Source: Fuerstiella sp. | GTDB taxonomy: Bacteria; Planctomycetota; Planctomycetia; Planctomycetales; Planctomycetaceae | DNA: 64,000 nucleotides | Assembly (NCBI GenBank): GCA_022447225.1 | Contig: JAKVAZ010000002.1 | Location: forward strand, 1 to 64,000 | Reading direction: 5' to 3' | In this document: piece after piece, positions 1 through 64,000 of the stretch | How the letters are laid out: each line of letters opens with the position of its first letter | How positions within the stretch are numbered: the first letter of the stretch is position 1 | Notes under the pieces: generated by a model | What the model was told of the DNA's origin: nothing | Databases searched by the model: none | The model's input: the letters and a program-made list of their open reading frames with translations, nothing else | Made by a program: the position numbers and the translations under genes

Positions 1-46
1 CGCCTGTTTGTGGTCACAATCGTGATGCGGGCAGTGCGGGGGGTTA

Positions 47-1360
47 TCAGTTTCCGCTATTCTGATCGACAGCCTCGCACAACTGAAGCTTGACCCTGTT
101 TTCTTCACTCATTAATCGGGCCATGCTTTGCGATTGAGGTGACAAGACGGAGTCCTGCTGGTGCTGCTGGTCTGCCGGCAGACGGATGACGGTTGCCGTG
201 AACGGTGGGTTTGAACTGCAATGATCTGTCAATCCCAGTGCGTTGGCTGATCGAGTTGTCACCATCGGCAGGAGGTCGGCTGCTGATACATCTTTGGTGC
301 GCGATGCCAGGAATTGAATTTCTTTCCAGATTGACAGGTCCGGATTTGAGCTGCGTCCGTCGGTTCCCAGGATGACTGTCCCGCCGGCCGCCTGAATCTG
401 CTGCCACGGGTGAGGGGCATGACCAAAATAGTGGTGAGTGCGCGGGCAGTAAACGACCGCGATCTGAGGATGCTGACCCAGAAACGCAATTTCTGTGTCG
501 GTCAGATAATTGCAGTGGACGGCCAGGGCGCGAGGCAGTTCTGCCAGCTTTTCCAGGTAACGCATCACGGTGCTGCCGCGGGGCAGTATATCAGGATCCC
601 ACAAATCCATTTGTCTGAGAAATTCGACGAATCGTCCGGTACCCGTATCGAGCAATTCCAGTTCGTCGGTGGTTTCTGCCAGGTGCATGGCAAGCGGTGC
701 GGAATGAGAGGCACAGGTATCCACAGCAGCTTCGAACAGCTCCGGGTTGACACTGTACGGGGCATGCGGACTTACACCCGCCTGGACCGAACCTGACTTG
801 GTGGGATTACTCAGTTGATTGAGATGGTCATTCATTGTGGCAATTCGGTCCGGGATCTGGTCCGGCAGCAGGCCAATCAGTTCCCGAAAACTCACCACTT
901 CCACGGACGGGTCACGCAGCAGTTCGACGGCGTGGTCGGACGTGGTGATTTCGCCAATGGCGGTGACCGCATGACGGTGGCATTCGGTGAGGCCCGTGCG
1001 AATGCCGTCACTGGCAGCGGTACTGTGTTCAATCCTCCAGCGTATCACCGACCAGACCCAATCCGGAAACGGGACTGCCGGGCCGATTGGTTCGTGCAGG
1101 GTTGAGAATTCCAGGTGTGTGTGTGCATTCAGCAGAGCGGGGATCACGGCCACCGGAAGGATCCGGTCGATCTCATCGGCTGGCACCGATGAATGGTCGA
1201 CAGGTTGTCCACCGCAGTATCTGATGCGGACATTTCGGACCGGTGGCCGATTCGGCGGGTACCACCAGGCAACATCGATGGTTTGTTCATCGGATGCAGG
1301 GGCATTCCAGTCTTCAGCTGCTTGCCGGGCAAGACTGCGGAGATGAGACGATCGAGTCAT
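47..1360 (-). CDS. Amidohydrolase family protein, possibly aminodeoxyfutalosine deaminase-like
   Basis: About 437 residues of the metal-dependent amidohydrolase superfamily (ATZ/TRZ/SsnA-like deaminases). Visible metal and active-site motifs, in order: NAHTHLEF (His 80 and 82), SPHAPYS near residue 210, MHLAE, and LGTDGRSS with the conserved Asp. The reading frame extends to 1423, but the ATG at 1360 is preferred because it follows the mraY stop by 10 nt and avoids overlapping it. It therefore appears co-transcribed with mraY. Family members deaminate adenine-like or triazine substrates; in menaquinone biosynthesis a related enzyme deaminates aminodeoxyfutalosine. That specific substrate is an inference from overall resemblance, with no other mqn gene in view. 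Confidence 0.75.
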   Translation of the reverse strand: MTRSSHLRSLARQAAEDWNAPASDEQTIDVAWWYPPNRPPVRNVRIRYCGGQPVDHSSVPADEIDRILPVAVIPALLNAHTHLEFSTLHEPIGPAVPFPDWVWSVIRWRIEHSTAASDGIRTGLTECHRHAVTAIGEITTSDHAVELLRDPSVEVVSFRELIGLLPDQIPDRIATMNDHLNQLSNPTKSGSVQAGVSPHAPYSVNPELFEAAVDTCASHSAPLAMHLAETTDELELLDTGTGRFVEFLRQMDLWDPDILPRGSTVMRYLEKLAELPRALAVHCNYLTDTEIAFLGQHPQIAVVYCPRTHHYFGHAPHPWQQIQAAGGTVILGTDGRSSNPDLSIWKEIQFLASRTKDVSAADLLPMVTTRSANALGLTDHCSSNPPFTATVIRLPADQQHQQDSVLSPQSQSMARLMSEENRVKLQLCEAVDQNSGN

Positions 1361-1370
1361 ACTCAGGCGC

Positions 1371-2474
1371 TCAGTGCAGTTTGAGGCTGGCGATTCCCAC
1401 GATTGCCAGCAATGCCGATCCAATCCAGAAGCGAGTCACGATCTTGATTTCGTGGTCACCACGAAACAGGAAGTGATTGTGTAACGGACTGCAGAGTATC
1501 AGCCGGCGTCCGGTGAGATGAAACCAACCGACCTGAAAAATCACACTCAGCGTTTCCAGCACGAATATTCCTCCCACGATCACCAGTAATGCTTCCTGAC
1601 GAATAATGAGAGCCGACAGTGCCAGCAAACCACCGATGGGCAATGATCCTGCATCGCCCATGAACACCTGTGCCGGATAACAGTTGAACCACAGAAACCC
1701 CAGCATGGCGCCCACCATGGCACCCAGGATGATGGTGAGTTCTCCGGCCCCGCTGATGTACGGAATCATCAAATAGTCGGCCATGACTCGATGACCGCAC
1801 AGATAGGTGAGTGCGACAAACGCCGATCCGGCAAAGATGGTGCAGCCGGTGGCGAGTCCATCGAGTCCATCGGTGAGATTCACGGCATTGGAGGTACCAA
1901 CCAGTACCAAAATTCCCCATCCGATGAACCACGGTCCCAGAGCGATTGCCGCATTTCCCAGCGGCCAGACCAGTGAGGTGCCAAGTGTTTGATGTCTTTG
2001 TTCCAGCCAGATCAGCACCACCGCCACCGCTGCCACGAACAGCTGACCCGTGAGTTTTTGGCGGACGGTGAGACCTTTGAGTGTTGTGGTCAGTTTGGTC
2101 CAGTCGTCGAGTGCTCCCAGTCCCGTCAAAGACACCAGAACAAAAATGCCGGTCAGCACATAGCGACTTGACAGATCGGCCCAGATGAGTGACGAGAAAA
2201 GGACGGCGGCCATTACGAAGACGCCCCCCATTGTGGGAGTGTCATTCTTGTCGGCCTGCAGTTCATCCAGCCGTTCGGAGTCGCTGTGAACCCGCTCTCG
2301 AAACCGTGTTTTTAGCAGCCGGATGGCGACCGGTCCCAGGACCAGAGCCAGTAGAAACGCCGAGAAGCTGGCAGCTGCCGTGCGCGCAGTCAGATAGACA
2401 TGGGAATCACCCGTCGTGCGGGATTCCAGTTCCTTCAGCAGGGGGCTGAACGACTGCACAAACCACAGAAACAT
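1371..2474 (-). CDS. mraY: Phospho-N-acetylmuramoyl-pentapeptide-transferase
   Basis: Polytopic membrane enzyme (367 residues, normal family length) that moves phospho-MurNAc-pentapeptide from UDP to undecaprenyl phosphate, forming lipid I for peptidoglycan. Diagnostic motifs: TPTMGG near residue 79, the catalytic DDWTK (Asp 123/124), NLTDGLDGLATG (199-210), and FMGDAGS (271-277). The usual C-terminal HHH motif reads LHNHF (332-334), so the middle histidine is asparagine. About ten hydrophobic segments can be counted. It lies outside a dcw cluster, paired only with the downstream amidohydrolase. Its presence argues that this organism makes lipid-linked peptidoglycan precursor. Confidence 0.96.
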   Translation of the reverse strand: MFLWFVQSFSPLLKELESRTTGDSHVYLTARTAAASFSAFLLALVLGPVAIRLLKTRFRERVHSDSERLDELQADKNDTPTMGGVFVMAAVLFSSLIWADLSSRYVLTGIFVLVSLTGLGALDDWTKLTTTLKGLTVRQKLTGQLFVAAVAVVLIWLEQRHQTLGTSLVWPLGNAAIALGPWFIGWGILVLVGTSNAVNLTDGLDGLATGCTIFAGSAFVALTYLCGHRVMADYLMIPYISGAGELTIILGAMVGAMLGFLWFNCYPAQVFMGDAGSLPIGGLLALSALIIRQEALLVIVGGIFVLETLSVIFQVGWFHLTGRRLILCSPLHNHFLFRGDHEIKIVTRFWIGSALLAIVGIASLKLH

Positions 2475-2613
2475 AGGAAATTAAAAGCGGTATCGCACAG
2501 GAGGCAGGGAAATCGGGCAAGAACGCCCGGAGTTTGACGAAATCCGGATATTGCCGATACCCCAACTGCCAGCCGATGAAACACGACAATGGTCGGAATC
2601 CGGTTGCCGGCGA

Positions 2614-3915
2614 TTAACGACGGATGGCCCACAGAGCCTCAAACGTACGCAGATAAATCGTTCCGTTGGCGATGACAGGAGAAGCGGACATGTCTTCGCC
2701 GATTTCGTTCTGAGCTGCGATTTCGAATTTTCTTCCGGCTTTGACGACAGTGATTTTTCCGTCGCGGGCTGTCAGATAAAGATGTCCGTCGGCGTACAGA
2801 GGAGAGGCGCGGTGACGGTTGTCGTGGGTTCGCTTCATGTAGATTTCTTCGCCCGTTTGACGGTCGAGGGCCAGCAGGATTCCGTTTTCGCGGCAAAGGT
2901 AAACGGTGTCCCCGTGAATCAGTGGCGAAGGGACATCCGGGGTGTTTCTGTTCCGGACCCAGAGAATGTTGTCCTGATTCCCGGCCAGATCACCGCTTCC
3001 ATCTGCCCGGATTGCATAGACCGGGCCATTTTTGGCTGTCGGACACACGATGATTCCGTCGGCAGCTCCGGTTGAGGCGACGAATCGAAGTGTCGGGTGA
3101 TAGGGACGTTGAGGATCATCACGCGGATTAAGACCACCCAGTCGCCAGACTTCGCTTCCGTCGTCCGGAGAATACGCCACGGTGTAGTCGGCTCCGTGCG
3201 TGATCAGATAGGTCAAACCTCCGAAGTCGTACAGCATGGGGGAGGCATAAGAGTGTTCATTTTCCTGGGAGGCGCCGGTGACCCGGTCCACCTGCCACAG
3301 GTGATCTCCGCTGTTCGCATCGATCGCGGCTACCACGGCTTCCTGTGTGTCAGGATTTCCGTCGCCATGAATCATCTGCAGAAACAGTCGGTCCTCATGA
3401 AGCACCGGGGTTGCCGACATTCCGAAAGCGATATCGAATTTGCCGTATCGGTCCTGGAGGTCCAGTTTCCAGACGAGTTTTCCTTTGGTGGTAAAACAGG
3501 CCAAATCGCCGGTAGCCATACAGCACCAGACGAAGTTTCCGTCGCTGATTGGTGATGGCGACGCTGAGTTGCCTTCGTCTCCGCGGGCGTCTTTGTTTCC
3601 TCGGCCAACTTCACGACGCCACTGCTCCTGACCGTCTGTACCCACACAGATCAGCAACAGACTTTCACCATCAATCGAGGTCACAAAAACCTGATCATCC
3701 CATACGGCTGGTGTGGCACCGGCCGGTCCCGGCAGCGCTAACCGCCAGGCAACGTTGATGTCCCGCGACCAGTTGATCGGAAGATTGGTTTCCGTGGAAA
3801 TGCCGTTGCTGGTGGGACCACGCCACGATCCCCAGTTATCTGCCACGGCCGTTTGAAGAATGATTGTCAGCGTCAGGACTGCACTCAGGTGGTTCTTGAG
3901 TTTCATGAGAGACAT
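2614..3915 (-). CDS. Secreted PQQ-like beta-propeller repeat protein
   Basis: 433 residues. An N-terminal signal peptide (MKLKNHLSAVLTLTIILQTAVA) precedes NWGSWRGPTSNGIS, a typical start of planctomycete exported quinoprotein-like propellers. Blades follow with recurring patterns such as GATPAVWDDQVFVTS, SYASPMLYDFGGLTYLIT, SPLIHGDTVYLC and ASPVIANGTIYLRT. These repeats are characteristic of BamB/PQQ-enzyme propellers, but I see no dehydrogenase catalytic residues, so a binding or scaffold role outside the cytoplasm is more likely than catalysis. The gene stands alone, separated by 139 nt from mraY. Start may be 3915 or the in-frame ATG at 3906. Confidence 0.8.
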   Translation of the reverse strand: MSLMKLKNHLSAVLTLTIILQTAVADNWGSWRGPTSNGISTETNLPINWSRDINVAWRLALPGPAGATPAVWDDQVFVTSIDGESLLLICVGTDGQEQWRREVGRGNKDARGDEGNSASPSPISDGNFVWCCMATGDLACFTTKGKLVWKLDLQDRYGKFDIAFGMSATPVLHEDRLFLQMIHGDGNPDTQEAVVAAIDANSGDHLWQVDRVTGASQENEHSYASPMLYDFGGLTYLITHGADYTVAYSPDDGSEVWRLGGLNPRDDPQRPYHPTLRFVASTGAADGIIVCPTAKNGPVYAIRADGSGDLAGNQDNILWVRNRNTPDVPSPLIHGDTVYLCRENGILLALDRQTGEEIYMKRTHDNRHRASPLYADGHLYLTARDGKITVVKAGRKFEIAAQNEIGEDMSASPVIANGTIYLRTFEALWAIRR

Positions 3916-4103
3916 CGATCGCTGTGAAAAATGAAAATCAATGGTTTGAAGGGGAGGGGGAAAACCGAATCCTCCTTCACAGGCAACAGATTATCAGTGC
4001 CTGCAGGGAAATCACAACAAACAGCGGATGATTCCTGCGGGTCCGCTTTCGATCAGCTGCTGCCGAATCATTTCGGCCGTGTTGAAAGAGAAAAAGTTCT
4101 GTC

Positions 4104-4128
4104 GTCCGGCAATCACTGATTGCCGGAC
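4104..4128 (-). terminator. Hairpin terminator after the RluA-type gene
   Basis: A perfect 10-bp stem (GTCCGGCAAT / ATTGCCGGAC) with a 5-nt loop lies about 45 nt past the stop of the minus-strand pseudouridine synthase gene. On the minus strand it is followed after 8 nt by TTTTTCTCTTT. The offset U-tract makes it weaker than a canonical intrinsic terminator. Confidence 0.5.
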
Positions 4129-4173
4129 ATTCAAGGGTTGCCTGGTGGAACCAGCACGATCGCCCGGCCACAA

Positions 4174-5169
4174 CTATTGCCCGGCCACATGGAGTCTGTT
4201 CAGGAACCGTTGCATGTCCGGGGGCCAGGACGTGTGAAAGTCGAGGATCCGACTGGTTTTCGGATGTCTGATTCGCAGGACAGAGGCGTGCAGCGCCAGT
4301 CGTGGTGAGCCACTGCTGTCTTCCAGCGGAGCATTCATTGGGCCGCGATATTTGATGTCGCCGCAGACCGGATGTGCCAGTTCCGCCAGATGAATTCGGA
4401 TTTGATTCGTTCGTCCTGTTTCCAGCGTACATTCCAGTTCACTGTGTTGGCCCAGTTTTCTTAAGGTTCGAATGTGGGTCACTGCCTGTTGGCCGATCGA
4501 CATGTCGGAAGTGCTGCCTCGAAGCCCGTCGCCTCGATTCCGGATGAGCTGTGAGGTCACGGTTTGGTCGGTCACGGTTCCGGGAATGATGCACAGGTAC
4601 TTGCGGACGGCCTGATGTTCAGCGAATTGACTGATAATCTGCTGCTGGGCCTGCTCGTTTCGGGCAAACACGACCAGACCACTGGTATCCCGATCGATTC
4701 GGTGGACCGACAACAGTCGCGGCAGCTTTTGACGCAATCGCTGTCCGGTCCGGTGAGCAGCGTGTCTGGCAATCAGTCGAGCGACCGATTCATCCAGCGT
4801 TGGTTGTGCTCGACGACGTGACACAGACCAGTTGAGCTCGGCAGGACGGCGCAGCGTGGTCATCCCGGACGGTTTCTCTGCAATCACCAGTTGGTGATCG
4901 ACATACCGTACCGTGACATCGTCATCGGTGGCCGGTGGTGTCAGTGGCTGACCGCAGACCTGAATCGTTTCACCAGATGTCAGTGTGCGACCTTCATCGA
5001 TACACAGGACTCCATTGATTGCGATCAGTCGCGCCCGCAGCAGACGGCGCACTTCTTTCCATGATTTTCCCGGCATGTGCTGACGTAATTCAGCCAGGAT
5101 TTTTCCCGGTTGTTCCGCTTTAATTTTGAACTGCAGTTCAACGGGTGGCACGGTCAGCAGTCTGTACAA
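4174..5169 (-). CDS. RluA-family 23S rRNA/tRNA pseudouridine synthase
   Basis: 331-residue enzyme that isomerises uridine to pseudouridine in RNA. An S4 RNA-binding domain is visible at about residues 33-75 (KSWKEVRRLLRARLIAINGVL). The catalytic motif HRIDRDTSGLVVFAR (156-170) has the nucleophilic Asp at 160. GRTNQIRIHLAELAHPVCGD near the C-terminus is also typical of RluA/RluC/RluD. The target uridine cannot be read from sequence. The frame opens with TTG at 5169; a GTG at 5151 is an alternative and there is no clear Shine-Dalgarno for either. A hairpin terminator follows the gene. Confidence 0.88.
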   Translation of the reverse strand: MYRLLTVPPVELQFKIKAEQPGKILAELRQHMPGKSWKEVRRLLRARLIAINGVLCIDEGRTLTSGETIQVCGQPLTPPATDDDVTVRYVDHQLVIAEKPSGMTTLRRPAELNWSVSRRRAQPTLDESVARLIARHAAHRTGQRLRQKLPRLLSVHRIDRDTSGLVVFARNEQAQQQIISQFAEHQAVRKYLCIIPGTVTDQTVTSQLIRNRGDGLRGSTSDMSIGQQAVTHIRTLRKLGQHSELECTLETGRTNQIRIHLAELAHPVCGDIKYRGPMNAPLEDSSGSPRLALHASVLRIRHPKTSRILDFHTSWPPDMQRFLNRLHVAGQ

Positions 5170-5679
5170 ACAGTAGGGAATCGCAGGCGGTGACGACCAA
5201 ACGTTATCGCAGCGACCATTCAGATGTGTGATTCGGTGTTACCGGGGTTGTTCAATGATCCCTGCTGTGACTGGCGGGTCTGGCGATTGGAGATCGATGA
5301 GTTTTTTGCTGAGGACGCAGTGGAACTTCGATGGTACCAGGTTCGGAGACAGTTGAATTGCAGGGATGCTCATTCGAACCAAATCAACGGTGTTCACAGG
5401 TTGCCGCCCTGATGTATTGCACATGTTGATGGTTTGCGGATGCTTTTCTACCTGGTCACGCAGGTGAGCTCAAGAAACCCCGAATGATTTCGTTTACGAG
5501 TGTTATACAAAGACACGGGTTCAGGTACTGAATGCATGCTGTGGTTTCTGTTTTGAATCGGTATTCCTGACGGAGACTGGTCTTGGCTCGGTCTCCACAT
5601 GGGGGTTAAAACACTCCAAAACCGAGTGCTGCAGCAGTCAGCACCATGATTCGGCATTTTTCGGTCCAGGAGACTGATC
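5170..5679. other. Intergenic stretch without a recognisable gene
   Basis: About 510 nt between divergent genes. It must hold promoters for both sides, but I cannot point to convincing -35/-10 pairs. A short dyad (GGAGAC at 5572-5577, GTCTCC at 5591-5596) is the only structure noted. Short reading frames here resemble no known protein. Confidence 0.5.
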
Positions 5680-6486
5680 GTGAAACGTTTGGCCATTGTT
5701 GGCGTCGATACATTCGTCGGGTCTTCGGCGATGATTTATTTCGACGGTACGCGCGAGGTGAGTGGTGTACAGCTTACCGAACAAACGGCTGTTTCGGATC
5801 TCTGTCGCAGCTGTTCGGACATGATCGTGTGTGGAGACGCTTCCCTGTCATCGTGGGACGAAGCGTTTGGTTGCTTTCAGCGGGATCGTAAACTTATTCC
5901 GGCGTATTGCAGGATGGCTTCGGAGGCCGGCGTCCGTGTCGTGTATATATCCAGCGATGCGATCTTTGGAGGTCCTTGGGTGTTTCACGATGATCATAGT
6001 CCGCAGATTCGAGATGCGCCTGTTGCCCGTCAGCTGCAGTCGATTGAACAGATTGTGCTGAAGAATTCAAGGAACCTTGTGATTCGTACGAATGCAATCG
6101 CGGATGTGAGTGGTTCATGGCTCAATCAGCTTCGGCAGTCGTTCCAGGCAAAGATTCCTCAGCGTCTGCTGGCAAATCAATTTGCCACGCCTCTGGCTGC
6201 CAGTCGGTTCTCACTGCTGCTTGACCACATCCTGCAGACCGATGCTGCCGGAGTCGTGCATCTGGCCGGAGCAGAACGGTTGAGTCCCTGGAATTTTGCC
6301 ACACAGTTGGCCCGGGCAGAATCGGTGAGTGTTCAGTGTGTGGCTCCGTTCATCGCACAGGAGCCTCGGGAACAGTCGTTACGCTGTTCGCGCGCCCGGC
6401 AGGAATTCCGGCTGCGCATGCCAACACTCAGCCAAACCATTACGGAACTCACGATGTCGCCAGCTTCCAGTCGTCGGGTTGCTTAG
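5680..6486 (+). CDS. RmlD-like (dTDP-4-dehydrorhamnose reductase-type) protein, probably catalytically altered
   Basis: 268 residues with GTG start, preceded by CAGGAG at a good distance. The N-terminus (KRLAIVGVDTFVGSS) is a Rossmann strand-turn-helix. YISSDAIFGG matches the S/T-T-D-x-V-F-D-G signature of RmlD-type sugar-nucleotide reductases, and RTNAIA and VVHLAGAERLSPWNFA fit the later parts of that fold. The YxxxK catalytic pair normally found after the SSD motif is not visible; that stretch reads DAPVARQLQSIEQ. Either it binds a nucleotide sugar without the usual chemistry or it uses other residues. It begins a plus-strand series of genes, but a 206-nt gap to the next gene makes co-transcription uncertain. 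Confidence 0.65.
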   Translation: MKRLAIVGVDTFVGSSAMIYFDGTREVSGVQLTEQTAVSDLCRSCSDMIVCGDASLSSWDEAFGCFQRDRKLIPAYCRMASEAGVRVVYISSDAIFGGPWVFHDDHSPQIRDAPVARQLQSIEQIVLKNSRNLVIRTNAIADVSGSWLNQLRQSFQAKIPQRLLANQFATPLAASRFSLLLDHILQTDAAGVVHLAGAERLSPWNFATQLARAESVSVQCVAPFIAQEPREQSLRCSRARQEFRLRMPTLSQTITELTMSPASSRRVA

Positions 6487-6534
6487 CGTTGTCCCGGCCA
6501 CATTGTCAGGGTCCGAATCGTGCAGCATACACTT

Positions 6535-6570
6535 CTGAAGCCCGGCCTTCGCCAGGAAGCCAGGCTTCAG
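6535..6570 (+). other. Stem-loop after the RmlD-like gene
   Basis: CTGAAGCC (6535-6542) pairs with GGCTTCAG (6563-6570), an 8-bp stem 48 nt past the stop codon at 6486. No U-run follows, so intrinsic termination is doubtful; it may be a processing or stabilising hairpin. Confidence 0.3.
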
Positions 6571-6692
6571 TTCGCTCTGACCAGACTTCGTCTGCATCAT
6601 CGGTTTATCGTCGATCTTTATGTCCGAGTTCCGTAGGATATGTGTGATCCACAGTCTGCCTGCTCGTGATCATTGCTACGATAAGGAATCTG

Positions 6693-7706
6693 ATGAGACC
6701 CATGTGCCTGCTGCTGGTCTGGACGCACGCGTCCCTGTTTTTGGCTTACGCTGAAGCCACAGTCATTCGGGTTGGTATGATCGGTCTGGATACCTCGCAC
6801 AGTGTTGCATTCACCAGACTGATCAATGCAGATGATGATGAAACACTGGCGGAAATACGGGTTGTCGCCGCTTATCCTCACGGTTCGCCGGACATCCGCA
6901 GCAGTGTTTCACGGATTCCCGTGTTCACGGCAGAAATGAAAGAGTTGGGGATTCAAATCACTCAGGACCTACAATCCCTGATTGATCAGGTTGATGCCGT
7001 GCTGCTGGAAACTAACGATGGCCGACCGCATCTGGAACAGCTTGTTCCGGTGCTCAGGGCCGGCAAACCGTGTTTCATTGACAAACCGCTTGCCGGTTCG
7101 CTTACTGATTGTCTGGCAATATTTGAGCTGTCGCGGCATTACGGGGTTCCTGTGTTCTCGTCATCATCGCTGAGATACACCAGGAAGACTCAGGCCGCTC
7201 GCCATGGGTCTCTCGGAGAGATCACGGGCTGTTCCACCTGGTCTCCCTGTACTCTGGAAAAGACACATCCGGATCTATTTTGGTATGGAATTCACGGCGT
7301 GGAGAGTCTGTTCACTGTCATGGGCACCGGGATTTCCACGGTTACACGTGTGCAGACGGATGACTGCGAACTGGTGACCGGAGTCTGGAACGACGGACGC
7401 ATCGGTACTTTTCGCGGATTGCGTTCCGGCAACCGAGGATATGGTGGCGTCGCATTTGGTACAACGAAAACGGGAAGCATAGGCAGTTATGACGGTTATG
7501 AGGGGCTGGTTGTCGAGATTGCAAAATTCTTTCGCTCTGGTGAAGTGCCGATTGATCCAGGGGAAACGATCGAAATCTATGCATTTATGGAAGCTGCAGA
7601 CGAGAGTAAGCGTCAGGGATTTGTTCCGGTTTCCGTTCGCCGTGTCATTGATCAGGCGACGGTCGAAGCGGCTGCCAGAGTTCAGGCACTCACTGCAGAA
7701 CCTTAG
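6693..7706 (+). CDS. Exported Gfo/Idh/MocA-type oxidoreductase
   Basis: 337 residues. The ATG at 6693 is chosen over an upstream GTG (6666) because AAGGA lies 7 nt before it and a clean signal peptide follows (MRPMCLLLVWTHASLFLAYAEA). The mature protein begins with the dinucleotide-binding strand VIRVGMIGLDTSH. FIDKPLAGS is the local version of the EKP motif of glucose-fructose oxidoreductase/inositol dehydrogenase relatives. A C-terminal Gfo-type substrate domain follows. Such exported relatives are common in planctomycetes but their substrates are mostly unknown. An 88-nt gap separates it from the PSD1-type gene downstream. Confidence 0.8.
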   Translation: MRPMCLLLVWTHASLFLAYAEATVIRVGMIGLDTSHSVAFTRLINADDDETLAEIRVVAAYPHGSPDIRSSVSRIPVFTAEMKELGIQITQDLQSLIDQVDAVLLETNDGRPHLEQLVPVLRAGKPCFIDKPLAGSLTDCLAIFELSRHYGVPVFSSSSLRYTRKTQAARHGSLGEITGCSTWSPCTLEKTHPDLFWYGIHGVESLFTVMGTGISTVTRVQTDDCELVTGVWNDGRIGTFRGLRSGNRGYGGVAFGTTKTGSIGSYDGYEGLVVEIAKFFRSGEVPIDPGETIEIYAFMEAADESKRQGFVPVSVRRVIDQATVEAAARVQALTAEP

Positions 7707-7794
7707 TTATGTCGGTGCGTTCAGTGATTGATCGAATCCGGAAAAATCTGTCGCTGGTGATTGTCTGACAGGAGTTAATTTCAGAAACGAACTG

Positions 7795-10161
7795 ATGAGT
7801 ATCTTTGTGAACCCGAACTCTGCTTCCACCGTGACTGCGTTTAAACGGCATTTGCTGCTTTTTATTCTGTTGTTTTCGTGTATGGCTCGGTCGGCACCGG
7901 GATTCAGCCAGAGTCCTGAAGAAGAGTTTTTCGAAACGAAAATCCGTCCCCTGCTGGCAGAACATTGCTACTCCTGTCATTCGACAAAGGCAGAAAAATT
8001 GCAGGCAGGCCTGTACCTCGACAGTGCTGTCGGGGCCACCAGGGGTGGTGACAGCGGGCCGGCAATCGTTCCGGGAAAACCCGACGAAAGTCTTTTGATT
8101 CGTGCGGTTCGCTACGAAGAGAATGAAATGCCGCCGGATCGGAAACTGTCCGATGCTGAAATCGCACTGCTGACTCAATGGGTCGAAGCCGGGGCACCGT
8201 GGCCGTCAGCCGAACCGATCGAATCAAACACTGTGAACGGAGAATACGACTGGAACCATTTCCGAACGGAGCACTGGTCCTTTCGGCCTGTTGCACGTGC
8301 TGAGCCACCAAAAGTAAACAATACCTCGTGGCCACTGGGGTCGCTGGATCATTTTATCGCCGCTCGTCTTGAAGCGACCGGGCTGAGCCCGGGAGCCCCG
8401 GCGGCGTTGCCCGTTCTGGTCCGCCGTATTTACATTGATCTGACGGGACTGCTGCCGACGCCTGATCAGGTACAGGCTTTTGTTTCGGCTGCCGGTGTCG
8501 ACCAGCAGGCCGCTGTGAGCGACCTGGTGAATCGACTGCTTGATTCGCCGCGTTACGGGGAACGCTGGGGCAGACACTGGCTGGACGTGGCTCGTTTCAG
8601 TGACGGCCTTGGTGGATTCAGCAATCCAAGGGCTGCCACGGCCGCCTGGCGTTATCGCGACTGGGTTGTTAAGGCCTTCAATGATGACATGCCCTACGAC
8701 AGATTTCTGAAACTTCAGATTGCCGGAGATTTACTGGAAGGTCAGCAAGGGGCCGTGGCCACCGGATTTTTTGCGCTGGGGCCGGCCTACAAGTCCGACG
8801 GAGGGGATCCGGACAGTGTCGCCCAGGCAAAAGGTGAAACACTTGACGATCGTATTGACACACTCTCGAGAGGACTGCTTGCGCTCACCGCTTCCTGTGC
8901 CAGGTGTCATGATCATAAATTTGATCCGATTCCACAGCAGGATTATTACTCGCTGGCGGGCATCTTCAATAATACTGAAATTCACGATTTTCCCCTGGCA
9001 CCATCGGAAGTCGTTGAGGACTGGAATCGGAAGACCAAGGAGATTGATGACGTCAGGAAACAGGTGGGGGATCTCAGGAGGCGTGCGAGGAAAGAAAAAC
9101 GTCAACTGAATGAGCATGAGCAGGCCCAAAAAAAACAGCTGCAGGATCAAGAGGAACAATTGAAGGCGGCGCTTCCTCCCAAGTACCCTGTCATGCATAT
9201 TCTGCAGGACACCGGCAGTGTCAATATGCCGGTCGCCATTCGCGGCAATATGCGGAAACCCGGTGCAGAAGCTCCCAGACGGTTTCTGCGCATCCTCTCC
9301 GGTGAACATCGACCGAAATTCATCGACGGAAGCGGACGCCTGCAACTGGCTGATGCCGTTGCCGCCCCCGCCAATCCCCTCACGGCACGTGTCATCGTCA
9401 ATCGAATCTGGATGCATCATTTTGGTAAGGCACTGGTTCGCTCACCAAGCAATTTTGGTATCTCGGGTGAAGAGCCGTCACATCCTCTGTTACTGGACTG
9501 GCTGGCATCCGAGTTGATTGACTCGGGCTGGTCAATCAAGTCACTTCATCGAGTCATCATGACGTCTGCGACCTGGCAGCAGAGCAGTACCATCGACCCG
9601 AAAAACTTTGAAATTGACGGCGATAACCGACTGGTGTGGCGAATGAATCCGCGGCGGATGGATGTCGAGGTGTGGAGAGACTGTCTGCTGTTCGTCACCA
9701 ACGACCTGGATCTTGCAGGTGGCGGCCCGCCTTTTGAGGATCCGGCAGAGACCAACCGCAGAACACTTTATGCAAAGGTCAGTCGAAATGGTGATCAGGT
9801 GGCGGCCGATGCGTTTTTGCGGCTGTTTGATTTTCCGTTGATGAAGGCCACGATTGCTGAACGTCCGATGACCATTGTGCCTCAGCAGTTTCTGTTCATG
9901 ATGAACAGCGAATTCATGGTGGCCCGGGCCCAGGCACTGGCAAAACGCCTGAAAGCGGCAGACAGCAGTCCGGACGCTCAGATCGAACGGGCCTATCAGC
10001 TGTTGTTTGGGCGGCGGCCGAACGCTGATGAACGGAGTATCGGTGAGGACTTTTTGACTGCCGGGCCGGGGACAACCGAAGATCGGACCGCCAAATTACC
10101 GATACTCGTTCAGTATGCTCAGGTACTTCTGAGTTCCAATGAGTTCATGTACGTGAGATAA
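7795..10161 (+). CDS. Planctomycete PSCyt1/DUF1549/DUF1553 (PSD1) surface protein
   Basis: 788 residues. A signal peptide (hydrophobic KRHLLLFILLFSCMARSAPGFS) precedes the planctomycete cytochrome-C-like domain with HCYSCH (Cys 58, Cys 61, His 62), a covalent haem-binding CxxCH. DUF1549 follows, starting near LGSLDHFIAARLEATGLSP and running through RYGERWGRHWLDVARF; a second CxxCH-like motif, CARCHDHKFDPI, lies near residue 368. After a Lys/Glu/Gln-rich helix (about 400-460), DUF1553 runs to the C-terminus (FGISGEEPSHPLLLDWLA and FMMNSEFM). At 788 residues it is shorter than many relatives of around 1000, with a brief middle. Function is unknown; an extracytoplasmic redox or binding role is inferred. 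It is followed 11 nt later by its usual partner, a DUF1501 gene. Confidence 0.88.
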   Translation: MSIFVNPNSASTVTAFKRHLLLFILLFSCMARSAPGFSQSPEEEFFETKIRPLLAEHCYSCHSTKAEKLQAGLYLDSAVGATRGGDSGPAIVPGKPDESLLIRAVRYEENEMPPDRKLSDAEIALLTQWVEAGAPWPSAEPIESNTVNGEYDWNHFRTEHWSFRPVARAEPPKVNNTSWPLGSLDHFIAARLEATGLSPGAPAALPVLVRRIYIDLTGLLPTPDQVQAFVSAAGVDQQAAVSDLVNRLLDSPRYGERWGRHWLDVARFSDGLGGFSNPRAATAAWRYRDWVVKAFNDDMPYDRFLKLQIAGDLLEGQQGAVATGFFALGPAYKSDGGDPDSVAQAKGETLDDRIDTLSRGLLALTASCARCHDHKFDPIPQQDYYSLAGIFNNTEIHDFPLAPSEVVEDWNRKTKEIDDVRKQVGDLRRRARKEKRQLNEHEQAQKKQLQDQEEQLKAALPPKYPVMHILQDTGSVNMPVAIRGNMRKPGAEAPRRFLRILSGEHRPKFIDGSGRLQLADAVAAPANPLTARVIVNRIWMHHFGKALVRSPSNFGISGEEPSHPLLLDWLASELIDSGWSIKSLHRVIMTSATWQQSSTIDPKNFEIDGDNRLVWRMNPRRMDVEVWRDCLLFVTNDLDLAGGGPPFEDPAETNRRTLYAKVSRNGDQVAADAFLRLFDFPLMKATIAERPMTIVPQQFLFMMNSEFMVARAQALAKRLKAADSSPDAQIERAYQLLFGRRPNADERSIGEDFLTAGPGTTEDRTAKLPILVQYAQVLLSSNEFMYVR

Positions 10162-10172
10162 TTAAGGGACTG

Positions 10173-11651
10173 ATGACTGTCAGTCACTGGCCTGGATTTT
10201 ACAACGTCTCATACAGATTTTCACCCATGTACCAACATCGCAACATGCTGCCTGCAGTCGATCGACGTGACATGCTGCACCGAATGGGTGCAGGATTCGG
10301 CACTTTGGGGCTGGCCGGTATGCTGACTGGTGGTGAAGCCGTTGCTGAATCGGCCGAGCCTTCGCCACTGGCTCCGAAAAAACCACATTTTACACCACGC
10401 GCAAAGCACGTCATTCAGCTGTTTATGCCTGGTGGCCCCTCGCAGGTGGACACGTTTGATCACAAACCTCTCATTGAAAAGTATCGTGGCCAGAGGCCAA
10501 AATCTGTTGACCGCAAATCACTTCGGAATACGAAGAATGGTTTGTTTCCTTCTCCGTTTCGCTTTCGTCAGTACGGACAGTGTGGCAAGTGGGTGAGCGA
10601 GATTTTTCCTCATGTCGGGGAACTGGTTGATGACATTTGCTTCATTCATTCCATGCATACAGACATCCCGGAGCATGCCGGCGCCATCCTGATGATGAAT
10701 CTTGGTCATCTGCAGCCGAGTCGTCCCAGTATGGGATCGTGGCTGGCGTATGGACTGGGGACGGAAAACAGGGACCTGCCTGGTTTCGTGGCAATGAGTC
10801 CTTATGCGGAGCCTCGCGGCAAACTTGCTAACTGGGGCAATGCCTTTTTACCTGGAGCTTATGCGGGAACGTACGTCAATATCGCCAGTATGCAGCCGGA
10901 CCGGATCCTGCGCGATCTGAACAATCAGTGGCTGCCGCGAGGGGTCCAACGGCGACAGGCCGATTTATTGACGCAGCTGAATCAGCTGGATCTGCGCCGT
11001 CAGCAGACGGACCAGCAGCTGGAGTCGAGTATTCAGGCGATGGAAATGGCATTTCGAATGCAGTTTGCGGTGCCGGATGTGTTTGACACTTCCGGTGAAT
11101 CACGGACAACGCTGGAAATGTACGGTGACAGTGAATACGCCAAAGGTTGTCTTCTGGCTCGACGAATGGTTGAACGGGGTGTCCGCATGGTACAGCTGTC
11201 ACATTCGATCGATGGCTACGATATCGCGTGGGACACCGGGCATAGTGAAATCGCTGGTGGTCATAAACGCCTGGCGGATGCCTGCGATCAGGGAATTGCT
11301 GCACTGATTAAAGATCTGAAACAGCGAGGACTGTTCGAAGATACGCTGGTGATCTGGGGGGGGGAATTCGGACGTGCTCCCACATCTGAAGGTCAAAAGG
11401 GGCGCGATCACGACCACTATGGTTTTACCGTGTGGATGGCTGGTGGCGGTGTGAAAGCCGGCTACAGTTATGGGGAGACCGACGAATTTGGATGTATGGC
11501 CGTACAGGACCGGGTTCACGTGCACGACCTGCATGCCACGATTCTGCACCTGATGGGTCTGGACCACGAACGACTGACGTATCGCTATTCCGGCCGTGAC
11601 TTCCGACTTACCGACGTCCACGGCAACGTGGTACATGATGTACTGACGTAG
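10173..11651 (+). CDS. DUF1501 protein with Tat-type signal
   Basis: 492 residues, starting 11 nt after the PSD1-type gene with AAGGGA in front of the ATG at 10173; a second ATG at 10227 would give a more usual N-terminus. DRRDMLHRMGAGFGTLGLAGML is a twin-arginine signal typical of the family. HVIQLFMPGGPSQVDTFDHKP, WGGEFGRAPTSEG and DHDHYGFTVWMAGGGVKAG are DUF1501 hallmarks and resemble the alkaline-phosphatase/sulfatase superfamily fold. DUF1501 and PSD1-type genes are regularly adjacent in planctomycetes, suggesting a two-part exported system. The unusual feature here is the Ser/Thr kinase gene only 15 nt downstream. Confidence 0.9.
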   Translation: MTVSHWPGFYNVSYRFSPMYQHRNMLPAVDRRDMLHRMGAGFGTLGLAGMLTGGEAVAESAEPSPLAPKKPHFTPRAKHVIQLFMPGGPSQVDTFDHKPLIEKYRGQRPKSVDRKSLRNTKNGLFPSPFRFRQYGQCGKWVSEIFPHVGELVDDICFIHSMHTDIPEHAGAILMMNLGHLQPSRPSMGSWLAYGLGTENRDLPGFVAMSPYAEPRGKLANWGNAFLPGAYAGTYVNIASMQPDRILRDLNNQWLPRGVQRRQADLLTQLNQLDLRRQQTDQQLESSIQAMEMAFRMQFAVPDVFDTSGESRTTLEMYGDSEYAKGCLLARRMVERGVRMVQLSHSIDGYDIAWDTGHSEIAGGHKRLADACDQGIAALIKDLKQRGLFEDTLVIWGGEFGRAPTSEGQKGRDHDHYGFTVWMAGGGVKAGYSYGETDEFGCMAVQDRVHVHDLHATILHLMGLDHERLTYRYSGRDFRLTDVHGNVVHDVLT

Positions 11652-11666
11652 ATCGGTCACATAACA

Positions 11667-13871
11667 GTGAATGATTCCGCTGACACGCAGATTCAGGGAG
11701 ACGATGAGCGAGAAGACTCGCGACGGATGAGTCTCGAGGGCAATCAGCCACCAGCGGAAGTCGACGGATATACGATGATCCGGCGCCTCGGGACAGGTGC
11801 CTATGGGACGGTGTGGCTGGCACGCGAAGACAACACAGGCCGCATGGTGGCCGTGAAATATTATCCTCATCGTCGGGGACTCAACTGGTCGCTGCTGAGT
11901 CGTGAAGTCGAAAAACTGGCAACTCTGTACACGTCACGCAATATTGTGCAGCTGCTGGACGTGGGCTGGAATTCAGAACCGCCTTACTACGTGATGGAGT
12001 TCGTGGAGAACGGTTCGCTGAGTGCCTACATGGACCTCGGCCCCGTTGCCGTCAGTGAAGCCGTCCGAATTACCAAAGAAGTCTGTTGTGCGCTGATTGA
12101 AGCGCACGGGGCCGGAGTTCTGCACTGCGATCTCAAACCTGACAACGTCCTGCTGGATTCATCGTTCCAGGTCAGGCTGTGCGATTTTGGTCAGTCCCGG
12201 ATGTCCCATGAGCGAAGTCCGGCACTGGGAACTTTGTATTACATGGCTCCGGAACAGGCGGATCTGGAAGCTGTCGCCGACGCACGCTGGGATGTGTATG
12301 CCGTGGGTGCGTTGCTGTATCACATGCTGACCGGTGAGCCTCCTTTCCGGACGAGCCGGCTCCAGCAGGATCTCGAGTCAACGGAATTACTGAGTGATCG
12401 TCTTTCCGCCTACCGGGATGCAATCAGGACTTCTCCGCAGCCGGTTGCTCATCGGTCTGTCCAGGGTGTTGATAACCGTTTGAGTCTTCTGGTTGATAAA
12501 TGCCTGTCCACTGATCCGTCAAAGCGACTGCCAAATGCTCAGGCAATTTTGGCGGAGCTTGAGGGACGAGATCAGCAGCGGGCCCGCCGCCCGTTACTCC
12601 TGCTGGGAGTTCTGGGGCCACTTCTGCTGATCGTCGCAATGGTACCGCTGTTTGTCAGTGCACTCGGCGATAATGTTCAGGAGATGGAATTACGTCTGAC
12701 AGAACGGGCACTCGAAAGCAGTGCTTTGTCGGCTCGTGCACTGGCTGGTGCACTGGAGGCGGAGCTGGAAGGACGACTCGCAGATCTGTTACGTGTGGCG
12801 GAACTGGAAATCCGCATGAAGGAACTGGGGAATGCAGTAAAATCGGAAACATCAGAATCCGAAGAGCTGATCGGTCCGCTGGAGAATGCATTAAAAAACA
12901 CATCCAGTGATACGATTGTCATGCAATCGAAAAGCATGTTTGGCGCACCGATGCAAGATCGGCCGGAGTGGATGCAGAGTCTGGATCGTGCCCGCCTGCG
13001 TGCTGACGCTCGAAACAACGGACGCGGTCACAAAATTGACGTCAGCTGGTTTCTGCAGGACCAGCACGGCAGACAGCTTTGGCGAAATCCATATTCCGCC
13101 GAAACTGTCGGAGAAAATTTTTCTCGTCGAGCCTATTACCACGGACGTAACAGGGACTATCAAGCCAATGATGTTCTGCCGGAAGACATCAGGCCGATTT
13201 CGGAGCCCCATATTTCCCCACCGTTTAAGAGCCAGGCCACCGGTCAGTCGATGGTGGCACTCAGTGTACCGGTGAAAAATTTGAGTGGCGAGGTCATCGG
13301 TGTGCTCGCCAGAACTGCTCACCTTGCCGACCTGCGACTCCGCCTGGCGCAGTACATTAGCGAATATAAATCTTTCAGCGATGATGATGACTCCATGACT
13401 CGCATCATCGCGATTGCACACGCGCCTACCGGACGCCTGTTCGATCATCCGTGGCTGAATATACAATCATCCGGAAAAATTGATGAAGTCATTGATAAAC
13501 TCGTCATCCCTGAAGAAATCCTGGCGAAAGTCAGAACGGGTGAGGACACAGGCACGGACTACTCACTGACTGGTTCAGGACAGGCCGATACCGCCCTGTT
13601 TGAGAAATATGTGGATCCCGTTGGCCTGCTTCCTGATGATTCTGCTGCACCTTATCGTCAGGAACTGATGGCTGCGATGGCTCAGGTGCGGGGTAGCAGG
13701 AGCCAGTGGATTGTCATCGTCCAGGAACCACGGGCCAACGTTCATGACCCTGTCACAGACATGACACTTAAGGCGATCCGTACGGCATGTGTGGCTGTTG
13801 TCACAAGCATTCTTCTGATGTTAATTGTCTGGTTCTTTGTGGCACGTGCGCTGGCCAGAGCCAATATCTGA
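11667..13871 (+). CDS. Membrane Ser/Thr protein kinase with extracytoplasmic Cache-like sensor
   Basis: 734 residues, GTG start (an internal ATG at 11727 is possible). The N-terminal kinase domain (about 35-292) has the glycine loop GTGAYGTVW (42-50), the ATP-binding VAVKYY (Lys 64), catalytic loop HCDLKPDNVLL (153-163), CDFGQS (Asp 173) and MAPEQ. The catalytic loop carries Cys where most such kinases have Arg (HRD), so it is a non-RD kinase. A transmembrane helix (about 308-332) is followed by some 370 extracytoplasmic residues, starting with a helical stretch and then a Cache/PDC-like segment (VSWFLQDQHGRQLWRNP, SRRAYYHGRN). A second helix lies at the extreme C-terminus. The layout implies an outside ligand controlling an inside kinase. 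It follows DUF1501 by 15 nt. Confidence 0.88.
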   Translation: MNDSADTQIQGDDEREDSRRMSLEGNQPPAEVDGYTMIRRLGTGAYGTVWLAREDNTGRMVAVKYYPHRRGLNWSLLSREVEKLATLYTSRNIVQLLDVGWNSEPPYYVMEFVENGSLSAYMDLGPVAVSEAVRITKEVCCALIEAHGAGVLHCDLKPDNVLLDSSFQVRLCDFGQSRMSHERSPALGTLYYMAPEQADLEAVADARWDVYAVGALLYHMLTGEPPFRTSRLQQDLESTELLSDRLSAYRDAIRTSPQPVAHRSVQGVDNRLSLLVDKCLSTDPSKRLPNAQAILAELEGRDQQRARRPLLLLGVLGPLLLIVAMVPLFVSALGDNVQEMELRLTERALESSALSARALAGALEAELEGRLADLLRVAELEIRMKELGNAVKSETSESEELIGPLENALKNTSSDTIVMQSKSMFGAPMQDRPEWMQSLDRARLRADARNNGRGHKIDVSWFLQDQHGRQLWRNPYSAETVGENFSRRAYYHGRNRDYQANDVLPEDIRPISEPHISPPFKSQATGQSMVALSVPVKNLSGEVIGVLARTAHLADLRLRLAQYISEYKSFSDDDDSMTRIIAIAHAPTGRLFDHPWLNIQSSGKIDEVIDKLVIPEEILAKVRTGEDTGTDYSLTGSGQADTALFEKYVDPVGLLPDDSAAPYRQELMAAMAQVRGSRSQWIVIVQEPRANVHDPVTDMTLKAIRTACVAVVTSILLMLIVWFFVARALARANI

Positions 13872-13902
13872 GCCAGACGCTGTAGCTGGCCGGGCAACCG
13901 TT

Positions 13903-14874
13903 TCAGCCGTTGTGTGTTGGGCCTGCCAGATGCCAGACACTGGCCAAAACGGTTCCGGTCAGCATGCAGCCGAACGTGTACAGAATGCACGGAATCACGG
14001 CAGGAGACCCTTCTCCGAACAGGTGAATGGCGAGGGCAGTACCCGCACCGGCATTCTGCATTCCGACTTCCAGAGTGAGTGCCCGACGCATTGGCTCCGG
14101 CAACCTCACGGCGAGTCCGCCGAAATACCCGGCAAGATATCCGCATGTGTTGATGATCCCAAGGATTCCCAGGACTGTCCACGCCGCCTCCTGCAGCGCG
14201 TCTCGTTTGAGACCCACGGCGATCGCAATAATTGCCAGAATGGCCAGATTTGCAGAAATTCCGGACGCGGCGAGTACCTTTGTTGAGAAGCCTCCCCAAC
14301 GTCGACACAGCAGATGTCCGCAAATGACCGGGAGTACAATCGTCAGTCCCAGCATTTGAACCGCTTTGGCTCCGTTATAATTGACATCGTCACTGAGAGT
14401 GAATCCAAGAATCAGTGGAACCACAAGCGGCGAAAGCAGAGTGGCTGATGTGGTTAGACTGACGGAGTAGCTGACGTTCCCGTATGCAGAAAGCGTCAGT
14501 ACGTTGGACGCCATGGCGCCTGGTACGCATCCGACAATTAATATTCCGGCTGCCATCTGAGGATCCGGCTGAAACACCTGAACGGTTGTCCATGCGAGCA
14601 GCGGCATACTGACGTACTGGATTGCGGTGCCGGTCATTACGGTTGGCCAGCTTCGGAGCAGAGCATTCACTTCATGGATCGGCAACAGCGTGCCAATACA
14701 GAACATGACGACTACGATCAGACAGTTAATACCTGTACCGCCGGCGGCAGCAAACGGATCGAACGGCAGGCCCAGTTCGGGCCACAGGAACGCAGCTGCC
14801 GAACTTATCAGCAGCCAGACCAACAGGAATTTCCGGAGCATGTTTTCGAGGACACTGAGAGAGAGCACGGCCAT
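13903..14874 (-). CDS. Bile acid:sodium symporter (BASS) family transporter
   Basis: 323 residues with about nine to ten hydrophobic segments. GTGINCLIVVVMFCIGTLLP and IVGCVPGAMASNVLTLSAYGN match the crossover and sodium-binding regions of the BASS/SBF family (PF01758), and LEVGMQNAGAGTALA is the second characteristic motif. Bacterial members move organic anions such as pantoate, keto acids or bile acids with Na+; the substrate here is not evident. It faces the kinase gene tail to tail with a 31-nt gap. Confidence 0.87.
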   Translation of the reverse strand: MAVLSLSVLENMLRKFLLVWLLISSAAAFLWPELGLPFDPFAAAGGTGINCLIVVVMFCIGTLLPIHEVNALLRSWPTVMTGTAIQYVSMPLLAWTTVQVFQPDPQMAAGILIVGCVPGAMASNVLTLSAYGNVSYSVSLTTSATLLSPLVVPLILGFTLSDDVNYNGAKAVQMLGLTIVLPVICGHLLCRRWGGFSTKVLAASGISANLAILAIIAIAVGLKRDALQEAAWTVLGILGIINTCGYLAGYFGGLAVRLPEPMRRALTLEVGMQNAGAGTALAIHLFGEGSPAVIPCILYTFGCMLTGTVLASVWHLAGPTHNG

Positions 14875-14941
14875 GACTCAGCAACGGCAACGGCCTACTG
14901 CAAACTGTCAGAGGTTGCCGGTGACTGCTGACGACATCATG

Positions 14942-15400
14942 TCACTTCGCCAGTTGTTCTGCAATCAGCTGCTCTGCAAGCAGCTGGTGTCGAATCGCCG
15001 TTCCTGTACGCAGCGATTCCATGATATTAACTTCCGTGACCATGACGCCCAGCATCCCTCCCGGCGGTTCGAACAGAATTTGTTCCTGCAGCAGACATCC
15101 GCCTGCGGCGGGCGAAATCGTTTGGGTATACTCCCACGACTGCGCGGGCCCCATAACCTGTTCAGCGATAATCTGTGAGTCGGTGACTTTCGTCCAGCGG
15201 TGCTTCAGAACCTGCCGAAATCCTCCTGTAACAATCGAAAAAGAAATTTCTTCTCCGGCAGTTACAAATTCCGGCGCTTCCAGGATTTCAATTTCCAGGT
15301 CGGGGTCGGTGATCAGCGAAAAGTTGGAGACCGTGCCGAGATAATCTCGCATCGTGGCCGGGGCACATTCGAAATTTGCAGACAGTGAAAACTGACCCAT
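14942..15400 (-). CDS. SRPBCC (START/Bet v1-like) family protein
   Basis: 152 residues. The pattern MGQFSLSANFECAPATMRDYLG, a central WTKVTDSQIIAEQVMGPAQSWEYTQTI and a C-terminal amphipathic helix match the helix-grip fold of SRPBCC hydrophobic-ligand-binding proteins (polyketide cyclase/START-like). No catalytic residues are obvious. It lies 67 nt upstream of the BASS transporter on the same strand, so the two might be co-transcribed. Function unknown. Confidence 0.6.
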   Translation of the reverse strand: MGQFSLSANFECAPATMRDYLGTVSNFSLITDPDLEIEILEAPEFVTAGEEISFSIVTGGFRQVLKHRWTKVTDSQIIAEQVMGPAQSWEYTQTISPAAGGCLLQEQILFEPPGGMLGVMVTEVNIMESLRTGTAIRHQLLAEQLIAEQLAK

Positions 15401-15562
15401 GGTCGATTCCGGTCAATTGCTGAACGTATGGGTGGCGATCCCGGCCGTATCTCCTGTAAAAAAGAGCGAAACGTCAGTCTGTTTTCGCTGTATTTCCCTG
15501 TGGGAAAGTGCATCCATTACAGCTCAGCATAACTCAGAACCAGGCCAGGTCGATAATTCGTT

Positions 15563-16528
15563 ATGAAGTTTCCTGCCGAACTGCTCAAACAATGCTGGTT
15601 TCTGACGGGACCCACGGCAGTTGGAAAAACGTCTGCCACACTGCGGATTGCCAAAGATTTTAATGCCGAAATACTTTCGCTGGATTCGATGGCCGTGTAT
15701 CGCCGTATGGACATCGGAACGGCAAAACCGACACAGTCCGAACGGCAGTCCGTTCTGCATCACCTGATTGACCTGGCGGATCCTCATCACGAATTCAGTG
15801 TTGCGGAATATCTGCGTGCGGCAGTGTCGGCGGTCGAAGATGTACTCAGTCGCGGTCGCATTCCGCTGTTTGCCGGCGGAACGGGGCTGTATCTGCGGGC
15901 AATTTTGCGAGGACTATTTGATGGACCACCAGCCAACTGGTCTCTGCGTCACCGAATGGAACAGCTGGCTCAGCAGCATGGACCGGAGTACCTGTACCAT
16001 CAGTTGATCACTGTTGATCCGCCGACTGCGGCGCGACTGCACGTGAATGATCAGCGCCGTATCATTCGTGCGCTGGAGGTATACGAGGTCACGGGAGTTC
16101 GTCTGTCGGCTCAGCAAAAAAATGCAGTTCTTCCTGTGTCCCAACAGCCGGCAGCTGTGTTCTGGCTGGAGCCAAATCGCGAATGGCTGTGTGACCGTAT
16201 CGACCGACGGGTTGAGGAGATGATGCAGCGCGGGTTACTGGAAGAGACTCGTCGGTTGCTGAACATCTGTCCAGCTCCCGGACGAACGGCCCGACAGGCG
16301 CTTGGATACCGTGAGCTGATTGCTCATCTGGAGGATGGTCTGCCACTGCAGGAATGCGTGGATCTGATCAGGGTACGCACGCGACAGTTTGCAAAACGAC
16401 AACACACCTGGTTTCGAAACATGGAAGAATGCTGCAGCATCTCTGTACGCCCCGATGAATCGGAATGTCAGTTGGTCGACCGGATTCTTAACGAATTCAG
16501 AGCATGTGAGGACATTTCCGGTCAGTGA
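15563..16528 (+). CDS. miaA: tRNA dimethylallyltransferase
   Basis: 321 residues, usual family size. Transfers the dimethylallyl group from DMAPP to N6 of adenosine 37 in tRNAs reading UNN codons. The P-loop GPTAVGKT (residues 14-21), SLDSMAVYRRMDIGTAKP, FAGGTGLYLRAILRGLFDGPP, and RQALGYRELIAHLEDG with RTRQFAKRQHTWFRN near the C-terminus are diagnostic. Stand-alone gene on the plus strand, not beside mutL or hfq as in enterobacteria. Confidence 0.96.
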   Translation: MKFPAELLKQCWFLTGPTAVGKTSATLRIAKDFNAEILSLDSMAVYRRMDIGTAKPTQSERQSVLHHLIDLADPHHEFSVAEYLRAAVSAVEDVLSRGRIPLFAGGTGLYLRAILRGLFDGPPANWSLRHRMEQLAQQHGPEYLYHQLITVDPPTAARLHVNDQRRIIRALEVYEVTGVRLSAQQKNAVLPVSQQPAAVFWLEPNREWLCDRIDRRVEEMMQRGLLEETRRLLNICPAPGRTARQALGYRELIAHLEDGLPLQECVDLIRVRTRQFAKRQHTWFRNMEECCSISVRPDESECQLVDRILNEFRACEDISGQ

Positions 16529-16719
16529 CGTGTCGTCAGCTTGCATGCCTAAGACCTGTCCACTACAGCAGATCATGAAAATTCCGTCGTGAGTTTCGGT
16601 TTTCCGACAGGTATACACTGGGTCAGGACTTCCGTATCAGTCACGAATCGGTGTGTCCGCGCAGCGGGATGATCCGTCTAAAAAAGACTGGTGTTAACCG
16701 GACCATTCAGGAAAGACTG

Positions 16720-17748
16720 ATGAAAGCAATTCGATTTGATGAGCCGCGTCGGCTGATTCCGGTGGACGTTCCGGACCCTGGGGATCCGCGACCAGGTCAG
16801 GCCCTGGTCGGTACTCATCAGATGGGGATCTGCGGCACTGACATCAGTGGGTACCTGGGCAAAATGCCGTTCTTTAGCTATCCCCGTATTCCAGGACACG
16901 AACTGGGTGTCGAAGTTCTGGCGGTTGCTGATGATGTCACCGGTGTCAAAGCAGGTGACCGGTGCAGTGTTGAACCTTATATGAACTGCGGACACTGTTA
17001 TGCGTGCCGTGGTGGCCATCCCAACTGCTGCGAATCGCTTGAAGTCATTGGGGTGATGGTCGATGGCGGATTGTGCGAACGGTTTCTTATTCGGGCGGAT
17101 AAGCTGCATCCCTCTGAGCATCTGTCGATGGAACAACTGGCGATTGTGGAGACACTGGCGATTGGTCGTCACGCTGCAAATCGAGGTGAACCTCAGGCCG
17201 ACCGGCACGTGCTGATTATTGGCGCCGGACCGATCGGGCTGGCGACGCTGGAATTCACACGACTGTCCGGGGCGATCATTACGGTTCTGGACATGAATCC
17301 GGAACGACTGGAATTCTGTAAATCAAACTATGGAGTCGCTCATACTATTTTATATACCGGTGATGGAACAGAACTGAAACGTGTGCTGGAGATCACCGGC
17401 GGGGATCGCTATGCCCTTGTGACGGATGCAACGGGCAGTCGGCAGTCCATGTCGAATGCTGTTCAGTATGTGGCACATACGGGAAGCCTGGTATATGTTG
17501 GTATTACAACTCAGGAGCTCTCCTTTCCCCATCCGGCAATACACAAACCGGAACTGACAATTAAGGCGTCCCGGAATGCTTTGCCGGCGGACTTTCCGGC
17601 TATTATCAAACTGATTGAAGACGGCACCGTCAATACGGAGCCCTGGATCACTCACCGGACAACTTTCGATTCAGTTGTTGACGACTTTGATTCATTCACA
17701 AAGCCGGAAACCGGTGTGATCAAGGCTGTCATCAGTGTGGCCGACTGA
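16720..17748 (+). CDS. Zinc-dependent alcohol dehydrogenase, L-galactonate 5-dehydrogenase-like
   Basis: 342 residues from the ATG at 16720, preceded by GGAAAG. Medium-chain dehydrogenase with catalytic zinc ligands Cys 38 (MGICGTDI), His 60 and Glu 61 (GHE), and structural zinc cysteines 90, 93, 96 and 104 (CGHCYACRGGHPNCC). The NAD-binding segment is IIGAGPIGLATLEF, with an acidic residue after strand two (VLDMNPERL) indicating NAD+ preference. From memory, MPFFSYPR and the C-terminal ASRNALPADF region resemble E. coli LgoD/YjjN, which oxidises L-galactonate to D-tagaturonate. The next gene encodes a tagaturonate epimerase-family protein, which supports a sugar-acid role. Substrate remains inferred. 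Confidence 0.82.
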   Translation: MKAIRFDEPRRLIPVDVPDPGDPRPGQALVGTHQMGICGTDISGYLGKMPFFSYPRIPGHELGVEVLAVADDVTGVKAGDRCSVEPYMNCGHCYACRGGHPNCCESLEVIGVMVDGGLCERFLIRADKLHPSEHLSMEQLAIVETLAIGRHAANRGEPQADRHVLIIGAGPIGLATLEFTRLSGAIITVLDMNPERLEFCKSNYGVAHTILYTGDGTELKRVLEITGGDRYALVTDATGSRQSMSNAVQYVAHTGSLVYVGITTQELSFPHPAIHKPELTIKASRNALPADFPAIIKLIEDGTVNTEPWITHRTTFDSVVDDFDSFTKPETGVIKAVISVAD

Positions 17749-17754
17749 ATACCG

Positions 17755-17788
17755 AAGTCGGACCTGCAGGCAGAATGCCGACTTTTTC
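17755..17788 (+). terminator. Rho-independent terminator after the dehydrogenase
   Basis: AAGTCGG (17755-17761) pairs with CCGACTT (17778-17784) around a 16-nt loop containing the palindrome CCTGCAGG, followed by a run of Ts. It begins 7 nt past the stop codon. It implies that the downstream epimerase gene has its own promoter or depends on read-through. Confidence 0.6.
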
Positions 17789-17901
17789 AACTGTCGCTGC
17801 CGATCCGCAGATCAAACCTGAATGTTTTACAAGCCGATGATTTTAGAAACGCGGAATTTAAGCCGTCGGCACGGATCAACTTTTGGAAGATTGAACTCAG
17901 A

Positions 17902-19167
17902 ATGAACTGCGAAACACTTGGGCTGGCTCCTTCGTTTGGATTTGGAGATCGTATCGGTACGGCGACCCCCGGTCATGTGGAGTCGATGAAGCGCGCGGGG
18001 TCAGGAATTGAACCCGTGTTTCCGCAACAGTCCATTCGCGAGATGACTCGAACGCGACGGACGGCCCGACAGGTGATGGACGATGCACTGATTGGAGCAC
18101 GCACAGCGGGCTGGACCGGTCGTGTCGGGGCCGACGCCGATCATCTGAAGACTACGGAAGACGTCGACGTTACGGTCGCGGCCGGTTTTACGTTTTTTAC
18201 GATTGATCCGTCGGACCATGTGGACCAGGCGGCCGACGACTACCGCGAATCAGAAATTCGTACTCGGTTTGAAGCGGTTCGGGAATCAGCTCCGTGGTTC
18301 CGTGAGTACACCGGACACAGCATTTCGCTCTCAACAGGGACAACGGTGGAACTGTCAGAAGAAGCCTGTATGCGGGCCGCCGTCAAATACGGACCGGCAA
18401 TCGCTCACGCTCAGGAAATGGGAAGTTACATCAAAAAGGTGCACGAGTCCGTCGGTCGCGATCATGAGATCGAATTGTCTGTGGATGAAACAGCACAGGC
18501 GACAACTCTGGCCGAACACTACATCGTTGCCGACCAGTGTCTGCAGAGCGGGATGAAGCTGGTCAGTCTGGCGCCTCGCTTCATCGGTGATTTCGAAAAG
18601 GGAGTGGACTATAAGGGTGATTTAGATGCCCTTGAAGCATCGCTTTCAGAGCATGCGGCAATTGCTGAGTTACTCGGTGGCTATAAACTGAGTCTACACT
18701 CGGGATCAGACAAATTGTCGATGTACAGTGTGCTGGCCCGGACAACGCAGGGACGATTTCATGTCAAGACTGCGGGGACCAGTTATCTGGAAGCGCTCCG
18801 CGTGGTGGCTCGACATGATGCGGACTTGTTTCGTCGTATCATTAGTTTTTCCCGAAGTCGCTATGAAACAGATCGCGCTACGTACCATGTGTCTGCAACA
18901 TTGGATTCTGCACCGACAGTGGCCGATGTCAGTGATGTGGTGGAATTGGAACGCGAATACCTGGAACTTTGGTCTGAGGTTCCCGAGGGCAGGGGATTTA
19001 GCCGGCCTGGTCGGCAGATTCTTCACTGTACGTTTGGATCCACATTGACGGATCCCGAGCTGGGTCCGGCTGTTCGTTCTGTACTGGACGAATATCCGGA
19101 GACGTGGACCGATGTTCTGGCAGAGCATTTTGCCAGACATTTACAGGCACTGCAGAACGGGATGTAG
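17902..19167 (+). CDS. uxaE: Tagaturonate epimerase (UxaE)-family protein
   Basis: 421 residues. Resembles the UxaE family, whose characterised member in Thermotoga interconverts D-tagaturonate and D-fructuronate. Recognisable stretches are GLAPSFGFGDRIG at the N-terminus, ADADHLKTTEDVD, GFTFFTIDPSDHVD, LAPRFIGDFEKGVDY and YKLSLHSGSDKLSMY, consistent with a TIM-barrel carbohydrate epimerase using a metal ion. The preceding gene is an L-galactonate dehydrogenase-like enzyme that would supply D-tagaturonate, so the pair could channel L-galactonate into hexuronate catabolism. No uxuA/uxuB/uxaC gene is in view. Confidence 0.78.
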   Translation: MNCETLGLAPSFGFGDRIGTATPGHVESMKRAGSGIEPVFPQQSIREMTRTRRTARQVMDDALIGARTAGWTGRVGADADHLKTTEDVDVTVAAGFTFFTIDPSDHVDQAADDYRESEIRTRFEAVRESAPWFREYTGHSISLSTGTTVELSEEACMRAAVKYGPAIAHAQEMGSYIKKVHESVGRDHEIELSVDETAQATTLAEHYIVADQCLQSGMKLVSLAPRFIGDFEKGVDYKGDLDALEASLSEHAAIAELLGGYKLSLHSGSDKLSMYSVLARTTQGRFHVKTAGTSYLEALRVVARHDADLFRRIISFSRSRYETDRATYHVSATLDSAPTVADVSDVVELEREYLELWSEVPEGRGFSRPGRQILHCTFGSTLTDPELGPAVRSVLDEYPETWTDVLAEHFARHLQALQNGM

Positions 19168-19576
19168 GCACGGGACAGGTGTCAGTAATGGTTTGACGGT
19201 TTTGGTTTCCGACTGAACTCGGTGACTTTCCCAAATGAGCGATCAGTCGAACCAGCGCAAACATTGCTATGTGGTGATCAGTTCACACACGCGTTCACCT
19301 TCCGGCAGGTAATACCAATAAGCAGGTTGTCCGGTTCGGATTCTATCGCTGCCACGACATTTGCCGCCTTCAAAACATTGGTGTTGGCCAGCTGCAGCTC
19401 ATCGCTGTCCTGCCTGTGTATGTGACACTCCCTATTTTCAGACTCCGCCGCCAGCAGGTTGTGCGGTCCCCGGTCGCTGATCTTCTCCGCATATCCTTCC
19501 GGACCGTGGTTCAGGACGAACAGTTGACCCCACATCGTGTTAAGTCGTCGCCGACATTTTAGAACGATATTCGAAT
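19168..19576. other. Intergenic stretch; possible minor reading frame on minus strand
   Basis: About 410 nt between convergent genes. A minus-strand frame at 19278-19535 (85 codons, ATG 41 nt after the adaptor gene's stop) begins with GQLFVLNHGPEGYAEKISDRG, faintly like a propeller fragment. I cannot assign it and do not call it a gene. Confidence 0.3.
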
Positions 19577-21124
19577 TTAATGAGTATGCCCGTGATGGGG
19601 ATCAACAGGACCACCGGACTGGCTGTGGAGTGCCATCTGCATCCGGTGTGCTCCTGTCCATGCGATCCGATTGCCCGGTGAAATTGCTCCATTACGTTCA
19701 ATCACAACGAACAGTGGGTCACGATATTTAACACGAACGGCAACACGGTCGAAATGTGGGCCATGTTTTCTGAATACGTAGTTCTCGGCTCCCTGTTTCG
19801 CGACCGCCTGGGCTGGAAGCACAAGCTGATTTGGCCAGCGACTGAAGGGGATTCGTAATTGTACGCGTTGTCCGATTAACCATGCCCATTCCACAAAACT
19901 CGCATCGCCACGATGATGTGTGCCGGTGATATGGTTTGAAAGTGCTGCGAAGAACCGGATTGACCGGGACTCGGGGTCCACTTCGTTTTGCAGATATTCA
20001 ATATGCAGTTCTTCGACCGTTTCCAAAATTCCTCCGGGCTGTTCGAATACTGCGGTGACACTGTATTGTTCGCGCAGTGCCAGTCGCAGAGTCGGGATGT
20101 CCTGTTCCAGCGCCCGTCCTTCAATCAGCAGTTCACTGTAATCCTTCAGAACGCACAATGTGGTTCCTGCAGAAACCACCTGTCCCTTATGGACATTGAG
20201 ACGTTCCAGGATCAGCAGTCGGCTGACTTCGGCCGACCTGTGATGTTCTTTTGCTTTCTGAGACAGACTGGCCGGCTGATGCTGTTGTCGGTCAGTCTCG
20301 CTGCTGTCGGCCGCGGGAGCAAACAGTTCGAGCTCACGGATGAGTCGACGGCTAGTGACGATGGACTGAATCTGTTTGTTGGAGAGTCCGTGGAGTTTCA
20401 GTGACTCACGCTGAGCGTTCTGCAGTGATGTGAGTTTGTCTCGTTCATACTCTCGTTCCAGCAGCAGTCTGCCGGGAACCGCCTGACTGCGGGTCACTTC
20501 TCTCAGCCGTTCAATTTCATGTTCCGCCACATCCAGTTCGCCGATGGTCTGGAGGAACTCGGTCTGGAGCTGAAGCAGATCTTCGTGCGTCAGCCGAATA
20601 CGGAACAACAGGCTGCCAGGAGGAACCGCTTCCCCCTGAGTGGTGTGAACATGAGTGATCATTCCGGTCATTGGTGTTGCCACCTGCACGTCCGTGCGCC
20701 CGGATCGTGCCACGACCTCCCCCGGTACGGTGATGGGGCGCCAGAATGCATTCAATTCAACCGTGCGAATCTGTTCTGAGACAAGTCCCAGATTCCTTTG
20801 AGCTTTGGCTGACAACTCCAGCATATTTAATTGATGGTCAGGTGAGTCATTTGAGTGTTGATGACTGTCAGTGTGATTATGTCCGTGGCCACCATGATCA
20901 TCTTTGCCGTGGGTTCCGGTGCGGTCATGCGCATGCCCACCATCACGATCAGTGTGAGGCGACGCTGGGGAACCGGGTGTATCGCTTGCCGGCGTGGACT
21001 CCGGGTTTGGCCTGGATATCAGAGCCGGAAGCGGAGGCATCCATTGTCGTACCGCCGCAGTTCCTGCCACGAAGACTGCAATGAGTATCACGGGGCTGAA
21101 GATTCGACTGGACTGGTTATTCAT
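19577..21124 (-). CDS. Histidine-rich HlyD/RND-type periplasmic adaptor protein
   Basis: 515 residues. A membrane anchor at the N-terminus (about 10-26) is followed by a His/Asp/Gly-rich linker at about 55-95 (e.g. GGHGHNHTDSHQHSND) and ends in HHGHTH. The adaptor core starts near RPITVPGEVVARSGRTDVQVATPMTGMITHVHTTQGEAVPPGSLL-type lipoyl/barrel-sandwich sequence, then a long helical hairpin (about 185-270), a second lipoyl half (VSAGTTLCVLKDYSELLIEG) and beta-barrel. CusB/CzcB-type adaptors bind metal and couple an inner-membrane RND pump to an outer-membrane channel. No pump or channel gene is adjacent, so it is an orphan here. Metal binding is inferred from the histidines. Confidence 0.8.
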   Translation of the reverse strand: MNNQSSRIFSPVILIAVFVAGTAAVRQWMPPLPALISRPNPESTPASDTPGSPASPHTDRDGGHAHDRTGTHGKDDHGGHGHNHTDSHQHSNDSPDHQLNMLELSAKAQRNLGLVSEQIRTVELNAFWRPITVPGEVVARSGRTDVQVATPMTGMITHVHTTQGEAVPPGSLLFRIRLTHEDLLQLQTEFLQTIGELDVAEHEIERLREVTRSQAVPGRLLLEREYERDKLTSLQNAQRESLKLHGLSNKQIQSIVTSRRLIRELELFAPAADSSETDRQQHQPASLSQKAKEHHRSAEVSRLLILERLNVHKGQVVSAGTTLCVLKDYSELLIEGRALEQDIPTLRLALREQYSVTAVFEQPGGILETVEELHIEYLQNEVDPESRSIRFFAALSNHITGTHHRGDASFVEWAWLIGQRVQLRIPFSRWPNQLVLPAQAVAKQGAENYVFRKHGPHFDRVAVRVKYRDPLFVVIERNGAISPGNRIAWTGAHRMQMALHSQSGGPVDPHHGHTH

Positions 21125-21596
21125 CGGATGCCCGTGTTTAAGCTGTGCTGAACGTGGTCATGCTTCAGATAGGTCGGGTTAACCAATTTTGCCGGATGCG
21201 TACCTGTTGGATGTTACGGGGAAAACGATCCAGCAAGTTTAACAGTAATAGAAAGACTGGAGGTCGATAAATTCACGAAGAGCTGCAGGACCCGGCCTGT
21301 GACCGGGCAAATCGGGGTTGCCTTCCGTTGAGTCAGCCGAAATTCAGTGTCTGCCGGAAGTGCCTTAATTGCAGGGAATCCCTTCATTTATCGTGAATTG
21401 TCGATCCTGGCCTGAGGATTCGGTCGATCGGCAGCAGATCTGGATTGATCGGGAGGACAACGTCGGTACAATTTCGGCACCTGACAGGGAGCCCGATTGC
21501 CGTGTTCCCGATTCTCGTTTTCGCAGTAAAGCGTTTCAGGGTTTCGAGGGTAGCATGCCTTCGTCTGCCCCGCTTTGTGCAGTTCAAAGGTTTCTT
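21125..21596. other. Divergent intergenic region upstream of rpsO
   Basis: About 470 nt separating the adaptor gene and rpsO. A plausible rpsO promoter lies at 21445-21472. The reading frame upstream and in frame with rpsO (from 21369) does not look like a protein extension and is treated as untranslated leader. A short GC-rich dyad (CCCGG/CCGGG) sits near 21290-21305. Confidence 0.45.
21445..21472 (+). promoter_or_regulatory. Putative sigma-70-type promoter of rpsO
   Basis: TTGATC (21445-21450) and TACAAT (21467-21472) are separated by 16 nt and match the -35/-10 consensus at four and five of six positions. It would leave an untranslated leader of roughly 115 nt before the rpsO ATG, long enough for S15 autoregulatory structure. 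Confidence 0.4.
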
Positions 21597-21866
21597 ATGG
21601 CAATTTCGCCGGAATTAAAACAACGTCTGATCAAGGAATTCGGACGGGGAGAAGGTGATACGGGGTCGCCCCACGTTCAGATTGCTGTTCTGACCCACGG
21701 AATTCAGAATCTGACGCAGCACCTTAAAACTCACAATAAGGATCATTCGAGCCGTCGTGGGCTCCTGGCAATGGTTAGTAGACGCCGTCGTCTGCTGGAT
21801 TATCTTAAGGCGAAAACTCCCGAAGATTATGTAACCATTATCGGCCAGTTGGGAATTCGTAAATAG
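21597..21866 (+). CDS. rpsO: 30S ribosomal protein S15
   Basis: 89 residues, the normal size of bacterial S15, an early 16S rRNA-binding protein that nucleates the platform of the small subunit. Recognised by [33 protein letters not shown] and [14 protein letters not shown]. The ATG at 21597 is the only start that gives the right N-terminus ([16 protein letters not shown]). It is followed by a strong terminator and then pnp, the classical rpsO-pnp order. Confidence 0.98.
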
Positions 21867-21874
21867 TGATGAAG

Positions 21875-21901
21875 AGCGTCGCGAATTCGACGCTTTTGTT
21901 T
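21875..21901 (+). terminator. Rho-independent terminator after rpsO
   Basis: AGCGTCG (21875-21881) pairs perfectly with CGACGCT (21888-21894) around a 6-nt loop (CGAATT), followed by TTTGTTT. It starts 9 nt past the rpsO stop and should separate rpsO from pnp transcription at least partly. Confidence 0.82.
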
Positions 21902-22288
21902 GTAGGTGTGTTGAGTTGCTGTGTGGCAATTCAGCATGGGAACCTGACGTTTGGAATGTTTGTGTCCAGGTCAGAGTGTTCCGTTGATGATTACAGATAG
22001 TTGTTTGTTTGCTGACTGCTGCCGCAGGTCTGTCGCGGAGTGCCGCCACCTGGGGCGACTTTGGAGTTGTCGGAAATTGCAGGCGTAGCTGATGTTGTTG
22101 ACGCCCACCGGATTTTCTGAAAATCCAGTATTGGTCGTTGCCGGAGACATTTGACGTATCTTGTATGCACCGGGATGGTGCTCTGCTTGCGTTCCTGATG
22201 CCGTGAAGTTGCTTTACGTGCGAAATACGTGACTTGATTCTGCGATCATGCAGTCTTTGCTCCGGCTAAGCCGGGTAAGGAACTGATC
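21902..22288 (+). other. Intergenic leader between rpsO terminator and pnp
   Basis: About 390 nt with no gene. It holds a near-perfect palindrome, GGATTTTC-T-GAAAATCC (22111-22127), and a tight CCGGC-TAA-GCCGG hairpin (22262-22274) directly before the pnp Shine-Dalgarno (TAAGGA). In other bacteria pnp expression is controlled through structures in its leader, so these are candidates for such control. No clear promoter was found. Confidence 0.4.
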
Positions 22289-24415
22289 GTGAAGAATGTG
22301 ACTGTTGATTGTCAAATTGGAGGCCGCACATTATCTCTCAATTCCGGCCAGCTGGCAAAACAGGCCAGTGGATCTGTGTTGATCCAGCTGGGAGAAACAA
22401 GTGTTTTTGTAGCCTCTCAGACCGGACCATCTCGTCCGGGAACTAACTTTTTCCCACTGACCGTTGACTACCGAGAACGTTTTGCGGCAGCTGGTAAATT
22501 CGCCGGGGGATATCTCAAACGAGAAGGTCGTCCAACGACGCGTGAGATTCTCACCTGTCGATTGACAGACCGTCCAATTCGTCCATTGTTTCCTGACGGA
22601 TTCCGGGACGAAGTCCAGGTCATGTCCAATGTGATGTCCGTCGATGGGGAAAACGATCCGGACGTCTTGAGTATCACCGGTGCCAGTGCTGCACTCATGA
22701 TTTCGGGGATGCCGTTCCGCGGTCCCATTGCTGCTGTGCGCATTGGGCTGATTGATAATGAGCTGATCCTGATGCCGACCGTTCAGCAACAGGCAGAAAG
22801 CACGCTGGACCTGATCGTCGCTGGTTCACAAGACGCGGTATTGATGATCGAAGGATTTGCCGATCAGCTGCCGGAAAAGGAAATGGGCGATGCAATCATG
22901 TTTGGTCACAAACATGTCCAGACTTTGTGTCGTCTCCAGGAAGAACTGGTGAAAGAGCTGGGGGTCGAAGCACCCGAAATTCCGACTCCGGTTGATAATC
23001 CGTTTGACAAAATTCTGCAGTCTGACGCGGCAGATAAACTTCGCGATGCAAAAACGTCAGGTGATAAGAAAGATCGCAATGACAATGTTCGCGAACTGAA
23101 AGCTTCGCTTCTTGAAAAATATTTCCCGGAAGATGCCGAAGAGACTGCCGATGGGCTCACCAAGGCACAGTTTGGCGATGCGTTCTACAAGCTGGAAGCC
23201 CAGATCGTTCGCGATCTGCTGCTCAGTGGCAAACGACTTGACGGACGTGCTCCGGGAGACCTGCGGGATGTTTCCTGCGAAGTGTCCCGCATTCCACAAG
23301 TTCATGGTTCTGCCGTGTTCACGCGTGGCGAAACACAGTCTTTGGCGACCATTGCCCTGGGAACAACGCGCGACCAGCAGCGCAGTGACGGTCTTTTCGG
23401 CGAACAGGCCGATCGATTCATGCTGCACTATTACTTTCCGTCCTTCTCTGTCGGCGAATGTCGTCCGATTCGAGGCCCAGGGCGTCGTGAAATCGGTCAT
23501 GGCTGTCTGGCGGAACGATCCGTTAAGCCCGTTATACCGGACTCCGATAAGTTTCCGTATACGATTCGCATCATCTCGGATATTCTCGAATCGAACGGCA
23601 GCAGCTCAATGGCCTCCGTCTGCAGTGCCACACTGGCACTGATGGATGCAGGTGTTCCCATTCGTCAGCCCGTGGCCGGAATTTCGATTGGACTCGTTCA
23701 GGAAGGTGACAGTCACATTCTTCTGACCGATATCATGGGCGAGGAAGACCACTTCGGAGAAATGGACTTCAAAGTGGCGGGCACTGGTCGCGGTGTTACG
23801 GGAATTCAGCTGGATCTGAAGAATGATGGCATCACCGAGGATGTGATTCGCGAAACGCTCGATCAGGCGCTTGGTGCTCGTAAAAATCTGTTGCGAACGA
23901 TGCTGGGTGCCATCCGCCGTCCGCGACAGGAGGTTGCTGCAACTGCGCCACGACTGGTTCAGACCAGCATTAATCCTGAAAAAATTGGTCTGTTGATCGG
24001 ACCTGGCGGTAAGACGATTCGGGCAATGCAGGAAGAGACTGGTGCCCAAATCGATATTTCCGAAGATGGCACTGTGACGATTTCCGGAGAGAATGCTGCT
24101 GCCGCTGATGCCGCTCTGGCCCGCGTGGAAGCTCTGACCGAAGAGATTCAGGTTGGCCGGATTTATAACGGCAAGGTTACATCCATCAAAGATTTTGGAG
24201 CGTTCATTGAAATCGCTCCGGGCAAAGACGGATTATGTCACATTAGTGAACTGTCAGACGGCTTCGTTAAGAACGTTAACGACGTTTGCAGCGTGGGCGA
24301 TGTAATGGATGTCAAAGTCATTGCCGTCGACGATCAGAATCGTGTCAAACTTTCTCGTAAGGCCGTTCTCGCTGAGAATGCTCCGGACGAAGAGGAAGAA
24401 GCAGTCGAGTTCTGA
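22289..24415 (+). CDS. pnp: Polyribonucleotide nucleotidyltransferase (PNPase)
   Basis: 708 residues, usual family length. Phosphorolytic 3'-5' exoribonuclease of the degradosome. Start is GTG after TAAGGA. Two RNase PH-like domains are visible (FFPLTVDYRERFAAAGKFAGG with RPIRPLFPDGFRDEVQ; then RLDGRAPGDLRDVSCEVS, HYYFPSFSVGECRPIRGPGRREIGHGCLAERS and DIMGEEDHFGEMDFKVAGT with catalytic acids). A KH domain with GLLIGPGGKTIRAMQEETG follows, then an S1 domain (VGRIYNGKVTSIKDFGAFIEIAPGKDGLCHISEL). It lies downstream of rpsO as in many bacteria. Confidence 0.98.
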   Translation: MKNVTVDCQIGGRTLSLNSGQLAKQASGSVLIQLGETSVFVASQTGPSRPGTNFFPLTVDYRERFAAAGKFAGGYLKREGRPTTREILTCRLTDRPIRPLFPDGFRDEVQVMSNVMSVDGENDPDVLSITGASAALMISGMPFRGPIAAVRIGLIDNELILMPTVQQQAESTLDLIVAGSQDAVLMIEGFADQLPEKEMGDAIMFGHKHVQTLCRLQEELVKELGVEAPEIPTPVDNPFDKILQSDAADKLRDAKTSGDKKDRNDNVRELKASLLEKYFPEDAEETADGLTKAQFGDAFYKLEAQIVRDLLLSGKRLDGRAPGDLRDVSCEVSRIPQVHGSAVFTRGETQSLATIALGTTRDQQRSDGLFGEQADRFMLHYYFPSFSVGECRPIRGPGRREIGHGCLAERSVKPVIPDSDKFPYTIRIISDILESNGSSSMASVCSATLALMDAGVPIRQPVAGISIGLVQEGDSHILLTDIMGEEDHFGEMDFKVAGTGRGVTGIQLDLKNDGITEDVIRETLDQALGARKNLLRTMLGAIRRPRQEVAATAPRLVQTSINPEKIGLLIGPGGKTIRAMQEETGAQIDISEDGTVTISGENAAAADAALARVEALTEEIQVGRIYNGKVTSIKDFGAFIEIAPGKDGLCHISELSDGFVKNVNDVCSVGDVMDVKVIAVDDQNRVKLSRKAVLAENAPDEEEEAVEF

Positions 24416-24479
24416 TTCGGTGTTTGGCAAGACTCTCACTCAGAGCTGAATCCTGAATGTCGTTCGCAATCCAGCTGCT

Positions 24480-24501
24480 CTGTCTCCCTGTCGGGAGACA
24501 G
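24480..24501 (+). other. Perfect hairpin after pnp
   Basis: CTGTCTCCC (24480-24488) and GGGAGACAG (24493-24501) form a 9-bp stem with a TGTC loop 64 nt past the pnp stop. No U-run follows, so it may be a 3' stabilising hairpin for the pnp mRNA. Its presence argues that the histidine kinase starts after it, at 24544. Confidence 0.45.
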
Positions 24502-24543
24502 AGACTGTTCTCCGGGCCTGTCTCGGCACTTCCGGATCATCCT

Positions 24544-25266
24544 ATGACATCCAATCTGGCGAGTTCCGAACGCGAGCGTCTGCAGGCCAGGAGTACCGAA
24601 CTGGCTACGTTGGCCGGTGGACTGGCCCATGAGATTCGTAATCCACTTTCGACAATCGGTATGCATCTGGAGCTATTGGCCGAAGATCTCGATCAGGAAG
24701 AATCAGCTCGCTCCAGACGGATGCTGGAGCGAGTGACCAAGCTGCAGCACGAGTGTCATCAGCTGGAGGAAATTCTCAACGCGTTCCTGCAGTTTGCACG
24801 CGCCGGTGAACCACAGCGGGAAGTCGGGAGTCTTAACGAAACGGTCACCAGATATTTGGAGTTTCTTGATCCGCTGACGGGTGAGCATAACGTGGAGGTG
24901 CGGCCGCATCTTGACGCAAATCTTCCGGAGATCCCGCTGGATACAGCTCTGTTCCGGCAGGTGCTCAACAATTTGGGCCGTAATGCACTGCAGGCAATGC
25001 CGGATGGTGGAACTCTGGAGTTCATCACAACCGTTCGGGATGGTAAGATTGTTCTGGAAGTTATCGACACCGGCCGTGGAATGGACGAAAAAACGCGAGA
25101 TCGAATGTTCCAGGCATTTTTTTCGACACGATCCAGCGGCAGTGGACTGGGATTGCCGACTGTGAGACGTATTATTGAAGCCCATAACGGCACAATAAGT
25201 TGTGACAGTGAGCCCGGTCAGGGGACTCGATTCACGGTTCAGCTGCCAATCCATTTCCAACCGTAA
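24544..25266 (+). CDS. Sensor histidine kinase (NtrB/AtoS-like, no sensor domain)
   Basis: 240 residues from ATG 24544 (the frame is open from 24457, but a hairpin occupies that stretch). HisKA with H-box [11 protein letters not shown] (His 29), then a HATPase_c domain with N-box [13 protein letters not shown]1 DTGRGM, F-box [16 protein letters not shown]. No transmembrane segment, PAS or GAF domain is visible, so the signal is probably cytoplasmic or supplied by a partner. Its stop codon overlaps the start of the response regulator by one base (TAATG), implying translational coupling. Confidence 0.9.
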
Positions 25267-26681
25267 TGACTGAAGACGCCAGCGAAGTTCCTGATCTGAC
25301 AGCTATTCCAATCCGCGTGCTTGTGGTGGATGACGACGAAAGCCATGCGCAGGCCGTTGCGGAGAGCCTCAGTCGTATCAATTGCGAGTGCCAGGTTGCG
25401 GCATCCGGTGAACGCGGTTCCGGACTGATCACCAGCGATTCATGGGATGTGATTGTCACAGATCTCCAGATGGGTGACATCAACGGTCTGGAGATCCTGA
25501 GGCTGGCTAAAGACGAGTTGCCGGACGCGGAAGTCATCGTTCTTACCGGCCACGGATCCATTGCATCGGCCGTCACGGCCATGCAGCACGGGGCCTATAC
25601 GTATCTGACCAAACCGCTCGATATTACAGAACTTCGATCCGCAGTCGAGAAAGCGTCGGCGCGTTTACGACTGATTCGGCGCAATGCTGAGCTGCGTCGG
25701 TCACTGGAAGAACGCTTTGGTTTCGAGGGTGTGATCGGCAACAGCCCTCAGATGCACCACATCGTCACTCAGCTCAAGAGTGTCGCGCCGACCGACAGCA
25801 CTGTGCTGATTCACGGTGAAAACGGTACCGGTAAGGAACTCGTTGCGAAAGCTCTGCATCAAAACAGTCCTCGCAAGAGCAAACCATTTGTCCCACTCAA
25901 TATTTCAGCTTTGCCGGACAGTATTCTCGAGAGTGAACTCTTTGGTCATGAACAGGGAGCGTTCACCGGGGCCATCGGACGGAGGATTGGAAAATTTGAG
26001 CACGCCAATGGAGGGACGCTGTTTTTGGATGAAGTCGGTGAGATGCCGATGGAAACCCAAATCAAACTGTTGCGCGTCCTGGAAGATCGTCGCATCACAC
26101 GGCTGGGAGCCAACGATGAATTTAATGTCAATGTACGCCTGGTAGCGGCCACCAATGCGAACCTCAAACAAATGGTGGCAGACGGATCATTTCGAGAGGA
26201 TCTGTATTATCGACTGATGGTCGTCAGCATTGAGTTGCCTCCACTCAGAGACCGTCCGGGCGACATCCCGCTGCTCATGGAACATTTCCTGCGCGACTTG
26301 TCCAAGAAAACCGGACGCGAAGCTCATGGATTTTCCAGAACGGCCAGACTGGCATTGCTCAGTTACGACTGGCCCGGCAACATTCGGCAGTTGAGAAACA
26401 CGATCGAAAGTATGCTGGTGATGGACACGGACGGACTTTTGGACGTCGACGGTTTGCCGGCTGAGATTGCTCAGCTGGTCGGTGGAGACATGGAACCTGG
26501 TGAAAGTGGCCGGCCATCCGGTGCTGATTCGCTCATCGGTCGTCCACTGGACGAAGTGGAAAAATATTATATCCAGAGAGCGCTTGATTTGACTGACGGG
26601 AACCGCGAGGAGGCTGCCCGGTTGCTCGGTAAAGGAGAACGAACGATTTATCGCAAGATTAAAGAATACGAACTCAAGTAG
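25266..26681 (+). CDS. Sigma-54-dependent response regulator (NtrC family)
   Basis: 471 residues in three parts. A receiver domain (about 16-130) with acidic pocket VVDDDE and phospho-acceptor Asp 66 (IVTDLQM). A sigma-54 AAA+ domain (about 155-390) with Walker A GENGTGKE near 184, the sigma-54 contact loop GAFTGA near 231, and Walker [15 protein letters not shown] Fis-type helix-turn-helix at the C-terminus ([24 protein letters not shown]). It should activate sigma-54 promoters when phosphorylated by the overlapping kinase gene. Target genes are unknown; no -24/-12 promoter was identified in this window. Confidence 0.95.
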
Positions 26682-26716
26682 ACAGAATATCATTCGTTTG
26701 ATTCTGCATCTGCCCG

Positions 26717-27556
26717 ATGTCAATGGTGCAAATGCCTCCTTTTCCTTTCATCAAGATGCACGGAGCTGAAAACGACTACGTTTTCTTCGATGGCTTCACC
26801 GGGGTACTGCCGCCGGACCCTGTGAGTCTGGCACGTGAAATCTGCACTCGCCATGCTCACGTTGGGGCTGACGGAATCATCTATATGATTCCTCCACCGG
26901 ATGATTCCTGCGACGTCGAAATGCACATCTGGAATGCCGACGGGTCCGTGGCGCAAATGTGTGGAAACGGGGCTCGCTGTATAGCGGTCTGGATGAAGAG
27001 AGAAGGCCGCATTCAGGACGTCTGTCGTATATCCGCAGGCATGCGAGTTATCACTGCCCGGAATATCATGGATGGAGTTCGCTTCGGATCCGCCATGGTG
27101 GAAATGGGATCACCTCATCTGGTGACGTCCGACTGTGGCCGGATGATTGAACTGGACGATCTGACCAAATTCACTGTTCACTGCGTACATCTTGGCAATC
27201 CGCACGCTGTGGTATTTGTGGATGAACTCAGCGATCAGCTGGTCCGGACTGCCGGCCCGCAGATCGAGCACCATCCGGGTTTGCCGGAACGGACGAATGT
27301 TGAATTTACGGTCTTTCGTAATGATCAGGAACTCGAAGTACGAGTCTGGGAGAGGGGCAGTGGAGAAACCCGATCCTGCGGTTCCGGTGCCTGTGCCGTG
27401 GTTGCTGCCGCAACGCATACCGACCTGATCACAGGAAACCGGCCGTGCCGGGTCGTCCTGCCTGGTGGACCGCTGGAGGTGCTGTGGAAAGATGACGGTC
27501 AAATTCAGTTGTCAGGTCCGGTGGAAATTGCATTCACCGGTATCCTGTCCGGTTGA
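26717..27556 (+). CDS. dapF: Diaminopimelate epimerase
   Basis: 279 residues. Converts LL- to meso-diaminopimelate for lysine and peptidoglycan. The two catalytic cysteines are visible in MCGNGARC (first) and SCGSGACA (second), with KMHGAENDYVFFDG at the N-terminus, HVGADGIIYM, and GNPHAVVFVD in between. Start 26717 (MSMVQMPPF) has no good Shine-Dalgarno; ATG at 26732 is possible. It lies 35 nt after the response regulator and may be read from the same transcript. Together with mraY it supports DAP-type peptidoglycan. Confidence 0.95.
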   Translation: MSMVQMPPFPFIKMHGAENDYVFFDGFTGVLPPDPVSLAREICTRHAHVGADGIIYMIPPPDDSCDVEMHIWNADGSVAQMCGNGARCIAVWMKREGRIQDVCRISAGMRVITARNIMDGVRFGSAMVEMGSPHLVTSDCGRMIELDDLTKFTVHCVHLGNPHAVVFVDELSDQLVRTAGPQIEHHPGLPERTNVEFTVFRNDQELEVRVWERGSGETRSCGSGACAVVAAATHTDLITGNRPCRVVLPGGPLEVLWKDDGQIQLSGPVEIAFTGILSG

Positions 27557-27559
27557 CGA

Positions 27560-28339
27560 TCAGGACAGTCCGATGATTTCATTTCGTGCGTCATGTCGCA
27601 CCGACTGTGAATAATGATAAACGTCGATGTCGTCACTGACCTCAGTCGCCGTCCGCACCAGGAGTTCGATCCAGTGCGGGCAGTTCACTGCTGTGTAAGC
27701 AAACTGCAGTTGCTGCAGCATTTTGTCCGGTTCCACAGTCAGATCAGGATACAACACCGGTCCGGTGTCCGTCTGGTAAATGTTGTCACGTTCGTTAGCG
27801 TTCATTGTTTTAACGGGGTACTCCATTACTGCCGAATAGCGGTCAGTCTCAATGGTTGTTCTGGCATTCAATACCATGTTATTCAGAGTCGCCTGAACAA
27901 TATCGGCTGCTGAAGTCAGTTCAGTTCCACTGCATTGGGCGATATCAATACGTACGCTGTCAAATGCGTCCGCGATTTTTCCCCGCTGACGTTCGGACTG
28001 GGTTCCACTGCCGGGTGGATACAGTTCCACACCATCACTGACCTGAGCATATGTCTTAACGTTCATGAATTCTGTGTCAGAAAACACGGGAGCAAAGTCA
28101 GCGTTTGGGACCAGCCAGATGTCACGGGGTACGCCCACACGTTCCGTCTTGCAACTGGCGCCCAGCACAAAGGACTGTGTCAGATCTGTTACCCGGTCTG
28201 TCACCTGCAGACGACACTCAATCTGTATTCGGGCGTTGTTAAGACTGTATGCCGGCCTGTGGCTGGCCGTTTGAAGCGGTTTCTTTTCGGTATCGATGCG
28301 AAAAGTGAGAAATGACCGCGAGAAATCTATCGTGACCAT
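27560..28339 (-). CDS. Conserved-looking protein of unknown function
   Basis: 259 residues from the ATG at 28339; the longer frame to 28579 would overlap the GntP gene and its extra N-terminus does not look like protein. I do not recognise the family. No signal peptide or membrane segment is visible. The sequence shows alternating hydrophobic strands (ARIQIECRLQVTDRV, DRYSAVMEYPVKTM), suggesting a beta-rich soluble fold. It is convergent with dapF (3-nt gap) and downstream of the GntP gene by 107 nt on the same strand. Confidence 0.5.
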   Translation of the reverse strand: MVTIDFSRSFLTFRIDTEKKPLQTASHRPAYSLNNARIQIECRLQVTDRVTDLTQSFVLGASCKTERVGVPRDIWLVPNADFAPVFSDTEFMNVKTYAQVSDGVELYPPGSGTQSERQRGKIADAFDSVRIDIAQCSGTELTSAADIVQATLNNMVLNARTTIETDRYSAVMEYPVKTMNANERDNIYQTDTGPVLYPDLTVEPDKMLQQLQFAYTAVNCPHWIELLVRTATEVSDDIDVYHYSQSVRHDARNEIIGLS

Positions 28340-28446
28340 TAGATGAGTCTTTTGATTGAAGTTGTCGGGATTCTGTACGAAACCGTGTGTGGGTGTGCCG
28401 ACACGACAGATGTCGGATATTTTGTACCGGAAACCGGGACTGTCGG

Positions 28447-30096
28447 CTAAGGATTTGGAAGCAGGATAACAGCGGCGATCACCGCCAGCAGGCCGGCAAT
28501 CCCCATGACGGTTCCAAAGGGCGAAATGAACTTCAGACCCTGCGTCTCCGTCATTCCCGACATTTTCGTAATGATCCAAAATCCGCTGTCGTTCATCCAG
28601 GCAATTGGTTTGGAACCACAGCCGACCGCCAGCGCCATATACAGCGGAGCGACGTCAACCGCACCTGACGTTACCAGCGGCGCAAAGATTCCGGCAGATG
28701 TCATCATCGCGACTGTCGCGGAACCCTGAGCGGTTCTGACTCCGGCCGTGACCAGAAACGCTGCAACCACCAGTACGATTGGGGACATTGTCGGCAGTTC
28801 GTCAAGCAGACTGGCGACGTTGGTCTGAAACAGAATTCGACCGAACGCTCCGCCGGCACACGTAATCAGCAGGATGGCTCCGGCGCTGCCGATGGCAGAC
28901 TGCATTGCCTCAGACATCGTCTGTCGGGACGGCCGGACGTTCCAAAGATAAATCGTCAGTGCGACGCCTGCTGAAATCAGCAGGGCAATGTTCTTATTGC
29001 TCAGAGTCTCCACGATCGGATTCATCAGCTGTGCCAGTCGGGGTGAAACCCAGTTTACCGGCGATTCAAGTGAGGCCCACAGTGCCGGAAGTGAAATCAA
29101 CACCACAGGAAGTCCGATGGGTAACAGTGCCAGCCATACCGGTGGCAGTTCGGATTCATCCTTTTGAGCGGTTGCTTCCAGAATTGCTGTGTCTTCTTCG
29201 GGGACATTCAGGGTTGTAATCCGGTTAACCATTGAAGCCCACAACAGCCCGGCGGTGGCTGCCACCACACCCACGATCGTGCCGCCCAGAATCATCTGCG
29301 ACAGTTCCACATGAAATATTTCAGCAACTGCAAGAGGTCCCGGTGTGGGTGGCACAAGGGAATGTGCCATTGACGCACCGGCCACAATCGCCAGGACATA
29401 CAGCAGATAATTGGCACCGGTCTGAATCCGCAGTACCTTGGCAATCGGGATCATTAAATAGAAGACAGTGTCGAAGAACACCGGGATTCCCAGAATGAAA
29501 CTGCTGACCGTCAGTGCTGTTGGAGCCAGTCGCTGGCCCAGTAATGTCAGAACTGATCGTACAACTCGTTCTGCGGATCCACTGTCCAGCAGACAACGAC
29601 CAATCACGGAAGCACATACAATGATGATCGCCAGTTTGCCAAAATACTCTCCCATGGCTGTCGTCACTCTTGTGAGTGCCGGCTGACTGGCGCGACGTAC
29701 TGAAACCTGTGCATGTCTGCGCGGTACCACAACGTCACCGGGTGTGACTGAGTCAAAGGACGTTGAACCGGCGGAGAGCAGTTGCTCATTGGCCATTCGG
29801 GCTTTCGCGACCGAAATTAGTGTGGCGGAGTCCGACTCGTCTGATAAGCCAGGGGCAATGAGCAGCACATCGTCGTCTGTCTTAACACTTCCGGACAGTT
29901 CTATGGAGTTACCGTCAACACGTCCAACCTGGCCTGAGTTTTGGCTGATGAATGCTTCAAATACCATTTCACGTGGTGTCAGGCCTGCAACCAGGATCGC
30001 ACCCAGTGTGAGTGCCAGAAACGCAGGGAGCCGTGCAAATACGATGCTGCCAATAACAACGATCAGACCGGCAATAAGAATAAGAAGAATGTTCAT
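28447..30096 (-). CDS. GntP-family permease with an inserted soluble segment
   Basis: 549 residues from the ATG at 30096, which has GGAG 7 nt upstream on the minus strand. GntP-type gluconate:H+ symporter with about a dozen hydrophobic segments. Diagnostic stretches: FILGIPVFFDTVFYLMIPIAKVL, MAHSLVPPTPGPLAVAE, RTAQGSATVAMMTSAGI and GCGSKPIAWMNDSGFW. Between the second and third membrane helices (about residues 52-145) lies an extra polar, beta-rich segment (GQVGRVDGNSIELSGS through DSVTPGDVVVPRR) absent from typical GntP proteins of about 450 residues. Substrate may be gluconate or another sugar acid. Confidence 0.87.
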   Translation of the reverse strand: MNILLILIAGLIVVIGSIVFARLPAFLALTLGAILVAGLTPREMVFEAFISQNSGQVGRVDGNSIELSGSVKTDDDVLLIAPGLSDESDSATLISVAKARMANEQLLSAGSTSFDSVTPGDVVVPRRHAQVSVRRASQPALTRVTTAMGEYFGKLAIIIVCASVIGRCLLDSGSAERVVRSVLTLLGQRLAPTALTVSSFILGIPVFFDTVFYLMIPIAKVLRIQTGANYLLYVLAIVAGASMAHSLVPPTPGPLAVAEIFHVELSQMILGGTIVGVVAATAGLLWASMVNRITTLNVPEEDTAILEATAQKDESELPPVWLALLPIGLPVVLISLPALWASLESPVNWVSPRLAQLMNPIVETLSNKNIALLISAGVALTIYLWNVRPSRQTMSEAMQSAIGSAGAILLITCAGGAFGRILFQTNVASLLDELPTMSPIVLVVAAFLVTAGVRTAQGSATVAMMTSAGIFAPLVTSGAVDVAPLYMALAVGCGSKPIAWMNDSGFWIITKMSGMTETQGLKFISPFGTVMGIAGLLAVIAAVILLPNP

Positions 30097-30396
30097 ACAT
30101 ATCTCCGTAGAAGTTAAGACAGCCATTCTTATCAGAGTTGAGTAACAAAACAATCCACAGGTTTTCCTGATCACATAGCGTCACTGAGCATCAGCAGGGT
30201 GGATTAACCGGCGGGAAGTGACGTACTGCGACTGTAATCCTGGTTGATACTGCAGTCAGGGACCAGGTCAGCAGGTTCCATTATTCACGCGACTGCCGAT
30301 CGGGCACGATGACCCGTAGTTGTGTGTCGCGAGTTGCATGCCTACGATGGAGCACATGTTGTCAGACCGTCTCCTGTTAACCAGTGCCGTCACCCG

Positions 30397-31335
30397 ATGA
30401 TTTCTGACCGACGTACATTTCTTACGACTGCCACTTCATTTACCGCGGCCACCATGTTTGCCGCTGTCGATCCGTTTGAAGGACCCGCTATGTCATCCGG
30501 TATCCGATACTGTTTCAATACAAGTACCATTCGCGGCCAGGAATTGTCGATTGAAGAACAGATCGATGTGGTTGGCAAAGCCGGCTATGACGGGATCGAG
30601 CCCTGGATGGAGGACCTTGTGGCGTTTAAGCAGGCGGGTGGCAGTCTGAAAGATCTCGGTAAACGAATCAGCGATCACGGGCTTACTGTCGAGAGTGCGG
30701 TCGGGTTTGCTCACTGGATCGTGGACGATGAAGATGCCCGTCGAAAAGGTCTCGAAGATGCGAAACACGACATGGATCTGCTGCGCGAAATTGGTGGTCT
30801 GAGAATTGCTGCACCTCCGGTGGGTGCACAGAACGGTCCTGTGCTGGACCTTTCCGACATCACCGACCGCTACAGGGCCCTGCTGGCAGTGGGCGAGGCC
30901 GCGGACGTCGTCCCGCAACTTGAAGTCTGGGGCTTTAGCACGAATCTCCACAGGCTTGGTGACTCTGTTGCGGTTTGCGTTGAATCAAATCACCCCAAAG
31001 CCTGTCTTCTGCCGGACGTGTACCATTTGTACCGTGGCGGATCTGATTTTCAGGGGCTGGAGCTGTTGTCTGATGACGCGATTCACGTGTTTCATATGAA
31101 CGACTACCCCGACTCTCCGCCGCGAGGAGAGCTCGACGACAGCGATCGTGTGTATCCGGGGGACGGTACTGCACCGCTGACGGATATTCTGCGGTCGATT
31201 GCCGGAGGCGGAAAAAGTGTTGCACTTTCTCTGGAGCTGTTCAATCAGGAGTACTGGAAGCAGGATGCTCTGGTAGTTGCCTCCACGGGTCTGCGAAAGA
31301 TGCGGGATGCAGCCGATGCTGCGGGTCTCTCCTGA
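30397..31335 (+). CDS. Tat-exported TIM-barrel sugar phosphate isomerase/epimerase-type protein
   Basis: 312 residues from ATG 30397. The N-terminus DRRTFLTTATSFTAATMFAA is a Tat signal. The mature part is an AP-endonuclease-2/xylose-isomerase-like barrel: IDVVGKAGYDGIEPW, GLTVESAVGFAHWIV, CLLPDVYHLYRGGSDF, VFHMNDYPDSPPR and VALSLELFNQEYW, including likely metal-binding Glu, Asp, His and Glu. Family members isomerise or epimerise sugars; the substrate is unknown. It is the first gene of a tight three-gene set with a sulfatase and a propeller protein (gaps of about 20 nt). Confidence 0.82.
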   Translation: MISDRRTFLTTATSFTAATMFAAVDPFEGPAMSSGIRYCFNTSTIRGQELSIEEQIDVVGKAGYDGIEPWMEDLVAFKQAGGSLKDLGKRISDHGLTVESAVGFAHWIVDDEDARRKGLEDAKHDMDLLREIGGLRIAAPPVGAQNGPVLDLSDITDRYRALLAVGEAADVVPQLEVWGFSTNLHRLGDSVAVCVESNHPKACLLPDVYHLYRGGSDFQGLELLSDDAIHVFHMNDYPDSPPRGELDDSDRVYPGDGTAPLTDILRSIAGGGKSVALSLELFNQEYWKQDALVVASTGLRKMRDAADAAGLS

Positions 31336-31355
31336 TCGTGCACGAGGGCCTGTTG

Positions 31356-32849
31356 ATGCGGATCCATTCGCCTTTGATCCTGATCCTGTTCTTTGCAGCT
31401 ATCAGTAAGTTATGTGCGAGTCAGGTGGCGAATGCTGATGAGCAGCCTGCCAACATTCTGATGATTGCCATCGATGACCAGAATGACTGGATAGGATGCC
31501 TTGGAGGCCATCCGCAGATTCAGACACCGCACATTGATGCGCTGGCAAAACGCGGAACTCTGTTTCTCAACGCTCATTGTCAGTCACCGCTGTGCAATCC
31601 TTCTCGAACGAGCCTTATGACCGGTTGCCGACCCTCGACAACCGGTGTGTACGGGTTAGCCCCATGGTTCCGCGACGTTGTGGAACTCCAGAATATGGTT
31701 ACGTTGCCTCAACATTTTGCCCAACACGGATGGAAGACATTTTCTGCAGGGAAAATCTTCCATGGCGGTTACGGAACGAAGAGGATCTACCACGAATTCG
31801 ATGTGGTTGGGCCTCCGCCGGAAGTAGGCGTTCGGCCCGCAACAAAACTGGTGAATACTCCGTCGAATCATTCTTTGGTGGATTGGGGCGAATTTCCACA
31901 CCGTGACGAAGATAAAGGCGACTATGTCGTCGCCAGCTGGGTCGTCGACCAGTTGCAAAAGGAGCAGACAAAGCCGTTCTTTCTGTCGGCGGGATTTTTC
32001 TTACCTCATGTCCCCTGCTACGCCACGAAAAAATGGTTTGATTTGTATCCGGAACAAATGCTGCAACTGCCACCGTTTCTGAGGGGGGATCGTGACGACA
32101 CACCGCGATTCTCATGGTACCTGCACTGGGAGCTTCCGGAGCCGCGACACGACTTTCTGGTATCTTCCGGACAGTGGAAGAATCTCGTTCGGTCCTACAT
32201 GGCCTGTACAAGTTTCGTTGACAGCCAGGTAGGACGAATTCTCCACGCGCTGGAGAAAAGTCCTTACGCCAGGAACACGATTATTGTTCTGTGGTCGGAT
32301 CATGGATGGCATCTGGGTGAAAAGCGGATTACCGGGAAAAACAGTCTGTGGGATCGTTCCACTCGTGTGCCCCTGATTTTTGCAGGACCGCACATTCCGG
32401 AAGGCGGAAGATGTGTCGAACCGGTCGAACTGTTGGATATCTATCCGACACTGTCTGATTTCTTTCAATTGTCCTCACCTGGACACCTGGAGGGTCACAG
32501 TCTGGTACCACAGCTGCGAAATCCGACATGCGAACGAACCTGGCCTGCGATTACCACGCATAATCACGACAACCACGGTATTCGCAGTCGTGACTGGCGA
32601 TTCATTCAGTATGCCGACGGGACAGAAGAACTTTATGATATGCATAATGATCCTGATGAATGGCATAACCTGGCGTCAGATGATCAATATGCCGGCGTCA
32701 TAGAACAGCATCGTCACTGGGTCCCGGTGAGTCGCGGTCCGGCTTCTGGAAGCCAGCAGCGAATCCTGGTGCGGTCTGCCGATGGAACCGTCACGTGGGA
32801 AAACAGAGAGATTGTGCCGGATGAACCTGTTCCGGAACTCACAAACTGA
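31356..32849 (+). CDS. Secreted sulfatase, iduronate-2-sulfatase-like
   Basis: 497 residues from ATG 31356, preceded by GAGGG; a GTG at 31338 is possible. Signal peptide MRIHSPLILILFFAAISKLCAS. Formylglycine-type arylsulfatase: metal-binding IDDQND (Asp 40-41), the modified cysteine in LCNPSRTSLMTG (Cys 80, motif C-x-P-S-R), WSDHGWHLGEK with the late metal site, and the C-terminal ELYDMHNDPDEWHNLA typical of the iduronate sulfatase branch. It would hydrolyse sulfate esters on glycans outside the cytoplasm. Activity requires a formylglycine-generating enzyme encoded elsewhere. Between the isomerase and propeller genes. Confidence 0.92.
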   Translation: MRIHSPLILILFFAAISKLCASQVANADEQPANILMIAIDDQNDWIGCLGGHPQIQTPHIDALAKRGTLFLNAHCQSPLCNPSRTSLMTGCRPSTTGVYGLAPWFRDVVELQNMVTLPQHFAQHGWKTFSAGKIFHGGYGTKRIYHEFDVVGPPPEVGVRPATKLVNTPSNHSLVDWGEFPHRDEDKGDYVVASWVVDQLQKEQTKPFFLSAGFFLPHVPCYATKKWFDLYPEQMLQLPPFLRGDRDDTPRFSWYLHWELPEPRHDFLVSSGQWKNLVRSYMACTSFVDSQVGRILHALEKSPYARNTIIVLWSDHGWHLGEKRITGKNSLWDRSTRVPLIFAGPHIPEGGRCVEPVELLDIYPTLSDFFQLSSPGHLEGHSLVPQLRNPTCERTWPAITTHNHDNHGIRSRDWRFIQYADGTEELYDMHNDPDEWHNLASDDQYAGVIEQHRHWVPVSRGPASGSQQRILVRSADGTVTWENREIVPDEPVPELTN

Positions 32850-32868
32850 CCAGCGACAGAAATTCAGT

Positions 32869-34188
32869 ATGCATATGAATCTTCATGTACTTGTTCGGGC
32901 TTTCTTACTGTTCACGGGGCTTTTCATCTGTACGGTTGGATTCGGAGCTGAATCCGGCTGGCCGTCGCGTTTCGGGCCACGTGGCAACAGTAACGTACCG
33001 CTGGATGAGGCAGCCGGTATCCCATCGTCGTGGGACGAAGACACCGGAGACAACATCAGCTGGAAGACAGAGCTTCCGGAATTCGGTCATTCGACACCTG
33101 TGGTGCTCAATGGTCGGATCTGGCTGACATCGGCTTCAGAAGACGGCCATCGTCAGTACCTCAACTGCATCGATGCTGCTACGGGCCGCCAAATACATCA
33201 CAGACTACTGTTTGAAAATGAAGACCCCGAACCGCTCAATAATCCGGTGAACACATATGCCTCGCCCAGCTGTATCGTGACGGAAGAGGCTGTCTATGTT
33301 CATTTTGGTTCCTACGGTACTGCCAGAGTCAATCCGGAGTCTCTTGAGGTTATTTGGCAGCGGCGCGACATAGAATGTCGCCACTTCCGAGGCCCAGGTT
33401 CTTCTCCCGTTGTGTACAGAAATTTGCTGATCCTGACGTTTGACGGCATTGATGTGCAGTTCCTCACTGCGCTTGATATGGAAACCGGCGAGACCGTCTG
33501 GTCGACTCCTCGCAGCACCGATTACGGAGATCTCGACGAAAACGGGAAACCCGCACGGGATGGTGACATCCGTAAGGCATACAGCACTCCTGGCCTTGTC
33601 GATGTTCATGGGCGGACACAGGTGATCTCTGTGGGGTCGCGAGCTGCCTTTGGGTACGACGCCGATACAGGTGAAGAAATATGGACCATCCGTCATGACG
33701 ATTTCAACGCAGCAGCCCCTCCGGTCTTCTTCCAAAATCTGGCGATTCTGAATACCGGATCCAGTGGAGCAAACCTGATTGCTGTTGATCTCAATCCATT
33801 AACACAGGGAGATATTACGGATTCGTCTTACGTTGTCTGGGATCGTCACCGAGGCAATTCACGAATGGCATCGCCGTTGCTGTATGGCAGTCACGTCTTT
33901 ATGGTGACACACGGAGGCGTGGCTGTGTGCGTCGAGGCTGCGACAGGTCGTGAGTTGAACAAAGTCCGTCTTGGTGGCACGTTCATCTCATCCCCGATCG
34001 CGGCCAACGGGTTGATCTACGTCGGGAATGATGAAGGAACCGTAGTAGTGTTTCGGGCGAATGCGTCTCTTGAAATTGTCGCCCGCAATAAACTGACAGA
34101 AGGAATGCGATCGTCACCGGCCGCAGCAGACGGGCGACTTTTTCTGCGAACAAAGAAGCACCTGTACTGTATTCTTTCGACGCAGTAG
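32869..34188 (+). CDS. Secreted PQQ-like beta-propeller repeat protein
   Basis: 439 residues from ATG 32869 (ATG 32875 equally possible), starting 19 nt after the sulfatase. Signal peptide (LVRAFLLFTGLFICTVGFGA) then WPSRFGPRGNSNVPLDEAAGIPSSW. Repeated blade signatures: STPVVLNGRIWLTSA, GPGSSPVVYRNLLILT, RMASPLLYGSHVFMV, SSPIAANGLIYVGN and RSSPAAADGRLFLRT. Same broad class as the protein at 2614-3915 but clearly divergent, so not a recent duplicate. Likely a periplasmic binding or scaffolding partner of the sulfatase operon; no catalytic residues seen. Confidence 0.82.
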   Translation: MHMNLHVLVRAFLLFTGLFICTVGFGAESGWPSRFGPRGNSNVPLDEAAGIPSSWDEDTGDNISWKTELPEFGHSTPVVLNGRIWLTSASEDGHRQYLNCIDAATGRQIHHRLLFENEDPEPLNNPVNTYASPSCIVTEEAVYVHFGSYGTARVNPESLEVIWQRRDIECRHFRGPGSSPVVYRNLLILTFDGIDVQFLTALDMETGETVWSTPRSTDYGDLDENGKPARDGDIRKAYSTPGLVDVHGRTQVISVGSRAAFGYDADTGEEIWTIRHDDFNAAAPPVFFQNLAILNTGSSGANLIAVDLNPLTQGDITDSSYVVWDRHRGNSRMASPLLYGSHVFMVTHGGVAVCVEAATGRELNKVRLGGTFISSPIAANGLIYVGNDEGTVVVFRANASLEIVARNKLTEGMRSSPAAADGRLFLRTKKHLYCILSTQ

Positions 34189-35061
34189 TATCTTTATGAT
34201 ACTTCGCAAAATCGAATGCGACATGTATCAGCGTAACCTGTCTGCGTGATTGTGATTTCTTTTGGTTGCCTGTTGTGCACACAGCGAAATCAGAAATCGA
34301 GATGCACGATTCGTCAGGTAATCAGCCGAACAAATTTCACTTTGCAGGGTCGAATATCGGCCTTGTCGTTACGAGCTTCGATCCGGACATCTGTGTTCCT
34401 GCTCTGGAAACAGCGGACGAGATGCTTCGAACAACCAGACGCCGTTCGCCATCCGGAATTATTCCATTCGTTGCACATGTATCTATTTCACCGTCTGGTT
34501 ATCACGTACTGTCAGCATTGCACACCGCGGATGTTCCTCGTCCGGAATTGACTGTGAAATGCCTGGATAGATCTGCCAATGGTTCCTGACGGTGATGCGG
34601 AAGTGAAACGACTGCTGCCCGTTATGACATCAGGTATTTGCACCGGACCGGAACCGGGGATGGCATGTCCCGTAGAAGAGGCTGCTCCTCCCCAGGCTAC
34701 AGCATGAACACACAAAACAGCCAGCAGTCCGTTTTCTTTGTCGTTATGACAGATTTCTGACGCAAACACATGTTAGAAACATCTGACCACAGACCGGGCG
34801 ATTTGAGAATACCCCGCTTCCCGCGATCGCAGTATTTCCCGTTGCACGCGATCAACGATTTCCTGTAGAGCACAGGCAATTCCTGATCGTTGATCCTGCT
34901 GCCACAATGGTTGCTGTGTTTTGACAATGTTTGAGGACAGTACTGAAACAGTCACAACACTTGCACTGCATCACTTCCGGATTCAAACTGGCGGAACACA
35001 CACATCATTCAGGTTGATTTTTACTGTTCCGTTCCCGATAAACGAATGACAGGAGTCTGAA
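34189..35061. other. Gene-poor stretch with an inverted repeat
   Basis: About 870 nt without a supported gene. A plus-strand frame at 34266-34589 and minus-strand frames at 34512-34769 and 34697-34927 are open but resemble nothing I know. The notable structure is the inverted repeat at 34850-34895. The stretch, together with the decayed bestrophin nearby, looks like degenerating sequence. Confidence 0.5.
34850..34895. repeat. Nested inverted repeat
   Basis: GATCAACGAT (34850-34859) is perfectly inverted as ATCGTTGATC (34886-34895). Inside it a second stem, CCTGT/ACAGG (34862-34866, 34872-34876), can form. It is not followed by a T-run on either side, so it does not look like a terminator. 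Role unknown. Confidence 0.5.
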
Positions 35062-35484
35062 ATGACAACCGTCCGATTCCGCCGCTCTGCTGTCCTGCTT
35101 TTTCTGTTCCTGCCTGTGATCTGTGAGGGCAAAGACAAGCCGACGTTTACGGAATCAGGTCATACAACTGACCATCTTAAGATGGTGAAGAGGAGCCTTG
35201 TAAAAAACACTGCCGTGCTGCTTGATGTTCGTGAATACAGTGAGTGGAAGGCAGGGCACCTGGAACAGGCTGATCTGCTTCCGCTGAGTATCATTCGCAG
35301 CGGAAGACTGACGGATAAGCAGAAAAAAATGTTGCCGAAGGATAAGCCTGTGTACTGTCACTGCCGAAGTGGTGGTCGAGTACTGGCCGTTTCAAAAATT
35401 CTGCGGGGCAGGGGCTACGACATCAGGCCGTTGAAAGCAGGGTACTCTGATCTGCTTAAAGCCGGGTTTGAAAAGGCGAAGTAG
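35062..35484 (+). CDS. Exported single-domain rhodanese-like protein
   Basis: 140 residues. Signal peptide (RRSAVLLFLFLPVICEG) followed by one rhodanese domain: LLDVREYSEWKAGHL and the active-site loop CHCRSGGR with the persulfide-forming Cys at 101. Single-domain rhodaneses carry sulfane sulfur, for example from thiosulfate; the partner is unknown. AGGAG lies 8 nt before the ATG. It stands alone between degenerate regions. Confidence 0.87.
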   Translation: MTTVRFRRSAVLLFLFLPVICEGKDKPTFTESGHTTDHLKMVKRSLVKNTAVLLDVREYSEWKAGHLEQADLLPLSIIRSGRLTDKQKKMLPKDKPVYCHCRSGGRVLAVSKILRGRGYDIRPLKAGYSDLLKAGFEKAK

Positions 35485-35517
35485 CACACCTGGCCCTCTG
35501 GCAATTTTGCAACTGTA

Positions 35518-35917
35518 TATGGACGCGTCGGACAAATGTTCGCATATGAACTCTAAGCGACTCGTGCCGGAGATCGCTCGAAATCCAACATTGCTGCGTA
35601 TTTGTTACCGGCTGTGTAGAAAGAAAACTTTTCTTTCCACGAATTCGGAGATGTTCCCTCAGATATTCATGCCGCATTAACCGTGGCACCGAGCCGGTTC
35701 CTTATCTTTCGAACGAACGCCTCTTATGCCCGCTGGTGGGAAGCACGCACCCTGTGGGGAAACCTGGTCAAAATTAGCGGCAAACCTGGCCATTAAAGTG
35801 GCTAACCTGGTTCAGGCTGATGACGATGACGGACTCTGCGACAACATTCGAGTGACCGTGCAGGACGTGTTTGATCGGCGCCAGGAACGCAGTCAAAATC
35901 AGACGCGGGTGCAATAA
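35518..35917 (+). pseudogene. Decayed bestrophin-family ion channel gene
   Basis: One frame (35620-35796) reads ...HEFGDVPSDIHAAL then FRTNASYARWWEAR and LWGNLVK before a stop. This is the highly recognisable N-terminal core of bacterial bestrophins (consensus FRTNxxYxRWWEAR-LWG). The family's next segment continues in another frame as NLAIKVANLVQADDDD (within 35726-35917), so a frameshift lies near 35775. An upstream frame (MNSKRLVPEIARNP, around 35545-35590) may be the true N-terminus, needing another shift. Only about 100 of roughly 300 residues remain; the C-terminal two thirds are missing. Boundaries are approximate. Confidence 0.68.
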
Positions 35918-35951
35918 CGGCGAGCCGGCTATGCGGCCACCTTACAACTCA

Positions 35952-37484
35952 CTACGAAGTTACCTGTACGTCGGTTTCCGGTGCGTCGTCACTGGCCGGG
36001 TCGAACCACGACTCTTTGAACTCAATTCGTTTTTTATGTTTCATTGCCAGGTTGGCAGTGAGAGCCATGATGGCGTCGGCCATGGCGATCCGACCGTCGC
36101 ACCTTAACTCATTTCGACCCGTACGCACGCAGTAGCAAAAGTGCTCCATTTCTTCCTTATATCCGCGACTGACGGTCTCAGCTGGGCCGCTCTTGCTGGC
36201 TACTGCCGGTGCCGACGTCTCGTAGGAATCCAGTGCCGCGCCTCCTTTGGTGCCTTCGATTGCCCAGATTCGCTGTTCGACTCCACCAGGACTGGCTTTA
36301 CTTGCTTCTTTATAAAGTAAAGCTTCTTTTTCAGTCTTCATGACGAGTGTCGCACGACTTCCGAACACTGCTTCACCATAGGGTTCCCAGCGATTTGTGT
36401 TCATGGAAGAGTAGGTCACGACGCTGATATCGCGTTCATTCTGTTCATATTGCTTACCGGGAAATTCAAATGTGACAAAGATCTGGTCGTCGATGTCACG
36501 AATATCTTCCTGAGCCGACTGCGGACCAATACCTTCGATACCGAAGAAATTCTTTCCGCCGTATCCCTGAACAGCAATGGGGTGTACTTTCCCGAGAAAA
36601 ATACTGGCAGCATCAAGTTGATGACTTCCCAGTTCCGCCATGAGCCCGCCACCGGTTTCGTTGTACAGACGCCAGTCGACCAGCTTTCTCGCATTGTCAT
36701 AACCGAACTCTCTGAGCGAGCCGTCCTTCTCCATGTCAACCAGAAGTTTTTTGTCTTCGGGGTGAGCTTTTGCAAATGCGTCCCATTTTTGCCACGCATC
36801 GCTCTTCGGAAAACTGTTATTGCGGTGCCACTGAGCTCGAATGAATTTGATATCTCCCAGCACACCCTGTTCTGTCAAATGAGCTGCGTTGGCATACAGA
36901 ACGCTGTAATGTCGCTGATGACCGACAGCCAGTTTGAGATCTTTTTTATCAGCCAGTCGAATCATTTCCTTGCAGGCGGTTACCGTTTTGGCCATTAGCT
37001 TTTCACACAGCACGTGCAGCCCGGCTTCCATGCATTCAATTGCGACGGGCGCGTGCTGGTTGAGAGGCACTGCAATCACCACGGCTTCCAGACCCAGTTC
37101 GTCTTTCTTCGCAAGCAGGTCACGATGGTTGCTGAATGTCTTCACTTTGGTGTGATCCGGCCCCAGAACCTTGATCAATCCCTTCCGTGCTACCGGATGA
37201 CTGCCCTTGAACGTTCTGTCGATATTGGCAGGACGAAGATCTGCAATGGCGACGATCTCCATATAATCCACGGGGTGCTCACTGATCAGTACATTGCCTT
37301 CGTCACCGGTACCAATGAACGCTGTGCGGACGGGTTTACCCTTGAGTTTATTGTATCCAAAGTAGAGCGCCCCGAGGCCGGCACCGGCAGCAGCACTACT
37401 CTTGAGAAATTCGCGACGTTCAACGCCGACTGTCTGGCCAAAGTTGTGTTTTCCGGTTGCCTGCTGTTCGGGTGTCAATTGCAC
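35952..37484 (-). CDS. Tat-exported Gfo/Idh/MocA oxidoreductase
   Basis: 510 residues. The GTG at 37484 is preferred because AAGGAGA sits 7 nt before it; the TTG at 37502 lies upstream of that site. A twin-arginine signal is seen at residues 23-40 ([19 protein letters not shown]). Rossmann domain begins [23 protein letters not shown] is the EK(P) motif with the conserved Lys; [10 protein letters not shown] and [21 protein letters not shown] belong to the C-terminal domain of exported planctomycete relatives. It is the last gene of an apbE-doxX-oxidoreductase set on the minus strand. Substrate unknown, probably a sugar or sugar-derived compound. Confidence 0.86.
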
Positions 37485-37556
37485 GATATTTCTCCTTAAC
37501 AACGGAGTGCTGATAACTTATTTTTGAATATGAATAATTGTTCAGGAATGGGTGTG

Positions 37557-38777
37557 TTATGCCGAAGCGGTTCCGACTTTCCGACCACGGAACCATGCGT
37601 CCACACCGAACCACCGCCCTGTCGGCAGAGAGGCGATCGCCAGCAATGCAATGACCTCAATCAGATTCTTGTTGATGATGTAACTGTGTTCCGGGCCTGG
37701 TATTTCCGGCACCCCGGGCAGCGGAGGCATCGCCAGGTAGAAACTGAACAACATTCCTGCGGCTGAGATCGCTGCGAATCGGGTAAACAGACCGGAGATC
37801 AGCAGGATTCCAAGAATTGTCAGTCCCCACATCGTCGTCAGATCAGCAATACGCAGTATAGACCACGGTTTTGACTGTAGACCGCTTTCGATTTGATTCG
37901 GAGTCAGCAGCCCTCGGGCTTTCTCGTGAAATTCATTTTCCAGAGATTTGACCGGAGTCGTGATTTCGGCCCGTAACGACTGTATTTTTTTCCAGTCTGA
38001 CTGAAGATGATCCCATTGAAAATGGGTTTTCGCGTTGTCTCGCAGATTTTGGTATCGAGTCAGCATTGCCCGATATTTTTGCTTTTGACCGACTCGCTGA
38101 GAGTCTGCATACGGTTTTAGCTGAATACCCAGAAGCTCAGGATTTCCCTTGAGTGCTCCCGCGAGTTTTTCCTTGTATCCAATGCCCCGTTTCTGCCTTT
38201 GGTAGACTTGCTGTACCGCTTTCTCATACTGCCTGCCGGCCTCGTCATCCTGGTCTTTTACGATTCTGAGTAGTTTATCCCGTTCACTGTCTTTGAGATG
38301 GTTTCTTCCGTCAACATAAAGTCGCTTCCGTTTGGCATCATACCATACGTTCTTTTCACTGACCCGAGCCGCTTCTCTGAGACTGGTGACACCCGCCGGC
38401 AGCGATTCCAGTTCAGCAGCATAGGCGGGCCGTCCGTCGACATTGCCAAACGCTCCGTTCAGTAATTTGTCCAGACGCTTCGACTGATCTTTGCTGAGAT
38501 CATATTGTGAGCGGAATCGTCGTGCCCAGTCGTCCCATCGAGCTGCTACCACATCGTAATTTAGCCAGTCCAGGTCATCCGGATCACCTGCCATTGATCG
38601 AAAGATATTCCTGAAAGGCCCCTCCGCATTTTTTAGATATCCGACTGATGACCAGGGGCGGGGAGTATCAAGTGTGTCGAGTTTCCAGAGACCTTCGTAA
38701 AGCAGCTGCCAGCCTATTGCCAGACGCAGTATCACGAGAATTATTACGGCGATGATAGAGTTTCGCTGCATGTCCAT
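37557..38777 (-). CDS. DoxX-family membrane protein with a large soluble insertion
   Basis: 406 residues from the ATG at 38777 (the open frame runs further upstream but overlaps apbE). First membrane helix NSIIAVIILVILRLAIGWQLLYEGLWK matches the start of DoxX; the C-terminal three helices (LTTMWGLTILGILLISGLFTRFAA, ISAAGMLFSFYLAMPPLPGVPEIP, LIEVIALLAIASLPTGRWFGVD) complete the fold. Between them lie about 250 polar, Lys/Arg/Glu-rich residues with strong helical character, roughly residues 35-300. DoxX proteins otherwise have about 130-160 residues. Family members associate with quinone-linked oxidation; the position between apbE and an oxidoreductase fits a membrane redox role. Confidence 0.78.
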   Translation of the reverse strand: MDMQRNSIIAVIILVILRLAIGWQLLYEGLWKLDTLDTPRPWSSVGYLKNAEGPFRNIFRSMAGDPDDLDWLNYDVVAARWDDWARRFRSQYDLSKDQSKRLDKLLNGAFGNVDGRPAYAAELESLPAGVTSLREAARVSEKNVWYDAKRKRLYVDGRNHLKDSERDKLLRIVKDQDDEAGRQYEKAVQQVYQRQKRGIGYKEKLAGALKGNPELLGIQLKPYADSQRVGQKQKYRAMLTRYQNLRDNAKTHFQWDHLQSDWKKIQSLRAEITTPVKSLENEFHEKARGLLTPNQIESGLQSKPWSILRIADLTTMWGLTILGILLISGLFTRFAAISAAGMLFSFYLAMPPLPGVPEIPGPEHSYIINKNLIEVIALLAIASLPTGRWFGVDAWFRGRKVGTASA

Positions 38778-38793
38778 TACCTGGGTTGACTTT

Positions 38794-39852
38794 TCAGGAC
38801 AGGGCAACCAGCCCTTCGTCCCAGTAAAGCTGGTCCGGTGGAATTCCGACGACAACAGGCTGAATTCGGGCACCGCTTTCAGGAAACGGAACCAAAATCG
38901 CACCAACCTCCCGGAAATTATCACAATACTCGACGGCCTTTTCGACCCCCAGTACAAAAAACGCTGTGGAAAGCGCATCAGCAACCGCTGCTGATTCAGC
39001 TAAAACCGTCACCGACAACATTCCTTCAACCGGCCAGCCAGTTCGCGGGTCGAGAATATGGCCAAATCGACGCCCTTCGCAGCGAAAGAATTGTACATTT
39101 GAACCGCTCGTTGACATTGCCTGATTCCTGAGAATTACCGTTCCCAGTCGACGATTTGTCAGCAATGGGTTACCAATCCCAACCGGCCAACCAGCCAAAA
39201 CGTTGTGTTCACCACGGGCGATCAGGCTGCTGCGACCTCCGTGAATCAAAAAACTCTTCGGTCGAATTGCCCCTGCTTCAATGATTTCAATGGCACGATC
39301 CAGTGCAAATCCTTTGCCGATGGCTCCCGGATCCAGAGACAGGCCGCTGGTTTGCACTGTCACTGTTCGGGAACAGTCATCCAGTCGGAGATGCTGCATC
39401 CCCGAAGTGCTCACGGCGTGCCGGATCTCAGTGTTTGTGGGAATTCGTTGTTCTGCCCTGCACTGTTTCCACAGCCGGATTTGAGCACCGGACGCCAGAT
39501 CAAATGCTCCCCCGGTTGTTTCCGACAGATTTTGCGACAGTTGAAGTATCCGGAACAGGCCATCGGAAACCGTAATGCGGCATCCTTTGTCGAGTGCGTT
39601 TAGCTGTGACAGTTCGCTTTCGGGTTGATACGAACTCAACCAGGATTCAATCGCGGGTACGACTTCCAGTCCATCACCGCAGTTCAGTAATTCAGCGGTT
39701 TCCCCGGCATTGACTGCTGCTGCAAAGTCGCAGGCCATCGCATGGATGCTGAGTCTCAGTGTTGCCCCGGCAACAGGCAGGTCGCGCTGCCTGACCACTC
39801 TACCAAACAGAAGATCACGCCGCGATTTTTCCGAACCAGCCATTTGATTCAT
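38794..39852 (-). CDS. apbE: FAD:protein FMN transferase (ApbE family)
   Basis: 352 residues. Transfers FMN from FAD to Ser/Thr residues of flavoproteins such as NqrB/C or RnfG. Motifs: HAMACDF near the N-terminus, ETTGGAFDLASGAQIRLW, LDPGAIGKGFALDRA, FLIHGGRSSLIARG (where many relatives have GG-x-S), and GHILDPRTGWPV followed by VADALSTAFFVLG with the Mg-binding acidic residue. No target flavoprotein with an obvious flavinylation motif was spotted among its neighbours. It starts a minus-strand set with the DoxX protein 16 nt downstream. Start ATG 39852 or 39843. Confidence 0.92.
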   Translation of the reverse strand: MNQMAGSEKSRRDLLFGRVVRQRDLPVAGATLRLSIHAMACDFAAAVNAGETAELLNCGDGLEVVPAIESWLSSYQPESELSQLNALDKGCRITVSDGLFRILQLSQNLSETTGGAFDLASGAQIRLWKQCRAEQRIPTNTEIRHAVSTSGMQHLRLDDCSRTVTVQTSGLSLDPGAIGKGFALDRAIEIIEAGAIRPKSFLIHGGRSSLIARGEHNVLAGWPVGIGNPLLTNRRLGTVILRNQAMSTSGSNVQFFRCEGRRFGHILDPRTGWPVEGMLSVTVLAESAAVADALSTAFFVLGVEKAVEYCDNFREVGAILVPFPESGARIQPVVVGIPPDQLYWDEGLVALS

Positions 39853-39944
39853 TTTTCAACAGCGAATTGGCGCGAGAATGTGCCGGAAACTCATACAGCC
39901 TTTTCAATATGAACCTTAGGCGGACAGAGGAAAACGGCATGTGT

Positions 39945-43223
<3,279 letters not shown>

Positions 43224-43243
43224 TATTTATATTCCTGCACGAT

Positions 43244-43283
43244 ATGGTGGTGCTGGTTTCAACATGGTGATGCTGGTTTCAAC
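43244..43283 (-). repeat. Tandem 20-bp duplication in the carB leader
   Basis: ATGGTGGTGCTGGTTTCAAC (43244-43263) is followed directly by a copy with one change (G to A) at 43264-43283. On the minus strand the two copies lie about 20-60 nt upstream of the carB GTG. Read on that strand, an ATG at the repeat junction opens a 12-codon frame (MLKPAPPYRAGI) that stops 3 nt before carB. Confidence 0.7.
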
Positions 43284-43660
43284 CGTTTGCGAGGGGCACG
43301 GACCACCCGTGTGAATACTCTTCCCCGGAGTAAACGGAGAATCGTGCCCGCTGGCAGTGGAGGCAGCAAACCGCGCAAAATCTGGAGAAGGTTAACAGCA
43401 ATCCTGGGGCATTCAAGAATCGGGCCGGAACGGTTTGTATGATGAACCATGAATGAGACGAAATCAGTCTCACTGAGACCGGATTGCTGCCTTCTGAGTG
43501 GTTCGATGGCCTTTTTCTTGCTGTCTGCAGACAACGGCTGGTTTGTCAGTCTGTTTCTGAGTCATTTTATCCGGTGTGTAACGGCTGACATGTTCCACCT
43601 GCCGGCGGTTGCTCCATCCCGTAAAATTAATTCATGGAGGTCTTCCGTATCCGTTCGTGT

Positions 43661-43679
43661 CGACAATTCTTCATTGTCG
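43661..43679 (+). promoter_or_regulatory. Hairpin/operator-like dyad upstream of nucleoside hydrolase
   Basis: CGACAAT (43661-43667) and ATTGTCG (43673-43679) form a perfect 7-bp dyad around TCTTC, 58 nt before the likely start. Half of it recurs as CGACAATTCT at 43709-43718. It could be an operator or leader hairpin; no regulator is known. Confidence 0.3.
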
Positions 43680-43737
43680 TGACCGGATTCGGTACAATGA
43701 CCAAACGCGACAATTCTGCAGCAGACGGGGCCGTGCT

Positions 43738-44697
43738 TTGGTTCAAAAGCTGATTATCGACGCCGATCCGGGTATCGGTGATACCCTGGCCATTTTGACT
43801 GCAATGGCCGATCCCTCCATCGAACTGCTGGCCGTTACAGCGTCTGCCGGGATTGTTTCCGGCGTCCAGGCAACTCGCAATCTGCAATACCTGATCGAAC
43901 TGATCGATCCTGTGCGACATCCGCGAATCGGTCAGTGCAACCTGCCGGCATCGATTAATGACGCGATGCCTGAGGTTGCTGATCTGTTCAACAGTCTGAA
44001 TGGCCGTCACGGACTTGGCGGGACAGACGTACAGACTGCTGATCTTCATAACCGCCGGGAGTCGATCAAGCTGATCGTCGATATCGTTCGCGAATTTCCC
44101 GGTGAAGTTCGGCTGCTGACGCTCGGACCATTTTCAAATCTTTGCGCTGCCGCCGATTATGATCCGGAATTATCGGAACACCTGCACAGTGTCGTATCGC
44201 TCGGGGGCAGTACCCGAGCGGCAGGGGATGTCACTGCAACTGCTGAGTTCAACATATGGGCAGACACTCAGGCCGCACGTGCTGTCTGTGGAGTGCCGGT
44301 GCATAAAACTTTGGTCCCGCTGGAAATCAGTCGGCAGCCGGTACTCAGTTTTGACGACGTTGACACGTTATGCGGATTTCTGAAAAACACGACGAAAGGA
44401 GCTTTTGTATCCCGCCTGCTCCAGTTCTCAATTCGCGGATATCGTAAATACAGGGCTCAGGAGGGAATTCCTCTGCAGGGAGTTTCAGCACTTGCCGTGG
44501 CTGCCAGCGCCGAAGCCTTTCAGGTTGAAAGCGGACTGATCGATGTTGAAACGACCGGGGAGCTGACTCAGGGAATGACGGTGATTGATCGGCGCCCGAT
44601 TCGGTCACGGCGCAATAACTTTGACGTAGTGACGTCAATCGATGATCTTGGTGTTGTGGACTATTTTACCCGAGCTATTCGTCGCATTTGTCAGTGA
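43738..44697 (+). CDS. Nucleoside hydrolase (IUNH family)
   Basis: 319 residues from a TTG at 43738, the only initiation codon placed correctly before KLIIDADPGIGD; no ATG lies nearby. Hydrolyses the N-glycosidic bond of ribonucleosides. Family landmarks: the N-terminal aspartate cluster, here DADPGIGD, a Thr/Leu stretch LLTLGPFSNLCAA, VSLGGSTRAAGDVTATAEFNIWADTQAARAV with the later Ca-binding Asp. The consensus cluster is DxDxGxDD; here the first of the paired Asp is Gly. That residue normally contacts the ribose, so specificity or activity may differ. Alone on the plus strand. Confidence 0.82.
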   Translation: MVQKLIIDADPGIGDTLAILTAMADPSIELLAVTASAGIVSGVQATRNLQYLIELIDPVRHPRIGQCNLPASINDAMPEVADLFNSLNGRHGLGGTDVQTADLHNRRESIKLIVDIVREFPGEVRLLTLGPFSNLCAAADYDPELSEHLHSVVSLGGSTRAAGDVTATAEFNIWADTQAARAVCGVPVHKTLVPLEISRQPVLSFDDVDTLCGFLKNTTKGAFVSRLLQFSIRGYRKYRAQEGIPLQGVSALAVAASAEAFQVESGLIDVETTGELTQGMTVIDRRPIRSRRNNFDVVTSIDDLGVVDYFTRAIRRICQ

Positions 44698-44883
44698 GTT
44701 ATGTTTCTGAACCGGTGTTGTCATGTGATGAACTCTTTTTTCTCAGCAGCGTTGGACCCTGTCATTGTGTAACGTGTGGTGGTCAGGGGATGACATCAGA
44801 CGAAGTCCTGGCCGGATTTGCACGGTTGTTTCCTTTTTACCGGGCGTGCAATGCGGTCATGACAGAATTGAAGCAGACTGATC

Positions 44884-45687
44884 ATGTTGGACCTTCCTGT
44901 CGTATGCAGTTTTGAAAGTCGTCGTGCGGAACAAATGTTCCGACTGATCGAACGTCACGGCGGACAGCCGATTGTTGCCCCTTCGATGCAGGAGATTCCT
45001 CTGGAAAACAATCGGCCGGCCGTTCGAGGCATTCATCTGCTTGCTTTGGGAAAGGTCGACTTCCTGATCCTGCTCACCGGTGTGGGAACGACTGCCATGA
45101 TGGAACTGGCGCGATCGATATCACTGGAACAGCGACTGCTGGAGCAAATGGCCTGCCTGCCAATTATTGTTCGGGGACCCAAACCGGCCGCCGTGATTCA
45201 CAGGCTGGGACTCCAGCCTGCGATTTCAGCGGAATCACCTAATACCTGGCGAGAGGTTATGGCGGCTATCGATGCAGCCGGTCTCAGCCTTCAGGGACGA
45301 ACTGTGGCCGTGCAGGAATACGGCGTTTCCAGTCCGGACCTGACTGGTGCTCTGCAGTGTCGAGGAGCTGCCGTACAGCACATTCCGGTCTATCGCTGGG
45401 CCCTCCCTGAAAAACAGGCACCGTTGCGACAGGCAATCCATACATCCGTTGACGGAAAAACGGATATGACACTGTTCACGAGTGCTCAGCAGTTACGGCA
45501 TGTGCTGCAGGTGGCTCGGGAGCTGGGTCTGGAGGACAAATGGCTGGGGACTGTTCCCAATATCGGTTCGATTGGTCCTACCTGTTCGGACGCAATTCGT
45601 GAGGCTGGTCTGCAGGTTTGGTTTGAAGCAGACCCGCCAAAAATGGGCCCGCTCGTTCGAGGCGCTCTGGAACAGTATAGTTCGTAG
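44884..45687 (+). CDS. hemD: Uroporphyrinogen-III synthase
   Basis: 267 residues. Cyclises hydroxymethylbilane to uroporphyrinogen III in haem and cobalamin synthesis. Two-lobed HemD fold: VVCSFESRRAEQMFRLIERHGGQPIVAPSM at the N-terminus, LILLTGVGTTAMMELA, IIVRGPKPAAVIHRLGL, VAVQEYGVSSPDLTGALQCRGA, DMTLFTSAQQLRHVLQ and IGSIGPTCSDAIREAGLQV. Sequence conservation in this family is low but the order of these elements is characteristic. No other haem gene is adjacent. Confidence 0.88.
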   Translation: MLDLPVVCSFESRRAEQMFRLIERHGGQPIVAPSMQEIPLENNRPAVRGIHLLALGKVDFLILLTGVGTTAMMELARSISLEQRLLEQMACLPIIVRGPKPAAVIHRLGLQPAISAESPNTWREVMAAIDAAGLSLQGRTVAVQEYGVSSPDLTGALQCRGAAVQHIPVYRWALPEKQAPLRQAIHTSVDGKTDMTLFTSAQQLRHVLQVARELGLEDKWLGTVPNIGSIGPTCSDAIREAGLQVWFEADPPKMGPLVRGALEQYSS

Positions 45688-45800
45688 CAATTCAGACGCG
45701 TAGTACGATGTATACGGGCATTTTCCGGTCGGAAAACTGCGAATACCCAAGCTTTGTCTTGTAGGCAATCAAGTTCAATCTTCCACAGAAATCTGTTTCC

Positions 45801-46532
45801 ATGGCTCGACATGACGGACGTGCAGTTGACGAATTGCGACCCATTTCTATTCAGCGTGGATTTACAAAAACAGCTGCAGCAGGTGTCCTGGTCCAGGCGG
45901 GCGACACGATGGTGCTTTGTACCGCCAGTCTTGAAAAATCGGTTCCGTCGTGGCGTCATCCTCGTGATGAACATGCACCGGTACTCGGCTGGGTGACTGC
46001 CGAATACAGTATGCTTCCTGGCAGCACATCACCTCGAAAACACCGAGACCGAAAAAAAGTTGATGGTCGAACTACTGAGATTCAGCGACTGATCGGCCGA
46101 AGTCTGCGCGCGGCTGTCGATTTCGAAGCGCTGGGAGAACACACAATTGTTGTTGATTGCGACGTTTTGCAGGCTGACGGCGGCACGCGTACTCTCAGTA
46201 CGACGGGTGGTTTCATTGCGTTGTGTGAGGTGATCCTTTCGATTGAATCAGAGAGACCCATACTGCGAGACAGTGTGGCGGCTGTCAGTGTGGGCGTGAT
46301 CGAAGGCAAGCCCGTACTGGACCTGGATTACGTTGAAGACAGTTCTGCCGATGTGGATATGAACGTCATTATGACCGGCAGTGGTCGATTCATTGAGGTG
46401 CAGGGGACTGCAGAAGGGGAACCATTTGATGATGAGACTTTGCAGCAACTGCTGAGTCTGGGTCGCAGTGGGATTCAGCAACTCACGCAATATCAACGGA
46501 AGTCGTTTGGCGAACTGTGGCCGCTCAAATAG
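45801..46532 (+). CDS. rph: Ribonuclease PH
   Basis: 243 residues, typical length. Phosphate-dependent 3' exonuclease trimming tRNA and rRNA ends. N-terminus RHDGRAVDELRPISIQRGFTKTAAAGVLVQAGDT, then GWVTAEYSMLPGSTSPRK, RTTEIQRLIGRSLRAAVDF, the phosphate/metal motifs DCDVLQADGGTRTLSTTGGF and LDLDYVEDSSADVDMNVIMT with the catalytic Asp residues, and FIEVQGTAEG. 162 nt separate it from the downstream transporter. Confidence 0.97.
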   Translation: MARHDGRAVDELRPISIQRGFTKTAAAGVLVQAGDTMVLCTASLEKSVPSWRHPRDEHAPVLGWVTAEYSMLPGSTSPRKHRDRKKVDGRTTEIQRLIGRSLRAAVDFEALGEHTIVVDCDVLQADGGTRTLSTTGGFIALCEVILSIESERPILRDSVAAVSVGVIEGKPVLDLDYVEDSSADVDMNVIMTGSGRFIEVQGTAEGEPFDDETLQQLLSLGRSGIQQLTQYQRKSFGELWPLK

Positions 46533-46694
46533 CCTTCTCCGCAGACAAAATTTGTCAGTTTTCGAAGTGTTGACTTCTGAAGTTCTGGGGGCCGACGCTC
46601 TGTCGGAGCCGCGACGGTTGAATCGGCCAGTGGATTTGTCCGGAGTCTCACCTCCCGAAGACATACTGGTCGCTGAAATTTTCAAGCCGAATTC

Positions 46695-48686
46695 ATGCCA
46701 AAATACAGAGACACACCCGATGAGATCGAAGGAATGCCCAGGGGGGTTCCCTACATCATTGGTAACGAAGCTGCTGAACGCTTCAGTTTCTATGGAATGA
46801 AGTCCATCCTGACCATTTTCATGGTCGACTATCTGCACCGGATGGGCAATGTCTATGTCGCCCAGGGGATGTCAAACGCTGAAGCCACTGAGCATTATCA
46901 CACGTTCACAGCACTGGTGTACTTCTTCCCGCTGGCCGGGGCTTTGCTGTCGGACACGATTCTGGGAAAATATCGCACGATCTTCTGGCTGTCACTGGTC
47001 TACTGCGGCGGCCATGCCGCGTTGGCCATGATGGGCGTGCCGATCATCACGGCTGGTATGTGGCTGGTGGTCGGACTGTGGCTGATCTCCGTCGGATCAG
47101 GGGGCATCAAACCCTGTGTTTCGGCTCATGTGGGAGACCAGTTTGGAAGTTCCAATAAGCACCTCCTCAGTAAGGTCTATCAGTGGTTCTATTTCAGCAT
47201 TAACTTTGGATCATTCATTTCGACGCTGCTGACTCCGTGGCTGCTGGAGCACTATGGACCTCACTGGGCCTTCGGTATTCCAGGTGTACTGATGGCAGCC
47301 GCGACACTACTGTTCTGGATGGGGCGACGCGTCTTTATCCACATCCCACCGGCCGGAAAAAGTTTTCTAACGGAGACATTCAGCTGGACCGGAATCTCTG
47401 CTGTGCTGAAACTCAGCCTGATCTTTTCTTTCGTGGCTGTTTTCTGGGCGTTATTTGACCAGACCGGATCGTCATGGGTACTGCAGGCCAGGGATTTAAA
47501 CCGGTACTGGCTGGGGCGAGAATGGCTGGCATCTCAAATTCAGGCAGTCAATCCCATCCTGGTGCTGATCCTGATTCCACTTTTTCAGTTTGTGATCTAT
47601 CCATCCATTGACCGAGTTTTTCGACTGACGCCAATTCGGAAAATTGGTATTGGACTGTTCGTTATGGTTGCCGGCTTCGCGATTATTGCAGTGCTGCAGG
47701 AACGCATTGATGCGGGATCACAACCATCGATCTCCTGGCAGTTCCTTGCCTACGGCGTGCTGACGGCCTCGGAGGTGATGGTGTCGATCACATGTCTGGA
47801 ATTTGCCTACACTCAGGCACCCAGAACAATGAAATCTCTGGTGATGGCAGTTTTTCTGGCTTCTGTGTCACTGGGAAACGTCTTCACTGCCGTCGTTAAT
47901 AATTATATTCAGACACCGGCCGTGTCGTCTCTGGCCGCAGGACTCAACGTTCGGTTACTCAATCCAGGGGACGTCATCGAATCTTCGCAGTGGAATGCGA
48001 CCTGGGAAATCGATGGCAAACAGCAAACCATTCAGGAAGCCGGAGCAGACGGACAGGCGGGTACCGGTGACGATATCACACTGGTGTTGGATGAGAACGG
48101 ACAACTTGTTTCGGTCCGCACGTCTTCGACTACCGCATTTGAAGAAGCTGCTGAAAAGATCGAAGCGATGTTTTTTGCCGACTTGGCCAATGATAGTGAA
48201 AAGAAACTTCCAACTGTCGAAGCCGGAAACAAAGAATTACAGTCGGCAACAGACAGTTTTGGTAACCCGATCCGTTACAGACTTCAGTCGCGGGACAGTT
48301 ATCAGCTGATTTCAGTCGGAGCTGACGGGCAGGATGAAACCCGGTGGGACATGATTTTGACCGGATCCGTGAGTCGCAGAAAAGCAGACACTGTTGATCC
48401 AGCCGGCGATGCAATTCCGTATTTTAACTGGCTGGAACGCAAAACGATCGAACAGAAGTCGGGAGGCGACAAATCAAAAGTACCCGGGATTCAGCAGGAA
48501 ATTCTGAACAGTCGCGGTGGTGGAGGAGAAACCAGTTTTTCCAGAGATTTCACGGTGGGTGGGCGAACACTTTTGGAAAGAGCCGATTATTTCTGGTTTT
48601 GGACCGGGTGCATCCTGGCGACGGCAGTCCTGTTTATTCCTGTTGGTCTGTTGTATAAAGAAAAGACATTCATTCAGGGCGAGTAG
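46695..48686 (+). CDS. POT-family proton/peptide transporter with GspG-like periplasmic insertion
   Basis: 663 residues. MFS transporter of the proton-dependent oligopeptide family: [27 protein letters not shown] contains the ExxERF motif, and [17 protein letters not shown] and the long set of helices to about residue 415 fit. Normal members have 450-500 residues and end after helix 14. Here about 210 extra residues (about 420-630) precede the last helix ([23 protein letters not shown]). That insert contains [13 protein letters not shown]...[11 protein letters not shown], closely like the C-terminal Ca-binding end of type II secretion pseudopilin GspG, plus an earlier similar loop, [12 protein letters not shown]. 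Substrate and role of the insertion unknown. Confidence 0.9.
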
Positions 48687-48688
48687 GT

Positions 48689-48740
48689 GTTCCGGCTTCA
48701 CAGGCTCGCCGAAATGTCAACCACGGCTTGTGGCCGGAAC
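48689..48740 (+). other. Long inverted repeat after the POT gene
   Basis: GTTCCGGC (48689-48696) is inverted as GCCGGAAC (48733-48740), with CACA/TGTG able to extend the stem past a two-base bulge. It starts 3 nt past the stop codon. Only TTCTG follows, so it may act as a 3' stabilising hairpin rather than a strong terminator. Confidence 0.35.
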
Positions 48741-48817
48741 TTCTGTATGACAGACTGCCATTCCTTTCTGAAGTAAGGTGGCCGGCATTCATCGTATCAG
48801 TTTAGAACAGTGCAAAC

Positions 48818-49297
48818 ATGGACCCTGATCTCATCCTTCCTGTCATCTCCCGCTGGGCTCACATTGGCTGCGCGATCGTGCTGATCGGCGGGAGCGCATT
48901 TATCTGGCTGGTGTTGCAGCCGGTTCTTAGAGATGAAAGCTCAGATCTGCACGATCGGATTCGTGGCCGCTGGAAGATGTTCGTCCATCCTGGCGTGCTG
49001 ATCCTGCTGTTCAGTGGTGTCTACAACTTTGTGAAAGCGGTTCCGAATCACCGTGGAGATTTGCTATACCACATGTTGCTTGGAACCAAAATGCTGCTGG
49101 CCTTGATTGTGTTTGCTCTGGCCTCCATTCTGGTTGGCAATAAGCCTGGGACTCAGAAAATTCGCAACAACGCCCGTAAATGGCTGGGTCTGACGCTACT
49201 GTTGGCCATTGTTATTGTAGGCATCAGTGGATTCGTCAAGATCCGTCCGTATTCGGTTCCTTCAGCTGCGTCTGTCGCGGATGCCAATACAGAATAA
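48818..49297 (+). CDS. Small four-helix membrane protein, CopD-like
   Basis: 159 residues with four predicted membrane helices (SRWAHIGCAIVLIGGSAFIWLVLQPVL; VHPGVLILLFSGVYNFV; HMLLGTKMLLALIVFALASILV; LGLTLLLAIVIVGISGFVKI). The first and third helices carry single His residues (AHIG, YHMLLG) in positions where haem- or metal-binding DUF2269/CopD-type proteins have them. Function not established; a cytochrome- or metal-linked role is only inferred. 131 nt from the POT gene. Confidence 0.6.
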   Translation: MDPDLILPVISRWAHIGCAIVLIGGSAFIWLVLQPVLRDESSDLHDRIRGRWKMFVHPGVLILLFSGVYNFVKAVPNHRGDLLYHMLLGTKMLLALIVFALASILVGNKPGTQKIRNNARKWLGLTLLLAIVIVGISGFVKIRPYSVPSAASVADANTE

Positions 49298-49460
49298 ACG
49301 TCCTGCGGCGTGCTGAAAGCTGACGCAGCAATGATCTGGCGACGTGTTTTCGTGAGCTGGTGCAGACAAACGGGCGAGCAACAACCTGTGACACTGCGCG
49401 CAGATCTGTCATTCAGATACGGGGCACGGACTGGCCGTGGGTTCGGATTAATTTGACTGG

Positions 49461-49477
49461 TGAACGCCGGGCGTTCA
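49461..49477. other. Hairpin between convergent genes
   Basis: TGAACGC-CGG-GCGTTCA is a perfect 7-bp stem with a 3-nt loop; flanking GACT/AGTC can extend it past a bulge. It lies between the convergent CopD-like and foldase genes and might slow transcription from either side. No strong U-run follows on either strand. A second AT-rich hairpin with TTTTTT on the minus strand (about 49550-49571) is closer to the foldase stop. Confidence 0.3.
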
Positions 49478-49589
49478 GTCTTGCGACTGGCCCCGGATCA
49501 TTTCCTGCAGTACGCCGGTTGTTGAACTCACCGACAGGCAAAGCGAACCAAAAAATTGCCAGGAAAATTTGAGATTACGGCAGACGGTA

Positions 49590-52295
49590 CTAACCGGCAT
49601 CGGCGTCCGGATCGACGTCGTATTTACGCCAAATCGCTCGTTCCCATTCGACGATCACGGGGTTCACCACATTTCCTCTCGTCAGTCCCATTACCGGGGT
49701 GCGACTAAAATTCATTTTTCCTTCAGCGGCAAACCGTTCGTGAAGTCCGTCCATTCCACTGTCCTCGGTGGGGAAGCGTCCGGTGACGTGCACCAGAAAA
49801 TAGCGCGTCCGATCGAAATTGGGAACGATTCCCACTTCATCATCGTTCATGTCTTCAAAAACTGTTTCCATAAACTCATTGTCAATGCCTGTCAGAGTTG
49901 AGATGCCGTCAGCGAAGCGAATCGTTGACAGTTCCACCCGAGGCTGATTTGCCTGAAAACTTGTTGGCGGTGTCTGAGTTTGACGAAGCCAGGAAAATTC
50001 TTGTGATGTACGTACGGTGAGTGTTGCTGTTTCGTCTTCTCCGGTAATCGATTGCAATTCCAGCGTTGATGCCATGGACGTTCGAGCTTCGTCAGCTTTC
50101 GCCAATCCGTCCCTCACCATCTGAGCAAGCTGCTCGGCACGTTTTGTTAGAAGTTCCCGAGCCTGAACCCGTTTGATCGAAAGCACCACCTGTTCACGAA
50201 CCCCAGGTTCATCCAGCGTTGCCGGGACATGAGGTTCGAAAAATTCGACCACCCAGTAGACGTAGTGGCGCTGGTTGTCGTTTTCTACCAGCGGACTGTC
50301 GACGGCCAATTGCGGCTGAAACAACTGGGTGTTATTGGCGGCTATGTCGTCCGGGCTGAATCGGGAAAAGACTTCGTATGCTGTTGAATCAGTTCCCCCA
50401 CGGGCCTGGAATGCAGAACTCCCAGGCCTGACAGCAACTCCCAGCGGGTAGTCATCGGCATTGCTGAATTCCAAATATGATACCACGCGTGGCGTCACTG
50501 CGTAGGTGAATCCGTTTTCAGCGGCATAGGTTTTCATTCGTTCCAGGTATTTCGATGTGGTTTCTGCCATCTCGCGGCGTACGTCGGCTTCCGCTGCCTG
50601 GGGATCTTCGGCGAACTTTTGAGGACCGTTTTCGACAATTTTAGCTCTTTCATTGTTCCGTTCTGACTGCAGTGACTGCAGAAAACTCAGCCCTTCAGCT
50701 ATTTTTTGATCGATGGCCTCACCGATGTGTTGGTCCAGTAATCTTTCATGAATCTCATTACGAAGCTCTTCATCGAGTTTGCGATACTCGCGGACAGGCT
50801 CTGTGGCCGAATCTTCTGAGGAGGATTCTGCATTCGGTTCTTTAGGAATTACGAGTGCCGGCGGAGTTTCGGATGTAGCCGGGGTTCCCGTTTCTTCAAC
50901 GCTGTCCGTATTTTCTGCTGACTCGCCTTCCGCACCAGTCTGCTGATCTTCGGCAACGGTGGATTCATTGCCGTCTACCGGATCATCAATCGAAAACTGT
51001 CCCCCGTTTTGATCAGGATCCGCCGGAGCATTATCTGCCGGTGTTTCAGGCACCGCTGTTGTGTCTTCTTCGGTGGCTGATTCATTTTTGGTTTCTTCCG
51101 GCAAAGGTTGGTCGGTATTACCTGCGGTATCGGATGTATCCTGATTTGAGGATTCATCATCATCATTCTGTGTGGCAGGATCAGCGTCTGAACCGGGGGG
51201 CACGCCAATCGGAGTCTGATCGCCGGGAGTGTCGTCGAGTTCTGAGGGACTTTTGCCGTCAGTGTCCGTTTTCTCCGGAAGCACGATGGTGCTGTATTCA
51301 ATCTCGCGATTTTCGGTGTAGTACGTTTCGATTTCTTCGTCGGTCACCGATGGAACTGTCGATTTCATGGAATCATAGTCCAGTTCCAGCCAGGCAATTG
51401 CCGCGCGCCCCGGGAGTAAGAATCCGGCCGATCCCGGTTCATCCTGGTTGGGTCGTTTGCCGGCAGCGGACGCAAACATTTTTTCAACCTCGGCATCCGA
51501 CGGGTCGTCCACCTGATCTAAAAAAGCATCTACATCGAGTTCGGCGACGTCGATTGCCTGCCGCACATTCATTCGCTGAAAATAATCCCAGTACACAGCG
51601 GGTGATGGTGGCGCCACACTTCCATCCGGTACGAGTGTCCGGTAGGCAATTTCGTTGCGGATGTGTTCCCGCAGGATGTCATACAGGACTTCGGAACGAA
51701 CCGGGCCTCGTTGATACATGAGAGCACGTCTGGCTTTACCGAAAGCTTCCCGGGAAAGTTTCTCAAATGTGTTTTTGTTGACGTATTCGGTGACCATTTC
51801 GTCTGTCACAACAATACCCAGCGCGTTTGCCTCTTCGTGCATCAATCGGCTGAACAGCAGGTCCTGCTCCCGTGTTGGCTGGCCAAATCCGAATTGCCGG
51901 GCAAACCGTCCGCTTCCATTACCCAAAGCCTCTTCGGTGGCGAGTCCCATAAATTGATTAGCAACCATTCGACGCTCGGACAGATCCTGCAGATCTTCCT
52001 GTTCGATGATTCCGAAACTTGTTGCGAGGACTCCGTCGGGGCGGTTGAATTCCGGCATCAGCAGGCCAAGCAGTGTGCCGAGAAGGGCTCCACCAATCCC
52101 CCATTGCAGCCAGCGCCCCGTAGTTAGTCCGGCAACGCCAAAAATAAGACCGCCGATCAGCAGGCCAAGCAGCCAGAAATTAGCCCCCTGCTGAGTAAAA
52201 AGAGCGTCCAGCGTAAATACAAGCATCGCCAAAATCACCAGCACAACCATCATGCCAGCCTGGTGTTTGCGAAAGAACTTGAAGGGGGATGCCAT
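49590..52295 (-). CDS. SurA/PpiD-like membrane-anchored foldase with acidic insertion
   Basis: 901 residues. The N-terminus has three hydrophobic segments (about 15-31, 39-57, 63-81; the latter glycine-zipper-like), after which a SurA_N-type helical domain begins (LSERRMVANQFM, ARQFGFGQPTREQDLLFSRLMHEEANALGIVVTDEMV). At about residues 335-500 lies a low-complexity stretch rich in Asp, Glu, Thr, Pro, Gln and Asn, inserted in what would otherwise be a continuous helical region (YYTENREIEY ... REYRKLDEELRNEIHERLL). C-terminal parts (VYWVVEFFEPHVPATLDEPGVREQV) resemble PpiD relatives. A clear parvulin active site was not found. Likely an envelope protein-folding factor. Confidence 0.65.
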   Translation of the reverse strand: MASPFKFFRKHQAGMMVVLVILAMLVFTLDALFTQQGANFWLLGLLIGGLIFGVAGLTTGRWLQWGIGGALLGTLLGLLMPEFNRPDGVLATSFGIIEQEDLQDLSERRMVANQFMGLATEEALGNGSGRFARQFGFGQPTREQDLLFSRLMHEEANALGIVVTDEMVTEYVNKNTFEKLSREAFGKARRALMYQRGPVRSEVLYDILREHIRNEIAYRTLVPDGSVAPPSPAVYWDYFQRMNVRQAIDVAELDVDAFLDQVDDPSDAEVEKMFASAAGKRPNQDEPGSAGFLLPGRAAIAWLELDYDSMKSTVPSVTDEEIETYYTENREIEYSTIVLPEKTDTDGKSPSELDDTPGDQTPIGVPPGSDADPATQNDDDESSNQDTSDTAGNTDQPLPEETKNESATEEDTTAVPETPADNAPADPDQNGGQFSIDDPVDGNESTVAEDQQTGAEGESAENTDSVEETGTPATSETPPALVIPKEPNAESSSEDSATEPVREYRKLDEELRNEIHERLLDQHIGEAIDQKIAEGLSFLQSLQSERNNERAKIVENGPQKFAEDPQAAEADVRREMAETTSKYLERMKTYAAENGFTYAVTPRVVSYLEFSNADDYPLGVAVRPGSSAFQARGGTDSTAYEVFSRFSPDDIAANNTQLFQPQLAVDSPLVENDNQRHYVYWVVEFFEPHVPATLDEPGVREQVVLSIKRVQARELLTKRAEQLAQMVRDGLAKADEARTSMASTLELQSITGEDETATLTVRTSQEFSWLRQTQTPPTSFQANQPRVELSTIRFADGISTLTGIDNEFMETVFEDMNDDEVGIVPNFDRTRYFLVHVTGRFPTEDSGMDGLHERFAAEGKMNFSRTPVMGLTRGNVVNPVIVEWERAIWRKYDVDPDADAG

Positions 52296-52634
52296 ATGTA
52301 CCGCTCTTATTCTGAATCTGCTGAAACATTGACAATTTTGCCACCTGGGTTGACAGGTTGGGGAAAAATGCCCTATTTCACCGCATTCGAGGTGGGACAG
52401 ATGATGTCAGATCTGCCCCGCGTAATCGTTGGCGAAGCAATCAAGCCCAAGATTTTAGCTGGCCGGAGTGCTTAGGCAAGGTCAATCCAATACTGGAGTT
52501 ACGTCAGTCTGACTTGTCCGCCTTCCCCGGTACTCTATGCTGTAAACCTGATTCTTAGTTTTCAATCTGTTTGTGCTCCGGCCGTCGGCAGGCTGGTGCG
52601 TTCTCCTGTTTCACACAACCAATGGCTCATCCGC
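52296..52634. other. Divergent promoter region between the foldase and topA
   Basis: About 340 nt. Two TTGACA hexamers occur on the plus strand (52329-52334 and 52350-52355) without a good -10 at the right spacing. A 59-codon frame from the ATG at 52296 is open but starts without a Shine-Dalgarno and matches nothing known. No further features seen. Confidence 0.4.
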
Positions 52635-55334
52635 ATGGCTCCACGCAAGAAGGCACTCGTCATTGTCGAGTCTCCTGCGAAAGCAAAGAAAATCCAAGGA
52701 TTCCTTGGTAGTGACTATGCCGTGCGTGCGAGTGTTGGTCATGTTCGCGATCTTCCGGCAAATGCGAAAGAGGTGCCTGCTGCGCTGAAAAAGGAGTCAT
52801 GGGCTTCTCTTGGAGTCAATGTGGACAATGACTTCGATCCCCTGTACGTGGTTTCGACAGACAAGAAAAAAATCGTCAGGGAACTTAAGAGTCTGTTGAA
52901 ATCTGCTGATGAGTTGATCGTTGCTACAGACGAAGACCGGGAGGGAGAAAGCATTGGCTGGCATTTGGTGCAGTTGCTGGCTCCCAAAGTTCCCGTAAAA
53001 CGCATGGTGTTTTCTGAAATCACAAAGAAGGCGATTCTTGAAGCGTTGGCGGATACGAGAGACCTTGATGAGAATCTGGTTGCTGCTCAGGAGACTCGCC
53101 GTGTTGTCGATCGTCTGTATGGATATACGCTCAGCCCGCTGCTGTGGAAAAAGATTGCCCCGAAACTATCAGCCGGCAGAGTGCAAAGTGTGGCGGTACG
53201 GGTGCTGGTCGATCGTGAAATCGAACGTCTGAAATTCCATAGTGGTACGTTCTGGGACCTGAAAGCGACATTGTCTGCTCCGGACGGTGCTTCATTCGAA
53301 GCCGTGTTGCAGACCGTCGGTGGTCAACGAATTGCCAGCGGAAAAGACTTTGACGAAAACACTGGTCAGCTCAGGGATGGCTCGACGGTGCTGTTGCTGG
53401 AAGAAGCCGCGGCAGATGATTTGCAGACGCGTATTTCTGCCGGGTCATGGACTGTCACGAATGTCGAACAAAAGCATCAGACACGCCGTCCTTCGCCTCC
53501 GTTTACAACCAGTACGATGCAGCAGGAGGCCAACCGTAAACTTGGTATGGGGGCACGTGATGCGATGCGAACTGCGCAGAATCTGTATGAGGCAGGTCAT
53601 ATCACATACATGCGTACAGACAGCGTGAGTCTCAGCGGGGAAGCGGTCGATGCCGCGCGAGGTCGGATCGATGATTTGTACGGTACAGATTATTTGAGTC
53701 CTTCGCCTCGACAGTTCACGAGCAAGTCCAAAGGGGCCCAGGAGGCACATGAAGCCATTCGGCCGGCCGGTACCCAAATGAAAACCAGTGATGAACTGGG
53801 ACTCAGCGGTCCGCAGCAGCGACTGTATGATCTCATCTGGAAACGCACCATGGCTACTCAAATGGCCGACGCTCGACTGAGATTCGACGCAGTCACGATC
53901 TCGGTGGACGATGCTGAATTCCGTGCCAGCGGACGAACGGTCGAGTTTTCCGGATTTTTCCGTGCCTACGTGGAAGGATCCGATGATCCGGAAGCCGCCA
54001 TCGAGGATCGGGATTCCCCGTTACCACCACTGAAACAGCAGAACACTGTTGACTGCGATGGTGTGGAAGCGATCAGTCACGAAACAAAACCACCAGCCCG
54101 ATACACCGAAGCCTCGCTGGTCGCCCGTCTTGAAGCAGAAGGGGTTGGTCGCCCGTCCACATATGCCAGCATTATCAGTACAATTCAGTCTCGTGAGTAT
54201 GTAAATGCCAATGGCAAACAGCTGGTTCCGACGTTCAAGGGGCTTGCCGTCACCCGTCTTTTGGAAAACCATTTTCCAAATCTGGTGGATCTTGGATTTA
54301 CAGCCGGTATGGAACAGACGCTGGACGACATTGCAGCCGGCAATGCAGATCGTCTTCCCTACCTTCGTCAGTTCTATTCAGGCAGTGACGGAATTGATGA
54401 ACAGGTCAGGAAGAAAGAATCTGATATCGATCCCCGGCAGGCATGTACTCTTAAGCTGCACGGGATTGATGCTGACGTTCGAGTTGGTCGCTACGGTCCG
54501 TATTTCGAAAAGGTCGACGGTGAAGAAAAGCTGACAGCCTCGATTCCGAACACGGTTGCTCCTTCTGATTTGAGTAACGATCTTGCCGACCGGCTGATCG
54601 AAGAAAAGCAGAAAGGTCCGACCTCTCTGGGGATGCATCCGGAAGAAGGTCTGCCGGTGTATCAGCTGTCCGGTCCTTTTGGGCCCTATTTGCAGCTGGG
54701 TGAAGTGACGGAGGAAGTTCCAAAGCCCAAACGCTGCAGCATTCCCAATTGCTTCGATGTGCTCAATCTGGGCCTGGAAACCGCAATCGCACTGCTTGCA
54801 CTGCCCCGGCGAATTGGCCATCACCCGGTAACCGGAAAGGTTGTGAATACCGGGATTGGTCGCTTCGGTCCGTATGTTCTGCACGACAAAGTCTACGCCA
54901 GTTTCGATCGTAAGACACATGTCAAGGAATTTGACGGTCAGTTGTACAACGTGTTGAACGTGACAATGGATGTGGCTGTTGACATGCTGAAGAACGTGAA
55001 AAAACGAGCTGCTCCAACGCCCGTTCGGGAAGTGGGTAAACATCCGGACGATGATGCTGTCATTGGTGTTTTTGAAGGTCGCTACGGGCCGTATGTCAAG
55101 CACGGCAAGATTAATGCGACGATTCCAAAGGGGCACGAAATTGATGATGTAACACTGGCTGAGGCATTGGAATGGTTGGAGGAAAAGGCCGCCAAAAAGG
55201 GCATCAGGAAGAAGGCTGCAAAGAAAACCGCGTCGAAAAAGAAAAAGGCCGCTAAAAAGACGTCTGCGAAGAAAAAGGCCGCAAAGAAAAAAACAGTCAA
55301 AAAGAAGTCCGCAGAAAAAAAGTCGACCGACTGA
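52635..55334 (+). CDS. topA: DNA topoisomerase I (type IA)
   Basis: 899 residues from the ATG at 52635; an in-frame GTG upstream adds residues not seen in the family. Relaxes negative supercoils. TOPRIM domain: KKALVIVESPAKAKKI, ATDEDREGESIGWH with the acidic triad; active-site tyrosine in GHITYMRTDS near residue 325; then EAHEAIRP and GRPSTYASIISTIQSREYV. The C-terminus has no Cys4 zinc ribbons. Instead there are four repeats with G-[RP]-[YF]-G-P-Y (VGRYGPYFEK, SGPFGPYLQLG, IGRFGPYVLHD, EGRYGPYVKHG), then a strongly basic Lys/Ala tail of about 50 residues, likely for non-specific DNA binding. Confidence 0.97.
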   Translation: MAPRKKALVIVESPAKAKKIQGFLGSDYAVRASVGHVRDLPANAKEVPAALKKESWASLGVNVDNDFDPLYVVSTDKKKIVRELKSLLKSADELIVATDEDREGESIGWHLVQLLAPKVPVKRMVFSEITKKAILEALADTRDLDENLVAAQETRRVVDRLYGYTLSPLLWKKIAPKLSAGRVQSVAVRVLVDREIERLKFHSGTFWDLKATLSAPDGASFEAVLQTVGGQRIASGKDFDENTGQLRDGSTVLLLEEAAADDLQTRISAGSWTVTNVEQKHQTRRPSPPFTTSTMQQEANRKLGMGARDAMRTAQNLYEAGHITYMRTDSVSLSGEAVDAARGRIDDLYGTDYLSPSPRQFTSKSKGAQEAHEAIRPAGTQMKTSDELGLSGPQQRLYDLIWKRTMATQMADARLRFDAVTISVDDAEFRASGRTVEFSGFFRAYVEGSDDPEAAIEDRDSPLPPLKQQNTVDCDGVEAISHETKPPARYTEASLVARLEAEGVGRPSTYASIISTIQSREYVNANGKQLVPTFKGLAVTRLLENHFPNLVDLGFTAGMEQTLDDIAAGNADRLPYLRQFYSGSDGIDEQVRKKESDIDPRQACTLKLHGIDADVRVGRYGPYFEKVDGEEKLTASIPNTVAPSDLSNDLADRLIEEKQKGPTSLGMHPEEGLPVYQLSGPFGPYLQLGEVTEEVPKPKRCSIPNCFDVLNLGLETAIALLALPRRIGHHPVTGKVVNTGIGRFGPYVLHDKVYASFDRKTHVKEFDGQLYNVLNVTMDVAVDMLKNVKKRAAPTPVREVGKHPDDDAVIGVFEGRYGPYVKHGKINATIPKGHEIDDVTLAEALEWLEEKAAKKGIRKKAAKKTASKKKKAAKKTSAKKKAAKKKTVKKKSAEKKSTD

Positions 55335-55493
55335 CGTTTGCAAACAAACTTGGGTTTCCTGAATTTTCCTCGATTGGGACACGGTACGTGTCTGGCCTGT
55401 ATAATTCAGCCGGTGAATGGCTCATAGGTGTTGATTCGGCCCCGGAAAAAGACAGGCTGAATCCAACCATCGGTGCGGACCGGGTACCATCAG

Positions 55494-56267
55494 TTAATCA
55501 ACCGGTTTTAGCATCTCCACCGGCACATAGTGTTTCCGATACGCATGTCCGTCGGAATACGGTTCTCCGTCGTCAGCTCGTACCAACACCGTTGCTCTTT
55601 TTGTGACGCGATTGACTATGCCCTGCAGCGATTGTCCGTGAAAGTTGAATCGTACGAGAGTTCCCGGATGTATGCCGACGGTTGCGGCGGATTCTCGGGG
55701 AGTGATCAGGGTATGTTGGTGATCGGTATGACCGAAGACCCTCCAGGCGATTGACTGAAAACGACTCCGACTACAGCTGGAAGAATCCCAGCCAAGCAAC
55801 TCCGCCAGATGTACCAGTTCATGCTCCATGACTCGCATCAGGGCGTCCAGTCGTGTTCGACATTCCAAACCGGTCACCCGAATGGTACGGCTTGTCTGAT
55901 CGTTTTGAAAAGTTTGAGCCAGTAGCGTTGACGAGATCGTGATTTCAAATCGTTCGATCGGTGAATTGCGATTTTTTCGCCAGGAACCGGTCTTGCCGCC
56001 GGCTCGGGTCATACGCGGCGATACACGGAAATCAAGCGGTATGACGCCAAGGGCGTGCCGAAGCTGACTGTCAAAAAACAGTTCATCATAACGATCAAAA
56101 AGGCAGCGAAGATCTGCATCAGAAATTGTCGTGAAGTTGGGGGCGTTGACATGGACAGAATCCTGCAGAACCCGTGTTTCGATTTCATGATTGATGCACG
56201 ATCGCTCGTTTGCGTCTAGATGCAGACGTTTGAGCATCGTTCGCAGGTCTTTCCCTGAAGCTGACAT
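55494..56267 (-). CDS. SprT-like zinc metallopeptidase-fold protein
   Basis: 257 residues. The HExxH zinc-binding motif is seen as MEHELVHLAELL near residue 150, preceded by a SprT-like segment (LRCLFDRYDELFFDSQLRHALG). Most SprT proteins cleave DNA-protein crosslinks or are structural relatives. The C-terminal 70 residues (GTLVRFNFHGQSLQGIVNRVTKRATVLVRADDG) look like a small SH3/KOW-type barrel rather than the usual zinc ribbon. AAGGA lies about 9 nt before the ATG. Convergent with topA. Confidence 0.72.
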   Translation of the reverse strand: MSASGKDLRTMLKRLHLDANERSCINHEIETRVLQDSVHVNAPNFTTISDADLRCLFDRYDELFFDSQLRHALGVIPLDFRVSPRMTRAGGKTGSWRKNRNSPIERFEITISSTLLAQTFQNDQTSRTIRVTGLECRTRLDALMRVMEHELVHLAELLGWDSSSCSRSRFQSIAWRVFGHTDHQHTLITPRESAATVGIHPGTLVRFNFHGQSLQGIVNRVTKRATVLVRADDGEPYSDGHAYRKHYVPVEMLKPVD

Positions 56268-56557
56268 CCTGACAGTTCCTTATTACTCCGCAGAATTGAC
56301 ATGCAGACGTTACGGTCCGAAAGGCTATCGCACCTGGTGAGGGATTTCAGTTGCAGATACCTCAATTCTTAATCCGGTGACCTGAAACATTAAGGTGACG
56401 TCAAAGGGGCGTGGATGTGTGGTCCTGAGAGTCTGTTGAGATTACAGCGGAAACCAGCCAAGATGTCCGGAGATTGAGGTCCGGAAGCAATCGCAGTCTT
56501 ACGAGGTTTTCGTATCTCTGAAACGTTCAAACAGACAATCTATTCAGGAATATTCAC

Positions 56558-57325
56558 ATGGCCGATTCAGACCTCGCGTTCTCTGACCGCACGATTCTGG
56601 TCACAGGCGGCTCAAGAGGAATCGGCAAAGCGGCCAGCCTGCGGCTGGCACGGGAAGGAGCCCGCGTTGCAGTCAATTACGTGTCTGATGAATCAAATGC
56701 CCGGGCAACCGTTGCTGAGATTGAATCCGGTGGTGGATTGGCTCTGGCTGTTCAGGGCAATGTTGCAGTTCCTCAGGAAGCGGCCAATATCGCTAAGAAA
56801 ACACGTGCTGTTTTTGGCTCTGTTGACATGCTGGTCCACTCCGCCGGCATCAGTATCGTCGAGCACGCAACAGCCGTGACATGGGAAACGTGGCGGAAGA
56901 CAATGGATGTCAATCTCGACGGAACCTTCAATATGGTTTATGCATTGAAGGATGAAATGATTGAACGTGAGTTTGGGCGTATTGTGCTGATCTCCTCAAT
57001 TGCTGCATTGCGTGAACGCGAGAACCAGGTGCATTACTCAGCATCGAAGGCCGCTGTGATCGCGATGACTCGGTGTATGGCGCAGGGCTGGGCCAGACAT
57101 AATCTTCGGATCAACTGCATCTGCCCCGGGCTGATCGAAACGGATATGGCATACACATTGTCTCCTGAGGCTCACGAATTGATTGTGAAGGCGACCCCTA
57201 TGGGTCGTAAGGGGCAACCGGAGGAGATCGCATCGGTCATTCGTTTTCTGCTCAGTGATGAGTCCAGCTTTATGACCGGCCAGACGGTTGTCGCCAGCGG
57301 TGGACGTGTGATGATTCCGGGTTAG
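56558..57325 (+). CDS. Short-chain dehydrogenase/reductase, FabG-like
   Basis: 255 residues. Classical SDR: nucleotide motif TGGSRGIG (16-23), VLISS with the catalytic Ser, YSASK with Tyr 160 and Lys 164, and PGLIETDMA after it. The sequence RVAVNYVSDESNA after strand two suggests NADPH. Best resembles 3-oxoacyl-[acyl carrier protein] reductase or glucose 1-dehydrogenase-type SDRs; which one is not decidable, as no fatty-acid genes adjoin it. AGGA lies about 10 nt before the ATG. Confidence 0.85.
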   Translation: MADSDLAFSDRTILVTGGSRGIGKAASLRLAREGARVAVNYVSDESNARATVAEIESGGGLALAVQGNVAVPQEAANIAKKTRAVFGSVDMLVHSAGISIVEHATAVTWETWRKTMDVNLDGTFNMVYALKDEMIEREFGRIVLISSIAALRERENQVHYSASKAAVIAMTRCMAQGWARHNLRINCICPGLIETDMAYTLSPEAHELIVKATPMGRKGQPEEIASVIRFLLSDESSFMTGQTVVASGGRVMIPG

Positions 57326-57839
57326 GTACGACATAACAACAGGCGATGCGCACCGATCCGCAGCTGTCACAAAATAGAGAGCTGCACTCTCCGCATATGT
57401 CCGACCCACGTTGGTCGTCGGACATAGATGTTTATTAACGGATGGAGTTTGTCATTCAGCTCACAGACCGGATCCTGACTGGGTGAGTCGCCCAGGAAGC
57501 AGTGCACAAATTCGACCATTCTCCTGTCGACCTGGGTCGAAGATTTGGCGGTTAAATGTTGAGCATTCAGGAAGGCCGGCGAAAGATGTTGACGATAGTT
57601 TCGGTGAGGGGATCCGCATCCCACAATTACGGAAAAGTCAGGACCCTGCGATCTGTGTGGTTTTTCAATATCGAGGACATCTACGTGGGCTCCAATTCGA
57701 AGTCTTCGGCAACGGATGTTAGATTCGATTATTGACTGTGGTTATGTACGCCGTGTGATCGCTTCGGTGTCGAACAGGTCTCAAATACAGGCAGCACAAG
57801 TGAATTAGCCTCTCGATATCCTGCAGCTGGTTACCGGGT
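57326..57839. other. Intergenic stretch between convergent genes
   Basis: About 510 nt. Apart from the stem-loop at 57396-57426 I see nothing convincing. Open frames on both strands (e.g. plus 57411-57722) resemble no known protein. Confidence 0.45.
57396..57434 (+). terminator. Possible terminator after the SDR gene
   Basis: TATGTCCGA (57396-57404) pairs perfectly with TCGGACATA (57418-57426) around a 13-nt loop, followed by GATGTTTATT. It lies 71 nt past the SDR stop. The U-tract is interrupted and offset. Confidence 0.4.
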
Positions 57840-58649
57840 TCAGGTGATATCTGTGGGAGCTGGTGCATCTTTCAGCAGTTCACGCAGCTCGTCGACTAAT
57901 CCCGGCACACAGGAAACCCCGTCACCACCGAAAATGTTTTCTTCGAATTTCCAGTCTGTGCAGCTGCCGCCGGCTTCTCGCAGGATGGGTATCAACGCGG
58001 CAATGTCCCAGGGAGACATGACCGGATCGAGGGCAATTTCAGCCCGCCCTGTAGCTACCAGCATATGCCCATAGCAGTCTCCCCAGCCGCGTGCTAAACC
58101 GACCGTTTTCAGCAGATCGTCGAACACCTGTTGCCGGCCGCATCGAACGGTATATGTTGGTTCGGTCATCATCAGACGGGCGTCACATAGGCTGGACGAT
58201 AACGAGACCTGGGCTCTCCGAGGTTTCTGGTCATCGATTTTCCACCACGCTCCGGCAGCTTCTTCCGCGTAGATGACTTCGTTCAGGGCCGGAAAACGAC
58301 ACACTCCCATGACCATTCGGTTGTTGAATTCGAGACCGATGAGTGTTCCAAACAAAGGAACTCCATGAATAAATGGCTTGGTTCCGTCGATTGGATCCAG
58401 TACCCAGCGGTATCCGGAAGACGTTGGAACGTCGTCAAATTCTTCACCCAATATTCCGTCGTCCGGGTATTGTTCTGCCAGTTCTCGTCTGATCAGCTGT
58501 TCTGCCCCTTTGTCGGCTATTGTCACCGGAGAATGGTCGGATTTTGTTTCAACTCCCAGGGTTTGTGACTGGTAGTGTTTCATGATCAGATGCCCCGCGT
58601 CCATACTGCAGCGGAGAGCAAATTCAAGACGAGAGGTATGCTGTGACAT
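57840..58649 (-). CDS. hisN: Inositol monophosphatase-family phosphatase, probably histidinol-phosphatase
   Basis: 269 residues. Mg-dependent phosphatase fold: DHSPVTIADKGAEQLIR, GEEFDD (metal Glu), and WVLDPIDGTKPFIHGVPLFGTLIGL, in which the DPIDGT metal motif followed by FIHGVPLFGT is typical of HisN-type histidinol-phosphatases rather than inositol phosphatases. The late metal Asp is in SPWDIAALIPILREAGGS. Would perform the penultimate step of histidine synthesis. No his operon gene adjoins; specificity is therefore likely but not certain. Confidence 0.83.
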   Translation of the reverse strand: MSQHTSRLEFALRCSMDAGHLIMKHYQSQTLGVETKSDHSPVTIADKGAEQLIRRELAEQYPDDGILGEEFDDVPTSSGYRWVLDPIDGTKPFIHGVPLFGTLIGLEFNNRMVMGVCRFPALNEVIYAEEAAGAWWKIDDQKPRRAQVSLSSSLCDARLMMTEPTYTVRCGRQQVFDDLLKTVGLARGWGDCYGHMLVATGRAEIALDPVMSPWDIAALIPILREAGGSCTDWKFEENIFGGDGVSCVPGLVDELRELLKDAPAPTDIT

Positions 58650-58904
58650 CTTTGGAGTTCAACTTACGGAAAAAACAGACGATTCTGCGGGGACTGGCCA
58701 GGATTCGAAACTAATGGATAAGCTGTCCCGGATTCCGTGGCGACGTTAGTGATTTCACCACGATATTGCAAAATCAATGTTTGATCCCGACGGGAACCAT
58801 GTGGTTTCGCGTTGAAGAATCAACGATTGCTTGTCACAATGGTGACTTATATTAAGTTCGGTTTGGCCGGACGACACTTTCCCTCTAAGTGACCGTACTG
58901 TCTC

Positions 58905-59147
58905 ATGGACCGTCAACGCATTGAACGCCAGCTCAAACTTGCCCAGGAAAAGCTCTCTCAGTGGGTCAAACAACTGGATGCTCAAAAAGTCGATGAAAAA
59001 ACGCGGAGGAGAAACGCCAAGTGGCGGTCACTGGACGCGGATGTTCGCCAGTTGAAACGCCGGCTGATCGCAATTGGCGCGATTGAAGAACGCGAAGTCG
59101 CTGCTGAGCAGAGAAAAGCAGAGAAGTCCGGGGCGGCAGCCGAGTAA
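58905..59147 (+). CDS. Small charged coiled-coil protein
   Basis: 80 residues with heptad-like spacing throughout (IERQLKLAQEKLSQWVKQLD, LDADVRQLKRRLIAIGAIEER) and an Ala/Lys/Glu tail. No signal or membrane segment. Family not recognised. The codon pattern and continuous amphipathic helix favour a real gene. A hairpin CGTTGA-AGAA-TCAACG at 58810-58825 and a GTCAC/GTGAC dyad (58833-58846) lie in the upstream region shared with the divergent hisN-like gene. Confidence 0.6.
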   Translation: MDRQRIERQLKLAQEKLSQWVKQLDAQKVDEKTRRRNAKWRSLDADVRQLKRRLIAIGAIEEREVAAEQRKAEKSGAAAE

Positions 59148-59178
59148 CGCAAATTGCAGATGACAGGGCTGCAAAATT

Positions 59179-59967
59179 CTATTTGAAGGCAAAAATATCG
59201 GCCTGTGGCAGATCGTCTAAACTCTTCAGATTGAAGAGTTCCAGAAACCGATTGGTTGTGCGATAAGCGACATCGGAACGTTTGCTTCCCGTGCGTTCAA
59301 CTTCAAGAAGTTGAAGCCGGATCAACTGACGCACAGCAGTCATCGGCTTGGCACGACCGGTTTCCGACACATCCTTTGCGTCGACGGGTTGATTCCAGGC
59401 GACAAATGCGAGCATCTCCAGAACTTCGGGCGCCAGCCGGATTTCTTTGGGACCGGTGCCGTAGACGTGGCTTTGAAGCTGTGTGAATCCTTCTCTCAAC
59501 TGTAGCCGAAAACCTCCCTCATGAAGCCGTATTTCATACGGCCGGTTGTCCCGCGAATAATCCTGGTTGAGCTGATCAATAATCCTGACTGCCGCACCGG
59601 ATTCGACATCACTTCCGATGAAACCCGCCAAACGTCGGGCAGTGAGTGCGACGTCACCACCCACGAATAACGCTGCTTCGATTACTTCTCTCGCGGTGAC
59701 GCGTTCGTCCGACGTGGTTTCGATCGAGACCTCACCCGGGTTCTTCTGTAAATCTCGGGCCAGGTTCTCTCCAATTGATACGAATGCCTGCTCCTGATTT
59801 TCCGAGGCGGCTTCGCTTTGATCGGCTATTTCGTTGAACGCGTTTCCAACCTGAATTTCTGCTTCATCCAGCGCTGCCATGGCTTCACGGTACGCGAGTT
59901 CGATGTCGTCGGCGGGTTCCTCTGAGTGTTCAAATGACAAATCTTTGTGTTTTGAGGTTTCGGACAT
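59179..59967 (-). CDS. scpB: Segregation and condensation protein B
   Basis: 262 residues. Winged-helix kleisin-associated subunit of the bacterial SMC-ScpAB condensin. After an acidic N-terminal 75 residues, the paired winged helices are recognisable: VIEAALFVGGDVALTARRLAGFIG, then YEIRLHEGGFRLQLREGF, APEVLEMLAFVAWNQPVDAKDVSETG and RQLIRLQLLEVERTGSKRSDVAYRTTNRFLELF. The N-terminal extension is longer than in Bacillus. scpA is not adjacent. Downstream of an unknown envelope protein by 69 nt on the same strand. Confidence 0.92.
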   Translation of the reverse strand: MSETSKHKDLSFEHSEEPADDIELAYREAMAALDEAEIQVGNAFNEIADQSEAASENQEQAFVSIGENLARDLQKNPGEVSIETTSDERVTAREVIEAALFVGGDVALTARRLAGFIGSDVESGAAVRIIDQLNQDYSRDNRPYEIRLHEGGFRLQLREGFTQLQSHVYGTGPKEIRLAPEVLEMLAFVAWNQPVDAKDVSETGRAKPMTAVRQLIRLQLLEVERTGSKRSDVAYRTTNRFLELFNLKSLDDLPQADIFAFK

Positions 59968-60036
59968 TCCTGACCCTCTGCGATTTGACCTTACCGGAAG
60001 ATGTATCGTTCTCAGAAACGGAAATCGATTGGGCTG

Positions 60037-61758
60037 TTAGAGATCCAGAATCTCTTTCGTTAGTTGGGCGATTTGGCGGCCAAAGAATTTCAGGAGTCCT
60101 TTAGTCGTCTGCACGGTTCCCGCAATGTTTCCGTCGGAGGTGTTGACCGACAGATTTAAACGATCCGCTGCGTCCATTGCAGCGGACAATTGTTTCAGCC
60201 GAAGCAGATTCTCTCGCCATGCTGCTCGATCTTCAACGGCAGCAGGAAGCGGATGCTGTTCTGCCAGTTCATAGAGTCGACTGATCCATGGTGACAGTCC
60301 GATGTCCAGACTCAGAACCATTGGGGATTTTTGCCCACTTCCTGATTCGTCAATTTTGCTCTTCATCAATTCCTGTGAACCGGGACCGGTTGCCAGCCAG
60401 ACCTGATCTCGACCCACACCCACGTAAAAGTCACTTTCAACGCCAAAAAAATCATCCACCAGATCCAAAAAACCGCCGGCCAACTGTACCTTATGGATGG
60501 TGATACCATCGGATGTGGCAATATTTTGATCGAAGGAATTGCCCGATCGAGCCAGCGGCAGTTGTTTAAGAGTTTCGGTCAGTCGGGCGGATCCAGGCGA
60601 CGAGACCGCGCCGACCAGTGTAAACCGGGTTCCGTCGTGACTGGCTTCCACGAAGCCGTTGAGATGTCCACTCGCAAAGCCACTACGGAAAAGCGCGGCC
60701 ACATCATCATAGATGATACGGGTCGCCTGTTTTTCTGTGTCCTTTAACGTCGTGGAACTATCGATGCGGTTGTGTATGTCTATCGTTAGCAAATCCAGAA
60801 ACTCGCCGGCATTCTTTTGACGAAGGTCGTCGATCGAAACATTTAGTCGACCGGAGAGGACATTTTCTGCTATTGGCTGAATTTCCGCGAAAGCGTCGGG
60901 AGTCCGACCAATTTCATCAATTGATTCTGCCAGCGAAGTCTTTGGGATTCCGACAGAATCGAATGAGATCGACAGTGTGGATTTTTCTTGATTCAGATAG
61001 CCCGCGATATTGAATGCTGCAGCTTCGACATAAGTCAGTTCCAGCTCATCATACACGATCGACCATGTCTTCTTACGGAGATCAAACTCACTGGTCGATT
61101 CGGCTGGTCTCTGCCGGACAGCTTCGAGGTCTTTTTCCCGCATCACTTGGAATACATTGCGGCGATTGAGTTGACTGTCGTCACTGGTTTCAGTGTTGAT
61201 CAGTGTCAACCGGGCCGAGGCCCCCTGTTCTTTGAGTTTCACAAATGCCGGTGACGGGTCTCCGGCAGACAGAACATCCTGTCTCACAACGTCGTGAGTT
61301 TCCGGAGTGCTGAGTGCCAAAGTTGCATAGTTTGAATTTTTCAGAAAACGAAGCCACCCGCGGTCCGGGCCGGCGTCCAGCAGAAAAAAACCAGGGGGAT
61401 TCGGCTCCTGAAATGCTGGGAAACCTATGGATTCCAGATTCAGGAGGAATTCGTCCTGATCCGTATACCCTATCCAGATCAGATAATTGACCATCCCGGA
61501 AGCACTCAACACATCAATGCGAACCGGTTTGGAGGCAGCCATTCCGATCGAGATGTCCTGAAGAAATGCTTCCAGCTCTTCTCCATATGCCTGCTCGTCA
61601 GGCGGAGCCAGTCTGGTGAGCGACAGCAAATCCGCGGTGAGGCTCGTGATCCCGGGATGAGTGACGCTAATTTGAGGTTGATCGGTCTGGGCACATGTTT
61701 TGCCAGTTATCATCGTGGCAATCAGCACCAGCTGGAGTGTGGATTGGATTCTGTTCAT
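60037..61758 (-). CDS. Large secreted protein of unknown function
   Basis: 573 residues from the ATG at 61758, which begins a good signal peptide (MNRIQSTLQLVLIATMITGKTCAQ). I do not recognise the family. The protein is a long succession of mixed alpha/beta segments, e.g. GWLRFLKNSNYATLALSTPE, DDVAALFRSGFASGHLNGFVEAS and GGFLDLVDDFFGVESDFYVGVGRDQVWLATG, that resemble planctomycete exported proteins measured as repeats of an unnamed fold. No cysteine motif or metal site stands out. It shares strand and neighbourhood with the membrane protein at 62031-63056 (272-nt gap) and may act with it. Confidence 0.6.
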   Translation of the reverse strand: MNRIQSTLQLVLIATMITGKTCAQTDQPQISVTHPGITSLTADLLSLTRLAPPDEQAYGEELEAFLQDISIGMAASKPVRIDVLSASGMVNYLIWIGYTDQDEFLLNLESIGFPAFQEPNPPGFFLLDAGPDRGWLRFLKNSNYATLALSTPETHDVVRQDVLSAGDPSPAFVKLKEQGASARLTLINTETSDDSQLNRRNVFQVMREKDLEAVRQRPAESTSEFDLRKKTWSIVYDELELTYVEAAAFNIAGYLNQEKSTLSISFDSVGIPKTSLAESIDEIGRTPDAFAEIQPIAENVLSGRLNVSIDDLRQKNAGEFLDLLTIDIHNRIDSSTTLKDTEKQATRIIYDDVAALFRSGFASGHLNGFVEASHDGTRFTLVGAVSSPGSARLTETLKQLPLARSGNSFDQNIATSDGITIHKVQLAGGFLDLVDDFFGVESDFYVGVGRDQVWLATGPGSQELMKSKIDESGSGQKSPMVLSLDIGLSPWISRLYELAEQHPLPAAVEDRAAWRENLLRLKQLSAAMDAADRLNLSVNTSDGNIAGTVQTTKGLLKFFGRQIAQLTKEILDL

Positions 61759-62030
61759 GACGATGCAGTATTTCCTGTCTTCGCAGTCTGCGCTGTGTGC
61801 CAAAACTTTGCACACCCAATTCTATTCCACCATTGCAAGACAGGTAAAGTCTGTATCGTAGCCTGTTCGTTGACCAAACGGCGCGAATCATTGGCGGATA
61901 CGAGGCTGCCGTTCTGCCAAATTTGTCGTACAGGACAGCAGACTGAGCCAGCAGAGTATTTCCTGAATTCGGTAGCTCACAGGTATCGACTGAAATCTGT
62001 CACTGCAGTTGCCTGAGTTCTTTTAGTTCC

Positions 62031-63056
62031 TCAAACTGTGGGTTTGGAAATGTCCTCGCGGCACAACTGCCCCTGTTCCGGGTTTGCATTGGGAATTCTC
62101 TCCGGAACAGGTACACGCTTTCGAAAGATGACGATCAGCGGCGTGTTTGAGCGAACTTTCTTGGATGCAGTGACTGCCAATGTGGCTTCAGCGGCCTCTA
62201 CGGGAGTGCTGCCGGCAACAACGTCTTGAGACTCCATCAATGCGATCGATTGTGTGGGCTGACCTACGTCTGAGGGTAACGTCTCCACGAAGAGTTTCAG
62301 ATCTGATTCGTCAACCACATACATGGCGCCAAATACTTTGTCGGACTTTGTCGGCACCTTCATTGCCGCCAGAAACATGGCTCTGATTTCTTCCTGGCTG
62401 CGACCATCAATGTTTTTAGGGTTCAACTCCAGTTGTTCCCGCTGATCGGCCAGCGAATCGAGGATGACCTGGGACGCGCTACCGGCAGTCAGCAGAAAGC
62501 CGGCAGAATACTCAGCACCTCCATCAACCTGAGAATGCAGCGAAGTGATCTCTGCACCACGTTGTTCTGCGGCACCCAGCATCTCACGAATGCCCGCTTC
62601 AACACCGGCGTCATCGGCAATGTTCACCACAACAAAGTAGCAACTTGCGGGATCCGGGCGAGCCCTGTTCAATTCACTCAGCGTTTTACTCAACTCCACG
62701 ACGTTCACCGACCTGCGATCAGAATCAACGTCCTGTATCAGCTGAGGTGCGATGTACCAAAACGCGACGAGAATCGCGGCAACACCGGAGCCGACGGTCA
62801 CCCACCCGTTCCAAGAAGTCCGGAATTGTCGCTGACTGAGAGATTTGGGTCGCGAAACCGATCCTAAGTCGTTGCGAACAGCCTTGACCAAATCGACGGA
62901 CTTTACCGGTAAAGACTGAAGCTGTGTACGTACATCCGTCCACTCCTTTTCCCGTTTCGCTCTGAGTTCGGCCTGTATGTCCAAATTTCCGGAAAATTCA
63001 CCATCAAATTTGGCGGACAACAGTTCTTCAGGATTGTTTTGACTGTCTGAATGCAT
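62031..63056 (-). CDS. Single-pass membrane protein with anti-sigma-like N-terminus
   Basis: 341 residues. The N-terminus (ELLSAKFDGEFSGN) resembles the start of zf-HC2/anti-sigma domains, but without the His/Cys motif. A short cytoplasmic helical region is followed by one membrane helix (GWVTVGSGVAAILVAFWYIAPQLI, about 85-108) and a large extracytoplasmic domain. No ECF sigma factor gene adjoins; the upstream gene on the other strand encodes a phosphodiesterase. The domain order (short inside, long outside) fits a trans-membrane regulator. Function inferred only. Confidence 0.55.
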   Translation of the reverse strand: MHSDSQNNPEELLSAKFDGEFSGNLDIQAELRAKREKEWTDVRTQLQSLPVKSVDLVKAVRNDLGSVSRPKSLSQRQFRTSWNGWVTVGSGVAAILVAFWYIAPQLIQDVDSDRRSVNVVELSKTLSELNRARPDPASCYFVVVNIADDAGVEAGIREMLGAAEQRGAEITSLHSQVDGGAEYSAGFLLTAGSASQVILDSLADQREQLELNPKNIDGRSQEEIRAMFLAAMKVPTKSDKVFGAMYVVDESDLKLFVETLPSDVGQPTQSIALMESQDVVAGSTPVEAAEATLAVTASKKVRSNTPLIVIFRKRVPVPERIPNANPEQGQLCREDISKPTV

Positions 63057-63255
63057 TTTTGTTCAGAAATTGTGGATGCTGGCGCACACAGGGGCCTCAG
63101 AAATTACAAGGATACAGAGTCTTGTGGTGGTCGTTGAGTTCCCGGATTTTTGTGATTTACAGACAAAACGCAAAATTCCGACAGTTGAGGGGAGGGCTTT
63201 CAACGACCTGTATTTCGGTTTGAGAATATCGCCTCCTGATTCAGGCAGATGACCT

Positions 63256-64000
63256 ATGACTGAATTTCGAATTCTGCAGCTGACCGATCTGCATCTGTTG
63301 AGTAATCCTGAATCCACCGTTATGGGAATTCCGACTCGCCTTACCCTGCAGGACGTTGTTGAGACGATTCTGCAACGCGAGAGTGAATTTGATCATGTTA
63401 TTGTTACAGGTGATCATACGCATGATGAACGTCCGGAAAGTTACGATGCGGTTCGACGGATTCTGAAACCCTGGCGTGATCGGCTGGCCGTTGTTCCAGG
63501 TAACCATGACGACCGCGATGTCATGAGAACCATGCTGGGAGACGTTATTGGTCAACAAAATCCCGGCGACATTGATGGCGATGACCGGATCACGTTCATG
63601 CTGCATTACGGATCCTGGCTGTTGGTAGGACTGGACACTCATGTTCCGGGGCAGGTTTCCGGTCGCTTGGGTGAAGCACAGGCCGCCTGGCTTCACGAAC
63701 GGCTTGCGGTTCATGGTGACCGGCCATGCATATTGTTTTGTCATCATCCGACTGTTGATGTTGGATCTGACTGGATGGATGCTATTGGACTGACCGACCG
63801 GGATCTGCTGGTCGATGTGGTGCGAGATCATCCTTCAGTCCGGTTGATTTGCTGCGGTCATGTGCATCATGAATTTGAAGGGTATTCCGGGAAAACGCGT
63901 GTTGTGACAACTCCTTCAACCGGACTTCAGTTTCGTCCGGAGGGAACACCATCGCGATTTGCTGATGATCCGCCGGGCTATCGCGTCATCGAGCTTTATG
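63256..64000 (+). CDS. CpdA-like cyclic nucleotide phosphodiesterase/metallophosphoesterase (partial, runs off window)
   Basis: First 248 residues are present; the gene continues beyond the window. Binuclear metallophosphoesterase motifs appear in order: LTDLHL (D-x-H), VTGDHTHDE (normally GDLxHD), VVPGNHDD, a CHHP segment and GHVHHE. Overall it resembles the cAMP phosphodiesterase CpdA (class III). The Leu-to-His change inside GDHTHD is a minor deviation. It is transcribed away from the anti-sigma-like gene across a 199-nt divergent region. Confidence 0.88.
   Translation, partial: MTEFRILQLTDLHLLSNPESTVMGIPTRLTLQDVVETILQRESEFDHVIVTGDHTHDERPESYDAVRRILKPWRDRLAVVPGNHDDRDVMRTMLGDVIGQQNPGDIDGDDRITFMLHYGSWLLVGLDTHVPGQVSGRLGEAQAAWLHERLAVHGDRPCILFCHHPTVDVGSDWMDAIGLTDRDLLVDVVRDHPSVRLICCGHVHHEFEGYSGKTRVVTTPSTGLQFRPEGTPSRFADDPPGYRVIELY

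Follow-up and report, generated by a model that had tools for sequence, protein, structure and literature searches.

The mammalian peptide transporters PepT1 and PepT2 bear an extracellular domain built from two Ig-like lobes, inserted between membrane helices TM9 and TM10 (PMC4597091). As far as the available passages of that paper go, Beale et al. (2015) attribute a large extracellular domain to the mammalian homologues only and not to the bacterial ones, call such an insertion in an MFS core highly unusual, and describe extra helices, HA-HB, in PepTSo (PMC4597091). A literature search limited to open-licence papers found none on a bacterial POT with such an outer domain.

The second system of interest is the type II secretion pseudopilin GspG. 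This protein has a prepilin motif and an N-terminal membrane helix, and its head (3g20; XcpT, 2kep) presents, in order, a helix, an LPxxxxG helix, a DPWGNPxxY hairpin, and a calcium loop. The available passages of PMC3396595 give the PERCAL calcium motif as G-x-D-G-x-x-[GN]-[TN]-x-D-D, and list the Ca2+ ligands of 3g20: main chain of P114 and V119; side chains of D117, T122, and D125. (Another of these passages counts motif position 8 as a main-chain ligand.) In a PulG structure without calcium, the C-terminal region is misfolded, according to an excerpt of PMC6692295.

Here we describe a protein in which these two families meet. The window, the 64,000-nucleotide stretch of Fuerstiella sp. DNA analysed, encodes a POT-family transporter with a GspG-type head between TM11 and TM12. 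The fusion joins a known transporter family to a known domain at a new place, minus the filament part that defines the domain family. A pseudopilin head is shown outside a pilus, and a bacterial POT branch has an outer domain, unlike that of mammals in both origin and loop, which contrasts with the statement in the available text of Beale et al. (2015). Relatives bear other outer domains, among them an Ig-like one located in the loop that mammals use. Such proteins provide tractable bacterial systems in which to probe what outer domains do in peptide uptake.

A peptide transporter with an outer domain

The open reading frame at 46695-48686 (+ strand, 663 residues) encodes a proton-coupled peptide importer of the POT/PTR2 family, with transport itself predicted from sequence and structural model. 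The Pfam profile PTR2 (PF00854) matches at 277.8 bits (E 1.8e-82; gathering cut-off, 27), and the closest solved proteins by sequence (phmmer, PDB) are the POTs 2xut (E 3.5e-101) and 6ei3 and mammalian PepT2. The full-length AlphaFold2 model, made from 73 sequences (pLDDT 90.3, pTM 0.91), has 12 membrane helices. Its best structural matches in Foldseek are 6ei3 (E 5.1e-23) and 4uvm (7.8e-23), and the matches listed are without exception either POT/SLC15 proteins or nitrate transporters from plants, which belong to this family too. The nearest solved transporters by sequence and fold are therefore PepTSo (2xut/4uvm) and 6ei3, both without a pseudopilin domain; residues ~210-260 of PepTSo have no counterpart in the window protein. 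The sequence ExxER on TM1 is a POT motif, and its residues E25, E28, and R29 are kept in at least 90% of the 73 sequences. Searched against its own genome, the transporter matches only itself; its nearest named relative among the best 80 of 337 loci, at 90% identity, comes from a Fuerstiella MAG (L054).

Rows of the POT family without an insert at this place have a TM11-TM12 loop of about 11-25 residues. In the window protein, 224 residues (405-628; 47907-48578, + strand) separate TM11 (377-404; 47823-47906) from TM12 (629-653; 48579-48653). The original prediction had put an insert of about 210 residues at 47940-48600, behind a thirteenth helix: its place between transporter helices stands, but the model has it between the eleventh and twelfth of 12, and the real span is slightly wider. 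MFS topology would make this loop periplasmic, and the insert extracytoplasmic.

Modelled alone, the insert reaches a pLDDT of 90.8 (AlphaFold2) and divides into three parts, all on the + strand: unit 1 (residues 427-475; 47973-48119), a beta-hairpin, loop, and strands (427-429, 434-440, 443-448, 461-465, and 471-475 in the model); unit 2 (476-560; 48120-48374), the GspG head without its N-terminal helix; and a tail (561-628; 48375-48578), comprising the W579 helix, a helix at 593-609, a strand at 614-622, and the pair GG622-623. The pseudopilin head accounts for only about 85 of the 224 insert residues; a partial duplicate precedes the head and a conserved tail follows it. Unit 1 duplicates part of the pseudopilin sheet, namely the hairpin-loop-strand portion of unit 2: HH-align of residues 405-476 with 477-566 gives 86.6% over 39 columns, a value reached by 0 of 200 shuffles. 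This unit is absent from five of 73 inserts (L084, L088, L127, L128, and L130). In the tail, W579 is present in 72 of 73, and G622 and G623 in all. Mean column identity in the 73-sequence alignments is 29% for the insert vs 51% for the whole protein. (Left out of these alignments were L082 and L114, with ambiguous residues; L132, whose contig ends in the insert; and L066, L083, L086, L099, and L118, with at least 85% insert identity.)

Relationship to GspG and the predicted calcium loops

Residues 476-560 are homologous to the GspG head, detached from the pilin, and their structural identity is close to certain. The match to the C-terminal half of GspG that had first been noticed is thus true homology. 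The motif DSFGNPIRY (residues 520-528; 48252-48278, + strand), the equivalent of GspG DPWGNPxxY, and the two GxDG-type loops (542-552 and 450-460) are present in the insert as described, and Y528 is found in 73 of 73 inserts.

The profile evidence is weak for the single sequence and much stronger for the family. In Pfam, the window insert matches T2SSG (PF08334) at E 0.0019, with a score (18.6 bits) under the gathering cut-off of 21; against TIGR01710 it reaches 12.2 bits vs a cut-off of 88.85. Alone, it finds nothing in the PDB at E<=10 (phmmer). T2SSG matches at E<=0.01 are found for 17 of the 73 inserts, the window's included, the best at 3.1e-6. A profile of the 73 inserts has nine matches in the PDB at E<=10: five to GspG (3g20, 0.0052; 2kep, 0.007; 1t92, 0.084; two at 0.17-0.18), and four to SAGA-associated factor 73 (0.15-0.22). 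LPxxxxG followed by DPWGNPxxY...GxDG is collinear in the three GspG alignments shown (3g20, 2kep, and 1t92). In its own genome, the insert profile matches, besides itself, just three places at E<=1 (7.3e-4, 8.2e-4, and 0.087), which are exactly the three T2SSG genes that Pfam finds there. Other Pfam side matches were dropped: Qn_am_d_aIV and FlgE_D2, in two of 73 inserts each; and Y_Y_Y and BIg21, in one each; none is better than 0.0015.

Profile-profile comparison contradicts a chance resemblance. Residues 477-566 align to 20 GspG proteins chosen by Pfam with 98.0% in HH-align (E 2e-13), vs at most 4.4% for 200 column shuffles and 5.2% for the reversed profile. It could be argued that insert and GspG share only a common calcium loop, since the GxDG loop is over-represented in bacteria (PMC3396595, in the passages available) and since the single-sequence T2SSG score lies beneath its cut-off. 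However, HH-align without the calcium hairpin still gives 94.1% (E 1.2e-7), the LPxxxxG and DPWGNPxxY motifs are collinear, and the folds agree, so that coincidence of motif is already contradicted and scarcely credible. (The helix and LPxxxxG alone give 12.9%.)

The predicted structure also bears out the pseudopilin assignment. In VIA-align, the insert model superposes on E. coli (EHEC) GspG 3g20 at 2.3 A over 74 residues (Z 5.6); Z is 5.4 for 2kep, 4.9 for 9a1f, and 6.1 for 4noa, a minor pilin (5.3 A). Of the five top rows, only 2i52 (Z 5.8) is not a pilin. A Z of 5-6 is in the range about which that tool warns; such scores are weak alone, and their weight comes from agreement with the sequence result. 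Foldseek finds nothing for the insert at E<=0.001; among the matches listed, the sole pilin is at rank 41, with E 1.0.

The insert is thus an alpha/beta head of the GspG type, yet it scores below the curated GspG profiles and lacks the filament-forming helix. Unit 2 has the elements of the GspG head in the same order (helix, LPxxxxG helix, hairpin, calcium loop), but sits in a transporter, behind its own partial duplicate. The prepilin motif G[FMIAL]xxxE is absent from the insert, and the highest 19-residue hydropathy is 0.89, so there is no membrane helix. Therefore, the head presumably cannot be built into a pilus as pilins normally are.

Both GxDG loops, initially noted as calcium-type, resemble the known GspG calcium site and are likely calcium sites, with binding predicted from sequence. 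Loop 1 (residues 450-460; 48042-48074, + strand) matches the PERCAL motif exactly, and its ligand set D, T/S, D occurs in 37 of 73 inserts. Loop 2 (542-552; 48318-48350, + strand) is the GspG calcium loop, with G542 in 73 of 73. Alignment to D117, T122, and D125 of 3g20 predicts D544, T549, and D552 as its side-chain ligands; it keeps these, but deviates from the strict PERCAL motif at positions 7 and 10. In 68 of 73 inserts, loop 2 retains the D, T/S, D set; the exceptions are L106, L115, L116, L121, and L122. In four of these, all from Phycisphaerales (L115, L116, L121, and L122), the ligands are all or nearly all gone, a natural test of calcium's role.

Distribution and gene neighbourhood

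The idea that the insert might be general in Planctomycetota did not hold; it is a trait of one subfamily, which reaches Verrucomicrobiota. Among 79 genomes (own included), 73 have a POT match, and in seven the match runs through the insert (G000, G001, G002, G006, G007, G013, and G043). In a phylum sample of 392 genomes, 22 have an insert-spanning match (own included; G394 ends at a contig end and G434 matches only from residue 260). Neither count leans towards insert-bearers. The best 80 of 337 loci (L053-L132) are biased towards them, because two of the six search patterns fall within the insert; by title these comprise 59 Planctomycetota, 17 Verrucomicrobiota, two Fidelibacterota, one Hydrogenedentota, and one Bacillota, some single records being possibly misbinned.

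In a tree of the transporter core, all 30 insert rows fall on one side of a single branch (SH-aLRT 100). Hence, the insert marks one POT branch across Planctomycetota and Verrucomicrobiota, and it probably was gained once in the ancestry of that subfamily. (The tree is of a quick kind and unrooted, so it does not separate gain from loss; its 97 rows were thinned to 56, leaving out L049, L123, L127, L132, and near-copies, and the 24 rows labelled 'none' were scored on the TM11-TM12 loop alone.) Comparison with L054 gives omega values of 0.251 (insert), 0.195 (unit 2), and 0.049 (residues 1-404). The insert is therefore under purifying selection, though less constrained than the core.

Gene order around the transporter is a separate matter. 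Among 61 loci with at least 3.5 kb downstream, a secretin gene is next but one in 17, where the POT gene converges on type II secretion (T2SS) genes. Thirteen of these loci are named Phycisphaerales or Phycisphaerae, and four only Planctomycetota; secretin is missing in the other 44, seven of them Phycisphaerales or Phycisphaerae. At one locus (L201), Pfam names a secretin, T2SSK, a pilin-type gene, and T2SSG. Regions for control were scanned with purpose-built secretin and GspG profiles. Secretin was found in 0 of 14 wider insert-bearing regions (several surround places among the 61, and L235 overlaps L202); among 20 POT regions that lack the pseudopilin insert, one has it (G424, about 4.7 kb off). 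Because of these two counts, we take the gene order as a lineage trait and no evidence for a link. A T2SS connection drawn from gene order was accordingly rejected, as the arrangement is lineage-bound and present without the insert in G424. Also set aside was a GspG-profile match beside the POT of G013 (L226), which covers only the pilin N-terminal helix. T2SSG and secretin are encoded in 25 of 25 insert-bearing genomes, a count of insert-bearing genomes only, without a control set, and not used as support.

Two co-oriented neighbours recur across 72 loci: a DsbH-type thioredoxin protein at 26 and an asparaginase at 20, in every case in Phycisphaerae or in Planctomycetota of no named order; no protease is among the recurrent neighbours at these loci. 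In L071 (1039-6025, +) and L201 (3135-8022, +), asparaginase-like and DsbH-type thioredoxin genes lie upstream of the POT gene, with overlap or almost no gap. The DsbH-POT-T2SS arrangement is confined to one lineage, mostly Phycisphaerales, and often includes the asparaginase.

Outer domains and their possible role

The window protein resembles PepT1 and PepT2 in having a large extracytoplasmic domain within the POT core. It differs in that their Ig-like lobes lie at TM9-TM10, whereas this insert lies at TM11-TM12 and matches pilins. (Pilins are the top VIA-align rows; an Ig fold is missing from that list, which cannot exclude such a fold.)

Other POTs of Planctomycetota carry extracytoplasmic inserts unrelated to the pseudopilin head. 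The POT of G011 (L200, 1815-2474, +; also L011) has PKD domains in the TM11-TM12 loop (PF22352, 3.8e-8; PF18911, 8e-7). Between TM9 and TM10, where the window protein has 26 residues, ten of 12 POT regions have 71 to 237, the TM11-TM12 loop being short (G012, G016, G009, G019, G249, G333, G438, G140, G321, and G424; loci L237-L245 and L222). The remaining two (L246 and L247) are without such an insert; 11 of the 12 were picked for broken matches, most near residue 340, and are no random sample. One of the nine scanned (L237-L245) has a Pfam name over the cut-off: G140 (L244), with bacterial Ig Big_9 in two stretches (5.1e-14) and Cadherin_5 (2.4e-7). This Big_9 insert shares both its loop and its kind of fold with the mammalian domain. 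By eye, the TM9-TM10 inserts of G012, G016, and G009 are discoidin-like; Pfam does not name them so. In the POT of G004 (L023), about 90 mostly hydrophobic residues occupy the TM11-TM12 loop, perhaps as extra membrane helices.

What might the head do? We propose that it serves the importer as a docking module. It would fold around Ca2+ and, anchored by both its ends in the C-terminal half of the transporter, could sit rigidly over the periplasmic face as a cap. Rigid placement is suggested by the model, because full-length pTM is 0.91 with the insert making up one third of the chain. The cap might then dock a partner at the importer, and docking would raise the local peptide supply; the likeliest partners are a protease that generates peptides or a protein that binds them. 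The analogy is with the unrelated Ig-like domain of PepT1 and PepT2, proposed to recruit trypsin. Binding-type domains have been gained repeatedly on the outer face, a pattern that fits an adaptor better than a component of the pump. The proposal as a whole, an importer with a detached pseudopilin head in its TM11-TM12 loop acting as a docking module, stands a little short of an even chance; the docking role itself, drawn by analogy, is tentative. Several points count against the proposal: the lack of a protease among the recurrent neighbours; an insert less conserved than the whole protein; the five of 73 inserts without the loop 2 ligands; the Foldseek null; the modest Z of 5-6 in VIA-align; and the lack of the insert in most POT-bearing relatives.

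The main rival is a calcium-dependent lid or gate, in which the head, together with the W579 helix and the invariant glycine pair ahead of TM12, would control the periplasmic mouth, so that external Ca2+ tunes transport. Double attachment to the C-terminal half would suit a lid, as would the high conservation of the adjoining tail (W579 in 72 of 73; G622 and G623 in all) and the fixed pose that the high pTM suggests; however, insert-free POTs presumably transport without one, and we regard the lid as rather unlikely. Alternatively, the domain might be a tolerated passenger that entered once and has persisted with no function of its own. Faster evolution than the membrane core and the absence of unit 1 from five of 73 inserts agree with such a history, but omega (0.251 overall, 0.195 in unit 2) and retention of the ligand residues in 68 of 73 do not, and no loss was seen within the branch, in sampling that leans to insert-bearers; a mere passenger therefore seems improbable.

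The head might instead bind to the type II secretion machinery, so that peptides would be taken up next to where hydrolases are secreted. Its descent from a pseudopilin invites this idea, as do the presence of T2SSG and secretin in 25 of 25 insert-bearing genomes (without an insert-free control) and the one lineage in which the POT gene converges on T2SS genes, secretin being next but one in 17 of 61 loci. Nevertheless, the gene order is not tied to the insert (44 of 61 loci are without secretin; 0 of 14 vs one of 20 in the wider regions), and the helix with which pseudopilins pack into the pseudopilus is missing, which makes binding to the machine very unlikely.

Returning to docking, a broader reading is possible, though we hold it with some doubt: that POTs repeatedly and independently gained outer domains of varied descent that bring peptide producers to the importer, and that the GspG head, freed from pili, now serves as a calcium-built docking module that was also spliced into other envelope proteins. 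Independent gain would cover the pseudopilin head and PKD at TM11-TM12 and the bacterial Ig at TM9-TM10, all in Planctomycetota, and the Ig-like lobes of mammals.

In a set of 59 genomes, those loci outside POTs that match the insert profile and were read encode either pseudopilins with the N-terminal motif or proteins without it. Five loci from other Planctomycetota encode small membrane proteins that end in the head (L146, 1501-1779; L147 and L148, 1501-1722; L149, 1501-1839; L162, 1501-1767). They lack a prepilin motif and match the insert profile at E 1e-13 to 4e-7; L148 also matches T2SSG (0.0027, under the Pfam cut-off). Further head proteins without the N-terminal motif are L151 and L160, the latter lipoprotein-like. 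In G159, an 878-residue protein (L197, 387-3020, +) has a C-terminal GspG head (T2SSG, 5.6e-9), and ten further genomes with that family code have long frames (885-972 residues) that match T2SSG. Finally, a TraB/PrgY-like protein (L198, 605-1786, -; TraB, 26.2 bits, just below cut-off) contains an internal GspG head (T2SSG, 1.7e-5).
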